Positions 1 through 48,452 of a stretch of DNA of 48,452 nt are shown in pieces. Position 1 is the stretch's first letter. Each line of letters opens with the position of its first letter. The stretch is from Candidatus Acidiferrum typicum. GTDB taxonomy: Bacteria > Acidobacteriota > Terriglobia > Acidiferrales > UBA7541. Under the pieces are notes generated by a model that made no database searches, had not been told where the DNA came from, and saw only the letters and a program-made list of their open reading frames with translations. A program made the translations under genes and the position numbers. The stretch covers positions 1 to 48,452 of the forward strand of contig JAOAPV010000082.1 in the NCBI GenBank assembly GCA_025463055.1, read 5' to 3'.

Positions 1-28
1 TACAATCCGCTTCCGGAGCGAATTCCTG

Positions 29-1006
29 ATGAGTTTTCCCGTCCATCGTCTGCGACGCCTGCGAAAGACCGAACTCCTTCGCGGCCTGGTCCGCGAAACG
101 CGCCTCAGCGTCGCAAATTTCGTCTACCCGATGTTTGTCTGCCCAGGCTCGAACATCCGCCAGGAAGTGAGCTCCATGCCCGGCGTTTTCCAGCAATCCG
201 CCGATAAAATTGTCGAGGACTGCCGCGAAGTGGAATTGCTCGGTATTCCCGGCGTAATCCTTTTCGGCCTGCCGGAAACAAAAGATGCGCGCGGCGCAAG
301 CTCACTGCAAAAAGACGGCGTCGTGCAGCGCGCCATCGAAGCCATCCGCAAAGCGAAATTGAATCTCATCGTGATCACCGACGTCTGCCTCTGCGAGTAC
401 ACCGATCACGGCCACTGTGGCGTTATCGAAAATGGCGAAATCGCCAACGACGCCACTCTCGAAATTCTTGCCCAACAATCTTTATCTCACGCGCGCGCTG
501 GCGCAGACATCGTCGCTCCGTCCGACATGATGGACGGCCGCGTCGCCGCCATCCGCAAGAAACTCGATGAAAACGATTTCCAGGATTTGCCGATTCTCTC
601 TTACGCCGCAAAATATTGTTCCGGCTTCTACGGCCCTTTCCGGGAAGCCGCAGACTCGGCGCCGCAATTTGGCGATCGCCGCAGCTATCAGATGGATCCC
701 GCCAACGCCCGCGAAGCCCTGAAAGAAGTCGCGCTAGATTTGGAAGAAGGCGCGGACATGGTAATGGTCAAGCCGGCCCTGCCGTATCTGGACGTGATTC
801 GTGCCGTTCGAGATAAATTCGACGTCCCAGTAGGCGCCTACAACGTAAGCGGCGAATACGCCATGGTAAAAGCCGCCGCCTCCAAAGGCTGGCTAGACGA
901 ACAACGCGTAGTCCTGGAAATCCTAACCAGCATCCAGCGCGCCGGCGCCTCCATAATCCTCACCTACCACGCCAAGCAAGCCGCCCGCTGGCTCCGTCAC
1001 TGCTAA
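29..1006 (+). CDS. hemB: Delta-aminolevulinic acid dehydratase (porphobilinogen synthase)
   Basis: Condenses two molecules of 5-aminolevulinate to porphobilinogen, the second committed step of cytoplasmic tetrapyrrole synthesis. The 325-residue length is normal for the family. The Zn-binding cysteine cluster [13 protein letters not shown] lies at residues 118-130 (Cys120, Cys122, Cys130), which marks a zinc-type rather than magnesium-type enzyme. The two Schiff-base lysines are seen in [17 protein letters not shown] (Lys195) and [12 protein letters not shown] (Lys248). A GGAG stands about ten bases before the ATG at 29. Its 3' end faces the HD-domain gene 33 bp away. hemL, the enzyme supplying its substrate, lies 12 kb downstream on the same strand and is not in the same operon. 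Identification is secure. Confidence 0.97.
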
Positions 1007-1039
1007 TACACTGCGGCGAATACAACCGATTTTCGCGGA

Positions 1040-1705
1040 TCAACCTCGCCACGAGGAGTTACGGATCACACTGCAGAAGTTGCCACGGCGGAAGTTGGGA
1101 TCTTTGTCTGCGAGTACGTCTGCTTTCACGTTTCCGAAGGTAGTTTCAGGCCTGTGTTTGATGCCGTCGAAAAAGGCTTGCAGGATGTCCTCTTTGAACT
1201 GCGGTGTACGCGGGTATGCCTGAACGACTGCGTTCCGGTCGGAGTCTGAGAAGCTGGCGTAGTCGATTCCGAGCACATCCATTTCAACACCGGCAGTCAC
1301 CAGCGCAACGACCGGATGCATGTACTGAGGAATGCCCGGCGTAGTGTGAAGTGCAATCGCGGTCCATACCTGCTCAATGTCCTGTTCAGCGATCTTATGG
1401 CGGCGCAGAAAGGCGCGCGCGGCATTTGCTCCATCAATTTCAAAACGATCTGCGGGGCTGCTGTAAGCAGGTACGAGACCGATGTCGTGGAACATAGCGC
1501 CGGCGTAGAGAAGTTCGGCATCGAACTTGAGGCCACGCCGCCGGCCTGCCAGCGCTCCAAAGTAGTAGACGCGACTGGAATGATTGAACAGCAGACTCGA
1601 TTCTGTGTCGCGGATGAAGTCCCTGATTTCATTGGCAAGTTTGCTGTCGGGAACGCTGATGCCAGAGATAAATGTTACTTGCGAAGTCTTGGTTGATGCA
1701 GTCAT
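1040..1705 (-). CDS. HD-domain hydrolase, cyanamide-hydratase-like
   Basis: A 221-residue HD-superfamily metal-dependent hydrolase. The metal ligands are visible in order: His in NHSSRVYYFG, the HD pair in MFHDIGLVPAYS, a His in AIALHTTPG and an Asp in GVEMDVLGIDY. The arrangement and the RFEIDGANAARAFL segment resemble the cyanamide-hydratase-like HD proteins; the real substrate cannot be read from sequence, and many relatives are annotated simply as phosphohydrolases. The frame is open for 43 codons upstream, but ATG at 1705 is chosen because a perfect AGGAGG sits six bases before it. It is a single gene, convergent with hemB and followed upstream on the same strand by an oxidoreductase 170 bp away. 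Confidence 0.8.
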   Translation of the reverse strand: MTASTKTSQVTFISGISVPDSKLANEIRDFIRDTESSLLFNHSSRVYYFGALAGRRRGLKFDAELLYAGAMFHDIGLVPAYSSPADRFEIDGANAARAFLRRHKIAEQDIEQVWTAIALHTTPGIPQYMHPVVALVTAGVEMDVLGIDYASFSDSDRNAVVQAYPRTPQFKEDILQAFFDGIKHRPETTFGNVKADVLADKDPNFRRGNFCSVIRNSSWRG

Positions 1706-1879
1706 GAACGCCCTCCTGGGTGTTTGGATAACAATATTCAGGCTAGAACTCGCGGTCTGCCGCCGTAGAAGGCCTGCAGAATAATTCTCTTTAAAGTGGC
1801 GCGCACGCGGGTACACGTGAACAGCTGCGATCATGGCGTTCAGTCTTGTCTTTTGTCATGACTGTTAATCGAGGCTGGA

Positions 1880-2803
1880 TCACGTCCGCCCATTGCCCTC
1901 GGAACCCACATGCGCATGTTTCTCCATTTGCAGAATCACTGCCGAAAAATCTTGCTCCGCTCCTTCGCCCGATTGCGTCGCATTGACCTCAAAAGCAGCT
2001 CCCGCTGCGGGCATTCGCGCTCCAACGGCAGCCGCGAGGTGGAGAATCAACCCGAAATCCTTGTTCATTAGCCGAATCGGAAATTGTGGGCTGTAGTCGC
2101 TCTTCATCGCTCTTTGCAGTTTGCCAGCGTGGGCTGGAGCGACCACTGCCGTCTGGGACAACACGTCCAGCAAGCGATTGCGATCAAGGCCAGCCTTCTC
2201 GCCGAGCCCGATCCCTTCGGCGATCGCCTGCATTCCTATTCCGAGTAGAGTGTTCACCACAAGCTTCATCGTCGCTCCGGAGCCGCTCGGCCCGAGATGA
2301 AAATATTTGTGGGAGATAACGCGAAAGATCGACTCGGCGCCATCGAAGCAGTCCTTGTTTCCGCCCCCGAACAGGGTCAGCAACCCGTTTTCGGCGGCAG
2401 GAGTGCTCCCCGATATGGTGACGTCGAGAACCTCAACTCCGTGCTCTGAACCTAGTCTTGAGAGTTCCTGCGAGGTCGAGGGATATACTGTGCTGAGGTC
2501 AATGACCAGCAAGCCGCGATGCGCATTGGCGAACACGCCGTCAGGTCCTCTATAAATGTCCAAGACAGCTTCGTCGCTCGGTAGGCACGACAGCACGACG
2601 TTGCAAGTGGCGGAAAGTTCCGAAACACTCTGTGCCACGGTTCCGCCATATCGAATTAGCTGCTCCGCTTTGCTTGGGTCCCGGTCGTAAGCAGTCAAAT
2701 TGAAGCCGGATTCACGCAACCTTCGCGCGATCGGCCGGCCCATGTAGCCGATCCCGATAAATCCCAGCTTATCTTTTCCCTGCATAATTGGTCTCATATT
2801 CAT
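1880..2803 (-). CDS. NAD(P)-dependent beta-hydroxyacid dehydrogenase (3-hydroxyisobutyrate dehydrogenase family)
   Basis: A 307-residue member of the 3-hydroxyisobutyrate/6-phosphogluconate dehydrogenase superfamily. It opens with the Rossmann motif GFIGIGYMGRPIARRL, followed by DLSTVYPST, the substrate loop SGSTPAAENG (family usual: DAPVSGG-type) and the conserved lysine in GATMKLVVN, which is the general acid/base in this family. It should oxidise or reduce a small beta-hydroxy acid such as tartronate semialdehyde, 3-hydroxyisobutyrate or succinate semialdehyde in the cytoplasm; the exact substrate is not predictable. The frame stays open 30 codons upstream; ATG at 2803 (or two codons later) fits the family N-terminus best but has only a weak GAAGGG ribosome site, so the start is uncertain. 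Confidence 0.82.
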   Translation of the reverse strand: MNMRPIMQGKDKLGFIGIGYMGRPIARRLRESGFNLTAYDRDPSKAEQLIRYGGTVAQSVSELSATCNVVLSCLPSDEAVLDIYRGPDGVFANAHRGLLVIDLSTVYPSTSQELSRLGSEHGVEVLDVTISGSTPAAENGLLTLFGGGNKDCFDGAESIFRVISHKYFHLGPSGSGATMKLVVNTLLGIGMQAIAEGIGLGEKAGLDRNRLLDVLSQTAVVAPAHAGKLQRAMKSDYSPQFPIRLMNKDFGLILHLAAAVGARMPAAGAAFEVNATQSGEGAEQDFSAVILQMEKHAHVGSEGNGRT

Positions 2804-3203
2804 CGCCCTTCGGCGAGTCGCGATTTCGATTTCAACTTCCGCATTGGTAGAAAGCACGCGTTGTACCGTTTGGCGAGGGAGCCAGCTATTCATGCAAGAT
2901 GTTGGCAGTAAAGGGGATACGAAGTTAAATGGGCGAGACTTGAGCCGCAGCTCGCAAGAGTTGCCTGTCGAATCCGCTGGACGCTGTCAGTCTATTGGAG
3001 ATTGGATGTTTTGAGCGCGACCCCGAAGTCACCGACGACGGCACTCGCGTGCGCCTCATCATGGTGAAGAAAACAGGCGACCCGCTCCGCCTGCGGCAGC
3101 GTCGCCACAGCCATCTCCCTCGCCTTCTTGATATATCTGGGATCCGGCCGGTCGTAACCCTTTAACTTTCCAATTTCGCTGCGATGAAGAATACTTGTAG
3201 CCG
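2804..3203. other. Intergenic stretch upstream of the solute-binding protein
   Basis: About 400 bases between the divergent oxidoreductase and solute-binding-protein genes. A minus-strand open frame of 119 codons (2992-3351) runs through it and into the start of the next gene; its C-terminal half is protein-like in composition but I recognise no family and see no ribosome site. No terminator, repeat or clear promoter was found. Confidence 0.4.
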
Positions 3204-4673
3204 GTGCCGTTCCAATTAGTATCGGGAAATCGGCTTTGCTCCAGGGGGACGCAAAAAACATATGGGGATGTGTCTTCCCTGAGTGTCCTCGCACAAGAAA
3301 TTCGTGGTCTTTACGCTGGGTGGTCAAGTTCTGGCAAGTTGGTACGCCCAATTTGCGCTGCGTTGCTTTCGTTGTTTCTGCAAGGTTGTGCTCGCCCGCC
3401 TGTTCGCGAACCCGTTACGTTGACTTTTCTGGAGGAGTGGACGAACAAAACGTTCAGCGAGGCGCGCCAGCAGGAATTGCAGCAATTCACTCGAGAAACA
3501 GGAATCCGAGTCAGTCTCCTTCCGTCTCCTGATTCCGCGCGGCAAAGGCTAGTTTTGTGGCGAGAGTTACTCGGGACAGGCGCCTCGGGTCCTGACGTTT
3601 ACGCCATTGATGTGATCTGGCCTGGAATGCTCGCCGAATATTTCATAGACTTAAAGCCGTATTTCGCCAACGAAGTCTCCCTCCAATTTCCGGCCACAGC
3701 CGCCGGCTACACCGTGGATAACAAGCTGGTCGCCATGGCGTATCGCGCCGACATCGGGCTTCTGTATTATCGGACCGATCTTTTGCGACAGTACGGATAT
3801 CGCGAGCCACCCAGGACATGGGATGAGCTGGAGATTATGGCGGCTCGCATACAAGCGGGCGAACGAGCCAAAGGTAAGAAAGAGTTTTGGGGCTTTGTGT
3901 GGCAAGGGGCGGCTGACGAAGTCTTAACCTGCAACGCGCTGGAATGGCAGGCCGCGGAAGGCGGAGGGCGGATCATCGAGGAGGACCAGACGATCAGCGT
4001 GAATAATCCGCAGGCGATCAGGGCGTGGCAAAGGGCGGCGCGCTGGGTTGGTTCCGTCTCACCCCCAGGTGTAGTCGGATATAGAGAGTGGGATTCGCTA
4101 AACGTTTGGGTCGCAGGCGACGCGGCATTCATGCGGCATTGGCCATCAGCCTACCTCGACAGCCAGGCGGCTGGGTCGTCAATCCGAGATAAGTTCGATA
4201 CAGCCTTGCTGCCCGCTGGTAAGTCGGGCCGAGTGGGCACCTTGGGAGGATGGGGCTTGGCAGTTTCCCGATTCTCGGCTCATCCCCGTGAAGCCTTACA
4301 ACTGGTCCGATATCTCACGCGTAGAGACGTGCAGGTGAAGCGGTCCCGCACGCTTTCGCAGCCACCCACTCAACCGGAACTCTACAACCTGCCTGAGGTA
4401 CTTGGACCCAATCCCCGTTTTGCGCTATTGAGTCAAGCGTTCCAGACCGGCATTGTTTCGCGTCCTTCGAACATCATCGGCAAGAAATACCAGGACGTGA
4501 GCGACGCTTACATACAGGCAGTGCATTCCGTGTTGACTCGGGAGAAGAGTGCGCCAGAAGCTGCCGCAGCCCTGGAGAACGAGTTAGTTGGTATAACCAG
4601 TTTCAAAAAGGGACGGCCCCCAGCAGGCATCAGCAATGGAACCGCGAAGGGAAGTTCTGAATCTGTCCATTAA
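3204..4673 (+). CDS. ABC-type extracellular solute-binding lipoprotein (sugar-binding family 1)
   Basis: A periplasmic ligand-binding protein of the maltose/trehalose-binding type, anchored as a lipoprotein. A lipoprotein signal is visible around residues 46-62 (LVRPICAALLSLFLQGC), so the mature chain would begin at Cys62. Family features follow: DVYAIDVIWPGMLAEYFIDLKPYF, VAMAYRADIGLLYYRTDLL, a PRTWDELEIMAARIQ segment and a C-terminal GGWGLAVSRFSAHPREAL. The stated GTG start gives an over-long leader; the true start is probably the GTG at 3270 or a TTG at 3339, neither with a strong ribosome site. No permease or ATPase gene is adjacent. Instead a membrane histidine kinase starts 89 bp downstream, so the protein may present a ligand to that sensor (inference) rather than feed a transporter. 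Confidence 0.82.
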   Translation: MPFQLVSGNRLCSRGTQKTYGDVSSLSVLAQEIRGLYAGWSSSGKLVRPICAALLSLFLQGCARPPVREPVTLTFLEEWTNKTFSEARQQELQQFTRETGIRVSLLPSPDSARQRLVLWRELLGTGASGPDVYAIDVIWPGMLAEYFIDLKPYFANEVSLQFPATAAGYTVDNKLVAMAYRADIGLLYYRTDLLRQYGYREPPRTWDELEIMAARIQAGERAKGKKEFWGFVWQGAADEVLTCNALEWQAAEGGGRIIEEDQTISVNNPQAIRAWQRAARWVGSVSPPGVVGYREWDSLNVWVAGDAAFMRHWPSAYLDSQAAGSSIRDKFDTALLPAGKSGRVGTLGGWGLAVSRFSAHPREALQLVRYLTRRDVQVKRSRTLSQPPTQPELYNLPEVLGPNPRFALLSQAFQTGIVSRPSNIIGKKYQDVSDAYIQAVHSVLTREKSAPEAAAALENELVGITSFKKGRPPAGISNGTAKGSSESVH

Positions 4674-4762
4674 GCTCGCCTCAATCCGCTGCTTAAGTTT
4701 TTGTGCGAACAGTAGGCATGGGCGCGAGTTCGACGCCAGCGATAGCTCGATAGGAACAACCG

Positions 4763-6727
4763 ATGAGGCTCCACACCGCAACAGGATTGACTCGTTGGGT
4801 AAAGAGCGCTGAAGCGAAAACTCTTCAGGCTGGCAGGCTCAACATCGGCCCCCGTTTGATACTCGGGTTTGCGGTCATCATATTCTTGATGTTAGTCGCC
4901 GACGCGGTGCTGCTATGGCAATTCCACTTGGTGCGTGCGGAGGCCGAGCGCCTGAACGGTATCGACCGGAAGCTGGTCGCCGTCCTGCGCGTCCATACCA
5001 GTCTCTCGGCGTTTCACGATCGGCTCGAAGCCCTCGTGGACTCCCAGGACGCCGCTGGACTTGTCACGGAAGCCGGCCCCCTTCGTAACGCGGTCCTGGA
5101 AGACAGTCGTCGCGCAATGAGTGCCCTCAGTCTCGCGCCTTTCGACCTCCAGCGAGATCCGACCATCCTGCCTACCCTGCACGCCGTTCAGAGCGCGCTA
5201 CCATCGCAGCTTGAGGCCATCACCACACTGGCCGCTTCCGGCGACTGGCGCGCGGTGCGTCTGCGTCTGGCCAACCAGGTAACGTCACTGAAATCACTTA
5301 CCTCGGCGCTGGTCGAAACGGTCGACCATGAGGTCGGCGAAGAGCAGGCCCAAACCGTGCGCAACATTAAGCGCGTGCAACGCCTTGTTTTTCTGGTTGT
5401 GCCGCTGACCGCTCTCTTCACCTTGCTAATCGCCGCGACGCTCGGCTTGGCCATTACCCGCAGCATAACGCAGCCGCTAGCGCGGTTGGTCGATGGCTCA
5501 AAAGCGCTGGCCCGCGGCGAATTTCAATATGAAGTGACTGTTACCGGAAGAGATGAACTCGCTCACCTTGGGCGCGTATTCAACGACACCGCCAGCCGCC
5601 TCCAAGATCTCTACGCGACCCTGCAGCAGAGCGAAGATCGCCTCCGCCTCGTCATCGACACGATTCCCGCGCATGTCTGGAGCACCCGGCCTGACGGCTC
5701 TGTTGATTTTGTCAACCGACGTTGGCTGGAAACTACAGGCCTGACCATCGAGGACGCGCTGCGCTGGAATTGGGGCTCCGTAGTACATCCGGATGATCTC
5801 GCCAGATACCTCGACGAGTGGCGCGCTGCCCTCGCCGCGGGCGATCCAACCGAGAGTGAAGTGCGCCTGCGGCGGGCGGACGGCAATTATCGCTGGTGGC
5901 TGGTCCGCAACGTGCCCCTGCGCAACGACGCGGGCAACATCGTTAAGTGGTATGGAACCGCTATCGACATCGAGGAACGCAAGTGTGCCGAGGAAGCGCT
6001 ACGCGAGACACAGGCCAATCTGGCACGCGTCAGCCGCGTAACCACCATGGGAGAGCTCACCGCCTCCCTGGCGCACGAGATCAGGCAGCCGATTGCCGCG
6101 GCGCTTACCGATGCCACTACCTGCTTGCGCTGGCTTGGACGCGATCAGCCCGACGTGCCAGAGGCACGCGAAGCAGCCGCCAGAATCATCAAAGACGTAA
6201 CCCGTGCTACGGAGATCATCAGCCGCATCCGCGTGCTTTTCCAGAATGTTACTCCGCAACAGGAGTCGCTGGATGTGAATGAGGTCATCGAAGGGATGAT
6301 TCCCTTGCTTCGCAGTGAGGCCAGCCGGCATTCGATTTCCATTCGTAGCGACCTCGCCGACGATCTCCCCAAAATCAGCGCGGATCATGTGCAATTGCAA
6401 CAGGTGTTTATGAACCTCATGCTCAACGGCATCGAGGCCATGGTGGACCGGGACCCGCCAGGCAAACTTGTTGTCAAGTCGCAGCGAGCCGAGGACGGCC
6501 AAATACTGATCTCCATCAGCGACACCGGCGCAGGATTATCTGCCGAGCAAGCAGACCAGATCTTCGATGCGTTCTTCACCACCAAGCCTCACGGCACCGG
6601 CATGGGCTTGCCCATCAGCCGCTCGATCATCGAGTCGCATGGCGGCCGCTTGTGGGCTGCCGAAAACTTCCCGTGCGGCGCAACGTTCTCGTTTACCCTA
6701 CCCACAAAAGTCGACGCCAACCAATGA
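4763..6727 (+). CDS. Membrane sensor histidine kinase (periplasmic helical domain, HAMP, PAS, HisKA, HATPase)
   Basis: A 654-residue sensor kinase. Segments in order: TM1 about residues 32-56, a helical periplasmic sensor of roughly 150 residues, TM2 about 208-231, HAMP about 232-284, a PAS domain about 293-406 ending IDIEERK, a short coiled coil, a HisKA dimerisation domain with phospho-acceptor His438 in ASLAHEIRQPIAA, then the ATPase with N box (NLMLNGIEAM), G1 (DTGAGL) and G2 (GTGMGLPISRSIIESHGG). All catalytic boxes are intact. GGAAC precedes the ATG. No response regulator is adjacent, so it is an orphan kinase. Its immediate upstream neighbour is a solute-binding lipoprotein, a pairing consistent with ligand-dependent sensing in the periplasm, although direct contact is inference. 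Confidence 0.92.
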   Translation: MRLHTATGLTRWVKSAEAKTLQAGRLNIGPRLILGFAVIIFLMLVADAVLLWQFHLVRAEAERLNGIDRKLVAVLRVHTSLSAFHDRLEALVDSQDAAGLVTEAGPLRNAVLEDSRRAMSALSLAPFDLQRDPTILPTLHAVQSALPSQLEAITTLAASGDWRAVRLRLANQVTSLKSLTSALVETVDHEVGEEQAQTVRNIKRVQRLVFLVVPLTALFTLLIAATLGLAITRSITQPLARLVDGSKALARGEFQYEVTVTGRDELAHLGRVFNDTASRLQDLYATLQQSEDRLRLVIDTIPAHVWSTRPDGSVDFVNRRWLETTGLTIEDALRWNWGSVVHPDDLARYLDEWRAALAAGDPTESEVRLRRADGNYRWWLVRNVPLRNDAGNIVKWYGTAIDIEERKCAEEALRETQANLARVSRVTTMGELTASLAHEIRQPIAAALTDATTCLRWLGRDQPDVPEAREAAARIIKDVTRATEIISRIRVLFQNVTPQQESLDVNEVIEGMIPLLRSEASRHSISIRSDLADDLPKISADHVQLQQVFMNLMLNGIEAMVDRDPPGKLVVKSQRAEDGQILISISDTGAGLSAEQADQIFDAFFTTKPHGTGMGLPISRSIIESHGGRLWAAENFPCGATFSFTLPTKVDANQ

Positions 6728-6759
6728 CACGCTGCATCCAAACAAAGCCAAACCTATAG

Positions 6760-7767
<1,008 letters not shown>

Positions 7768-7782
7768 CTCCGCGCGTTCCGT

Positions 7783-7829
7783 TTCTTTGTCACCGCACAA
7801 CGCGCCGCTTCTTTGTCGGCGCACAACGC
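7783..7829. repeat. Two-copy 21-bp tandem repeat
   Basis: Two copies of a 21-base unit beginning TTCTTTGTC and ending CGCACAACGC stand at 7783-7803 and 7809-7829, differing at two or three positions and set 26 bases apart. They open the repeat-rich stretch after the aldo/keto reductase gene. Confidence 0.7.
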
Positions 7830-7836
7830 ACAAATT

Positions 7837-7867
7837 GTCATCCCGCTTGCCCCGATCCTCGAGGGGA
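7837..7867. repeat. Dispersed repeat A, copy 1
   Basis: A 31-base unit starting GTCATCCCGCTTGCCCCG that recurs identically at 8946-8976 and in a shortened form at 9667-9715. About 110 bases further on (near 7950) another GTCATCCCG start leads into a different tail, so the unit behaves as an interchangeable module. Confidence 0.75.
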
Positions 7868-8093
7868 GCGCAGCCGAGGGGCCTGCTTTACTCTCAACTT
7901 AGGGCAAGCGCCCCATCTCGCCACAATTTCAGCCTACACGTGGAATTGTCATCCCGACCGAAGCGGCCCGGTTTTTTCTTGCGCCCGTTTTTTGGGCGCC
8001 GGGGCACGTAGTGGAGGGACTTTGGCTACATTGCAGCTTCACCACGGTCAAAGGCACGAATGACAATCGTTAACGTCGCCGGATCTGCTTTTT

Positions 8094-8189
8094 CGCCGTT
8101 ACGTAGCGGCGGGCTTCAGCCTGGCCCTCCTCGTCAGGGCACGGTTTCAACCGTGCCGCAAAAGCCGGAACAGAGACCGGCTTCAGCCG
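8094..8189. repeat. TTCA-loop hairpin cluster 1 (REP-like)
   Basis: The module CGCCGTTACGTAGCGGCG, itself a small inverted repeat, is followed by three hairpins that all carry the tetraloop TTCA: 8111-8122 (stem GGGC), 8138-8157 (perfect 8-bp stem GGCACGGT) and 8178-8189 (stem CGGC). The stems differ in sequence but keep pairing. The same 5' module introduces a second cluster at 9717-9835. Confidence 0.75.
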
Positions 8190-8249
8190 CTGAGGGTTTC
8201 CCTCTCATCTTTAGGAGATGGGGAGGTGAACCATCTCCCGCTCCCGCGC

Positions 8250-8255
8250 TATAAT
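8250..8255 (+). promoter_or_regulatory. Candidate -10 box (TATAAT) of the small-RNA-like unit
   Basis: A consensus TATAAT preceded by an 8-bp perfect hairpin (GGAGATGG at 8214-8221 with CCATCTCC at 8231-8238). No good -35 box is visible at the expected place. If active, transcription would begin near 8262, just before the first hairpin of the unit. Confidence 0.4.
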
Positions 8256-8261
8256 CCGATT

Positions 8262-8382
8262 ACTCGACACTCTTGTCGACATCGGCGTTCCCGCCGAGAA
8301 GGAGGTGATCCAGTGAGGTACGGTTTACGTTGAAGCAGTAGAGGAGGCGCTTGTGAGCTTACCGAGCGCCTCTCTCTTTTTT
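8262..8382 (+). ncRNA. Candidate structured small RNA carrying a full-length anti-SD complement
   Basis: About 120 bases organised like an independent RNA. It holds two consecutive perfect 6-bp tetraloop hairpins (TCGACA-CTCT-TGTCGA at 8264-8279 and TCGGCG-TTCC-CGCCGA at 8282-8297), then unpaired AAGGAGGTGATCCAG (8299-8313), then a Rho-independent terminator. The 15-base stretch is the exact complement of the universal 3' end of 16S rRNA, far longer than an ordinary ribosome site. It lies seven bases before a GTG that opens a six-codon frame (MRYGLR, 8314-8334). It could be a ribosome-binding RNA, a leader peptide with an attenuator for downstream genes, or a translated mini-ORF. I do not recognise it as a named family. 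Confidence 0.5.
8344..8382 (+). terminator. Rho-independent terminator of the small-RNA-like unit
   Basis: GAGGCGCT (8344-8351) pairs perfectly with AGCGCCTC (8365-8372) around a 13-base loop, followed by TCTC and six T residues (8377-8382). Confidence 0.75.
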
Positions 8383-8439
8383 ATCCCGCCCCTCGAATTC
8401 CCTGTGATTTCACGAATTTATTCGTTCCGACTTCCAGCC

Positions 8440-8532
8440 ATGACGCACATTGCCATTCAGGAAAAGCGCGACGGCAAGGTTGTCGACTGGCTCGAACATG
8501 TCAGCGACGAGCAATACCGCGCGCGCAAGTAA
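8440..8532 (+). pseudogene. C-terminal remnant of a cupin protein (hydroxynitrile-lyase / carboxymuconolactone-decarboxylase-associated type)
   Basis: Thirty codons beginning [17 protein letters not shown] and ending SDEQYRARK match, from memory, the C-terminus of small manganese cupins such as Granulicella-type (R)-selective hydroxynitrile lyase, where this segment follows the last metal-binding histidine. The metal-binding cupin barrel that should precede it is absent, and the upstream sequence in this frame does not continue the family. There is no ribosome site before the ATG. It is therefore read as the surviving tail of a deleted gene; the stop lies nine bases before the next gene's ATG. 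Confidence 0.6.
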
Positions 8533-8540
8533 AGGAGATT

Positions 8541-8933
8541 ATGATGAGCACCAAGCCAGCAAGACCCGCACCGCAAAAACCAAATGACGCCCTAAAAGAC
8601 CGCCTTTCCAAAGTAAGCGAGATCACCATCACTGTGACCGGCAGAAAGTCAGGCCGAGCCATCTCCATCCCAGTCTGGTTCGTATTGGAAGGGGACAAGC
8701 TCTACCTCTTACCGGTGAGCGGTTCCGATACACAGTGGTACAAGAATGTGCTCAAGAACTCTTCGATCCAAGTCGACGCCGGCGGCGAACAAGCCGAACT
8801 CAGAGTGGTCCCCGTCACCGACCCCAAACAGGTCGCGTCCGTCGCAGAAAAATTCCGCGCCAAGTACGGCCCCAGCGACGTGAAAAAGTACTACTCGAAA
8901 TTCGACGTCGCCGTCATCGCCGACCTCCAATGA
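8541..8933 (+). CDS. Deazaflavin (F420)-dependent nitroreductase-family / DUF385-like protein
   Basis: A 130-residue split-beta-barrel protein of the Ddn-like nitroreductase family (formerly DUF385). The family signature ITVTGRKSGRAISIPVWFV occupies residues 30-50, followed by GDKLYLLPVSGSDTQWYKNVLKN, the usual cofactor-side segment. Members bind F420 or flavin and reduce quinones or nitro compounds; whether this host makes F420 cannot be told here. AGGAG stands five bases before the first of two adjacent ATGs. The gene directly follows the cupin remnant, and its last codons run into a copy of dispersed repeat A. Confidence 0.8.
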   Translation: MMSTKPARPAPQKPNDALKDRLSKVSEITITVTGRKSGRAISIPVWFVLEGDKLYLLPVSGSDTQWYKNVLKNSSIQVDAGGEQAELRVVPVTDPKQVASVAEKFRAKYGPSDVKKYYSKFDVAVIADLQ

Positions 8934-8945
8934 GCCTCACAGCCC

Positions 8946-9023
8946 GTCATCCCGCTTGCCCCGATCCTCGAGGGGAACCCGCTCGCGCCCCTTGCGGGGG
9001 TGTGAGGGATCTGCTTTTCTCTG
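8946..9023. repeat. Dispersed repeat A, copy 2 (long form)
   Basis: The 31-base unit of 7837-7867 is repeated exactly at 8946-8976 and continues with an AACCCGCTCGC...GTGAGGGATCTGCTTTT tail to about 9023. The same tail ends the third copy at 9667-9715, where the middle of the unit is missing. Confidence 0.7.
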
Positions 9024-9087
9024 TGGCAATACTGCCAAGCCGAACAAATGTCCGCGTCACACAGAAATACGTAAACTAAAAGGAAGT

Positions 9088-9630
9088 ATGGCGGAAACCA
9101 AATTCACTATGGCACCGATTACTTCGCTGCTTATCACAGGTTCGATGGGATCAGGTAAGACAACGGTGCTGTCCGAAGCATCCGACATTTTAACTGCGCA
9201 AAACATCCCGCACGCTTCGATCGACGTGGACGCACTCGGAACCGCACATCTTCCACCTCCAGTGCAAAACAATCAGTTGATGTATCGCAACCTTCAGTCT
9301 GTATGGGAAAACTACGCTCGTGCTGGTCTAACGCGACTTCTCCTGGCGCGGGCGATAGAAGACCGGGCCGAACTGCAACTGTGTCGTAACGCCGTCTCAG
9401 GGGCGCAGATTGTCATTTGCCGCCTGACTGCGAGCATAAAGACGATGCAAGACCGCGTTCAAAACCGCGACATAGGTACATTGCAAAACATCTTCATCGC
9501 GCGAGTAGCGGAATTGAATTCCATCCTCGACCGCGTTCATCTCGAAGATTTCTCGCTATCCAACGAGAATCGATCCGTTACCGACGTTGCCCACGAAATG
9601 CTTGTTCGTGCAGGCTGGCTCCAAGAATAA
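9088..9630 (+). CDS. P-loop NTPase / small-molecule kinase-like protein
   Basis: A 180-residue nucleotide-binding protein. The Walker A loop GSMGSGKTT is at residues 18-26, in the N-terminal position used by shikimate, gluconate and adenylyl-sulfate kinases; SIDVDALGTAH near residue 50 resembles the acceptor-binding strand of those kinases, and VICRLTASIKTMQDRVQNRD fits the lid/arginine region. The substrate is unknown. ATG at 9088 is chosen because the open frame upstream lies in repeat A and AAAGGAAG precedes this ATG; a second ATG seven codons on is possible. It stands alone between two repeat blocks. Confidence 0.68.
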   Translation: MAETKFTMAPITSLLITGSMGSGKTTVLSEASDILTAQNIPHASIDVDALGTAHLPPPVQNNQLMYRNLQSVWENYARAGLTRLLLARAIEDRAELQLCRNAVSGAQIVICRLTASIKTMQDRVQNRDIGTLQNIFIARVAELNSILDRVHLEDFSLSNENRSVTDVAHEMLVRAGWLQE

Positions 9631-9666
9631 AAGGATTGGTTTTGTTCTCGTCCCTCCCCCGGGCCC

Positions 9667-9715
9667 GTCATCCCGAACCCGCTCGCCTCTTGCGAGCGGT
9701 GTGACGGGTCTGCTT
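9667..9715. repeat. Dispersed repeat A, copy 3 (short form)
   Basis: GTCATCCCG followed directly by AACCCGCTCGC and the TCTGCTTTT tail, lacking the central part seen at 8946-8976. It contains a perfect 8-bp hairpin, CCGCTCGC (9679-9686) with GCGAGCGG (9692-9699). It abuts hairpin cluster 2 without a gap. Confidence 0.7.
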
Positions 9716-9716
9716 T

Positions 9717-9835
9717 TGCCGTTACGTAGCGGCGGTCTTCAGACCGGCGAGCGAGCCGCAGGCAAGCGTTCCTCGCTTTAGGGGTCGGACCTTCAGGTCC
9801 GACATTAGCCTCGCATTGCTCCCGGGCTTCAGCCC
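9717..9835. repeat. TTCA-loop hairpin cluster 2 (REP-like)
   Basis: The module GCCGTTACGTAGCGGCGG at 9718-9735 is shared with cluster 1. It leads into three TTCA-loop hairpins: CGGTC/GACCG at 9733-9746, GTCGGACC/GGTCCGAC at 9784-9803 (perfect 8 bp) and GGGC/GCCC at 9824-9835. Confidence 0.75.
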
Positions 9836-9985
9836 CTGAGGAAAGCATTTGGTGCAATTTCAACTTCATCGCGATCGACCAATCGGCATTTTGACACAGA
9901 CCCAAAAAACACAAGCTATGAGGTCTGCCAATTAACTACAATTGGACCGAACGCGCTCCCGCTCTGAAACATAGGCAGAGGTGTC
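9836..9985. other. 5' region of the secreted-protein gene
   Basis: Between hairpin cluster 2 and the next gene. It holds a perfect 6-bp inverted repeat, CCAATT (9928-9933) with AATTGG (9940-9945), about 40 bases before the gene start, a possible operator. A TTGACA at 9891-9896 has no well-placed -10 box. Confidence 0.35.
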
Positions 9986-11275
9986 ATGAAGCGTAAGACA
10001 ATCCTGCTGGCACTGTATGGATTCGCGTGGGCGCCGTTTGCGCACGCGCAAAATCCTGCCATCGACGCAGCGTTCGCTGCGGCGCCCTTTCAACAATGGA
10101 TAGCACAAGGCCCGAAGGCTGAGTTGCCGTGGCACTCGAGAATTACCCCACCGGCCCTTACTTTGCACCAAAGGATCGCGGTTCGCGTCGAAGTAGAGCT
10201 CGACGGGAACGAGTTAGTAGCGCGCTGTTGTGAAGGGAAAGCGGTAGCGCTGGTCCAGATCACCGACCAGCAGGGTCACACCTATCGAAATTATGGCGAG
10301 AAGGAGTTGAAAGACGCGACCCCAGGCCTCGGTCAGTACATGGTTAGCCTGTCGTGGGAAGTCTTCCTGCTGCCCGGCGAATACAAGGCAACGGTCGCGT
10401 TTTATTACAGTGGTCGCAACGCGCACAACCTCACTTCCGGGCGAGTGCATGTCGGGGCGTTGAAGCATGACCCGTTACAGGGATCGTGGCGCGATTTGCC
10501 CACTGTGGAATTCTGTGACTCGCAGCCCGAAGGTCTCGACGCGTTCCTATTGCCGAATATCGAAGGGCGCCTGCGCCTCCCTGCGAAATCGGGCCGACCA
10601 ATCCAGGTAGAGATTTTAGAAAACGTAACGCCGTATCCGAGCGAGCGGCGCCGGCCTAAACTCTACACGGACCGGCTAGCCATGTTCTTGCCAATCCTGA
10701 AGACATTCAGTCAATTGCAGGTCGACAATGGCACGGTAGGTCTGTCCGTGCTCGATTTCGCTCGCCGGAGCGTGGTTTTCGATCAGCAAAATATTACAGA
10801 CCGGGAAGTGTCGTGGACGAAGTTCAAAGACGCGATGGCGGCAAATTCCGTGGTCGTCGTCGATGCGCACGATCTCGAGCGCGAGCATGACTACGGACAG
10901 TTTTTCGCAAGCGAAATGACGCGTCGGCTGAATGGCGCCGGAAGCGACTCGTTCAAGCGAGTAGTTATCGTCATTAGCGGGCCGATGGAACTCGGCTCGA
11001 GAAAACCGATCGAGATCGCCGCACCAACAGAAAGCAATTTTGCCGTGTTCTATGTGCGCTGCGATTTCCTCCTTCAGGCCCCGCTTGTTATGCGCTCCCC
11101 GATTTTGGGCGGCCCAATCGCACCGCCTCCGCAAAGATTAGAAGCGTTAGAGGACGGCGTCGGCAAGGCCCTCCGGAAATTGAAGCCACGAGTCTTCGGC
11201 GTGCACTCCGCGGAGGGTGTGCGAGAGGCGCTCGCCACGATTTTGAGTGGGCTGTCAGGAAAGCAGCCTCAATAA
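9986..11275 (+). CDS. Secreted protein of unknown function
   Basis: A 429-residue protein with a clear signal peptide (about residues 1-21, MKRKTILLALYGF... cut after AHA). The middle has a beta-rich stretch with GQYMVSLSWEVFLLPGEYKATVAFYYS, as in extracellular binding modules. The C-terminal half (from about residue 235) alternates hydrophobic strands and helices: GLSVLDFARRSVVFDQ, NSVVVVDAHDLEREHDYGQF, RVVIVISGPMELGSR and RCDFLL, suggesting a Rossmann-like, von Willebrand A-like fold, though no intact MIDAS motif is seen. I do not recognise a named family; similar proteins seem typical of Acidobacteriota (from memory). AGAGGTG precedes the ATG. It stands alone. Confidence 0.8.
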   Translation: MKRKTILLALYGFAWAPFAHAQNPAIDAAFAAAPFQQWIAQGPKAELPWHSRITPPALTLHQRIAVRVEVELDGNELVARCCEGKAVALVQITDQQGHTYRNYGEKELKDATPGLGQYMVSLSWEVFLLPGEYKATVAFYYSGRNAHNLTSGRVHVGALKHDPLQGSWRDLPTVEFCDSQPEGLDAFLLPNIEGRLRLPAKSGRPIQVEILENVTPYPSERRRPKLYTDRLAMFLPILKTFSQLQVDNGTVGLSVLDFARRSVVFDQQNITDREVSWTKFKDAMAANSVVVVDAHDLEREHDYGQFFASEMTRRLNGAGSDSFKRVVIVISGPMELGSRKPIEIAAPTESNFAVFYVRCDFLLQAPLVMRSPILGGPIAPPPQRLEALEDGVGKALRKLKPRVFGVHSAEGVREALATILSGLSGKQPQ

Positions 11276-11385
11276 TATGGTCCCCAAGAAAGTCTGGATC
11301 GCCGACTAAAAAGTTGTGTCACACAGCTGAGTAATACTGAGCTATCCTATGTCGATATTCTCTTCGATTATGCTATTGCTTTGCA

Positions 11386-11958
11386 ATGAGCGACGCCCGT
11401 TACGCTTATCATGAAGCCGGACACGCCGTGGCCGCAGCAGTTCTGGGGTTTTCGTTCCGTTCATCTGGCATACATGTCGACCACGAAGGCATAGGTGTAA
11501 CACAAATAGTATGCCCATCGCGAGCGTGCTCGAACCCTTTTTCGGATTTACAGAGTAGGCAAAAGCGGATGGTGATCGTTCTTTTTACAGGGATAATCGC
11601 GCAGAAAAAGGTCTGCCCAAACGCTTCAACTAGGAGCGCAGCGGATGACGAGAACAAGATCGATCAATACCTAAGCGCAATTTATCGCGCCAACGAAGCC
11701 GCTAAGTGCGTCGCACGAAGTTATTTGACGCAAGAAGCCGAGCGACTAGTGGAGACGTTTTGGTTTGCGATACGCATTGTCGCCGAAGCGCTGTGGGGCA
11801 AAGAGTGGAGCCCTGTTACCGAGGACTGGGGCACGATGTTGCAAACGGATAAAACCGTTAACGGCTCTGAACTTGTTAGCCTTTTGAAGGCCTGTGAAAT
11901 CTATTGCCGCGTCGATGATTGTACCCCCGACGAGCCGCTTGTGACCGTCGCGGATTAG
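11386..11958 (+). CDS. M41 (FtsH peptidase)-like HEXXH protein
   Basis: A 190-residue protein that begins almost at once with AYHEAGHAVAAAVLGF (His9, Glu10, His13), the zinc-binding HEAGH signature of M41/FtsH-type metallopeptidases. It lacks the AAA+ ATPase and membrane segments of FtsH, so it is a free-standing peptidase domain. RSAADDENKIDQYLSAIY near residue 85 may contain the third metal ligand: in FtsH this is an Asp in a helix after the HEXXH helix. Substrate and partner are unknown. Codon usage is visibly more A/T-rich than in neighbouring genes, as in the next gene, which suggests a shared recent origin. No strong ribosome site precedes the ATG. Confidence 0.68.
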   Translation: MSDARYAYHEAGHAVAAAVLGFSFRSSGIHVDHEGIGVTQIVCPSRACSNPFSDLQSRQKRMVIVLFTGIIAQKKVCPNASTRSAADDENKIDQYLSAIYRANEAAKCVARSYLTQEAERLVETFWFAIRIVAEALWGKEWSPVTEDWGTMLQTDKTVNGSELVSLLKACEIYCRVDDCTPDEPLVTVAD

Positions 11959-12082
11959 TTGTGAGCGTGCCTGTGGTAAGGAAGAATGCTCTCGCGGATT
12001 TGTTTGCCTTTTTTCCGATGCTAGTGACTGCGGAAGTAGTCGAAAGCCGAAGAGACCGTTGACACTGGGGAAGGACTCATCC

Positions 12083-12733
12083 ATGAAACAAAGCCCATCA
12101 GAGGCTGACAACAAATGGGAGGGATTTGAGCTGACTAGTTATCATCTTGATTCCGAAAGGATCTTAAATCTTCCGCTGAAAGAACGGCGATCGAGTGATG
12201 CGAAGGCAGATGTCGATACTACCGTTGGCGACGTCTATAGAAGAGTGTTAGATCGATTTGACCAACTTACTGATAATTGCCGGTCAATTGATATTGTGAG
12301 CGGTAACGGGAGACTGTCCGTCGCGGGTCCGGAATTTAACTGTTCAATGCTTTTGGAACTTCTTAGAATTCGGAAGGGCGGATTTGATCCATTTTGTGCG
12401 GAATGGTTTTTCTACGCAGACGATTCCTCTCGAGACAGCCTTCATCATAACCTGTATGAATTCTTTGTCGTTTACATCGACAAGATCATCAGGGAACGCG
12501 TCTTCTTTTCAGACCACGACGAGAGTGGATTCAACCCATTGGTCTTCCAAACCGACAACAAATTCAGGGGTGGCTGGGTAAATGAGTGGGCGTCGAGGGA
12601 GGCCAGAACCCATTTCTGGTTTCAAAAGTTCTACTCAAACAGGCCAGATTATGGTTCTTCGACAAGATCGGCCCAAACTTTTCGGAACGGAAACAAAGCC
12701 ACTCCCGCCTCATCTTTCAGGAAAGACATTTAA
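12083..12733 (+). CDS. Hypothetical protein
   Basis: A 216-residue soluble protein without a recognised family. It is rich in charged and aromatic residues (LLELLRIRKGGFDPFCAEWFFYADD, HNLYEFFVVYIDKIIRERVFF) with no signal peptide or membrane segment. The last about 35 residues (SSTRSAQTFRNGNKATPASS) look unlike the rest, while another frame over the same bases encodes a membrane helix, so the natural C-terminus may have been altered by a frameshift. AAGGA eight bases before the ATG at 12083 sets the start. Base composition is lower in G/C than the surrounding chromosome. It follows the M41-like gene by 124 bp. Confidence 0.6.
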   Translation: MKQSPSEADNKWEGFELTSYHLDSERILNLPLKERRSSDAKADVDTTVGDVYRRVLDRFDQLTDNCRSIDIVSGNGRLSVAGPEFNCSMLLELLRIRKGGFDPFCAEWFFYADDSSRDSLHHNLYEFFVVYIDKIIRERVFFSDHDESGFNPLVFQTDNKFRGGWVNEWASREARTHFWFQKFYSNRPDYGSSTRSAQTFRNGNKATPASSFRKDI

Positions 12734-12812
12734 ACTTCTCGACAAGATTCATCGCCTGCTCTGGATCTTGATTCTTATAACCGGTCTTATAGCGTATCGG
12801 CTCTGGAGATGA
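12651..12812 (+). CDS. Possible small tail-anchored membrane protein overlapping the preceding gene
   Basis: A 53-codon frame overlapping the last 83 bases of the preceding gene in another frame. It ends in a convincing membrane helix, LLWILILITGLIAYRLW, with positive charges on both sides. Either it is a small overlapping gene or it is the original C-terminus of the upstream protein, displaced by a frameshift. There is no clear ribosome site. Confidence 0.3.
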   Translation: MVLRQDRPKLFGTETKPLPPHLSGKTFKLLDKIHRLLWILILITGLIAYRLWR

Positions 12813-12859
12813 CGTCCGATTCTGCCTCGTCCAATTCCCAAAACGGGACAAGATTCCTC

Positions 12860-12887
12860 TTGACAGGAGCTAACCAAATGGTATAAT
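12860..12887 (+). promoter_or_regulatory. Consensus sigma-70 promoter
   Basis: TTGACA at 12860-12865 and TATAAT at 12882-12887, both perfect, 16 bases apart. It is the best housekeeping promoter I see in the window. An ATG lies six bases after the -10 box, so a transcript from here would be leaderless or nearly so. Confidence 0.75.
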
Positions 12888-12892
12888 ATCCC

Positions 12893-13114
12893 ATGAAATA
12901 TCCCGCCAGCCACCTAACTCCTTTCCCTCCCACATTTCCGGGAAAACTCATCTCCAAAAGAATCCTAAGCGCGAAAAATTCCGCAAGAGCGCCCGCAAGC
13001 CCGCTATCTACCTTTAGAATGAACACTTGCAAAAGTGTGTCAAAACAAAGGACTTTAAGTCCCTTCAGAATGAACACTTATGCAAAAACCGGGGGAGGGG
13101 GGTCTTATTGTTAA
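12893..13114 (+). CDS. Possible leaderless small ORF within a structured element
   Basis: A 73-codon frame whose ATG coincides with the expected start of transcription of the perfect promoter just upstream. The product is basic and Ser/Pro-rich and contains an internal repeat (FRMNTC and FRMNTY, 17 codons apart) caused by the 13-base direct repeat AGAATGAACACTT at 13016 and 13067. The same bases form a hairpin, ACACTT-GCAA-AAGTGT (13023-13038), and a palindrome GGACTTTAAGTCC (13050-13062). The protein does not look natural, so the transcript may act as RNA or the whole may be a dispersed repeat. Confidence 0.3.
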   Translation: MKYPASHLTPFPPTFPGKLISKRILSAKNSARAPASPLSTFRMNTCKSVSKQRTLSPFRMNTYAKTGGGGSYC

Positions 13115-13448
13115 CCGTCACCGCGCAGTGTCGTTGTAGAGGCCGGGCTTCAGCCCGGCTAGCGAGCGTAGCAAGCGCTCTTCGCCGTCGCCCGCATTCC
13201 ATCCAGTTCCAGTCGATCTTCTATCGCTCTGTTCTCATGACCTTACGAGTTGCCCATCAATTTCATCGATTTGCATCCCATGTGTTTTCATTCACTTGCA
13301 AATTGCTTTTTTCGCAACTCGCTTGTTTTCAAAAACATCTGCGTTGCCCCCTAGTTTTTGCAAAACCGGCCAGAATCCGCTCCCGACTACTCACTATCCA
13401 CTACCCACTACTCACTGCTTTTTCTCGTGTTATCGTGAGTCCCATCAC
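13115..13448. other. Intergenic stretch before hemL with a TTCA-loop hairpin
   Basis: Contains a seventh TTCA-loop hairpin, GCCGGGC-TTCA-GCCCGGC (13142-13159), followed by the same AGCGAGC...GCAAGCG tail seen at about 9748. From 13385 to 13420 there is a low-complexity run of ACTCACT/CCACTAC-type units. No gene is seen. Confidence 0.6.
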
Positions 13449-14771
13449 ATGAGCGCCACACGACCAACCCTGCACCGCGAGCGTCGCCGCTCTCGCGAAA
13501 TTTTCGATCGCGCCGCAAAACTCCTCGTCGGCGGCGTCAATAGCCCCGTGCGCGCCTTCCGCTCCGTAGGCGGCGACCCGCTCATCATCGAGCGCGGCGA
13601 AGGTCCTTACCTCTATGACGCGGACGGGAACCAGCTCCTCGATTTCGTCTGCTCCTGGGGAGCGATCTTGCTGGGCCACGCGAATCCGGCCATCAGCGCT
13701 GCAATCGCCGAGCAAGCCAAGCGCGGCACCAGCTTCGGCGTAACCACGGAACTAGAGCTGGAACTCGCCACGCTGATTACGCGCGCCATTCCGTTCATCG
13801 AGAAAATCCGCTTCGTCTCCAGCGGCACCGAAGCCACCATGAGCGCGGTGCGTCTCGCGCGCGGCGTGACCAAGCGCGATTTCATCTTGAAATTTGAAGG
13901 CTGCTACCACGGACACGCCGACAGCTTTCTCTCGCAAGCCGGCTCCGGCCTCGCCACGCTCGGCATCGCGGAATGCCCCGGCGTTCCGCAAGCGCTCGCC
14001 GAGCTGACGCTGAACGCCCCTTACAACGATCTGAATGCAGTCGAGCACATTTTCGCGCAGCACAAAAACAAAATCGCCGCTGTAATCGTCGAGCCCATCG
14101 CCGCCAACATGGGCGTCGTTCCGCCAGCCCCAAATTTCCTATCCGGCTTGCGCGACATAACAAAAAAGAACGGCGCGCTGCTCATAATCGACGAAGTGAT
14201 CACCGGATTCCGCCTCCACAACGGCGCCGCGCAGCAAATTCTAAATGTCGAAGCGGACCTAACCACGCTAGGTAAAATCATCGGCGGCGGTCTTCCGTGC
14301 GCCGCCTACGGCGGCAGCGCCGAACTAATGAACAACGTCGCGCCGCTAGGCCCCATCTATCAGGCAGGAACGCTCGCAGGAAATCCGCTAGCAATGAGCG
14401 CAGGCATAGCCGCTCTGAAGCAATTAACCGCGCCAGGTGTGTACGAGCGCATCAACAAAAACGCGGAGCGCCTAGTCACCGGCTTACGCAAAGCAATCGC
14501 CGACACCAACGTTCCAGCGCAAGTGAATTCGAGCCATTCCCTCAGCACAGTATTTTTCACCGACCAGCCCGTCAGCGATTACACAGGAGCAAAACGCTCC
14601 GACACAAAGCGCTACGCTCGCTTCTTCCGCGAAATGCTAGATCGCGACATTTTCCTGGCCCCATCGCAATTCGAGGCCGCCTTCGTCTCCGCAGCCCACA
14701 CCACGGAAGACATAGATCGCACAATCGCCGCCGCCGGGGAAGTCCTGCAACTAGTGGCAGGTGACAACTAA
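13449..14771 (+). CDS. hemL: Glutamate-1-semialdehyde 2,1-aminomutase
   Basis: Converts glutamate-1-semialdehyde to 5-aminolevulinate in the C5 pathway of tetrapyrrole synthesis; cytosolic, PLP-dependent. The 440 residues match the family length. GGVNSPVRAFRSVGGDP near the N-terminus, SSGTEATMSAVRLARG, the YHGHADSFL loop, EPIAANMGVVPP and the PLP-lysine motif LTTLGKIIGGGLPCAAYGG (Lys276) are all present. The frame is open for 51 codons upstream, but that part is low-complexity intergenic sequence, and ATG at 13449 gives the usual N-terminus; the ribosome site is weak. Its product is the substrate of HemB (29-1006). Confidence 0.96.
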   Translation: MSATRPTLHRERRRSREIFDRAAKLLVGGVNSPVRAFRSVGGDPLIIERGEGPYLYDADGNQLLDFVCSWGAILLGHANPAISAAIAEQAKRGTSFGVTTELELELATLITRAIPFIEKIRFVSSGTEATMSAVRLARGVTKRDFILKFEGCYHGHADSFLSQAGSGLATLGIAECPGVPQALAELTLNAPYNDLNAVEHIFAQHKNKIAAVIVEPIAANMGVVPPAPNFLSGLRDITKKNGALLIIDEVITGFRLHNGAAQQILNVEADLTTLGKIIGGGLPCAAYGGSAELMNNVAPLGPIYQAGTLAGNPLAMSAGIAALKQLTAPGVYERINKNAERLVTGLRKAIADTNVPAQVNSSHSLSTVFFTDQPVSDYTGAKRSDTKRYARFFREMLDRDIFLAPSQFEAAFVSAAHTTEDIDRTIAAAGEVLQLVAGDN

Positions 14772-14784
14772 TGGCGCGCGCGCA

Positions 14785-15339
14785 TCAATGCAGCAATAAA
14801 CCAGTGATCGCCATGATTACGCCAAGCAATCCGACAAACACTCCCGCGACCCAAAACAATCGGCGCCTTGTCAGCAGCGTGATCGAGCAAATCACCAGCC
14901 CCACCTGCAGCAGCGATTCTCCGCCATCAAAACGATTCGCGCGGCGAGTAGTTAAGTCGCGCTCCTTCTCAAACTCTTTTGCCTTCTCGCTGATATCTTC
15001 CTTGTCTGCGTCGTACCGTTCCTTCTCTTTCAGATATTTTTCGCGAACCGCCGCTGTCTTCTCCTTATCCGCTGGAGCCAATGCGCCAAGCAAGTCCGCA
15101 ATACCTTGCACCTCATGAAAACGGATATTCTTCGCCTGATAGTAGGACCACTGATCGGTGGCCCGCGATTGCAGCAGCAACTCCTCGGTATGCGCGCGAT
15201 GCCCCAGCAACGTAGCGCCAGCAACCAGCACAGCCAAAATCGAAATCGTCAGCGACACCGGCAGCGTGTAGCGATATTCCTGACGCCCCTCATAGTGTTC
15301 CGGTTCCGGAAGTTCAACGCCCTCTTGCAGTTCGGTCAT
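14785..15339 (-). CDS. DUF4337-family membrane protein
   Basis: A 184-residue inner-membrane protein. A short acidic N-terminus is followed by TM1 (LPVSLTISILAVLVAGATLLG), a long charged helical domain of about 90 residues (HTEELLLQSRATDQWSYYQAKNIR...), and two C-terminal membrane helices separated by RRR. This matches the DUF4337 pattern, whose function is not known. ATG at 15339 is preferred, with GAGGTG nine bases upstream; a GTG four codons earlier is the alternative. It lies 13 bp from the 3' end of hemL, facing it, and probably shares a transcript with the DUF421 gene 59 bp upstream. Confidence 0.8.
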   Translation of the reverse strand: MTELQEGVELPEPEHYEGRQEYRYTLPVSLTISILAVLVAGATLLGHRAHTEELLLQSRATDQWSYYQAKNIRFHEVQGIADLLGALAPADKEKTAAVREKYLKEKERYDADKEDISEKAKEFEKERDLTTRRANRFDGGESLLQVGLVICSITLLTRRRLFWVAGVFVGLLGVIMAITGLLLH

Positions 15340-15398
15340 TCCCTTTGTCACCTCGTTGCGAATCGCGAATTGTTCCCGACTGTGAACCGCGAAAAGAT

Positions 15399-15986
15399 TT
15401 ATGCCGTCGCGGGCGGCTGCAGCTTGCGCAATCGCGCAAGTTCTTCCGACAGCGCGTCAAATTTCTTCAGCAGTTCCTGATGCCGAATATCTTCGGCAGC
15501 AGGCTTCCTGGCGGTGAAGCTCAAGGTCCCACCCGGCTCCAGGACGCACTGGTGAACTTCCGAAAGCGAATCGAAGCCCTGCTTGCGCGCGGCCGCCGCG
15601 AGCTCTTGCTTGGTAATCAACTCGCGTTTGAGTTTGTGTTCGTGGACTTTTCCGTTTTCGATCAAAACGTCGGGGCTGCCCTCAACGATCTGTTCAATCT
15701 TGCGGTGATCGTACAGAAATCGCACCACGAGATAATTTACCGCGAGCAGGGAAGCCGCGCCGATGATTCCGCCGGTCACGCTGTTGTCGTTTCCAATGAT
15801 GGCATTCTGCACGGTATTGGAAAGCGTCAAAAGAACGATCAAGTCAAACGGATTGAGCTGCGCAAGTTCGCGCTTGCCGGACAAGCGTAGGCCAATGATC
15901 AGAAAAATGTAGACAATAATCGGCCGGAGAATCTTCTCGGCAATTGGCACACCCAAGACAAACATGTTTGTCCATATCTCATGCAT
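15399..15986 (-). CDS. DUF421 (YetF/YcaP-family) membrane protein
   Basis: A 195-residue protein with three N-terminal membrane helices (about residues 20-105), including the conserved LRLSGKRELAQLNPFDLIVLLTLSNTVQNAII, which is the hallmark of DUF421, then a cytoplasmic domain with GSPDVLIENGKVHEHKLKRELITKQEL, and a C-terminal coiled-coil segment. Relatives (YetF, YcaP) are membrane-anchored proteins of uncertain role linked in Bacillus to spore membranes. AGGAGGTGA precedes the ATG at 15986. It lies just downstream of the amidase operon on the same strand (24 bp), so it may belong to that transcription unit together with the DUF4337 gene. Confidence 0.85.
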   Translation of the reverse strand: MHEIWTNMFVLGVPIAEKILRPIIVYIFLIIGLRLSGKRELAQLNPFDLIVLLTLSNTVQNAIIGNDNSVTGGIIGAASLLAVNYLVVRFLYDHRKIEQIVEGSPDVLIENGKVHEHKLKRELITKQELAAAARKQGFDSLSEVHQCVLEPGGTLSFTARKPAAEDIRHQELLKKFDALSEELARLRKLQPPATA

Positions 15987-16010
15987 TACGCTCTCACCTC
16001 CTGGCTAAGA

Positions 16011-17420
16011 TTATCCCGTAATCTTCGGGTGTCTGCGATGCCAGTCGGTGTGCAGTTGGTAGGTGCGCGCGGCTTGGATTACGGCAAGATCGTCGCCGGC
16101 GCGGGCCATGAATTGCAGGCCCACAGGAAGATTCTTGTCTGTAAAGCCGCAGGGAACAGAAAGCGCGGGGAGCCCGCACAAATTACCGATGCCGCCTAGC
16201 GGATCGGCGTAAGAAAGTCCTGTTTCGAGATTTAGTTCCAGCGGAGTTGCGGTAACAGGCTGCGTGACGGTCACGAGCAAGTCGAATGAGTCGAACAATG
16301 CTTCCATTTTCTTCTGCAAGATTTCGCGAACGCGCTGCGCCTGCAAATAATCGGCGCCAGAGTATTGTTCGTTAACGTAGCCGGCGATTTGGCTAAGCGG
16401 GTCGGTCAATTCGCTGACGCGCCCGGAGCGAATCAGAGAGCGAAACGAAGAAGCGCCTTCGACGGCGACGGTAATGTTGCCGGCATCTTCAAACGGACCT
16501 TCCGGCAGCGCTGCTTTTTTTACCGAAAAATATTTCTTCAGCAGTTTTTCCGCGGCGTCTCCAGCCTTCGCTACGCCGGATTCAGGTTTCTTCCACGCAT
16601 TGGTGAGCCAGCCAATTTTCAGCGCCCGCGATTTCAATTCCAGAGACGCCGAATAAGTGAAAGCTGCCTTGTCCAAGGGAAGTGTGCTGCGATCTCTAGG
16701 GTCGCGCCCCGCAATCGCGGCAAACACGTGGGCGCAGTCTTCCGCGGAGCGGGCGAGCGGCCCGATCTTGTCCATGCTCGGCGCGAGTGCCATGGCGCCG
16801 TAGCGGCTCACTCGGCCGTAAGTTGGCCGTAATCCGCTGACACCGCAAAATGCCGAGGGACAAAGAATGGAACCCCAGGTTTCCGTGCCGATGGCGAAGG
16901 GCGCGAGCCCCGCGGCAACAATTGCTCCGGACCCGGAGGACGAGCCGCAGGTCCAGCATTTTGTGTCCCAAGGATTTCTCGCTTCGCCTTGTAGGGACGC
17001 GGAAGCGAAGCGATAGCCCATACCTCCGGCGAGCTCAATCATTGCGGCTTTGCCGATCAGCACGGCGCCGACGCGATTGAGGTGTTCGATCACGGTGGCG
17101 TCATAGCTGAAGACTTGATTGGCGTACGGTTTCGCCCCCCAGGTGCATGGCACGCCTTTCACGGCGAGGAGATCTTTTGCGGCGTAGGGAATTCCGTGGA
17201 GCGGGCCGCGATAGTGTCCATTGCGAATTTCTTTTTCGGCGGCGGTGGCTTGGGCGAGCGCGATTTCCGGAGTTAGCCGCGCATAGGCGTTGTACCGAGG
17301 GCCAAGCTTTTCGCTGCGGTCGAGGAAATATTGCGTCAGTTCCACGGGCGAAAGCTTTTTGGCTTCGATGCGCTTTGCAAGTTCGGTGACGGTGAGGAAA
17401 GCGAATTCTTCCGTGGGCAT
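16011..17420 (-). CDS. Amidase-signature-family hydrolase (GatA-like)
   Basis: A 469-residue amidase-signature enzyme that hydrolyses an amide bond by a Ser-cisSer-Lys triad. Lys82 is in GIPYAAKDLLAV, the cis-Ser is Ser160 in CGSSSGSGAIVAAG, and the nucleophile Ser184 lies in GTETWGSILCPSAFCGVSGLR. The usual GGSIR before and after the nucleophile is here WGSIL, an uncommon substitution that may alter the oxyanion loop or substrate pocket. It is not part of a gatCAB set, so it is more likely a catabolic or scavenging amidase than the tRNA amidotransferase. The preceding gene, encoding a small Tat-exported protein, ends eight bases before its ATG, pointing to a two-gene unit. Confidence 0.88.
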   Translation of the reverse strand: MPTEEFAFLTVTELAKRIEAKKLSPVELTQYFLDRSEKLGPRYNAYARLTPEIALAQATAAEKEIRNGHYRGPLHGIPYAAKDLLAVKGVPCTWGAKPYANQVFSYDATVIEHLNRVGAVLIGKAAMIELAGGMGYRFASASLQGEARNPWDTKCWTCGSSSGSGAIVAAGLAPFAIGTETWGSILCPSAFCGVSGLRPTYGRVSRYGAMALAPSMDKIGPLARSAEDCAHVFAAIAGRDPRDRSTLPLDKAAFTYSASLELKSRALKIGWLTNAWKKPESGVAKAGDAAEKLLKKYFSVKKAALPEGPFEDAGNITVAVEGASSFRSLIRSGRVSELTDPLSQIAGYVNEQYSGADYLQAQRVREILQKKMEALFDSFDLLVTVTQPVTATPLELNLETGLSYADPLGGIGNLCGLPALSVPCGFTDKNLPVGLQFMARAGDDLAVIQAARTYQLHTDWHRRHPKITG

Positions 17421-17428
17421 TGATTTCC

Positions 17429-17929
17429 TTAGGGTTTCTTCGCCGCGTCCGGTGTTTTCCCGACCCGCGTGCTTTCCAATGGATTCTTTTCGCGCTCGAC
17501 GAGCGGCTTGAAGTACAACGCGGGATTGTCGCCGTTGTCGAGGGCGTAGGCGCGCAAACGATCGAGCGGCGGCTGCCCTGAAAAGCAGAGCCTGCGAAGG
17601 TCTGCCTTCTGCGGATCATTGAAACGGCCGCCATATTGGCTGGAGATGGTTTGAAGGCGCGCCTCGGCCTCGGCGTGACTTTCGGGGGAAAGCTTGGGCA
17701 TGTCCGCGGGCTGTTGCTCCGAAGCAGTGTTGCTAGACGGGTCGGAAAGGCGCCCGCCACGGTCGGCGGCCGCTATATTTGCAGGCTCATTCGGCGGCGG
17801 TGCGGGCGTCGTGAGTGCTGTAGCTGGAGCTAGGGAGGCAACTGCGGAAGCGATTGCAGCGCGGCGGGCAAACTCGCGGCGCGAGATCGCGACGGCCTTG
17901 TCAGGGCTTGGCTTAGACGTTTGGTCCAT
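17429..17929 (-). CDS. Tat-exported small protein, amidase partner gene
   Basis: A 166-residue protein with a twin-arginine signal: SRREFARRAAIASAVASLAP at about residues 16-35. The mature part is Pro/Ala-rich and then forms a helical domain (SPESHAEAEARLQTISSQYGGRFNDPQKADLRRLCF) with LRAYALDNGDNPALYF. I do not recognise the domain; small Tat proteins of this look occur beside amidases and gluconate-dehydrogenase-like sets in Acidobacteriota (from memory). ATG at 17929 is chosen, with GGAG six bases upstream. The amidase gene follows after eight bases, suggesting an accessory or localisation role. The amidase itself has no export signal. Confidence 0.65.
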   Translation of the reverse strand: MDQTSKPSPDKAVAISRREFARRAAIASAVASLAPATALTTPAPPPNEPANIAAADRGGRLSDPSSNTASEQQPADMPKLSPESHAEAEARLQTISSQYGGRFNDPQKADLRRLCFSGQPPLDRLRAYALDNGDNPALYFKPLVEREKNPLESTRVGKTPDAAKKP

Positions 17930-18180
17930 CAAAATCTCCGGCTGTGCTCCTAGTTCGAGGTATGGGACCTGCGCTCGGCAGGTAGAGGGGAGGCTACTGA
18001 AAGCAGCATGTAGCGTCAACAACGCAGGAGGATGGGTGAAGGCAAAGAGGCAAGGGCGATTCCGTTAGTCACCCATATCCTAGGCATGCGGATGGTCATG
18101 AACACAAAGGAATTGCGAAGAAAACGCGTTCCGCGAGGTTTTGCGCCCATCAGTGGAACAGGGCAAAGAAAACGCGTCTG

Positions 18181-19011
18181 TTACGCCGCCTCGGCGGCTT
18201 TTGCTTTCGCTATACCTTGGAATTCCAAGGGGAGGTGGGCATCCACCAGCGACGCTCCGCCGTCCACGTCGATCAATTGACCTGTGATCCACGAGGCTTC
18301 TTCCGAGCAGATCAAGGCGACTGCGTTAGCGATGTCCGCGGGTGTTCCCAGCCGACCCATCGGGGTCCAGCCGCGCTCCTGCCATTCGCGCAAACCTGTT
18401 TGGAAGGCTTCGGGAAGACTGTTGAAAACGCTGTCTTCAACCCAGCCTGGGCTGATGGTGTTGACGGTGATGCCTCGGCGGGCCAGCGCGACGGCGAAAT
18501 AGCGCACCAGGACCTCCAATGCTGCTTTAGCGGCACCCATCGCGACCCAAGGTTGCCAACTTCCAAAACGTCCGCCGGGCGCGAAACTAATGGCGATGAT
18601 TCTTCCGCCATTTGACATCATTGGTGCAGCCTCGCGCACCGCGACCAGGAATGCTTTGGCTTGCGAATCCATCGCTGCATCCCATTTGTCCAGGGTGATT
18701 TCAAGAGGCGCTTGGTAGAAGGTGGAGGCTTCCGGGCGGGCATTGCTGACGAAAATGTCTAGCGAGCCGAACTCAGAGCGAACTTGCTGGAAGAGGCGCA
18801 GCACCTCTTGGGTCCGGCAAACGTCGGCCTGGACGAGAAATCCAGTGGAGCCGAGGGCGCGTACTTTTTCCAGGGTCGCTTGCGCGGCCTCCTTGTTTTG
18901 ATAATAATGAATGGCGACCTGCGCTCCGCCTGCTGCGAGCTTGAGAGCGATGCCTCGGCCAATACCGCGGGAACCTCCAGTGATCAGGGCTTTCTTTCCT
19001 TGGAATGACAT
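18181..19011 (-). CDS. Atypical short-chain dehydrogenase/reductase
   Basis: A 276-residue SDR with an intact cofactor site (TGGSRGIGRGIALKL, residues 11-25) and the NAG-type turn as SNARPEAS. The active site departs from the classical Ser-Tyr-Lys set: Ser142 and Lys162 are present, but the Tyr four residues before Lys is Met158, and the alternative FabL-type Tyr seven before Lys is Trp155. The C-terminal part (RGITVNTISPGWVEDSV, PMGRLGTPADIANAVALICS, ITGQLIDVDGG) is normal. It may be a reductase with another proton donor, or a non-catalytic SDR. AGGAGG stands five bases before the ATG at 19011. Single gene. Confidence 0.85.
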   Translation of the reverse strand: MSFQGKKALITGGSRGIGRGIALKLAAGGAQVAIHYYQNKEAAQATLEKVRALGSTGFLVQADVCRTQEVLRLFQQVRSEFGSLDIFVSNARPEASTFYQAPLEITLDKWDAAMDSQAKAFLVAVREAAPMMSNGGRIIAISFAPGGRFGSWQPWVAMGAAKAALEVLVRYFAVALARRGITVNTISPGWVEDSVFNSLPEAFQTGLREWQERGWTPMGRLGTPADIANAVALICSEEASWITGQLIDVDGGASLVDAHLPLEFQGIAKAKAAEAA

Positions 19012-19082
19012 ACACACCTCCTGATGCGAATACTGCGGAGGATGCTAGCGCTACAATTTGGGATGGTCAATGCTTTCGAGGT

Positions 19083-19946
19083 TCAGCTGAGAGTAACGGG
19101 CGTCACCTGTAGCAACACAATGGTCCATTGTTCGTCTGCCCAGGCCAGGACTAGGCTCATGCGGAGGACTGACTTGCTGCGGTCAACGGAGGCTGCGGCG
19201 AATTCCCAAAGGACCGACGCTACGAAAGTGTGAGATGGACCGGCGGTTGTATCCTCCAGGCGGAAGCTGGCATTTTTCTTTGCAAAGGGAGCGAGTAGTG
19301 TTTCCGCGCCTCGTTCGATCTCGGCGCGGCCGATCCAGCGCTTTCCTGAGGAATCGATGAATTGTCCTTTGTGGTCAAAGAACCCGGCCAGTTGGTCGGC
19401 AGCTCCTCTTTTCAGTAGCCCCAAAAATTGATCCAAGGTGGTTAGCGCTCCGGTGGTGACGGCGCCGGTGCCAACCCAAGTAATCGGGGTCGCATCGCTT
19501 GGCTTTGTACTGGCACGAGCTGAAGCTGCGCCTTGCGCAACTTGTAAGCGAATGGTGTCCGCCTTCGCACCTTTTGCGAGGAGTAGCTTGGCGGCAAGCG
19601 ATTTCTCAACGCGTAGGATTCCCAGCAAAATGTGCTGCGTGTCAATGTGCCGATCGGCCAGTCGGTCGGCCTCCTCCGCGGCGCGCTGCAGAATCTTTTT
19701 CGAGTCGGCGCTCAGCGGCATTTCCACAGAGGTGGAGACGCGTTCGCCTCGCCGAACAACTTTGTCGATTTCATCACGAATTTCCCCGGCAAAATCCAGG
19801 TGGAGATGACGCATTAATACGCGATCTTCGCGCAGAAGGGCGAGCAGAATATGTTCCGTATCGATGTATGTACTCCCGTACTGGCTGGCTTCGTAACGCG
19901 CGAAGAAAATGACGCGGCGGGCTTTCTCGGTATAACGCTCGAACAT
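19083..19946 (-). CDS. Clp N-terminal-domain protein fused to an NTF2/SnoaL-like domain
   Basis: A 287-residue protein. Residues 1 to about 145 are a double Clp-N repeat as in ClpC (MFERYTEKARRVIFFARYEA, IDTEHILLALLRE, then HIDTQHILLGILR), normally the adaptor- and substrate-binding part of Clp unfoldases. No AAA+ module follows. Instead, after a Thr/Ala-rich linker, a DUF4440-type NTF2-like domain occupies residues 170-287 (LDQFLGLLKRGAADQLAGFFDHKGQFIDSSGK...WADEQWTIVLLQVTPV). It may act as a substrate-binding or regulatory partner of a Clp protease (inference). The frame extends 82 codons upstream through decayed sequence; ATG at 19946 gives the conserved Clp-N start. Confidence 0.8.
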   Translation of the reverse strand: MFERYTEKARRVIFFARYEASQYGSTYIDTEHILLALLREDRVLMRHLHLDFAGEIRDEIDKVVRRGERVSTSVEMPLSADSKKILQRAAEEADRLADRHIDTQHILLGILRVEKSLAAKLLLAKGAKADTIRLQVAQGAASARASTKPSDATPITWVGTGAVTTGALTTLDQFLGLLKRGAADQLAGFFDHKGQFIDSSGKRWIGRAEIERGAETLLAPFAKKNASFRLEDTTAGPSHTFVASVLWEFAAASVDRSKSVLRMSLVLAWADEQWTIVLLQVTPVTLS

Positions 19947-19949
19947 GAT

Positions 19950-20484
19950 TCTGGAGTTTATGCCTGCGTTGGCAACGGGAGCAACAGCGCTACCGCTATC
20001 AGCTTGGTGGGCACCAGCGCAGCACGGATGCGGAGGAGTGATGAAAATGTCCACGGGTTCGAGCACAGAAGTGAAGTCCATTCCCGGGTGGGCGGGCACG
20101 ACATCTACGCCGTCCGTCGCTCTTGCCTCTTGGAAGCGGACATTTGAAAAAGATCGTCGTGCCCACTGTGATATTCCCGCCAGGATCGGCAAAAGTTCCG
20201 GGGTTTAGTTCGCCGCCGCTGTCCGTGCCCGGCGCAATCTCCATTTCACAGCAAGTGCTATCCAACACCCAATCGCCGCGAGAGTTGAGAGAACCAACAC
20301 AGAAAAAGGAACGAGTCCCCACATTTATAGTGGTAGCTCAAAAATTTATCGGTGAATGGAAGGTCGAATACGAGACGCAGGAGCGACCTGCCGTTGGTTT
20401 GACCAAAGCAGTGTTTCCCAAGACAAACAGAGTCAACGCTGAAATCGTTGTTAAAATCATTGCGAACCGGCGTAGACGTTTCAT
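19950..20484 (-). pseudogene. Decayed gene for a secreted protein
   Basis: Starting from ATG at 20484 the minus strand encodes a good signal peptide (MKRLRRFAMILTTISALTLF) and 48 codons, then an in-frame TGA at 20340-20338. The same frame continues for about 70 protein-like codons (NVGTRSFFCVGSLNSRGDW, GGNITVGTTIFFKCPLP) before turning unnatural near 20150, where a different frame (ATDGVDVVPAHPGMDF) takes over up to the start of the Clp-N gene. This pattern of one stop and one frame change indicates decay. The original family is not recognised; the segment near 20096-20175 has a diverged copy at 20652-20733. Confidence 0.45.
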
Positions 20485-20651
20485 GCTGACAATTTTACGC
20501 AGCCCTGAGCGTCCCTATGGCCTATCCGTTGCAGTTTTGGCAATCATCTATCCAGTGAACCAGGGCATAAAGCATAAACCCGTCACCGAGCAAGCCAACC
20601 GCAAGTAATACAATCACAGTCACAGTCACAGTCATCTTACAGTCCTAAACT
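20485..20651. other. Spacer between the two copies
   Basis: Together with 20791-20874 this is non-coding as far as I can see. It contains the TCACAG hexamer repeat at 20614-20634 and A/T-rich stretches; no promoter or terminator is convincing. Confidence 0.4.
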
Positions 20652-20790
20652 TTAAGCAGGCACGACATCTAACGCCGTCTCGGTATTGGAAGCGGAAACG
20701 TTAGAGAGATTGGCGCGCCCACTTTGATAGATGCGCGTTGCGAGTCTGTCGATACGTTCCGTGCGGATTTTGTGAACTATCTTTGCGTTT
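20652..20790 (-). repeat. Diverged second copy of part of the decayed secreted-protein gene
   Basis: GGCACGACATCTA, CGCCGTC, TTGGAAGCGGA and GCCCACT occur in the same order and spacing at 20096-20175 and 20657-20730. On the minus strand this copy ends a stop-free stretch reading IYQSGRANLSNVSASNTETA then LDVVPA and a stop. It marks an old partial duplication. Just beside it, 20614-20634 is a short CACAGT tandem run. Confidence 0.5.
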
Positions 20791-20874
20791 CCACACATGC
20801 AAAAAACAAATATAAACAAATCTACTACGAAGATAATTCGCTCGGCATAGAGGGCCCAGGTCGTGACGAGATGA

Positions 20875-21582
20875 CTACTTTGAGGCGATTTGCTTGGATT
20901 GGTTGCGGGGAGCGCTGGCTTGCAATACGTGAACGAGATGACGACCCGTTTTTGGAATGGCGACTTTGTTGTTTAGGAGGATTGCTTTTGCTGTGATTTT
21001 GCGGTGGTAGATGCGCTCGTTGGCTTTGTTGTCTGGACGCAGGGTAGAACCTTCGAGGGAAATGCCGGCGAATAGTCCGCGGGAACGAGAATAGCTGAGA
21101 ATTTCGGCGCGCATCCAGAGATCGGTGTCCGCGGAGGCATCGCGGCCTTTGGGACCTGCAGCGGCGGATGCGTCTCCACCCAGCTTGATCTTGCTGCTGA
21201 GGATGGAAGAGACACCTCTCTGGTTCATGATCAGAAGAATCAGATCGGTGGACTCGCCGCCAATTTGCATTCCGAGGCTATCACCTTCGAGGGCGTACAT
21301 TGCGGGAGCACCCCAAGGACCGTTGAATTCCTTGCCTGTGCGGCAAACCATCGCGCCGCGGCCGTAGTCCTTGCCCATTCCGAAGGCCAGCTTCAGTACG
21401 GAGGGGAATACGATGACGCACTCGGCTTTGGCCAAAACCTGCTGGGGAAGATTGTCCGGAATGTTTAGTATTTCCTGCATGACCACGCCGCAATTTTCGA
21501 GGCGCTTTTGTTCCTTGGTTGCTGCGTACACGGTGGCCGCGGCAAAGAGAAGACACACGGCCACTGCAAAATATCGCATCAT
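20875..21582 (-). CDS. SYLF-domain (Ysc84/DUF500) exported lipid-binding protein
   Basis: A 235-residue protein with a signal peptide (MMRYFAVAVCLLFAAATVYA) and then a SYLF domain: KAECVIVFPSVLKLAFGMGKDYGRGAMVCR, WGAPAMYALEGDSLGMQIGGESTDLILLIMN and EILSYSRSRGLFAGISLEGS are the characteristic blocks. The eukaryotic SYLF domain binds phosphoinositides and actin; bacterial members are exported and of uncertain role, probably lipid-related. ATG at 21582 is preceded by GGAG at six bases. Further upstream the frame is open but has no good start. Downstream is the decayed secreted-protein region, upstream (222 bp) the DUF1003 gene. Confidence 0.88.
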   Translation of the reverse strand: MMRYFAVAVCLLFAAATVYAATKEQKRLENCGVVMQEILNIPDNLPQQVLAKAECVIVFPSVLKLAFGMGKDYGRGAMVCRTGKEFNGPWGAPAMYALEGDSLGMQIGGESTDLILLIMNQRGVSSILSSKIKLGGDASAAAGPKGRDASADTDLWMRAEILSYSRSRGLFAGISLEGSTLRPDNKANERIYHRKITAKAILLNNKVAIPKTGRHLVHVLQASAPRNQSKQIASK

Positions 21583-21804
21583 CGCTAGCTCCATAGCAAA
21601 CGCTTGTGCAGAAGTTGAGCTTGGTCCGAATCTCGGACCGGACGAACTACTGGTGGACACTACGGAGAAAGAGGCCTGCGTTGATTAGGTTGGCCAACAC
21701 AACATTTTTCTGCAGGCCAATCTTAGACGCCACCGAGGCGCGTGTCTGTTCCGTTGTATACAACTTTGCGGTTTTGTTTGCGCAGGGGATTGCGCGTTCT
21801 GTGG

Positions 21805-22332
21805 CTACTGGTCCGGGAGTTTGTCTTCGAGTTCGCTGGCCAGCTTGTGGACGTCGGTGGTTTTGCTAAATCCCTGAACCTGAAGGGCTGCAGATTTCAC
21901 GTCGACCCCAACGTGCTGGCATAGCTTTTGCAACATCTGGAGCATCATGGTGAGCTCCTGTTCGGCGAGCATACCAACTTGAAGATCGAGATGAGAGCGC
22001 CGCTCGGCCTGGCGAGCCATACGATTCTGGCTGATCAGCACAAAGATAGTCAGGAAAACGCTTTCGGAGGACACAAGAAGCGCAAGAATACCGAACGGAA
22101 AAGGGTCGAAAGGTTTCACGTTGGGAATCAGGCCAAGATTCACCGTGCTCCAGACTGCAACCAGGATTACGTGGAACAGCAAGAATTTTACGCTGCCAAT
22201 GAATTTTACGATGGCATCGCTCTGGCGCTCGGTTCGTGTGCGGCGCTCTAGAGCTTCTTCTTCCAATTTGGCAATGGCCGCAATATTGAATTGCGTAGGA
22301 TTATTCGAACTTTGGTCAGGTGACGTTTTCAT
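21805..22332 (-). CDS. DUF1003-family membrane protein
   Basis: A 175-residue protein with two membrane helices (about residues 45-67 and 82-104) within the DUF1003 signature VKFLLFHVILVAVWSTVNL...FDPFPFGILALLVSSESVFLTIFVLISQNRMARQAERRSHLDLQVG. The tail is a cytoplasmic helical segment, ending in ELEDKLPDQ. DUF1003 proteins are of unknown function; some relatives occur with Mg/Co transport or stress genes. ATG at 22332 is chosen because GGAG lies eight bases upstream; another ATG six codons earlier has none. It follows the mlaEFD operon by 69 bp on the same strand and might be read through from it. Confidence 0.82.
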   Translation of the reverse strand: MKTSPDQSSNNPTQFNIAAIAKLEEEALERRTRTERQSDAIVKFIGSVKFLLFHVILVAVWSTVNLGLIPNVKPFDPFPFGILALLVSSESVFLTIFVLISQNRMARQAERRSHLDLQVGMLAEQELTMMLQMLQKLCQHVGVDVKSAALQVQGFSKTTDVHKLASELEDKLPDQ

Positions 22333-22401
22333 GGACAGAACTCCGGGCATCGAAAATCGAGATTATCACAGGCGATTTACAGCGACGGAGTGCTTTGAAA
22401 T

Positions 22402-23532
22402 CTACCGCGGAGTGGCGGCGCTACTTTGTGTTGGAGCTTCGGTGTCCGCCGGATAGATGATGATCTCGACGGTGCCCCAACTGGAATCAGGGCTCAGGTT
22501 CTTGCCCTTGCCGAGTCCCAGGGTCTTGAGTTGCGCATCATCGAAGGAGAAATTGGCGACAAGGTAGTCTCGGACCACCATGGCGCGCGCCTGCGTCAGG
22601 ACCAAGTCCTTCTGCGTGTCTCCCGCCGAGGCTGTTGAAACGACGACAACGGCAACGCCGAACTCCGTGTCGGCCAAAAACTGCCCGGCAGCGCGCAATG
22701 ATTTCTGGTTCCTGGGCTTGGCGGTATCTACGTTGTCAAAGAGCTGCTTGGATTCGAAAGTGAATGTTTTCAGAGGCGGCGCCTGGGGGAGCTCCATAAT
22801 TTCGTTTTTCGCCAGGTCGGAAGAGTTTTCGTAGCCGCGTTTCTTAAAATAACCGCGCAAGAGGACGTTCTGCTTCATCGCTTCCATGTTCTCCTGGAAG
22901 GCGGCGACACCGGCTTGTGCATGATTGACGGTGTCACGCAAGCCGACGGTGGTCTGATCCATCTGGGTATAAATCTTTTTATCGTTGACCAGAGCTCCTA
23001 TGGTTCCCTGACCCTGATTGATCTTGCCGCTGATGGAACTAAGATTTGCCGCGGCCACCGTAACGTTTTCCAGGGCTTGCTGGCTGGTGTCAAGAATGCC
23101 GTCGGCCTTCTTGATTAGGTCGGCAATGACGAGTGGGGGTTGGCTGGCGATAGTGTCGTCGTCTTTAACATTGAGGGCCTGGGCTGATCCAAAGGAGATG
23201 GAGACATACTCGTTTCCGAGGAGGCCCTCGGTCTCGATGGCAGCTACGGAGTCTTGCTTGATGATGTCGTGCGTCGAGCGCTGGAGATCCATCAGCACGG
23301 TGATTTTACCGGCGGGCTTGTTGGGCAGCTCGATGCCGCGCACGGTACCGCTGTGTACACCACCTACGCGGACCTCCGCGCCTGCATCGAGGCCCACTAC
23401 CGTGGCGAACTCCGCCTTCAATCGATAGGTGGGAGTGAAGAGGTACTGCTTGCTGCCGATGACGAAGATTCCCGCCGCGAGAATCGCCAGCGTCGCAATG
23501 ATAAAGGCTCCGAGCCTCGCCGCCCTTGACAT
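22402..23532 (-). CDS. mlaD: MlaD/MCE-family lipid-transport protein with an OmpA-like C-terminus
   Basis: A 376-residue periplasmic substrate-binding subunit of an Mla-type phospholipid transporter. An N-terminal membrane anchor (LGAFIIATLAILAAGIFVIGS) leads to a single MCE domain at about residues 36-115 (TVVGLDAGAEVRVGGVHSGTV, GNEYVSISFGS), then a helical region, then from about residue 245 an OmpA-like module: FTFESKQLFDNVDTAKPRNQ, AVVVVSTASAGDT, LVLTQARAMVVRDYL. E. coli MlaD is half this size and lacks that module, which could tether the complex to peptidoglycan or the outer membrane (inference). mlaF ends eight bases upstream of its ATG, so it is the third gene of mlaE-mlaF-mlaD. Confidence 0.88.
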   Translation of the reverse strand: MSRAARLGAFIIATLAILAAGIFVIGSKQYLFTPTYRLKAEFATVVGLDAGAEVRVGGVHSGTVRGIELPNKPAGKITVLMDLQRSTHDIIKQDSVAAIETEGLLGNEYVSISFGSAQALNVKDDDTIASQPPLVIADLIKKADGILDTSQQALENVTVAAANLSSISGKINQGQGTIGALVNDKKIYTQMDQTTVGLRDTVNHAQAGVAAFQENMEAMKQNVLLRGYFKKRGYENSSDLAKNEIMELPQAPPLKTFTFESKQLFDNVDTAKPRNQKSLRAAGQFLADTEFGVAVVVVSTASAGDTQKDLVLTQARAMVVRDYLVANFSFDDAQLKTLGLGKGKNLSPDSSWGTVEIIIYPADTEAPTQSSAATPR

Positions 23533-23540
23533 ATCAGCTC

Positions 23541-24353
23541 CTATGAATCTCGCTTCAAAAATTCCGAGACAAATTCGTCGGTGCTTTTCGCCAAATCGTC
23601 GAAGCTGCCCTCGATGAGGACATTTCCATCGTGCAACAGCGCTATGCGATCGGCGATGGTCTTTGCGCTATGCAAGTCATGCGTGACCACAATGGAGGCC
23701 ATGTCGTGTTCCTCTTGCAATTTGAGGATCAACTCATCGATCTCGCCGGAGGTGATGGGATCGAGGCCGGCGGTCGGTTCATCGAGCAAGAGGATGGCGG
23801 GCTCAAGAGCTAACGCGCGGGCAAGCCCTACGCGCTTCTGCATGCCACCGGAAATATCGGCGGGCATTTTCTGGAGATCGCCTTCCATGCCCACGGCGGC
23901 CAGGAGTTCTTTGACGCGATCTCGCTGTTCGGAATCGGTCATTTTTGTGTGGCGCTTCAAGGGGAAGGCCACGTTCTGCTCTACGGTGAGGGAGTCATAA
24001 AGCGCCGCGTGCTGGAATAAAAAGCCCATCTTCTTTCTGATCTCGTTCAGCGTATCGAGATCGACGCGGGTGATTTCTTGTCCGTGGATGCGAATGGAGC
24101 CGGAGTCCGGCTTTTGCAGGCCGATGATCAGCTTGAGAAGCACGCTCTTGCCGGTACCGCTGCGCCCGAGCACGGCCAAAGTTTCGCCAGTGCCCACTTT
24201 CAGAGCAATGCCATTCAAGACGACCTGGCTCCCGAACGATTTATGTAAGCCTCGCAGGGCTATGGCGGGCGCGTCACTTGCGGCGAAGTTTTCGATCGCG
24301 GCGGCGGCGCTCTTCTCGACTGGGGGCGAGACTTCCAGTGCAGGCGGCATCAT
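23541..24353 (-). CDS. mlaF: Mla-type ABC transporter ATP-binding protein
   Basis: A 270-residue ATPase that energises lipid transfer between the membranes. Walker A GRSGTGKS, the signature ISGGMQKRVGLARAL, Walker B ILLLDEPTAGLDP and the switch histidine in VVTHDLHSAKT are all present; the SGGMQKRV form of the signature is characteristic of MlaF/Mkl ATPases. About 30 additional residues precede the first ABC strand (MMPPALEVSPPVEKSAAAA). Its start ATG (24353) overlaps the mlaE stop (ATGATG over TGA), so translation is coupled. The frame upstream is open but overlaps mlaE fully. Confidence 0.93.
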   Translation of the reverse strand: MMPPALEVSPPVEKSAAAAIENFAASDAPAIALRGLHKSFGSQVVLNGIALKVGTGETLAVLGRSGTGKSVLLKLIIGLQKPDSGSIRIHGQEITRVDLDTLNEIRKKMGFLFQHAALYDSLTVEQNVAFPLKRHTKMTDSEQRDRVKELLAAVGMEGDLQKMPADISGGMQKRVGLARALALEPAILLLDEPTAGLDPITSGEIDELILKLQEEHDMASIVVTHDLHSAKTIADRIALLHDGNVLIEGSFDDLAKSTDEFVSEFLKRDS

Positions 24354-25132
24354 GAAAAGAACACCAGGATCACTTTCACCAAAATGACATCGGCAAGAAT
24401 AACGAAGAGGGAGGAAAGGACGACGGAACTGGTCGCCGAAAGCCCCACACCCGCGGTACCGCCCTGCGTTCGCATTCCCTGGAAGCACGCGATCATCCCG
24501 ATGATCAGACCGAAGACAGAAGTCCTGAAGGTGGGCGCCAGAAAGTCGTTGAAGCTGGTGCCGGCCAAGCCTTGATGGATGAATTTGTGAAAGGAAATCG
24601 GCTCGACCAACGTATTCGCTATCCAACCAACCATCACGCCGCAGAAATCGGCAGCCAGGGTCAATAGTGGGAGCATTAGGATGCAAGCCACAATGCGGGT
24701 GAAGGCCAAAAATTTGTAGGGATTGACGCCGGAAGCTTCGATGGCATCGATCTGCTCGGTTACCTTCATCGCGCCAAGTTCCGCGCCGATGCCGGCCCCT
24801 ACGCGGCCGCTCACCACCAGGCCGGTCACGACGGGGCCAGTTTCATGGATTATGGAGAACACGATGGCGGCGGGAAGCATGGACTTGGCTCCGAATTGAA
24901 CCAAGCTGCTTCGGGTCTCCAAAGCGAGAACTGCGCCAATGGCGGCGCCCGCTAAGGCCACCAACGGAAACGATCGGGAGCCGATTTCGTCGAGCTGGCG
25001 AATCAGCTCGCGACCTTCAAAGGGACGTCGCACCGCTGACCGCAGCACTTGCCACCCAAAGAAACCGAGATCCCCAAACCACTCCAGGAAGCGGTTGGTG
25101 AGACTCCAGACGGAAGTGATAGTAGAGCGCAT
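24350..25132 (-). CDS. mlaE: Mla-type ABC transporter permease
   Basis: A 260-residue inner-membrane permease of the MlaE/YrbE family with an amphipathic N-terminus, five or six membrane helices, and family motifs ALAGAAIGAVLALE, ETGPVVTGLVVSGRVGAGIGAELG, MKVTEQIDAIEASGVNPYKFL (the coupling loop to MlaF) and the C-terminal GIIGMIACFQG-like segment seen as LIIGMIACFQGMRTQGGTAGVG. It is the first gene of the operon mlaE-mlaF-mlaD. No mlaA, mlaB or mlaC gene is present here, as often found outside Proteobacteria. The divergent region upstream contains a perfect inverted repeat at 25236-25261. Confidence 0.94.
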   Translation of the reverse strand: MRSTITSVWSLTNRFLEWFGDLGFFGWQVLRSAVRRPFEGRELIRQLDEIGSRSFPLVALAGAAIGAVLALETRSSLVQFGAKSMLPAAIVFSIIHETGPVVTGLVVSGRVGAGIGAELGAMKVTEQIDAIEASGVNPYKFLAFTRIVACILMLPLLTLAADFCGVMVGWIANTLVEPISFHKFIHQGLAGTSFNDFLAPTFRTSVFGLIIGMIACFQGMRTQGGTAGVGLSATSSVVLSSLFVILADVILVKVILVFFS

Positions 25133-25467
25133 GTCGTACGCGGCCGTGCGGTCTGGATGATCCGGCCACGAGGAATCTAACGCGCAACTTTGCCGGGAAC
25201 TTCCATGTTGAGATCAAGGATGGCTGCAGCAACAGGCCTAAGGGGACCAAGATCCTTAGGCTTAGAGATACCACGCATGGAACTGAGTGTCTGTGCTAAA
25301 GGGTACACAAGGCGCTCCGGCATGGTTAACATTCACTAAGAAAAGCGAGCTTTTCGCTTCATTCCCGCGAGGGTCGTGCCTCTGCTGATGGCGCATGTGC
25401 TGTATGACACAGAAATTATCTGGTGCCAGGCGCATAGTCATGGCTGCTGTTGTTAGGGGTGGAAAAA
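25133..25467. promoter_or_regulatory. Divergent control region of the mla operon with a palindrome
   Basis: 335 bases between mlaE (minus) and the next plus-strand gene. A perfect 8-bp inverted repeat, GCCTAAGG (25236-25243) and CCTTAGGC (25254-25261), is separated by ten bases, a plausible operator size; no T-run follows, so it is not a terminator. No consensus promoter was located. Confidence 0.4.
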
Positions 25468-26364
25468 ATGACGCGCGCGAGCCCGAAGTGTGATTCTGGC
25501 GGCAAGTACTCGTTTCGACTGGAGTGCGCCGGGCGCACGCGCGGAATTGCGGCAGTGGCCCTGTTTCTGTTCCTGTCTCCGACAGTTGTCTGGCCGCAGA
25601 CGCCAGTTCCAGAGACGCAAAGCGGAACTGTGCCCGAGGAGCAGGCGCAGCAATCGGGAAGTACGGGGGATTCCACAACACAGCTGGACGGGGCTACGCA
25701 GGCCAGCCCACAGGCGGCGGTGGCTACTCCGGCACCGGACATTGTCCCAGTCGAGCGCAAGCCAGAGAGTTCCGAAGGCCAGCAGACTAAGCGCATGTTT
25801 TGGATCATTCCAAATTTTGCGGCGGTGAGCGCCGACACAGAGCTTCCACCGCTGACTGCTCGGGAAAAATATTCGCTGGCCCTGCAGGATAGCGTGGATT
25901 ATTCGTCGTTCGTGTGGTCGGGAATGCTGGCGGGGCAGAGCATGGCATTGCGGTCGTATCCGGAGTTCCACAACGGGATGGCTGGATATAGCCGCTATTA
26001 TTGGCGGGCGTTTGTGGATCAAGCGTCTGGATCTTTCTTCACGGAGGCATTTATTCCGGCGCTGATGCACGAAGACCCGCGTTACTACACCAGGGGCCAT
26101 GGAGGCTTTTTTCGCCGCGTAGGGTACGCGTTATCGCGTATCGCTGTCACCAAGACCGATTCCGGAGGCACGGGCTTTAACTACTCGGAGGTTGTTGGGA
26201 ACGCAATGGAGGCGGGCTTATCCAGCCTCTATTATCCGCCGGAGGAACGCAGCTTTCACAATACGGCGATCAACTACTTATCACAGCTGGAAGCAGCCAG
26301 CATCAATAACATCATCCGGGAGTTCTGGCCGGATATCCGCCATAAGATGCTTCGACAGAAGTAG
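25468..26364 (+). CDS. Exported protein of unknown function (Acidobacteriota-type)
   Basis: A 298-residue protein with a signal-peptide-like segment at about residues 26-45 (IAAVALFLFLSPTVVWPQ), a long Pro/Thr/Gln-rich spacer to about residue 105, and a conserved-looking C-terminal part: MFWIIPNFAAVSADTELPPLTAREKYSLALQDSVDYSSFV, SRYYWRAFVDQASGSFFTEAFIPALMHEDPRYYTRGHGG and EFWPDIRHK. Proteins with this IPNF...HEDPRYY pattern are familiar to me from Acidobacteriota, without known function; the aromatic, Gly-rich build suggests an envelope location. ATG at 25468 follows GGGGTGG; a TTG six codons earlier is the alternative. Single gene, divergent from mlaE. Confidence 0.78.
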   Translation: MTRASPKCDSGGKYSFRLECAGRTRGIAAVALFLFLSPTVVWPQTPVPETQSGTVPEEQAQQSGSTGDSTTQLDGATQASPQAAVATPAPDIVPVERKPESSEGQQTKRMFWIIPNFAAVSADTELPPLTAREKYSLALQDSVDYSSFVWSGMLAGQSMALRSYPEFHNGMAGYSRYYWRAFVDQASGSFFTEAFIPALMHEDPRYYTRGHGGFFRRVGYALSRIAVTKTDSGGTGFNYSEVVGNAMEAGLSSLYYPPEERSFHNTAINYLSQLEAASINNIIREFWPDIRHKMLRQK

Positions 26365-26427
26365 TCGTGCGTGTGTGCGGGTGCTAGGCCAATCCGAAAT
26401 TCAAATTGTGCGAAAGAAGGCAACAAG

Positions 26428-26610
26428 ATGAATCCAAGTACCAAGAACAAGATTGCAGGGAAAATTCACGAAGTGAAAGGCTCGATTAAGGAGAAAGTCG
26501 GTGAGCTGACCAACGACCCCGACTTGGAAGGCGAAGGTATAGGAGAAGGCATCGCCGGAAAGGTTCAGAAGAAAATCGGCCAATTGGAAAAGGTCTTCGA
26601 AAAGCCGTAG
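26428..26610 (+). CDS. CsbD-family stress protein
   Basis: A 60-residue hydrophilic protein with the CsbD pattern: NKIAGKIHEVKGSIKEKVGELTNDPDLEGEG followed by IAGKVQKKIGQLEKVF. CsbD (Bacillus, SigB-dependent) and YjbJ (E. coli) are abundant general-stress proteins with no settled biochemical role. ATG at 26428 is chosen, with GAAGG seven bases upstream. A perfect hairpin at 26630-26651 lies just after it, before a BON-domain lipoprotein gene; the two, with the small membrane protein further on, form a likely stress-response cluster. Confidence 0.9.
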   Translation: MNPSTKNKIAGKIHEVKGSIKEKVGELTNDPDLEGEGIGEGIAGKVQKKIGQLEKVFEKP

Positions 26611-26629
26611 ACCGGGAACTGCTTCGAAC

Positions 26630-26651
26630 GAGCAAGCTCAACAGCTTGCTC
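26630..26651. other. Intergenic hairpin between csbD-like and BON genes
   Basis: GAGCAAGC and GCTTGCTC pair perfectly over 8 bp around a six-base loop (TCAACA). No T-run follows, so it may be an mRNA-stabilising or processing element or a weak terminator. Confidence 0.55.
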
Positions 26652-26700
26652 ATTGAAATTAAGTCTTCGTATGGATCGGGTTTCGACGAAAGGAAGAAAC

Positions 26701-27246
26701 GTGAACAAACTCAGATTGCCAGTAACGATGCTCACACTGGTCGCTGTCGGGATCCTGGCGGGTTGCGCGAGGATCGCTGCATCGCCCGATGTTTCCGGCA
26801 CGATTCGGAGATCGCTCGAGCAGGCGGGATTCAAAGACGTTTCGGTGAGTCAGGACCGCGAGAAGGGCATCGTGACACTTGGGGGAGAAGTGAGGAGCGA
26901 GTGGGACAAGTCGCAGGCGGAAGCGCTTGCAAAGTCGCACGCGGGGACGCAGGTGGTGGCGGATCAGATTGCCGTGATTCCCAAGGGCGCGGAAAAAGAA
27001 GCAAAGGCGGTGAACTCTGATCTAGACGAAGGCATCGAGAAGAATCTGGACGCCGCGCTGATCCTGAACAGAATGCATGGAAACGTTAGATTCGACGTGA
27101 AGGGCGCGGTGGTCACGCTGACGGGCGACGTAAACTCGCAGTACAAGCGCGACCATGCTGAGCAGGTGGCTACGAGAGTGCCGAACGTGAAACAGGTTGT
27201 GAATGATCTGCAGGTGAAGAATCAGAAAGCAAGCTCTTCGCGATAA
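26701..27246 (+). CDS. BON-domain lipoprotein (two BON domains)
   Basis: A 181-residue periplasmic lipoprotein. The signal MNKLRLPVTMLTLVAVGILA ends in the lipobox LAGC, so Cys near residue 22 is the lipidated N-terminus. Two BON domains follow: about residues 35-95 (GTIRRSLEQAGFKDVSVSQD...IVTLGGEVRSEWDK) and 110-172 (EKNLDAALILNRMHGNVRFDVKGAVVTLTGDVNSQYKRDHAEQV...VVNDLQV). BON domains bind membrane phospholipid, as in OsmY and DolP. GTG at 26701 is chosen since AAAGGAAG precedes it and it gives an exact lipoprotein signal; an ATG ten codons earlier would spoil it. Confidence 0.88.
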   Translation: MNKLRLPVTMLTLVAVGILAGCARIAASPDVSGTIRRSLEQAGFKDVSVSQDREKGIVTLGGEVRSEWDKSQAEALAKSHAGTQVVADQIAVIPKGAEKEAKAVNSDLDEGIEKNLDAALILNRMHGNVRFDVKGAVVTLTGDVNSQYKRDHAEQVATRVPNVKQVVNDLQVKNQKASSSR

Positions 27247-27302
27247 GAGCTTCGGAGTTGGACGCGGCGACACTGCTTCGGCCCGGCTCGGAAAGAGATG
27301 TT

Positions 27303-27476
27303 ATGTCATTCGGCCTTTACTCCATTGGGTTTGCGATTGTGATCGGCGGGCTGATTTATGCCGCGTACCTGGTTCATATGCCTGGGCACTGGATTGGAGT
27401 GTGCGCGGCGGTGCTTTTAGGAATTGGGATTCTTACGGGTGTAAAAGCGACGCGTCAGAAAGATCCTGTGGGATGA
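27303..27476 (+). CDS. Small two-helix membrane protein
   Basis: A 57-residue protein with two membrane helices (FGLYSIGFAIVIGGLIYAAYL and HWIGVCAAVLLGIGILTGV) joined by a short VHMPG loop and ending in a basic tail, KATRQKDP. I know similar small proteins from Acidobacteriota without function. It follows the BON lipoprotein by 56 bp and completes the CsbD/BON cluster; its stop is 12 bp from the 3' end of holA, which faces it. Confidence 0.7.
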   Translation: MSFGLYSIGFAIVIGGLIYAAYLVHMPGHWIGVCAAVLLGIGILTGVKATRQKDPVG

Positions 27477-27488
27477 AGTGAAACTCCA

Positions 27489-28544
27489 CTAGCGGGCGGC
27501 GGATTTGGCGGCCGGGGCGGCTAGGTCGGAGATTAGGAATTCCATTACTGCGTGGGGATCTTCGGCGCCGCCCTTTAGGCGGCTGTCGGCGGCTTGGAGG
27601 GATTGCAGGCCTTGCAGTAGGCGGGCTTTGGGGATCTTGCGGGCGGATTGCAAAGCTAGTTCGGCTTGTTCGGGGCGCATGGCTAAGGCGCGGGCGGCTT
27701 GGTAGCCGTTGGAGATGCCTTTTAGCTCGCTGGCTTCGATTAGCTTGCGGTACATCCAGGTGATGGCGCCGAGCATTTGCAGAGGTTCTTCGCCTTCGCG
27801 AAGGAGGCAGTCGAGAAACTCGAGCGCGCGCTTGCCCTGGCGGGTGGCTAGCATGTCGGCCAATTCCCAGACCGTGGTGGTTTTTTCAGAAATTACCAAT
27901 GCGGTGACATCCTGTCGCCGGATCAATTTCCGTTGCGCTACGTAGGTTGCCAGCTTGTCGATTTCGGTTTTGAGGCGCATCAGGTCGGCGGCGACGAACT
28001 CGGCTAGATCTTCGGCGGCGCCTTTTTCGAACTCCACACCTTGCTCTTTGGCCATGGCGCGCGCGAGTGGAACAGCGGCGGCTTGGCGCGCCTCGAGGTC
28101 TTCACCTAAGCCTACGTCGACTACTAGAGTTTTGTCGGCTAGGAGCTTGGCCAATTTCATGCGCTGGTCTAGGGCGGTGGCTTCCAGGACTAGCACGGTG
28201 AATGGCGCGGGATTGTCCAGGTAGGCTTCGAGTTGCTCGACTGCGGCGTCGCGATTTTTCTCGCCGAGCTTTTCGATTTTTTCGACGTCGTGGAGCAGGA
28301 CGACCTGGCGCGGGGCGAGCATCGGGAGAGTTTGCGCTTGCTCTAGGGCGTCTTGGGTCTCGTTGCGATCGGCGGAGTAGCGGGAGACGGCCCAGGCGCG
28401 GGCGGCTTCGGGGACAAAGGTGTCGATTAATTGTGCGCGGCTGGCATCGCGGAGGAAGGGTTCGTCGCCGAGTAGCAGAAGGGCGGGAATGGGTTTGCCT
28501 TTGGTTAGGCGGGCAAGGAGTTCTTCGTGGGAGACGCGGGGCAT
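27489..28544 (-). CDS. holA: DNA polymerase III delta subunit
   Basis: The clamp-loader subunit that opens the beta clamp during replication. The 351 residues match the family: PIPALLLLGDEPFLRDASRAQLI near the N-terminus, SRYSADRNETQDALEQAQTLPMLAPRQVVLLHDVEKIEK (residues 55-95, matching the family's strand carrying the clamp-binding helix), and a C-terminal collar with EPLQMLGAITWMYRKLIEAS. It keeps the AAA+ fold but, as usual for delta, no functional Walker motifs. ATG at 28544 gives the expected start, though the ribosome site is poor; an ATG 14 codons upstream exists. It lies downstream of lptE, the usual order (lptE-holA) in many bacteria. Confidence 0.9.
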   Translation of the reverse strand: MPRVSHEELLARLTKGKPIPALLLLGDEPFLRDASRAQLIDTFVPEAARAWAVSRYSADRNETQDALEQAQTLPMLAPRQVVLLHDVEKIEKLGEKNRDAAVEQLEAYLDNPAPFTVLVLEATALDQRMKLAKLLADKTLVVDVGLGEDLEARQAAAVPLARAMAKEQGVEFEKGAAEDLAEFVAADLMRLKTEIDKLATYVAQRKLIRRQDVTALVISEKTTTVWELADMLATRQGKRALEFLDCLLREGEEPLQMLGAITWMYRKLIEASELKGISNGYQAARALAMRPEQAELALQSARKIPKARLLQGLQSLQAADSRLKGGAEDPHAVMEFLISDLAAPAAKSAAR

Positions 28545-28679
28545 GCGAAAGGAGAGTTTACTTTGTTTTCGGTGGGAGGGAAACACGAGGGCTGGAAGAA
28601 AGAAAAAGCTTTAACACAGAAGGCACAGAGAAAAGCCACAGAGAACACGCGGCACGGGGACAGGCAACGGCCCGCGCTA
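28545..28679. repeat. lptE-holA spacer with a cacagag-type dispersed repeat
   Basis: On the plus strand about 28611-28645 reads as three near-repeats of CACAGA(A/G) (CACAGAAGGCACAGAGAAA then CCACAGAGAAC). This kind of ACACAGAGG-type sequence is a common dispersed intergenic element in GC-rich environmental bacteria (from memory). No gene. Confidence 0.5.
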
Positions 28680-29204
28680 TTAGAAATTTTCGGTTACGGA
28701 GGCTACCAGGCGCTGGGCGAAATCTTTGGCTAGGCGATCCAGGGCTGGATCTTGTTCCTCGAAGAAACTTTTTACGTTGGTGGAGATTTCGTATTCGTTG
28801 CGAAAGACGAATTTATCGGTGTGAAAGAGGACTTTTTGCGTATCGGTTTGCGTCAGGGTGACCTCGCAGCGGACGGTGACCAGCATGGTGGTTGCCGCGC
28901 CGCTCCGGGTGTCGAAGAGCAGCGGGACGGCTTCCAGGGTGAGGACTTTTCCGCGCAGGACGGCGTCGGCGCTGCCCGGCTCGGAGGTAATTTTGTAGGA
29001 CGTGGTGGCGAGAAATTCGTGGACGGTTGCGGAGGTGAGTTTTTGCTCGATGCGGTAGCCGGTGGTGGCGTTCTCGAGCGCGGGAACGGCGATGACATGA
29101 ATATTTTTCGGCAGGGCATCGCTGCGGTTGGCGACGCGATAGCCGCAACCAAAGCATAACGAAGTGGCGGCGAGCGTGAGTATCAGTATGAGGTGTTTCC
29201 TCAT
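28680..29204 (-). CDS. lptE: LPS-assembly lipoprotein LptE
   Basis: The outer-membrane lipoprotein that plugs and matures LptD for lipopolysaccharide insertion. It is 174 residues long with the lipoprotein signal MRKHLILILTLAATSLCFGC (Cys20) and the family-typical GYRVANRSDALPKNIHVIAVPALENATTGYRIEQKLT. The remainder alternates strands and helices (AVLRGKVLTLEAVPLLFD, DKFVFRNEYEI). Its ATG overlaps the stop of the upstream asd-like gene (ATGA), so it is co-translated. Its presence argues for an LPS-bearing outer membrane. Confidence 0.9.
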   Translation of the reverse strand: MRKHLILILTLAATSLCFGCGYRVANRSDALPKNIHVIAVPALENATTGYRIEQKLTSATVHEFLATTSYKITSEPGSADAVLRGKVLTLEAVPLLFDTRSGAATTMLVTVRCEVTLTQTDTQKVLFHTDKFVFRNEYEISTNVKSFFEEQDPALDRLAKDFAQRLVASVTENF

Positions 29205-30214
29205 GCGACGAGTTTCTCAGCGAGCTTGATCGCGGTGGCCGCGGGCAAGCGAATATTATGCGCTGCTCCCCACAGCCACCAAGTGCCGGGCTGAGCGGGA
29301 TCGTCTTCAGGAAGAGCCAAGTGAACTGCGGAATCGCCTGCGGCGACGACATTGCCTAGCGGCGAGGACTCCGCGATTTCCAGGGAAAAGCCGCTCTTGC
29401 GCAGGATTTCGACGAGGGCTTCGCGAGTTTGGCCGGGCTTCAGTTCGGAGTTAGCTACGAAAGTGTAGCCGTAAAAAACGGGAGCGTGCAGCACTTGAAT
29501 TGAAGGCAAAACCTTCGTGGCCGGTACGGATTGTGCGGCTGCTGAGGATGCTTCGCGGCGAATGCGGTCGCGAACAGCCTTCAGATTCTCGCGGCTTGCT
29601 GCGCCGAAATGGTCTAGCAGATTGAAGGCGACCTGCGTGTCGAAGATCGGCTGGCCTACGGATTGAAAGGAGAGAAGCTGCGACGTTTGCGCTTCGAGCT
29701 CTTCGATGCCTGTGCGGCCGGCTTCGGAAACGGGGCGGAAGAAAACTATGGCCAGACGGGAAAGGGCCGCGCGACCGAGAGCGTCGAGAAGCTTGCCGGC
29801 GACGAGGCCGGCAGCGGAAGGGACCGCGTACAGAGTTTTTCTTGGCGGCGAGACTTCGGCGACGTCGTCGAGAGCGAACCAGAGGCGCGCATGGTCAACG
29901 TTGAGGGCGGCGCCGGACAGATCGATCACGAAGGCGCCGGAATCACGCGCGGCGGGAAGATTGCGTTCGCTGAATGCCGGGGAGCCAGCAAAGAAGATGA
30001 TTTTTGCGCGGGCGAAGGTGCCTTCCTCGACGGGTTGGATTACGGCGGGCTCGCCACCTGCTTCGGTCAGTGTGCCGACGGCCGTTTCTTCATCGACTAG
30101 GGACAGATCCCAACTGGCGAAGCGGCTTTCTTCGAGCAAGGACTTGAGTTCGGCGCCGAGGAGCGAGGATGCGCCGGCGATTACGATGCGTTGGGATTCC
30201 CGAGGTGTGGACAT
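29201..30214 (-). CDS. Aspartate-semialdehyde-dehydrogenase-like protein (USG-1-like), probably non-catalytic
   Basis: A 337-residue member of the aspartate-semialdehyde dehydrogenase family: Rossmann start RIVIAGASSLLGAELKSLL, FVIDLSGAAL, the dimer/active region VSEAGRTGIEELEAQT, and a C-terminal dimerisation core. The catalytic cysteine normally found in the N-C-(S/T) motif is missing: the segment reads LYAVPSAAGLVAGKLL at residues 128-143. It is therefore more like E. coli USG-1, a paralogue without known activity, than a functional lysine/threonine-pathway enzyme. It sits between pssA (three bases upstream) and lptE (four-base overlap), tying it to envelope genes. Confidence 0.8.
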   Translation of the reverse strand: MSTPRESQRIVIAGASSLLGAELKSLLEESRFASWDLSLVDEETAVGTLTEAGGEPAVIQPVEEGTFARAKIIFFAGSPAFSERNLPAARDSGAFVIDLSGAALNVDHARLWFALDDVAEVSPPRKTLYAVPSAAGLVAGKLLDALGRAALSRLAIVFFRPVSEAGRTGIEELEAQTSQLLSFQSVGQPIFDTQVAFNLLDHFGAASRENLKAVRDRIRREASSAAAQSVPATKVLPSIQVLHAPVFYGYTFVANSELKPGQTREALVEILRKSGFSLEIAESSPLGNVVAAGDSAVHLALPEDDPAQPGTWWLWGAAHNIRLPAATAIKLAEKLVA

Positions 30215-30217
30215 GAA

Positions 30218-31042
30218 TCACGCGGTACGCGAAGAAGCGACGCGGTGGCGGAGAGCGCGAACGATTTGCAAGACCAAGCCGCCCACGACGTAACTCGACG
30301 CAAAGAGGGTTAGGACGACTTCGGAATACTTCCAGACGACGGCGACGAATAGGCAGAGAAGAACGATAGCGAGAGAAGGCTGACGGCGGGTCCAGGGGAC
30401 GTCTTTGAAGCTGTAGTAGCGAACGGTGCTGGTCATCAGCACGCCGAGAACTGCCGCGAGGACGAGCCAGCCCATGGCCCAGCGCTCGTCGTGTATCGGA
30501 GTTTTTAGCCCGTGCACGAACGCCGCAATTACGCCGGCGGCGGCGGGAGTCGGGAGGCCCACGAAATATTTGGAGCTGCCGGGGGCCATGCCTTGCACGT
30601 TGAAGCGCGCGAGCCGCCAGGCGCAGCAAATTAAGAAGGTGAGACAGCAAATCCAACCGAACTGGCTAATTTGTTCAACGGCGAGCGTGTCTTGTCCGGG
30701 CAGGCTGCGTACGCCCCAGGCGTAGGCCATGAGGGCAGGTGCGACACCGAAGCTGACAACGTCGGCGAGAGAGTCAAACTGCACGCCGAATTCGGAAGTG
30801 GTGCCGGTCATGCGGGCGACGCGGCCGTCGAGCGAGTCGAAGAGGATGGCGAAGCCGATGGCTTTAGCAGCGCGGTCGAACTGGTCGAAGCCGCCGGTAA
30901 GCGAGGCGACGCAGGCATAGTAGCCGCAGAGCAGATTGGCAACGGTGAACATACTGGGAAGCAAGAAAATGCCGCGGCGAAGTTTCGTGCTGCGCAGGCG
31001 GCGTTCCTTGAAGGGAATTTCTTGCTGCTCGAATTCAGCCAT
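30218..31042 (-). CDS. pssA: CDP-diacylglycerol-serine O-phosphatidyltransferase
   Basis: Integral-membrane enzyme transferring phosphatidyl from CDP-diacylglycerol to serine to make phosphatidylserine. The CDP-alcohol phosphotransferase signature is complete: LDGRVARMTGTTSEFGVQFDSLAD (pattern DG-x2-AR-x8-G-x3-D-x3-D) at about residues 71-94. The 274-residue chain has about seven or eight membrane helices. It lies one base after psd and three before the asd-like gene, so psd and pssA form the phosphatidylethanolamine branch of one operon, although the gene order (decarboxylase first) is the reverse of the pathway. Confidence 0.94.
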   Translation of the reverse strand: MAEFEQQEIPFKERRLRSTKLRRGIFLLPSMFTVANLLCGYYACVASLTGGFDQFDRAAKAIGFAILFDSLDGRVARMTGTTSEFGVQFDSLADVVSFGVAPALMAYAWGVRSLPGQDTLAVEQISQFGWICCLTFLICCAWRLARFNVQGMAPGSSKYFVGLPTPAAAGVIAAFVHGLKTPIHDERWAMGWLVLAAVLGVLMTSTVRYYSFKDVPWTRRQPSLAIVLLCLFVAVVWKYSEVVLTLFASSYVVGGLVLQIVRALRHRVASSRTA

Positions 31043-31043
31043 G

Positions 31044-31739
31044 CTATGTCCGCTTCTCAGCCGGTGATAGATTTTCTTCCGAGGAAACTTGTTTTTGCGT
31101 GGCGCGAGGCTGCGTCGATTTAGCGCGCGGCGGCCAGTACGCGACGATGCTCGAGCCCCCTGCGACGTGGTCGCCTACTTTGATGAGTAGTTCGGAATCG
31201 CGTGGGAGCCAGAGGTCGGCGCGTGAGCCGAAGCGTACGAGGCCGATGCGTTCGCCGCGAGCTACGCGGTCGCCGGGTTTTTTCCAGCAGACTACGCGAC
31301 GGGCGATTAGTCCGGCGATTTGCTTAAAGATGATTTCGCCGGTGTCGGTGGCGAGCGTGATTAGGTTTTGCTCGTTGTCGGTAGAGGCGCACTCGCGCAT
31401 GGCGGCGGAAAATTTACCGGGGCAGTAGTTCATTTTTGTGATGATGCCGGCAGCAGGGGAGCGATTGACGTGCACGTTCCAGATGGCGAGAAAGATGCTG
31501 ATGCGCTTGCCGGGGCGACCGGCGTTTTCCTCGTCAGTGACGACGACGACGCGACCGTCGGCGGGGGAGACGATGGCGCCGGCGTCAGCGGGGATGACGC
31601 GTTCGGGATCCCGAAAGAAATAGAAGATGAAGGCCGTGAGGCAGAGAAGGACGATGCCGGCGACAGTCCAGCGCAGGAACAGCGCGGCTGCGCCAAGCGC
31701 GAGAGGGGGCAGCCCGAAGTAGTAGCCTTCCTTGACCAT
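31044..31739 (-). CDS. psd: Phosphatidylserine decarboxylase proenzyme (short type)
   Basis: Decarboxylates phosphatidylserine to phosphatidylethanolamine at the inner membrane. The 231-residue protein is of the short class: two N-terminal membrane helices, FFRDPERVIPADAGAIVSPADGRVV, FLAIWNVHVNRSPAAG, and the self-cleavage site RFGSRADLWLP, where the serine after glycine becomes the pyruvoyl group (GS form of the classical LGST). The C-terminal 25 residues are hydrophilic and variable. It is the first gene of the run psd-pssA-asd-like-lptE-holA; a TATGAT at 31755-31760 on the minus strand could be its -10 box. Confidence 0.93.
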   Translation of the reverse strand: MVKEGYYFGLPPLALGAAALFLRWTVAGIVLLCLTAFIFYFFRDPERVIPADAGAIVSPADGRVVVVTDEENAGRPGKRISIFLAIWNVHVNRSPAAGIITKMNYCPGKFSAAMRECASTDNEQNLITLATDTGEIIFKQIAGLIARRVVCWKKPGDRVARGERIGLVRFGSRADLWLPRDSELLIKVGDHVAGGSSIVAYWPPRAKSTQPRATQKQVSSEENLSPAEKRT

Positions 31740-31832
31740 GCTTTACCGACAATATCATAGCCTTCGACCTGCGGGTTCGGGTGCTAGGAACATGTGTGCT
31801 GTGCCACCTTCTGAGCTGGGAGCGGACCCTCG

Positions 31833-32164
31833 TCAACTCACATCGCCTACTTCAATAAAATCCCCTGGTTTGACCGTCTCGAGTGCGTCTGCGCACGCCG
31901 AGAAATGGCCGCTGAGAATCTCGAGCCGATTCGACCGGGAGAAGAAGCAGAATGGCTATTTTGCGTCCCGTTAGGTTTTGCTGGTAACGGAGATTTGTGT
32001 CGATGGTGATCAGAACATCAAACGCGTCTTCAGCCAGATTCAGGAGCTCACCATTCTTTTTTCCGGACCAAGCCCACTTCCTGAACCGTTCGGCAATGGT
32101 GTCCGCGTCGAGCGAGAGCGTTCCGGAGGGCGCTTGGCGCGCACTCGTCAATCAAAAGTCTCAT
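31833..32164 (-). pseudogene. DUF5615 PIN-like toxin with two frameshifts
   Basis: The minus strand from ATG at 32164 reads MRLLIDECAPSALRNALARR..., the standard N-terminus of DUF5615 PIN-like toxins with the first acidic metal ligands in LLIDEC. After VQEVG an extra base (TT for T, near 32070) shifts the frame; the family continues at once in the next frame as WSGKKNGELLNLAEDAFDVL, then ITIDTNLRYQQNL with a further acidic residue. A second extra base in a C/T run near 31936-31948 shifts it again, and SNRLEILSGHFSACADALE then VKPGDFIEV ends it. Restoring both gives about 110 residues, the normal length. Its ATG overlaps the antitoxin stop (ATGA). Confidence 0.8.
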
Positions 32165-32373
32165 TCAAGACGTGAAACTAGGCTGGAGCGCGCTTCTTCG
32201 ATAGCCGCGACGGCGAGCTCGCGGCTTACGCTCGGATATTGTTCGAGAAACGCATCGAGCGTGTCGCCCCCTTCCAAGTACTCGATCAAAATCTTAAACG
32301 GTACACGCGTACCCCGGAAGGCGGGCTCACCGCCGAGGATGTCAAGATCCTTCACGATTGGGTTTTGCGGCAT
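32161..32373 (-). CDS. DUF433-family antitoxin
   Basis: A 70-residue winged-helix-like DUF433 protein: ILGGEPAFRGTRVPFKILIEYLEGGDTLDAFLEQYP is the family core. DUF433 proteins pair with DUF5615 PIN-like proteins as type II toxin-antitoxin modules; the antitoxin gene comes first, as here. ATG at 32373 is chosen, with GGAG six bases upstream; the upstream open frame has no family resemblance. It is intact, while its toxin partner is frameshifted, so the module should be inert unless the shifts are sequencing errors. Confidence 0.85.
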   Translation of the reverse strand: MPQNPIVKDLDILGGEPAFRGTRVPFKILIEYLEGGDTLDAFLEQYPSVSRELAVAAIEEARSSLVSRLE

Positions 32374-32476
32374 CTGCGACTCCAACGCGGATTTTAGCAC
32401 ACCGCACCGAACGCGCTGTGTTTGGCCATAAGTGGTCAAAGCCGGCGCGACGTAGCATAAAGATGGAGAAAACGCG

Positions 32477-32716
32477 CTATTGGGAGTGGGCGCGGGCGCG
32501 ATGGATACGGGACGCGATACGCTCCATCTCGTCTTTGCAGTACAGCTTCATTTTCTTTAGCTTGATTTCTTCTAACAGGTCTTCGGAATTCAGGTAGGGA
32601 GTTGCGGAGAGTTTTTGCAGTTCTGCTTCGTACTTTGAGTGTTGCTCGGCCAGACGCTGATACTCGGCGTCTGTTTCCAGGAGTATGTCCCGAGGGTACC
32701 GTTGCGCTGTTGCCAT
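32477..32716 (-). CDS. YdcH-family (DUF465) small protein
   Basis: A 79-residue helical protein with the DUF465 pattern: EYQRLAEQHSKYEAELQKL followed by LNSEDLLEEIKLKKMKLYCKDEMERIA, predicted as a coiled-coil hairpin. The function is unknown. AGGAGG lies about four bases before the ATG. It stands alone between rimI (97 bp) and the antitoxin gene. Confidence 0.88.
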   Translation of the reverse strand: MATAQRYPRDILLETDAEYQRLAEQHSKYEAELQKLSATPYLNSEDLLEEIKLKKMKLYCKDEMERIASRIHRARAHSQ

Positions 32717-32813
32717 TGGCCCTCCTCTGCGCGAATTGTGGTGTGGCTACTTCATGAACGGACGTTAACACAACGAGCGGCGGAATCAAGGGGGAAGGTC
32801 TGGTAATTTCGTC

Positions 32814-33302
32814 CTAGTGCGACGGGTCTGTGAGTTTTTTCTGCATGCACAAAGCATGCTCCGTTGGGTCACGGTAGTATGACTTACGTATGCCGGCGGG
32901 TACGAAACCGTGGCGTTCGTACAGAGCGCGGGCTGGCTGGTTGGATTCGCGGAGTTCGAGGAAGACGCGCGTAATTGCGGAGCGGCGGAAATTATCGAGG
33001 GCGGCAAGGAGGAGTGTGGAGGCGACGCCTTTGCGGCGGAAATCGCAATAGACGGCGATGTTGAGGATTTCCGCCTCGTCAGCGACTTGGCGGGCCGCCA
33101 GGAAGCCGACGAGGCGGGTGATTGTTTCGCACACAAGAAAAACGCCGCCAGGAGTAGCAGCTAATTTTGCATGACTTTCGGACGGCCACTGGGCGGCTTC
33201 GGTAGAGTCGCGCAGAATTTCGGAGATAGATACGACGTCGGAGGGACGGAAAGCGCGTACCTTCAATGCAATGGAGTCCGTCCCTTTATCGTCAGTGGCC
33301 AC
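32814..33302 (-). CDS. rimI: Ribosomal protein alanine N-acetyltransferase (RimI-like GNAT)
   Basis: A 162-residue GNAT acetyltransferase. The acetyl-CoA loop appears as DFRRKGVASTLLLAAL, preceded by EAEILNIAVY, and the C-terminal LELRESNQPARALYERHGFVPAGIRKSYYR is the RimI hallmark. RimI acetylates the N-terminal alanine of ribosomal protein S18 in E. coli; a wider substrate range is likely. It overlaps the 3' end of tsaB by 11 bases, the conserved tsaB-rimI pairing, which supports the assignment over a generic GNAT. Confidence 0.9.
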   Translation of the reverse strand: MATDDKGTDSIALKVRAFRPSDVVSISEILRDSTEAAQWPSESHAKLAATPGGVFLVCETITRLVGFLAARQVADEAEILNIAVYCDFRRKGVASTLLLAALDNFRRSAITRVFLELRESNQPARALYERHGFVPAGIRKSYYRDPTEHALCMQKKLTDPSH

Positions 33303-34008
33303 GGGGGGACGGGCCCTTCCAGAACACTTCCGCGTCGGAGCGGCGGATGTAATTGGCGTCTAGAGACAGGGCGTCGGTAAGGCGGCCCTGTTGGGCGAGG
33401 CGGAAGCCGATCTGGCCGATGCGTGGGGCGAGCAGCGAGGAAATCCCTTGAACGGCTTCGAGTTGGCTGACTCGGGAAGCCCATTCGGGCGTTTGCGTTA
33501 GGCACTCGGGATCGGTGGAAACCCAATCGATCTTTTCTGGACCCGCTTTGGCAATACACCAATCGAGAAACTTGTCGGGGGATATGACCATTTCCTCCTC
33601 CAGGCGCTCGAGCGCAGTGGCCTGGCGGCGATACAAAGCGGCGTAGAGCTGGCTGCGGCGAGCGTCAATGAAGGCAGCAACGTAGGGAGCGGAGCCGGTG
33701 CTCTCGGCAGCTACGGCTTCGAGGCGGGAAACTGCGGCGATAGGCCGGCCATGGACCTCGCTCCAAGCCTTCACAGTGGTGAGCCCCACGCGTACACCGG
33801 TGAAGAAGCCGGGGCCTGCTGCGACGGCGTAGAGCTCTATTTCAGCAAGGGTTAAGGCTGCGGGCGTTAGAACACGGGTGATAGCGGGGAGAAGCCAGGA
33901 GGAGTAGTCCTCAGGAACCCTATGGGCTTCGGCCTGGAGAAGGACGTCATCGCGCAAGAGCGCGACCCCGCCGCGGGCGTCGCATGTGTCGAGGGCTAAG
34001 ATGAACAC
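33292..34008 (-). CDS. tsaB: tRNA threonylcarbamoyladenosine biosynthesis protein TsaB
   Basis: A 238-residue ASKHA-fold partner of TsaD in forming t6A37 on ANN-decoding tRNAs. ILALDTCDARGGVALL, the AVAAGPGFFTGVRVGLTTVKAWSE block and AAFIDARRSQLYAALYRR are all typical. As usual for TsaB, it lacks the metal-binding histidines of TsaD. It starts with GTG at 34008. The gene leads into rimI with an 11-base overlap. Upstream, in the region shared with carD, a sigma-54-like motif points toward it (34152-34168). Confidence 0.93.
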   Translation of the reverse strand: MFILALDTCDARGGVALLRDDVLLQAEAHRVPEDYSSWLLPAITRVLTPAALTLAEIELYAVAAGPGFFTGVRVGLTTVKAWSEVHGRPIAAVSRLEAVAAESTGSAPYVAAFIDARRSQLYAALYRRQATALERLEEEMVISPDKFLDWCIAKAGPEKIDWVSTDPECLTQTPEWASRVSQLEAVQGISSLLAPRIGQIGFRLAQQGRLTDALSLDANYIRRSDAEVFWKGPSPRGH

Positions 34009-34140
34009 GCAGAGGATTTTAGCGCAGATGCTAGCGCGCGTTCGCGTCCTAATTGCGTTCCTTCGGTATGCTGATCAGTTACTCGTGCTCCCTCGCGCAA
34101 ATGCGATGGCGAGGATTTGGACAGGGCAGCGGGAGGGCGC

Positions 34141-34168
34141 TTGGCACGAAGAGCAATTCTGGTGCCAA
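34141..34168 (-). promoter_or_regulatory. Inverted repeat containing a sigma-54-like -24/-12 motif
   Basis: TTGGCAC (34141-34147) and GTGCCAA (34162-34168) form a 7-bp inverted repeat. Read on the minus strand the right half gives TTGGCACC-AGAA-TTGCT (34168-34152), matching the sigma-54 consensus TGGCACG-N4-TTGCW except at one position, with the required GG to GC spacing. It lies about 145 bp before tsaB. Confidence 0.4.
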
Positions 34169-34214
34169 AACGGTATGTGGAAATCCCTAAGCTCCTGATT
34201 CCAGAGGATATACC

Positions 34215-34243
34215 TTGACTCATGGAACACAAAGGCTTACAGT
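34215..34243 (+). promoter_or_regulatory. carD: Probable carD promoter
   Basis: TTGACT (34215-34220) and TACAGT (34238-34243) separated by 17 bases, 34 bases before the preferred carD start. Confidence 0.55.
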
Positions 34244-34276
34244 AATCGGTGTATGCCTAGGGGGGCAACCGAAGCT

Positions 34277-34798
34277 ATGGATTACAAAATCGGCGATAAG
34301 GTTGTATATCCGAACCACGGAGTGGGCTTAGTCGAACAAATTAGTTATGGAGTTTTGAACGGACGCACGGAACGGTACTACATGATTCGCATTGTTTCGA
34401 GTGGCTTGCGAGTAATGGTGCCACAGTCAAACGCAGAGTCCGTTGGACTGCGAGCTGTAATTCGTTCTAACGACGCGACTAAGGTGCTGGGCTTCCTTGA
34501 AAAGGGCAAGCTGAATTCGCACCACGATTGGAAGCACCGCTTCAAAGAAAATTCCGAGCGCATGCGCACGGGTTCTCTCCTGGAAGTCGCCGTAGTCCTC
34601 AAGAGTTTGGTTTCCCTCAGCAGGAGCAAGCCGCTTTCCTTCCGCGAAAAGAAAATGTTGGAGCGCGCCAAGTATTTGCTAGTCAGTGAGATGGCCACAG
34701 CGCGCAACACCACGTCGGAATCGGCGGAAGGTTTGGTAGTGAAATCGCTGGCGAAGGCGAAATTGCAGTTTCCGTTGATGACGGAAAAATTTGAATAA
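34277..34798 (+). CDS. carD: CarD-family RNA-polymerase-binding transcription regulator
   Basis: A 173-residue CarD/CdnL-type protein that binds the beta subunit of RNA polymerase and stabilises open complexes at rRNA and other promoters. The N-terminal RID domain begins MDYKIGDKVVYPNHGVGLVEQIS with YYMIRIVSSGLRVMVPQSNAESVGLR; the C-terminal helical domain (about residues 75-165) contains the DNA-contacting region with HDWKHRFKENSERMRTGSLLEVAVVLKSL. ATG at 34277 starts exactly at the conserved domain, with AGGGGG some 11 bases upstream; another ATG eight codons earlier is less likely. It is monocistronic, with a promoter and a terminator visible. Confidence 0.93.
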   Translation: MDYKIGDKVVYPNHGVGLVEQISYGVLNGRTERYYMIRIVSSGLRVMVPQSNAESVGLRAVIRSNDATKVLGFLEKGKLNSHHDWKHRFKENSERMRTGSLLEVAVVLKSLVSLSRSKPLSFREKKMLERAKYLLVSEMATARNTTSESAEGLVVKSLAKAKLQFPLMTEKFE

Positions 34799-34819
34799 AT
34801 TTTAACTTGGGACTTTTGC

Positions 34820-34856
34820 GGCGGGTCGCTTAATGGCGGCCCGCCTTTTTGTTTTT
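34820..34856 (+). terminator. Rho-independent terminator of carD
   Basis: GGCGGGTCG (34820-34828) pairs with CGGCCCGCC (34837-34845), nine pairs with one G-T, followed by TTTTTGTTTTTG. Confidence 0.88.
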
Positions 34857-34914
34857 GTGAGCGGAAGAAAAAGAAAGAGTTAACGCAAGGTTACAGCGAA
34901 TTGGAGCGCAGAGG

Positions 34915-35676
34915 TCACGGTGCGAGCGGAGTAAGTGTCAGCCCGCCGTCGCGCAGAGCTTTGGCTACCGCGGCGGCAATTTGCGGGGCGCCGGGAGTGT
35001 CACCGTGGATGCAGATGGTTTGGGCGGTGATTGCAACCTGCCTTCCGTTGCGAGCAGTCACGATGCCGGTCTGAGCGATGCTCAAGGCTTGGCGGCTAGC
35101 TTCTCCTGGATCGTGGATTAGGGCGTCCTCATATTTTCGCGAGCATAGCGTTCCATCTGGCTCATAGCGGCGGTCAGCGAACGCTTCGGCGGCGATGGGG
35201 AAGCCAGCATCGCGAAAGACCTCGAGCATGGGCGAACCCGCTAAGCCAACGAGTACCACGTCGCGTCGCCATCGGATTACGCCGTCTGCAATCGCTTGAG
35301 CAAGCTGGCGATTGTGCACCGCTTGATTGTAAAGCGCACCGTGGGGCTTAACGTGCGTGAGTTGGACTCCGCACTGACCCGCAATTCCGGCGAGAGTTCG
35401 GACTTGTTGGTATACGAAGTCGGATATCGCTTGCGGCGAGAGGTTCATTTCGAGGCGACCGAAATTTGCGCGATCAGGATAGCCAGGATGCGCACCGATG
35501 GCCAGGTTCCAACGAAGTGCCTGCTCGATTGTTGCCTTCATGGTTTGCTCGTCGCCCGCGTGGCCACCACAGGCTACGTTGATCGAGGTAAACGAGGGCA
35601 TCAGGGCTTCCTGAGTGCCATCGGCGAGGGCCTCGGGCAGTTCGCCCATGTCGCAATTCAGGTCGATGCGTTTCAT
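34915..35676 (-). CDS. pxpA: 5-oxoprolinase subunit A (LamB/YcsF family)
   Basis: Subunit of the ATP-dependent prokaryotic 5-oxoprolinase that opens pyroglutamate to glutamate, a housekeeping clean-up reaction. The 253-residue chain shows the family start MKRIDLNCDMGE, SINVACGGHAGDEQTM, LAIGAHPGYPDR, and THVKPHGALYN, with conserved acidic and histidine residues for metal and substrate. Its ATG at 35676 overlaps the pxpC stop (ATGA). Gene order is pxpB-pxpC-pxpA. Confidence 0.95.
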   Translation of the reverse strand: MKRIDLNCDMGELPEALADGTQEALMPSFTSINVACGGHAGDEQTMKATIEQALRWNLAIGAHPGYPDRANFGRLEMNLSPQAISDFVYQQVRTLAGIAGQCGVQLTHVKPHGALYNQAVHNRQLAQAIADGVIRWRRDVVLVGLAGSPMLEVFRDAGFPIAAEAFADRRYEPDGTLCSRKYEDALIHDPGEASRQALSIAQTGIVTARNGRQVAITAQTICIHGDTPGAPQIAAAVAKALRDGGLTLTPLAP

Positions 35677-36614
35677 TCCAAAATCAGATCCTCTGACGCC
35701 AGCAGCTTTTCTTGTTCCTGCAGCAGAGAGCGTGCCATTTCCCACTCGACCTGTTCGAAACGAATTTCGTCACGCGGACGAAGTTGACCGAGGCTGTGCA
35801 GATCGGCGGAAATCACGTTGGCGATTTTCGCATAGCCGCCAGTGGTCTGCTGTTCCACGAACAAGATAATCGGCAAGCCTCCCGCTGTGATCTGGACTGC
35901 GCCGATGGAGACACCCTCCGTGATCATGTCGCCCGCGGATTCGCGTGCAATGGGCTGGCCTTCGAGGCGAAGACCCATGCGATTTGATTCTTCCGCGACG
36001 CGATACATGCCTGCGTAGAACGCTTGCAGTGATGGTTCTGGAAACCAGTCGCTTTGAGGGCCAGGGGTCACCCGCAACACTTTGCGAGGTGACAGTTGCT
36101 CCGAGGCTCGCGCGACTATTGTTCTCTTTCGAAATGGCGCGATTTCAGGCCTGATGCGCAACACGTCGCCTTTGCGCAACGCTCGACCTTCGTAACCTCC
36201 GAGACCGCTCAGCAGATGCGTGGAGCAACTGCCTAAAAACGGCTTCACAACGATCCCGCCCTGGATGCATAAATAACAGCGCGCACCCGAGCGTGTCGAA
36301 CCAACACGAACGGTTTGACCTCGGCTAACTTCAACCGCTGAGGAATGATCGAGAGGCATGCCATCGGTCGTCGCGCCAAAATCGGAACCGGTTAACGCAA
36401 TAATGGCGCGTTGGGCGAACAGGAACGTACCGCCCAGCAGCGTCATCTCCAGAGCGGCCGCGCCTTGCGGGTTGCTCACCAACCGATTTCCCAGCCGAAG
36501 GGAAACCGGATCGGCTGCGCCGGAAGGCGAGACGCCGAGGGGACCGAAGCCTTCTCGCCCCAAATCCTGTACCGTGGTGAGGAGGCCAGGAGCTTGCACG
36601 TGAATCTCGTTCAC
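35673..36614 (-). CDS. pxpC: 5-oxoprolinase subunit C (biotin-dependent carboxylase-like, KipA family)
   Basis: A 313-residue subunit beginning VNEIHVQAPGLLTTVQDLGREGFGPLGVSPSGAADPVSLRLGN, the KipA/allophanate-hydrolase-2 signature, with GGLPIILFVEQQTTGGYAKIANVISADL near the C-terminus. The start is GTG at 36614, whose last two bases and the next one form the pxpB stop (GTGA); the frame upstream is open but lies over pxpB. It forms the B-C half of the oxoprolinase. Translation is coupled on both sides. Confidence 0.93.
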   Translation of the reverse strand: MNEIHVQAPGLLTTVQDLGREGFGPLGVSPSGAADPVSLRLGNRLVSNPQGAAALEMTLLGGTFLFAQRAIIALTGSDFGATTDGMPLDHSSAVEVSRGQTVRVGSTRSGARCYLCIQGGIVVKPFLGSCSTHLLSGLGGYEGRALRKGDVLRIRPEIAPFRKRTIVARASEQLSPRKVLRVTPGPQSDWFPEPSLQAFYAGMYRVAEESNRMGLRLEGQPIARESAGDMITEGVSIGAVQITAGGLPIILFVEQQTTGGYAKIANVISADLHSLGQLRPRDEIRFEQVEWEMARSLLQEQEKLLASEDLILE

Positions 36615-37309
36615 GCGCGCTCCAGTGCCGCGAATTTCTCTGGAGAAATTGGCATAAACCGGACGCGATTCCCGATCGACAAGAAGCTCAAGTCGTTGCG
36701 ATCGGGGCGAAACATTGGGATGGGAGTGCGCCCAAGCAATCGCCAGCCGCCCGGCGTCGCAACAGGGTAGATACCGGTTTGATTGCCAGCGATTCCGACG
36801 CTGCCGGCCGGCACGATGCGCCGTGGCGTTGCGAGGCGTGGGGTCAGTAGAGCTTCGGGCAGTCCGCCGAGATATGCGAATCCGGGGACGAAACCTAGGA
36901 AATAGACCAGATAGCTGGTTGAGGAATGCAGCGCGACGACCTGCTCGGGGCTCATCGAATGTATTGCGCTTACTTCGTTCAAGTCTGGGCCGTGCTCTCC
37001 GCCATAACACACCGGGATTTCCACTTCACGTGGCTGCGGCAGGCTCACGTTTTCGAGCCCCTCGATATAACGCAGGAGGATCTGTTCCAATTCATCGTGA
37101 TCCCGGTGCAGCGGATCAAACTTGATCAATACCGAGCAATATGCAGGATGCAGGTTGCGCACGCCTGCAATAGGTTCCATCTCGAGCAGGCGCAGCAATT
37201 TTCGAATGCGGTCGTGAGCCTCAAGCGTGATTTGATGACCGAAGTAAACGAGAAGCGATTGATCGCTCGCGCGCTGGAATCGCGTGGCATCGGCTGAAGG
37301 TTTGAGCAT
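36611..37309 (-). CDS. pxpB: 5-oxoprolinase subunit B (KipI family)
   Basis: A 232-residue subunit with the allophanate-hydrolase subunit 1/KipI pattern: SLLVYFGHQI, VRNLHPAYCSVLIKFDP, the EIPVCYGGEHGPDL strand, and FLGFVPGFAYLGGLPEALLTPRLATPR with the conserved GSVGIAGNQTGIYPVATPGGWRLLGRTP. First gene of pxpBCA. In Bacillus its relative KipI inhibits the sporulation kinase KinA, but with pxpC and pxpA adjacent the oxoprolinase role is clear. Confidence 0.94.
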   Translation of the reverse strand: MLKPSADATRFQRASDQSLLVYFGHQITLEAHDRIRKLLRLLEMEPIAGVRNLHPAYCSVLIKFDPLHRDHDELEQILLRYIEGLENVSLPQPREVEIPVCYGGEHGPDLNEVSAIHSMSPEQVVALHSSTSYLVYFLGFVPGFAYLGGLPEALLTPRLATPRRIVPAGSVGIAGNQTGIYPVATPGGWRLLGRTPIPMFRPDRNDLSFLSIGNRVRFMPISPEKFAALERA

Positions 37310-37462
37310 GCTGGAAAATTATACTGCCGGATGATTATCGTCGGCGAGGCTGCAGATACTTTGCAGCAAGCGCGACATGAAGAATGCTCGCTGGCGCGCG
37401 CCAAACTCCCGCTTGACGCATGACGAAGTCGAGACCACAATCCGCGTCCAGGAGGAGGAGCC

Positions 37463-37918
37463 GTGAAATACACAACTCCAGTCTTGCTGTTGGCTTTGGC
37501 GGTTGGGGGATTCGCAGGAGCTCAGGAAAAGCAGGCAAGGCAGGGAAATGATGCGGCGACACGCGCGCTCATTGACGTTGAGAATAAGTGGGTGGAAGCT
37601 CTCGTGAAGTCTGACATCGCGACTCTGGACTCCATCTTCGCTGACACGTATGTCGACACCGATGAACACAGTCATAGGACCGACAAAGAAGGCGTGTTTT
37701 CCGTTTTGAAGTCGGGCGATTTGAAGCTGGACTCACTAAAACTTTTCGACATGCATGTTCATCTTTACGGCGACGCCGCGGTCGTGATCGGCAGCTCGGC
37801 GCAAGCAGGAAGTTTTTTGGGCGGCCCGCTCGCTACCAACATAATTTTCACGGATACGTTCGTTAAGCAGAACGGAAAGTGGAAAGCGGTTGCGTCACAT
37901 CGTTCTGTCGCCGCATGA
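37463..37918 (+). CDS. Secreted NTF2-like (DUF4440) protein
   Basis: A 151-residue exported protein with a signal peptide (MKYTTPVLLLALAVGGFAGA) and a DUF4440/SnoaL-type fold: IDVENKWVEALVKSDIATLDSIFADTYVDTD, then FDMHVHLYGDAAVVIGSS and TDTFVKQNGKWKAVASHRS. Such domains bind small molecules or act as scaffolds; no catalytic set is recognisable. It starts at GTG 37463 after GGAGGAGGAG. A second domain of this family is fused to Clp-N at 19083-19946. It is convergent with the next gene (37 bp). Confidence 0.85.
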   Translation: MKYTTPVLLLALAVGGFAGAQEKQARQGNDAATRALIDVENKWVEALVKSDIATLDSIFADTYVDTDEHSHRTDKEGVFSVLKSGDLKLDSLKLFDMHVHLYGDAAVVIGSSAQAGSFLGGPLATNIIFTDTFVKQNGKWKAVASHRSVAA

Positions 37919-37955
37919 GGTCAGGCCAACTCTTCAACCGTGAATCCACCTATCT

Positions 37956-38951
37956 TTATTGTTTGAAGGAAAGCGGAAATTCCAGCATCTGGTTTTCGAT
38001 CGGAATGCGCAACATCAATTGCCGCGGGTTCTTGCCACGCTCGAACCACACCGCGCCGGAAACCTTGCTGCCCGCCTCAATCGCGCCGGATTTCAAAGCC
38101 AACGCGCGAATTTGTTCAGCGGTATTGACCAATGTTTGTTTGCCTTGCTTGCGCACGGCGTCGTCTTCCGCGGATTGATGCTGGACCAAATAATTGGGTG
38201 CCGAAACGGTAGGGACAGCGGATGCTCTGTAGTCAATATTGGTGGCATTGATAACTGCCGACGAAGATTGCGAGGGCACGTTTGCAGGGCCGGCCGTGGT
38301 TTCAGTCCAGAGCACCTGATGGGTCACGTTCTTCGCCAACTCTTCGGGATCTTGATAGAAGAGCGGCCTGCCGTGCGCGCCAACTTCGTCCAATATGAAT
38401 TTCGAAGGATCGATGCCGATGGACCCGGGGCTCTCATTCGCAATCGCGACATTCGCGCGCAGCTTCCATCCGCTATCGTGTAAGGAAACTTGCACGGTAA
38501 CCCCGTTCACGGTTAGCGACTCAACCAGCCTGCCGTTGTTCATGAATTGATCGCAGCCGGGCGCGCCTTCCTCCCAGCGCGATACACCATTTGCGAGCGC
38601 TGCGGACTTCGCGCGCTGTGTACGCTTCGGTGCTGAAAGTTTCTTGAGGTACATCGCCGCGACATAGCCGGTTTGCCCATCTGCATTCTTAATTCTTGCG
38701 GTATAACCTTCAGTATTATCGAGCACGGTTACTTCTTCGCCGCACTTCAGGGCGGCCACAATTTGCAGAGGCATGGACTGCTCGGCATCCGAGGTCATGG
38801 GCACATTCGGAACGCCGGGGCAGTTGATCTTCCACAAAGCAGGCGCGGCAGACGTGTCGGACTGGGTTGCGCTCTGCGCATGCGAAATTGGAAGCAGAAG
38901 TAATGCAGCTATGGCCGGCAACGCAATTTTCGATAATGTTGATGTCCGCAC
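37956..38951 (-). CDS. Secreted SH3-like-domain protein of unknown function
   Basis: A 331-residue exported protein with signal peptide MRTSTLSKIALPAIAALLLL...SHA. Residues about 60-108 resemble a bacterial SH3 domain (ALKCGEEVTVLDNTEGYTARIKNADGQTGYVAAMYLKKL), a module that often binds cell-wall peptides. The rest is beta-rich (VTVQVSLHDSGWKLRANVAIANESPGSIGIDPSKFILDE) and ends with KVSGAVWFERGKNPRQLMLRIPIENQMLEFPLSF, suggesting an immunoglobulin-like or DUF4352-type fold. Function unknown; likely in the envelope. Single gene. Confidence 0.75.
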   Translation of the reverse strand: MRTSTLSKIALPAIAALLLLPISHAQSATQSDTSAAPALWKINCPGVPNVPMTSDAEQSMPLQIVAALKCGEEVTVLDNTEGYTARIKNADGQTGYVAAMYLKKLSAPKRTQRAKSAALANGVSRWEEGAPGCDQFMNNGRLVESLTVNGVTVQVSLHDSGWKLRANVAIANESPGSIGIDPSKFILDEVGAHGRPLFYQDPEELAKNVTHQVLWTETTAGPANVPSQSSSAVINATNIDYRASAVPTVSAPNYLVQHQSAEDDAVRKQGKQTLVNTAEQIRALALKSGAIEAGSKVSGAVWFERGKNPRQLMLRIPIENQMLEFPLSFKQ

Positions 38952-39146
38952 TGAATCCCCCTCCGGGTCTCAGGTTAGAAACCTCTAATCGGGCTATATC
39001 GGGAATCGTGGGGCTGTCCATGGTTCGCGTCCATAGGACGGAGGTACAGGTTTGAGTGGTTTGTTGTACAGCCGTCCGCGAGCGCTGCAGTGGGAACGCT
39101 TGAGAGAAAAGAGAGTTTCTTATAGGCTCGACGCGCGGAGAATTTA

Positions 39147-39977
39147 ATGACCATGACGTTGAGAATGATCAGGGTAACCGCAGTTGCATTCGTGCTTGCG
39201 AGCGGAATTGCGAGCGCGCAGGTCGCGGGAAGCGCGCAGGGCGGTCGATCAAACGGGGCGTCTGCGGATTGCGCGGATTTGCCGGTTCTGACCGAAAGGC
39301 TGACGCGAGCCGACAAAATTTTGCACGATTGGCCCAATCTCGCGCGCTACGCGGAAGCCAATGCGGCCCTGGTGGCACCTGCCAAATTCGAGCTACGCGT
39401 CGTGTTTATGGGCGATTCGATTACCGATGCCTGGGTTAGCCCAGAGTACGGTGGATTTTTCCCGGGGAAACAGTACGTTGACCGCGGGATCAGCGGGCAG
39501 ACAACACCTCAGATGCTGATCCGCTTTCGTCCCGATGTGATTGCGCTGCAGCCGAAGGCGGTGGTGATATTAGCGGGCACAAACGACATTGCGGGAAATA
39601 CCGGGCCGATGACGCTGGGGCAAATCGAAGCGAACTTGGCATCGATGGCGGAGTTGGCGAAGGCGAACAAGATCCGCGTGGTGCTGGCCTCGGTACTGCC
39701 GGTCAGCAATTACGGACACGACCGGCAGGGTAATGCGCTGGATATGCGTACTAACCGGCCACCAGAGAAAATTCTGGAGCTAAATGCTTGGATCAAAAAA
39801 TACGCGGCGGCAAACGGACACACGTACCTAGATTATTTCTCGGCCACGGTGGACGAGCAGGGCATGTTGCAACGGGATTTGAGCGAAGACGGCCTGCACC
39901 CCAACGCCAAAGGATACGCAGTGATGTCGCCGCTAGCCGAAGAGGCGATTCGTTTGGCGATCAAGAAGCGACACTAA
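39147..39977 (+). CDS. Secreted SGNH/GDSL-type hydrolase
   Basis: A 276-residue exported esterase/acyl-hydrolase with a signal peptide (about residues 1-25). The four SGNH blocks are visible: block I VVFMGDSITDAW (Ser nucleophile), block II DRGISGQTTPQML (Gly), block III VILAGTNDIAG (Asn) and block V DGLHPNAKGY (Asp-His pair). The form resembles acetyl-esterases acting on carbohydrates or platelet-activating-factor acetylhydrolase-like enzymes. The true substrate is unknown. It starts at ATG 39147 (a second ATG two codons later). Confidence 0.9.
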   Translation: MTMTLRMIRVTAVAFVLASGIASAQVAGSAQGGRSNGASADCADLPVLTERLTRADKILHDWPNLARYAEANAALVAPAKFELRVVFMGDSITDAWVSPEYGGFFPGKQYVDRGISGQTTPQMLIRFRPDVIALQPKAVVILAGTNDIAGNTGPMTLGQIEANLASMAELAKANKIRVVLASVLPVSNYGHDRQGNALDMRTNRPPEKILELNAWIKKYAAANGHTYLDYFSATVDEQGMLQRDLSEDGLHPNAKGYAVMSPLAEEAIRLAIKKRH

Positions 39978-40029
39978 GGGCGTGGGCTGGGAAATTGCTG
40001 CCACCTTCGTGTGTGTCGCCAGCCGATTT

Positions 40030-40230
40030 CTACTTGCTAGCCACTTCTAGGCGCTTCTCCAGCCTGTCCAGCGGCACGCGAATTATCGCCGGGGCACAAA
40101 TCGAGTTACGCACAGGGCGTCCTGGCTCGGTAATGTACACGCCTTTGCCCAAAAGCTGAATGCGCAGCGCTTCTCTCGCGTATACGAAACTAAATGAGTT
40201 AAGGGACGAAGCGGATTTAAGTCTGCAAAG
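40030..40230 (-). pseudogene. Possible C-terminal remnant of an unidentified gene
   Basis: A stop-free minus-strand stretch of about 66 codons with GC-rich third positions encodes a protein-like end: FVYAREALRIQLLGKGVYIT, EPGRPVRNSICAPAIIRV, PLDRLEKRLEVASK. It has no ATG and no ribosome site, and a stop precedes it, so only the tail of a gene may remain. I do not recognise the family. Confidence 0.35.
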
Positions 40231-40469
40231 CTAAAAGGCGTTACCGACGGAGGGCCGACACACGTTTGCCACCCTTTGAGTTTCGCGTCAAACTCTTGAC
40301 GTCGGAAGAACCCGGTATGCCTTGACCCTGAAACACGGGTGGGTTAGGGTGTAAGAAGTTTCTCCGAGAGTTGGCTGCGCCAGGTTGAACGCAAGAAGCG
40401 GCTAACGGACAGCAGGAGGAATCCACCATCGGCCACCCAGTCTCTTTAGAACCAAAACCCTCCAATTGG
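40231..40469. promoter_or_regulatory. phoH 5' region with a strong ribosome site displaced from the ATG
   Basis: AGGAGG at 40414-40419 lies eight bases before an ATC (40428) that is in frame with the phoH ATG at 40470, with no stop between. No ribosome site stands before the ATG itself. No clear promoter is seen. Confidence 0.45.
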
Positions 40470-41501
40470 ATGCGACGTACCGTTCACATCTCCGGAAAAA
40501 TAGAACCTTTATTTGGCACATTGGATGAAAATGTGCGGCTGCTCGAGGACGTGCTGCAGGTGCGCACGCATCTGAACGACACCCGATTGACCATTGAAGG
40601 CAAACAGGACAGCGTCGATCAGGCCGTTAAAATCATTGAAGAATATAACCATCTGACTCGGCACGGGCGCGAGCTCTCGAGCGCGGAAGTGAAGTCGCTG
40701 ATGCGCGTGGCCACCGAGGAGCCTCACGAATCGCCGCGAGGGATGTTTGAGCATGGCCGGGCGCGTTCGTTCGGCAAGAAGGTGGTTACACCGAAAAACG
40801 CGAGCCAGCGGCGCTATATGGAGGAGATTGAAAAGCACGACATGATGTTTGCCGTTGGCCCCGGCGGTACGGGGAAGACGTACATCGCCGTGGCGATGGC
40901 GGTGAGCGCGTTGCTTACGAAGCAAGTGAACCGGATCATTTTGGCACGGCCGGCCGTGGAAGCTGGGGAGCGGCTGGGCTTTCTGCCGGGCACGCTGCAG
41001 CAAAAAATCGATCCCTACATGCGGCCTTTGTACGACGCGTTGTACGACATGCTCGATGCAGATAAGCTCGATCGTTTTCTGGAGAAGGGCATCATTGAAG
41101 TGGCGCCGCTGGCCTTTATGCGCGGACGTACGCTGAACGACTCGTTCGTTATCCTGGACGAAGCGCAGAATACGACGAGCGAGCAGATGAAAATGTTTTT
41201 GACGCGGCTGGGCTTCAACTCAAAGGCCGTGGTCACGGGCGACGTTACGCAGATTGATTTGCCGGCCGGGAAGAAGTCTGGATTGGTGGAGGCGCTGGAC
41301 GTCTGCGGCAAGATCGAGGGCATCGGCGTAGCGCAGTTCAGCGAAAAAGACGTGGTACGGCACAATTTGGTGCAGCAGATTATCCGCGCCTACGAAGAGT
41401 ACGACGGCTCGCAGCCACAACGTAGCAGCGGTGGGAACGGAAGAGCCGAGGCGCGCGCTGAATCCGGCAAAGAGCAGGCCAAAGAAATCCTGCGAGGATG
41501 A
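40470..41501 (+). CDS. phoH: PhoH-like ATPase
   Basis: A 343-residue PhoH-family P-loop ATPase, linked with YbeY to RNA metabolism and ribosome maturation. A KH-like N-terminal region with ENVRLLEDVLQVRTHLNDTRLTIEG is followed by KNASQRRYMEEIEKHDMMFAVGPGGTGKTYIAV (Walker A at residues 130-137), ILARPAVEAGERLGFLPG, Walker B FVILDEAQNTT and the VVTGDVTQIDLP motif. The C-terminal 30 residues are low-complexity and charged. Its stop overlaps the ybeY start (ATGA). The start may be 14 codons upstream at an ATC with a perfect Shine-Dalgarno; the ATG is used here as the conservative choice. Confidence 0.94.
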   Translation: MRRTVHISGKIEPLFGTLDENVRLLEDVLQVRTHLNDTRLTIEGKQDSVDQAVKIIEEYNHLTRHGRELSSAEVKSLMRVATEEPHESPRGMFEHGRARSFGKKVVTPKNASQRRYMEEIEKHDMMFAVGPGGTGKTYIAVAMAVSALLTKQVNRIILARPAVEAGERLGFLPGTLQQKIDPYMRPLYDALYDMLDADKLDRFLEKGIIEVAPLAFMRGRTLNDSFVILDEAQNTTSEQMKMFLTRLGFNSKAVVTGDVTQIDLPAGKKSGLVEALDVCGKIEGIGVAQFSEKDVVRHNLVQQIIRAYEEYDGSQPQRSSGGNGRAEARAESGKEQAKEILRG

Positions 41502-41971
41502 TCCTAGACCGCCAGCGGGCTGTGCGCGTGGCACAGCGGCCACTGGGGCAATTTCTGGCTCGCGTGCAGCGGGAACTTGGGATCACAGGGGCGGACGTCA
41601 CCATTTGTCTCGTTAGCGATGCGGAGATCGCGCGGATGAATCAGGTGTTTCGGAAGAAGAAGGGGCCCACCGACGTCCTGTCGTTTCCGGCCATTAAGCG
41701 CAGCAAGCCCGCAGCATTGCCGACGAAACGCAGGCCACAGATAAGACAAACGAAGCGGACCGCGAGAACTCGATATTTTCTCGGCGACGTCGCGATATCG
41801 CCTTCCACCGCGCGCCGCAACGCCAAAAAGCTTGGTCGCACGTTTCCGAGCGAGCTCCAGATTCTGACTCTTCACGGCGTGCTGCACCTGCTGGGATATG
41901 ACCACGAGGCGGACCGCGGGGAGATGGATCGCGTCGAACAGCGATTGCGGCGAAAGCTGGGACTCACGTGA
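41498..41971 (+). CDS. ybeY: Endoribonuclease YbeY
   Basis: A single-strand endoribonuclease needed for 16S rRNA 3'-end maturation and ribosome quality control. The zinc-binding HGVLHLLGYDH motif lies near residue 125, and MNQVFRKKKGPTDVLSFP is the other conserved block. A basic insertion (KRSKPAALPTKRRPQIRQ) of about 25 residues between them is longer than usual. At 157 residues the length is normal. It overlaps phoH by four bases and the next gene by four (GTGA). Confidence 0.94.
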   Translation: MILDRQRAVRVAQRPLGQFLARVQRELGITGADVTICLVSDAEIARMNQVFRKKKGPTDVLSFPAIKRSKPAALPTKRRPQIRQTKRTARTRYFLGDVAISPSTARRNAKKLGRTFPSELQILTLHGVLHLLGYDHEADRGEMDRVEQRLRRKLGLT

Positions 41972-43257
41972 AGTACTTCTTCTGGGCCTACACCCTTGCA
42001 ACGTTGCTGCTGGCCCTCGGCCTGCCAATATTTTCTTACCTTACGCTGATTTATCGCGAGCTTGGGCGCATGACCACCGGGCGCATCCACGAACACCTGG
42101 AGATCTTCGAAGCGGAAATTGAGCCGAAGCTAAAAATTAACCGGCGCAGCGGCGGACGCACGTTTCGCATCCTCGGGCACTTCTGGCTGGCGTTTTTGGT
42201 TTTGGAGACGACGCGCGGCGTCGTGTATTTCGTTCCGGGCACATGGGAATCGTTCCTGGAATTTATTGTTTTCCTCACACTTGAAGTCGTCATCTTGATG
42301 CATTTCATACCGGACATGTTGTTGTATCGCACGACCGGTCGATGGCTGCTTCCGCTTCTGCCGCTGATTCGCGCGGCCATGTGGCTGGTTTGGCCCGTGC
42401 GGGTTTTCCTGGAAGGGGCAGAGTCGCTCGCTAGAATTTCCGAATATGAGAAGGAGCGCACGGAAGAGCAGCGCACGGAAGAAGGCATCGAAGCCCTTGT
42501 CGAGGCTGCGGAAGAAGAAGGAATCATCGAGCCGGAGCAAGGCGACTTGATCGAGCAAGTGGTGGAATTCAGCGATAAGCGCGTGCGTGAAGTAATGACC
42601 CCGCGGCCAGACATCGTTGCCATTGCCGCGGATGCCACGCTGGAAGAATTGCACGCGAAAGTCGTGGAGACACGTTTTGCGCGCATGCCGGTTTACGAGA
42701 AATCGCTGGACGATATCTTCGGCGTGGCCTTTGCGCAGGACCTATTGCACATCGCGGACCAGGATTTGCCGAGGCGCAAGGTTCGCGAGCTGGCGCATCC
42801 CGTGATGTTCATTCCGGAGACGAAGCCGGGGTCGGAATTGTTGCGCGAGATGCGGCAGAAGAATCATCCTATGGCCATTGTGATCGACGAGCATGGATTA
42901 GTCGCCGGGCTCGCCACGGTCGAGGACCTCGTCGAGGAAATTGTTGGCGAGAGCGGACGCGACAGCAAGCAGCCCGCCCCCGACGTTGTGCGTGAGCCGG
43001 ACGGAGGATTGGTTATGCGCGGAAGCATGTCCATTGATGACGTGGAGGATCTGCTGGGTATTCACTTTGGAGACCAAGCGGATGAAGCCGTTACCACCAT
43101 TGCCGGCTTGCTGAGTCATGTTTCCGGAAAAGTTCCAGCGCCTGGAGACAAGGTGGACATCGAGGGCTATCGATTCGAGGTTCTGGAAGCGAATCAGCGA
43201 AAGGTTCTGCGGTTGCGCATTCGCAAACGCCCGGCGGCTACGGTTTCAGCGAAATAG
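41968..43257 (+). CDS. CorC/HlyC-family CBS-domain membrane protein
   Basis: A 429-residue protein with four membrane helices in the first 150 residues, in the place of the DUF21/CNNM domain but poorly matching it, then a charged helix (EKERTEEQRTEEGIEAL), VEAAEEEGIIEPEQGDLIEQVVEFSDKRVREVMTPRPDIVAI, a pair of CBS domains (about 205-330) and a CorC_HlyC domain at the C-terminus (VREPDGGLVMRGSMSIDDVEDLLG). Members export or tune Mg2+ or Co2+; the CBS pair probably binds ATP. It starts at GTG 41968 overlapping the ybeY stop. The phoH-ybeY-corC order is widely conserved. Confidence 0.88.
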   Translation: MKYFFWAYTLATLLLALGLPIFSYLTLIYRELGRMTTGRIHEHLEIFEAEIEPKLKINRRSGGRTFRILGHFWLAFLVLETTRGVVYFVPGTWESFLEFIVFLTLEVVILMHFIPDMLLYRTTGRWLLPLLPLIRAAMWLVWPVRVFLEGAESLARISEYEKERTEEQRTEEGIEALVEAAEEEGIIEPEQGDLIEQVVEFSDKRVREVMTPRPDIVAIAADATLEELHAKVVETRFARMPVYEKSLDDIFGVAFAQDLLHIADQDLPRRKVRELAHPVMFIPETKPGSELLREMRQKNHPMAIVIDEHGLVAGLATVEDLVEEIVGESGRDSKQPAPDVVREPDGGLVMRGSMSIDDVEDLLGIHFGDQADEAVTTIAGLLSHVSGKVPAPGDKVDIEGYRFEVLEANQRKVLRLRIRKRPAATVSAK

Positions 43258-43266
43258 AGTTGCCGC

Positions 43267-44250
43267 TCACTCAGTTTCCGTTGGCGGCTCTTCACTTTGG
43301 TCCGCTTGCGCTGTGCTCAGCCCCTCAAGTTGAAAGTGCCAATCGAGTTCGCGGACGCGCTGAGGATTCTCTCGCCAATCTTTCGCGACCTTTACAAACA
43401 AGCTCAGAAAAACCTTCGTATCCAGGAGAGATTCCAGCTCCTTGCGCGCTTCCGTGCCGATTTTCTTTAGCATCGCGCCTTTGTGCCCAATGAGAATTTT
43501 CTTCTGCGTATCGCGCTCGACATTGAGGACGACCTCGATGCGCAGCAGTCTCGGTGTTTCTTCGAATTTCTCGACGAAGACGGCCAGCGCGTAGGGCAGT
43601 TCGTGGTGCAAGGCGCGGATAGCTTTCTCTCGAATGATTTCGGCGGCAAGAAATCGCTCGGGCTGATCGGTGACTTGGTCTTCCGGAAAATACGGCTGGT
43701 TCTCGGGAAGAATCCGGAAGATTTCGTCAATCAACGGATCCAAACCCGTTCCTTTGAGCGCCGAGATGGGAACGATGGCGGCAAAATCAAACTGTTTGCT
43801 GAAACGGTCAATCATCGGAAGCAGCTGAGCTTTTGGAACGGCGTCGACCTTATTCAAGACCAGGATTGTTTTTCCAGGGTAGCGCTGCGCTTTCTGAAGC
43901 AGCATCGAGTCGGCCTGCTCCGAGACCCGGCTGGCGTCCACAATGAGCAGCAGGAGATCGATGCCCTCAATAGCGGCGGCCACTTCACGCATCATCTGCC
44001 GGCCGAGCGCGGAATCCGGGTCGTGCAGCCCGGGTGTATCGATGAAAACGATTTGTCCGCGTTTTTGCGTCACGATACCTTGAATGCGGTTTCGCGTAGT
44101 TTGCGGCTTGGAAGTGACGATGGCGATCTTCTGACCGACGAGGCGATTGAGCAGCGTCGACTTGCCCGCGTTGGGCCTGCCCACGATAGCGACGAACCCC
44201 GCCCGAGGGGCGCGCTTATTCGGTTCGGCTTTTGCAGTTGGTGGCGTCAC
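43267..44250 (-). CDS. era: GTPase Era
   Basis: An essential GTPase that binds the 3' end of 16S rRNA during 30S assembly. G1 GRPNAGKS, the switch region around PQTTRNRIQGI, G3 DTPG, G4 NKVD and G5 SALKG are intact, and the C-terminal KH domain (KKILIGHKGAMLKKIGTEARKELESLL) is complete. Length 327 is slightly long owing to tails on both ends. It starts with GTG at 44250, overlapping the stop of the CocE-like gene, and it faces corC with nine bases between their stops. In many bacteria era follows ybeY and corC on the same strand; here it is inverted. Confidence 0.95.
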   Translation of the reverse strand: MTPPTAKAEPNKRAPRAGFVAIVGRPNAGKSTLLNRLVGQKIAIVTSKPQTTRNRIQGIVTQKRGQIVFIDTPGLHDPDSALGRQMMREVAAAIEGIDLLLLIVDASRVSEQADSMLLQKAQRYPGKTILVLNKVDAVPKAQLLPMIDRFSKQFDFAAIVPISALKGTGLDPLIDEIFRILPENQPYFPEDQVTDQPERFLAAEIIREKAIRALHHELPYALAVFVEKFEETPRLLRIEVVLNVERDTQKKILIGHKGAMLKKIGTEARKELESLLDTKVFLSLFVKVAKDWRENPQRVRELDWHFQLEGLSTAQADQSEEPPTETE

Positions 44251-46028
44251 GGCTTAACGACTGGGAGTTCCAGTTCACTAGTGTAGCTCGTATCGTGGAA
44301 GAGGGTGATGTGCGCCGTCTTCGCATCCTTGCCAGATTCGCTGGCCACGTCGCCGCCGCTGTTGTAGTTCTTCTCAACCTGAATGGAATTGGGGCACTCC
44401 AGCACCAAACGGATTCGCGAGCCCTTTTCCAGTCTGCGAGAAAACCACATGAAATTGCGGAATTCGTACAGCTCTGGTTTGTTTACCGGAACCGGTTCGG
44501 CCTTGCGGAGCGAATGACGGTAACGTGCGCGCATCTGCGCTTGCGTCAAAAGCACCGAGCCGCCATCCGCGCGAACTTCGTAAATGCTAGCCAGCAGATC
44601 AGTGTCCGGCACGTCCATGGACAGCCAGACGCGCAGCTTGGCGTAGCCGTTGATTTCGGTCTCGTGGTCTGAGGCTGCGCTGTGGTACACCACGCCTCGG
44701 CCATACAAGTTCAGAGCGCCACGCCCGGAGGCGAGATAAGACGGGTCGGAAAAAGATTCGGCGTCACCTGAACGCGTGTCCATCGGGTCATAGACAAAGT
44801 GATCGGAGGGACCGACCGCATGGTCGCTTGTGAGTGAGCCGGATTGAAAGACATCGCCGGCATTTCCGTTCGAACTTAACGCCAGTTTGAGAGAATCGTT
44901 GGCGACCGCATCGAGGGTGTCCGCCGACTTCCACTTGTCTTGGGCCATCACGTAATACATGACGCGTTTCTCAAGGAAGGCAGGGCGCGAGCCGCTTTTC
45001 ATCGTCCAGTCATACCAATCGAGGTGGAGCTTATTCAGATCGACCATGCTAGCTTCCCCGAATTTCAGTCCTCCCACCTCACGATTGGGTGTGCGTGTCC
45101 CGGCATGATCCCAAGGCCCAATCACGAGGTAATGGCGGGCCTTTGCGTCAGAGCCGCCGTACTCCATGTGATGTCGATAGTAAGTCATCGCGCCGGGCTG
45201 GTCGCCGTCATAGCTTCCAGTGATTGTGAGTATAGGGATGGCAATCTTTTTGTAATCGTCCGGACTGGGAGCGAGCGAATCGTAGTAGGCGTCCGCCATC
45301 GGATGCGCGATCCATTTTTGAAACATTGGCGAAGGATTCCCGATCAAAGTATCGAGAGTCTTATATGGAAGGTGCTGCCGATACATTTCCCGCCATTTTG
45401 GCCCCCAATATGATTCCTCGCCGAAAAGGTGGGCGTTACTGGTGACGCCGCTGGTGAACGACAGCCACTGCATCAGGTAAAGCGAACCGATATTCGAGTC
45501 GTACGGGAAATCCACTCCGGCGTGTGCCGCGGCAGCGGGAACGATGGTTGCGAGGTGAGGAGGGAACTCCTTGAGCGTGGCCCATTGATCGAAGCCCGCG
45601 TAGGAGCCGCCCCACATCGCTACCTTGCCATTGCACCACGTCTGTTTCGCAAACCATTCGACTAGGTCGTATCCATCGCGCGCGTCGTTCTCGAACGGCG
45701 CGAAGTTGCCCCCGGAGTTTCCGCGACCGCGCACGTCGACGAGCGCATATACATACCCGTGTCGCGCAAAGTACATCGCGCGGTCGAGATAGCTGTCGCC
45801 AATGTAGGGGGTCAGTGTGAAGACCACAGGCAAGCGCTCCTTTTGCCCATGAGCCCTGAAAACTGTGGCATTTAGAGCGACGCCATCGCGCGTGGGGACC
45901 TTCACCGCCCATTGCATGTCAACTTCTTGTGGCGGGAGTTCTTTTTCTTGTCCGAGCACGTTGATCGGAATGAAGTACGTTGCTGTCGCGAGACACACAG
46001 CGGCTATAGTTCTCAGCGGCTTAAACAC
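44247..46028 (-). CDS. CocE/NonD-family (S15 peptidase-like) secreted alpha/beta hydrolase
   Basis: A 593-residue exported hydrolase with a signal peptide (about residues 1-26). The serine of MWGGSYAGFDQWATL is the nucleophile; the Asp should lie in the ITGSYDGDQPGAM region and the His is in IGPWDHAGTRTP. The C-terminal jelly-roll domain (about 380-593) is that of X-Pro dipeptidyl-peptidase C. The family includes cocaine esterase, glutaryl-7-ACA acylase and alpha-amino-acid ester hydrolase, which act on esters and amides. Its stop overlaps the era start (GTGA), an odd coupling of an exported enzyme with an essential ribosome GTPase. Confidence 0.92.
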   Translation of the reverse strand: MFKPLRTIAAVCLATATYFIPINVLGQEKELPPQEVDMQWAVKVPTRDGVALNATVFRAHGQKERLPVVFTLTPYIGDSYLDRAMYFARHGYVYALVDVRGRGNSGGNFAPFENDARDGYDLVEWFAKQTWCNGKVAMWGGSYAGFDQWATLKEFPPHLATIVPAAAAHAGVDFPYDSNIGSLYLMQWLSFTSGVTSNAHLFGEESYWGPKWREMYRQHLPYKTLDTLIGNPSPMFQKWIAHPMADAYYDSLAPSPDDYKKIAIPILTITGSYDGDQPGAMTYYRHHMEYGGSDAKARHYLVIGPWDHAGTRTPNREVGGLKFGEASMVDLNKLHLDWYDWTMKSGSRPAFLEKRVMYYVMAQDKWKSADTLDAVANDSLKLALSSNGNAGDVFQSGSLTSDHAVGPSDHFVYDPMDTRSGDAESFSDPSYLASGRGALNLYGRGVVYHSAASDHETEINGYAKLRVWLSMDVPDTDLLASIYEVRADGGSVLLTQAQMRARYRHSLRKAEPVPVNKPELYEFRNFMWFSRRLEKGSRIRLVLECPNSIQVEKNYNSGGDVASESGKDAKTAHITLFHDTSYTSELELPVVKP

Positions 46029-46083
46029 TATTTTCCTCCGACCCGACCTTCGAGACCTTTATTAGCGGACACGAGAAAGTATT

Positions 46084-47442
46084 CTAGTCCGGTGCAGCGA
46101 TGCCCAGCGATTTCATCTTGCGATAAAGGTGGCTGCGTTCGAGACCCAGCGCCGTCGCCGTCTGCGTCATGTTCCAGCGGTTTTCCTGCAGCTTGCGCAA
46201 GATAAATTCTCGCTCATAGGCGCTGCGCGCTTCGTGCAGCGTGGAGTAGGGATGCTGAGGACTTTCTGCCACTCCGCGAAAAATCTCGGGCGGAAGGTGA
46301 TGCGGCTCGATGCGTGCTTGTGGGCAGATGATAACCAGACGCTCGACCAAATTGCGAAGCTCGCGAACGTTCCCGGGCCACGGGTGCCGCAGTAAAATCT
46401 CCATGGCGGGGTCGGTCAGTTCGCGCGTTTTCTTTCCGTATGCGGCGCTAAACTCGTTCAGGAAATGCTTGGCGAGTATCAGAATATCCTCTTTGCGGTC
46501 GCGCAGCGGCGGCACGAAGAAGGGAATTACGTTCAGGCGGTAGAAAAGATCCTGGCGGAAGGCGCCACGTGTAATCTCCTGCTCGAGATTTTTGTTCGTC
46601 GCCGCGAGAACGCGAACATCGACGGTCAGAGTTTGGCTGGAACCGACAGGCTCAAAACGCTGCTCTTCCAGCACGCGCAGCACTTTCGATTGCGTGCGCA
46701 AGCTCATGTCTCCGACCTCGTCGAGGAAGAGAGTGCCGCCATCGGCCTTCTTGAATTTGCCGATTTTGTCTTCACCGGCGCCCGCGAAACTACCCTTTAC
46801 ATGCCCAAAAAGCTCGGATTCGATCAACTCCTCGGGAATGGCCGCGCAGTTCACCTCTACGAACAATCCTTTGCTGCGCAGGCTCGCGGCGTGCAACGCG
46901 CGCGCGACGAGTTCCTTACCCGTGCCGCTCTCTCCATAAATCAGCACGCGTCCGTTAGTCGGCGCAGTGACCGCAATTTGCTGCCGCAGCGCCTTCATGG
47001 GTACGCTTTCACCGATGACCTGATAGCGATAGCCCAGCTCGCTGCGTAGTAGCTGATTTTCTTCCTGTAGCCGCCGCTGCTGAATCGCGTTGCGAACCAG
47101 AACGATAATTTTTTCAAGCGACAGTGGCTTTTCAATGAAATCGAAGGCGCCGAGCTTTGTGGCACGCACCGCGGTCTCGATGGTTCCGTGGCCAGAGATC
47201 ATGATTACGGCGGGCGGACGCTGCGATGCCTGCAAACGGCTGAGAGCCTCGAGCCCATCCATACCCGGCAGCCAGACATCCAGCAGAATTACTTCGACCT
47301 CTCCGCTGGAGGCGCGCTCCAACGCTTCCTCAGCGGAACCCACGGATTCAACGTCGTAACCCTCGTCTTTCAGGATCGACGAAAGCGATTCGCGGATTCC
47401 CGGTTCGTCGTCAACAACCAGGAGCTGTGGTCGCGTGGTCAT
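46084..47442 (-). CDS. ntrX: NtrX/NtrC-family sigma-54-type response regulator with an altered GAFTGA loop
   Basis: A 452-residue response regulator: receiver domain (Asp55 in VILLDVWLPGMDG, Lys105 in FIEKPLS), AAA+ domain (Walker A YGESGTGKE at 169-177, Walker B TLFLDEVGD) and a Fis-type HTH (MTQTATALGLERSHLYRKMKSLG). The loop that contacts sigma-54, normally GAFTGA, reads GSFAGA at residues 217-222, so the key threonine is replaced by alanine; such changes usually abolish sigma-54 activation in NtrC. NtrX proteins may act as sigma-70 or other regulators. Its ATG overlaps the ntrY stop (ATGA). Confidence 0.9.
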   Translation of the reverse strand: MTTRPQLLVVDDEPGIRESLSSILKDEGYDVESVGSAEEALERASSGEVEVILLDVWLPGMDGLEALSRLQASQRPPAVIMISGHGTIETAVRATKLGAFDFIEKPLSLEKIIVLVRNAIQQRRLQEENQLLRSELGYRYQVIGESVPMKALRQQIAVTAPTNGRVLIYGESGTGKELVARALHAASLRSKGLFVEVNCAAIPEELIESELFGHVKGSFAGAGEDKIGKFKKADGGTLFLDEVGDMSLRTQSKVLRVLEEQRFEPVGSSQTLTVDVRVLAATNKNLEQEITRGAFRQDLFYRLNVIPFFVPPLRDRKEDILILAKHFLNEFSAAYGKKTRELTDPAMEILLRHPWPGNVRELRNLVERLVIICPQARIEPHHLPPEIFRGVAESPQHPYSTLHEARSAYEREFILRKLQENRWNMTQTATALGLERSHLYRKMKSLGIAAPD

Positions 47443-48452
47443 GTCGAAGTTTCCACGCCGGCGCGTTCAGCGGCCGCCGTTGTAGCCTCAGCCACGGGCA
47501 GTTCGACCACAAAGCGCGAGCCCACCGGAAAGTTATCTTCCACGTGAATGCTGCCGCCGTGTTCAGCCACAATGCGCGCGGCGATCGCCAAGCCCAGGCC
47601 TGTGCCGCGATCCTTGGTCGAAAAATGAGGCAGGAAAAGCTTGTCCTTGTCCTCAGGAGAGATGCCGTGTCCGGTGTCCTGTACACAGATTTCGACGGTC
47701 TCAGAGTCATCATGCGCGCGCGTGATGACCGTAATCTCGCGCAGCGAGCAGGTCTCCAGCGCCTCCGCGGCGTTGTCGATCAGATTTACGATGACGCTGC
47801 GCAGTAAACCCGCATCGGCGCGCACGTTCAGCGGATTGTCGGCCAGAGCTGTTTTCAGGGTAATACCGTCAAGCCGCCCGGAAAAGACTTCGACCGCTTC
47901 GTGCACGATCGTATTAGCGCTCGCGGGAGCCAGCTTCGCCGCGGGGAAGCGCACAAATTGAGAGAACTCATTGACCAACGCCGCTAGCGTGGAGACTTCG
48001 CGCTCAATCAAGCGCGAACATTCGTGCACCAGGCGCGTAAGCTCGGGATCGCGTGGCGGCGCGGCCGGATCGGCAGTTTCGCGGCGGTCCAAAAACCGCA
48101 CAAGGCGCTGCGAAGAAAGCTGAATAGGCGTGAGCGGATTCTTGATTTCGTGAGCGATACGCCGAGCCACTTCCTGCCACGCGGCGGATTTTTGCGCGCG
48201 CAGCATCTCTGTCAAGTCATCCACCACCAGAACAAAACCGGTGTTGGCGCGGCGCGGACCAAGTGAACTAACCGTAACCGCTGCGTGCAGGACGCGACCG
48301 GCAACCACCGTCTCAATTTCACGCGAAACCACGCCCATGCGCAGCGACCGCCGCATCAGCTGTTGCACTGTGCGTGCAGCTTCCGTCCCGAGCAGTTCGT
48401 CGAGCGAATGCGCATCGCGGGCAGCGGTGCCGAACATCCGTGCCACAGCGGT
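47439..48452 (-). CDS. ntrY: NtrY-type sensor histidine kinase (5' end beyond the window)
   Basis: The C-terminal 337 codons of a sensor kinase; the frame is open to the window edge, so the periplasmic sensor, membrane helices and HAMP are missing. It begins within the PAS domain (TVQQLMRRSLRMGVVSREIE, GFVLVVDDLTEMLRAQKSAAWQEVARRIAHEIKNPLTP with the phospho-acceptor His), followed by the ATPase boxes NLIDNAAEAL, DTGHGI, FSTKDRGTGLGLAIAARIVAEHGG. The AWQEVARRIAHEIKNPLTPIQLS block is the NtrY signature. It overlaps the ntrX start by four bases. Confidence 0.92.
   Translation of the reverse strand, partial: TAVARMFGTAARDAHSLDELLGTEAARTVQQLMRRSLRMGVVSREIETVVAGRVLHAAVTVSSLGPRRANTGFVLVVDDLTEMLRAQKSAAWQEVARRIAHEIKNPLTPIQLSSQRLVRFLDRRETADPAAPPRDPELTRLVHECSRLIEREVSTLAALVNEFSQFVRFPAAKLAPASANTIVHEAVEVFSGRLDGITLKTALADNPLNVRADAGLLRSVIVNLIDNAAEALETCSLREITVITRAHDDSETVEICVQDTGHGISPEDKDKLFLPHFSTKDRGTGLGLAIAARIVAEHGGSIHVEDNFPVGSRFVVELPVAEATTAAAERAGVETST

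Follow-up and report, generated by a model that had tools for sequence, protein, structure and literature searches.

RNAs that act on the ribosome itself, not on single mRNAs, are few; among mini-ORFs, lambda bar is an example of a minigene. Examples of bacterial RNAs acting on the ribosome are listed in PMC8938821, which also describes SprF1 of Staphylococcus aureus, a small RNA that lowers translation initiation and attaches to ribosomes via its purine-rich 5' segment. Minigenes, i.e. mini-ORFs of two codons, are described as exerting their effect through translation rather than through a product (PMC8708949), and for S. aureus PMC13009471 documents extended SD-aSD helices combined with non-canonical starts. 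Two Rfam families bear most directly on the locus considered here. CC2171 (RF01867) is a Caulobacter/alphaproteobacterial sRNA, a homolog of which is reported to be transcribed in Mesorhizobium huakuii as MH_s33 (PMC5596092), and for which Rfam 15 gives one additional covarying pair (PMC11701678). Ms_IGR-5 (RF02471) is an actinobacterial sRNA with reported ribosome footprints in M. abscessus and M. smegmatis (PMC4974804) and transcripts in Streptomyces (PMC8079986, PMC8780764). Beyond their original descriptions, the literature consulted gives no function for either family. A search of titles and the beginnings of abstracts, mainly in the open literature, yielded no RNA family defined by a full complement of the 16S tail, nor the Acidobacteriota RNA described below.

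Layout and conservation of the unit

The window analyzed here is the whole 48,452-nucleotide stretch of a Candidatus Acidiferrum typicum contig (JAOAPV010000082.1, positions 1 to 48,452). A first-pass annotation had proposed that it carries, at 8250-8382, a small-RNA-like unit composed of a TATAAT box, two tetraloop hairpins, a complement of the 16S rRNA 3' end, a six-codon GTG frame and a terminator, and all of these elements were found there:

8250..8255, plus strand: -10 box TATAAT, read from the sequence
8264..8279, plus strand: hairpin 1 (TCGACA-CTCT-TGTCGA), 6 bp with a CTCT tetraloop, at the predicted 5' end of the RNA; from sequence and fold
8282..8297, plus strand: hairpin 2 (TCGGCG-TTCC-CGCCGA), 6 bp with a TTCC tetraloop, 1 nt from the 16S-tail complement; from covariation
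8299..8313, plus strand: AAGGAGGTGATCCAG, the 15-nt 16S-tail complement, read from the sequence
8299..8311, plus strand: AAGGAGGTGATCC, conserved 13-mer, an extended Shine-Dalgarno complementary to all of the 16S tail beyond helix 45
8313..8333, plus strand: six-codon frame GTG AGG TAC GGT TTA CGT TGA (MRYGLR), the frame being kept in relatives
8315..8318, plus strand: GAGG, a second SD-like element, at -16 relative to the stop
8344..8382, plus strand: intrinsic terminator with stem 8344-8353 / 8363-8372 and T run 8377-8382; from fold and covariation

The two hairpins and the terminator all appear in the predicted fold of the unit, which is a moderate gain over shuffled sequences (z -2.1; 6 of 200 of these do equally well or better). 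The only listed plus-strand ORF entering its 3' part is a 59-aa GTG ORF from 8353, which starts within the terminator and has no Pfam match; a stretch inside this ORF (8440-8532) resembles the tail of a longer protein. No tRNA or tmRNA was detected in the window. An identical 30-nt intergenic stretch, TCATCCCGCTTGCCCCGATCCTCGAGGGGA, is present on either side of the unit at 7838-7867 and 8947-8976, and has the appearance of a dispersed repeat.

An exact 20-mer recurs in 16 of 61 relatives, all of the same genus, and a covariance model built from 14 of these 20-mer loci matched 19 of the 36 genomes searched in the genus and 44 of the 399 in the class, the latter all belonging to one family (f1). 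A second covariance model, for which 35 units representing both sub-types were used, recovered the unit in 47 of 89 f1 genomes, in 28 of the 50 high-quality ones among them and in 7 of 13 genera. The proposal had been made to depend on conservation in relatives, which is thus borne out, and we have little doubt that the unit is a real, conserved small-RNA gene. Since the 15-mer reads as the 16S 3' end in reverse complement, one might suspect chance or a broken 16S piece read backwards; this reading is refuted by the conservation of the unit and retains only a vanishing probability, given that the complementarity stops at the start codon and lies within a conserved, covarying unit. Presence within f1 is patchy: 22 of the 50 high-quality genomes are without the unit, and a renewed search of 13 of these with a loose cut-off gave nothing better than E 0.02, indicating that it is not essential. 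The three best weak model matches in genomes without the unit (L307-L309) proved on reading to be plain terminators. The search pattern occurs in 43 named contigs, all of them from MAGs titled Acidobacteria or a subgroup thereof (several Candidatus Acidiferrales), with no other title; an exact-pattern search found none in viral contigs, and the unit as query had no match among plasmids. The genome itself carries a second, divergent copy (L176; G000:C71:82023-82038, minus strand), which is of the CTG type and in which no hairpin 1 was seen.

In the 47 units that have 68 nt or more of upstream sequence, the best -10-like hexamer is TATAAT or TATACT in 38, and hexamers scoring 5 or 6 of 6 were found in 39, versus 12 of 47 shuffles. 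In 13 of the 47 units the distance from the end of the best hexamer to the 13-mer is 24-26 nt, and in 26 it is 42-45 nt; the shorter distance fits the absence of hairpin 1, which forms in 14/14 units of the first alignment and is absent on reading from 14 divergent loci (L049-L062). In the 35-unit alignment 99.0% of the hairpin 2 cells are paired, with both-side changes in 3 of 6 pairs, the corresponding values for the terminator being 98.7% and 5 of 11. Taken together, the two elements have 98.8% of cells paired and 8 of 17 pairs changed on both sides, versus 2.9 in shuffles, while slid controls are 39-61% paired. These -10 positions, along with compensatory changes in both hairpin 2 and the terminator, make the unit look like a promoter-hairpin-terminator RNA gene, in keeping with its initial description as small-RNA-like.

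The terminator stem is near-invariant in the first 14 units, beyond a terminator's needs, which would be consistent with a dual-function trans-acting sRNA, i.e. one in which ribosome docking and the mini-ORF merely stabilize or gate the RNA, and another part pairs with mRNAs or binds a protein. Such an effector could lie in the stem-loop of the terminator, whose loop reads TGTGA..CC, or between the stop codon and the stem, and short-ORF RNAs with two functions are known, e.g. rnTrpL/peTrpL (PMC10117765, PMC7298713). However, over 35 units the stem covaries as an ordinary helix, and the stop-to-stem stretch varies in both length and sequence; hence we regard this explanation as a serious possibility, but a minority one.

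The 16S-tail complement and the six-codon frame

The 16S rRNA of the same genome (L145) ends in CTGGATCACCTCCTTTCT, i.e. ..GTAGCCGTAGGAGAACCTGCGGCTGGATCACCTCCTTTCT, and the 15-nt complement claimed in the first-pass annotation is therefore perfect in its own genome. It is also kept in relatives, but the conserved part is 13 rather than 15 nt long. This core faces exactly GGATCACCTCCTT of the 16S tail, pairing from the base directly behind helix 45. The conserved stretch ends where helix 45 starts, and the two bases that follow the core, AG in this unit, are AG, TG or GG in relatives, or are replaced by one C. The model hits include two variants of the core, one in L044/L072 (one place) and one in L306, both being A-to-G changes that keep G-U wobble pairing with the tail. 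The 13-mer/16S-tail duplex has an energy of -24.8 kcal/mol, as against a mean of -6.2 and a best value of -16.2 upstream of 49 ORFs mechanically listed in the window (ATG start, at least 150 aa), some of which are not genes. In the predicted folds the 13-mer is only partly unpaired, with RNAalifold pairing part of it with the pyrimidine tail of the terminator; the complement is perfect and its predicted accessibility partial. The pattern AAGGAGGTGATCCNND, which leaves out 16S genes, occurs twice in the 5.33-Mb genome, both times in such units, versus 0 occurrences of the reversed control and ~0.1 expected by arithmetic. All models and patterns contain the motif, and members lacking it would therefore be missed. 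Judging from these sequence comparisons, the 13-mer has very probably been kept for pairing with the 16S tail.

All 47 distinct f1 units have a stop at codon 7, none earlier and no indel, and the divergent second copy (L176), a 48th unit, has the same six-codon frame and stop on reading. The stops are TGA in 43, TAA in 3 and TAG in 1 of the 47 units, and the starts are GTG in 36 and CTG in 11, with neither ATG nor TTG. With a strong SD, a start, very few codons and a stop, the frame has the make-up of a mini-ORF or minigene. In a synonymous-change test on f1, in which the sequence pairs are not independent, frame 0 gave 0.56 observed versus 0.20 expected and frame -1 gave 0.52 versus 0.22; since frame -1 scores nearly as high, the test does not single out the mini-ORF frame. 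The argument from the stop codon is statistically weak, because almost any mix of the observed columns yields a stop. The earlier suggestion that MRYGLR is translated thus stays plausible through the constancy of frame and stop, but draws no specific support from synonymous change; on balance, the f1 frame is likely to be coding and is probably translated.

Era and YbeY are among the factors that use the 3' end of 16S rRNA as their site, and CTG is a rare start codon. A non-coding RNA that binds the 16S tail as a decoy or guide in maturation or quality control, with an incidental frame, would be consistent with those CTG 'starts', and with a match that covers the whole tail, stops exactly at helix 45 and exceeds the need of a ribosome-binding site. 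We nevertheless consider it quite unlikely, given that the start spacing and stop position are constant while the sequence between them varies, that the stops interchange, and that relatives in another family (f6) show synonymous changes of their coding frame. The peptide begins with MRY in 44 of the 47 f1 units (exceptions: MRF twice, MRV once), as might be expected were the six-residue peptide itself the functional product; this is very improbable, as residues 4-6 vary and the invariant residues correspond to the invariant nucleotides TGAGGTA.

Longer relatives and flanking genes

In the wider search AAGGAGGTGATCCNND was present in 121 of 399 genomes at class level and in 57 of 396 at phylum level; the reversed control was counted in 12 of the 399. 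Reading of 60 class stretches identified 37 units, comprising 5 from f1 (one truncated at the edge of its contig), 22 from f6, 7 from f7 and 3 from f13; the other 23 (L191, L202-L204, L209-L221, L223-L228) lie inside coding sequence or before an ordinary ORF start, or contain no unit. Reading of 29 phylum loci added 6 units (L241-L243, L263, L265, L266), the remaining 23 not being units. The relatives from other Acidobacteriota families (L180-L190, L192-L201, L205-L208, L229-L235, L263, L265 and L266, the last three from f69/f78) are longer, and show promoter-like boxes, the full 16S-tail complement, a rod-like predicted RNA and a GC-rich end hairpin, which the predicted folds place ~150-240 nt after the 13-mer. 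Their ORFs are 13-18 codons long, e.g. MSIESDCNLSEGAEA, MSTDCSLSTREVIGR, MNDSIAGSTNLEGEVAES and MDSNRYGLVEVASS. In f6, 39.7% of the single-base codon differences are synonymous versus 18.7% expected, and this excess makes translation better supported in f6 than in f1. The ORF after the unit in L198 and L205 resembles rpmE (bL31).

A GAGG is located 15 nt before the stop in 30/30 distinct ORFs from f6, f7, f13 and f69/f78, although the length of the ORF varies. In f1 it is at -16 and present in all 28 model hits shown, which were picked by the model; this position follows from the TGAGG in the collecting pattern and the constant frame. A further GAGG is present at -6 in 18 of 19 f6 ORFs, and an extra one in one f7 and one f13 ORF. 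As a strong binder of 16S the second GAGG holds for some families only: the median pairing energies are -16.4, -14.4 and -17.5 kcal/mol in f7, f13 and f69/f78, versus -7.3, -10.4 and -8.7 in shuffles, whereas the pairing is weak in f1 (-8.3 vs -6.3), where the idea hardly holds, and in f6 (-8.2 vs -9.2), where it does not. The f45 units (L241-L243) have a short ORF, the 13-mer and ATG without the GAGG, and hence this geometry is not universal.

The first-pass annotation had also raised the possibility of an attenuator or leader of a neighboring gene, and the strong SD, short ORF and terminator indeed resemble an attenuator, with a gene containing DUF2255 and F420H2-quinone-reductase matches lying downstream at 8541. 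However, the unit ends in a terminator of its own, and no flanking protein cluster recurs in at least four of the 47 f1 loci, except two that overlap the unit itself; a few clusters are common to two or three loci, and there is no conserved co-directional downstream gene. This indicates that the unit is not the leader of a particular gene. Half of the 22 f6 loci (11) have an upstream cluster in common, and 10 have in common a downstream cluster, which is on the other strand; in f7 an upstream cluster is common to 6 of 7 loci and some downstream neighbors are shared, the latter being a point in favor of a cis-acting leader. With neighbors partly shared in this manner, the free-standing nature of the unit is less clean in f6 and f7. 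Given also that the downstream genes of the alphaproteobacterial relatives on plasmids (see below) differ where annotated, a cis-acting role appears extremely improbable. An RNase P RNA gene is present near one f7 unit, on the other strand (L196, 942-1344).

Proposed role and relation to known RNA systems

Dozens of related species retain the unit, suggesting a mini-message dedicated to ribosome binding. We propose that the gene would give rise to a free-standing transcript with a predicted length of ~115-120 nt, an ultra-short mRNA built for ribosome capture. Its 5' hairpins would lead straight into the 13-nt segment pairing with the entire single-stranded 16S tail, and this pairing would dock the 30S subunit with GTG (or CTG) at normal Shine-Dalgarno spacing, whereupon the six codons would be translated up to the conserved stop. 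In light of the variability of its last three residues, the useful product would probably be not the peptide but ribosome loading, i.e. occupying or holding 30S/70S or reporting their availability, with any regulation acting by occupancy; the unit may in this manner titrate or mark 30S subunits, as had been suggested at the outset. For this reading as a whole, namely a mini-mRNA capturing 30S by whole-tail pairing, with six translated codons and a role in ribosome capture, we judge the chances to be about even. The published ribosome footprints on Ms_IGR-5, the first part of which resembles the corresponding element here, speak for it, as does the precedent set by SprF1. The unit provides a compact comparative definition (whole-tail complement, mini-ORF, terminator), and should pairing with the whole tail prove functional, the capture of ribosomes by such a dedicated RNA would be directly testable.

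We put forward more tentatively, as a lesser possibility, that the unit is a branch of a hitherto unrecognized class of mini-mRNAs spanning Acidobacteriota, Alphaproteobacteria (CC2171) and Actinobacteria (Ms_IGR-5), on which a ribosome is loaded and then parked at the stop. The start site of such a free-standing RNA would pair with the complete 16S tail, and the second SD-like GAGG, seen 15-16 nt before the stop in most Acidobacteriota forms, would hold the ribosome with the last sense codon in the P site. Ribosome parking, if true, would amount to an RNA-based reservoir, sensor or brake for ribosomes. The unit may link the two Rfam families, and it brings in new relatives.

No Rfam family matches at its gathering score anywhere in the window, and none thereby claims the unit. 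CC2171 matches it with 25.3 bits (E 8.5e-4 on 221 bases), below its gathering score of 75; the match of CcsR1 (19.8 bits vs 65.3), like three weaker Rfam rows, was put down to chance, being of a terminator-like kind. Like the unit, in which a GTG start directly follows the 16S-tail complement, the CC2171 consensus has GAAAGGAGGUGAUCCAGUG and then a terminator. Eight CC2171-like plasmid loci, out of 21 records matched, were read, one of which (L272) was left out as it has a longer frame. The other seven (L267-L271, L273, L274), from Methylobacterium, Azospirillum, Skermanella and Sphingobium, encode an ORF of 24-26 aa beginning MSHC/MSNC from the GTG/ATG at this place, followed by a terminator-like end. 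The exact 13-mer is present in one of the seven (L268), with one or two changes in the others, and GAGG at -15 in one of the seven. No listed feature lies under the match in these plasmids, for which the PLSDB tables are incomplete, and in Skermanella the loci follow hflX. Unlike the unit, these loci have an ORF ~4x longer, in which TCATTGTC faces, as read, GACAATGG before the terminator; neither the sequence nor the fold of the unit, with its MRYGLR frame, contains an MSHC-type ORF with a facing GACAATGG.

The best match of Ms_IGR-5 is an f6 relative (L186, 28.2 bits), below the cut-off of 45, and at the unit itself there is no match with E up to 5. Its best match in the same genome (20.5 bits) is at an unrelated place, and two weak matches there (L236, L237) were rejected on reading. 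Ms_IGR-5 begins with GGAAGGAGGUGGUCC and ends in a GC-rich hairpin. The purine-rich segment of the unit is a perfect complement of the 16S tail, with a predicted accessibility that is partial; SprF1 differs in being a type I antitoxin, antisense to SprG1, and the 16S-tail match is complete in the unit. With minigenes the unit shares a very short ORF, but it has six codons on an RNA gene of its own rather than lying within another transcript. Hence the description of the unit as an undescribed system stands only in part: no Rfam family covers it at its cut-off, but CC2171 shares its design and Ms_IGR-5 its 5' element, and while not a member of either by their cut-offs, the unit resembles both in build.
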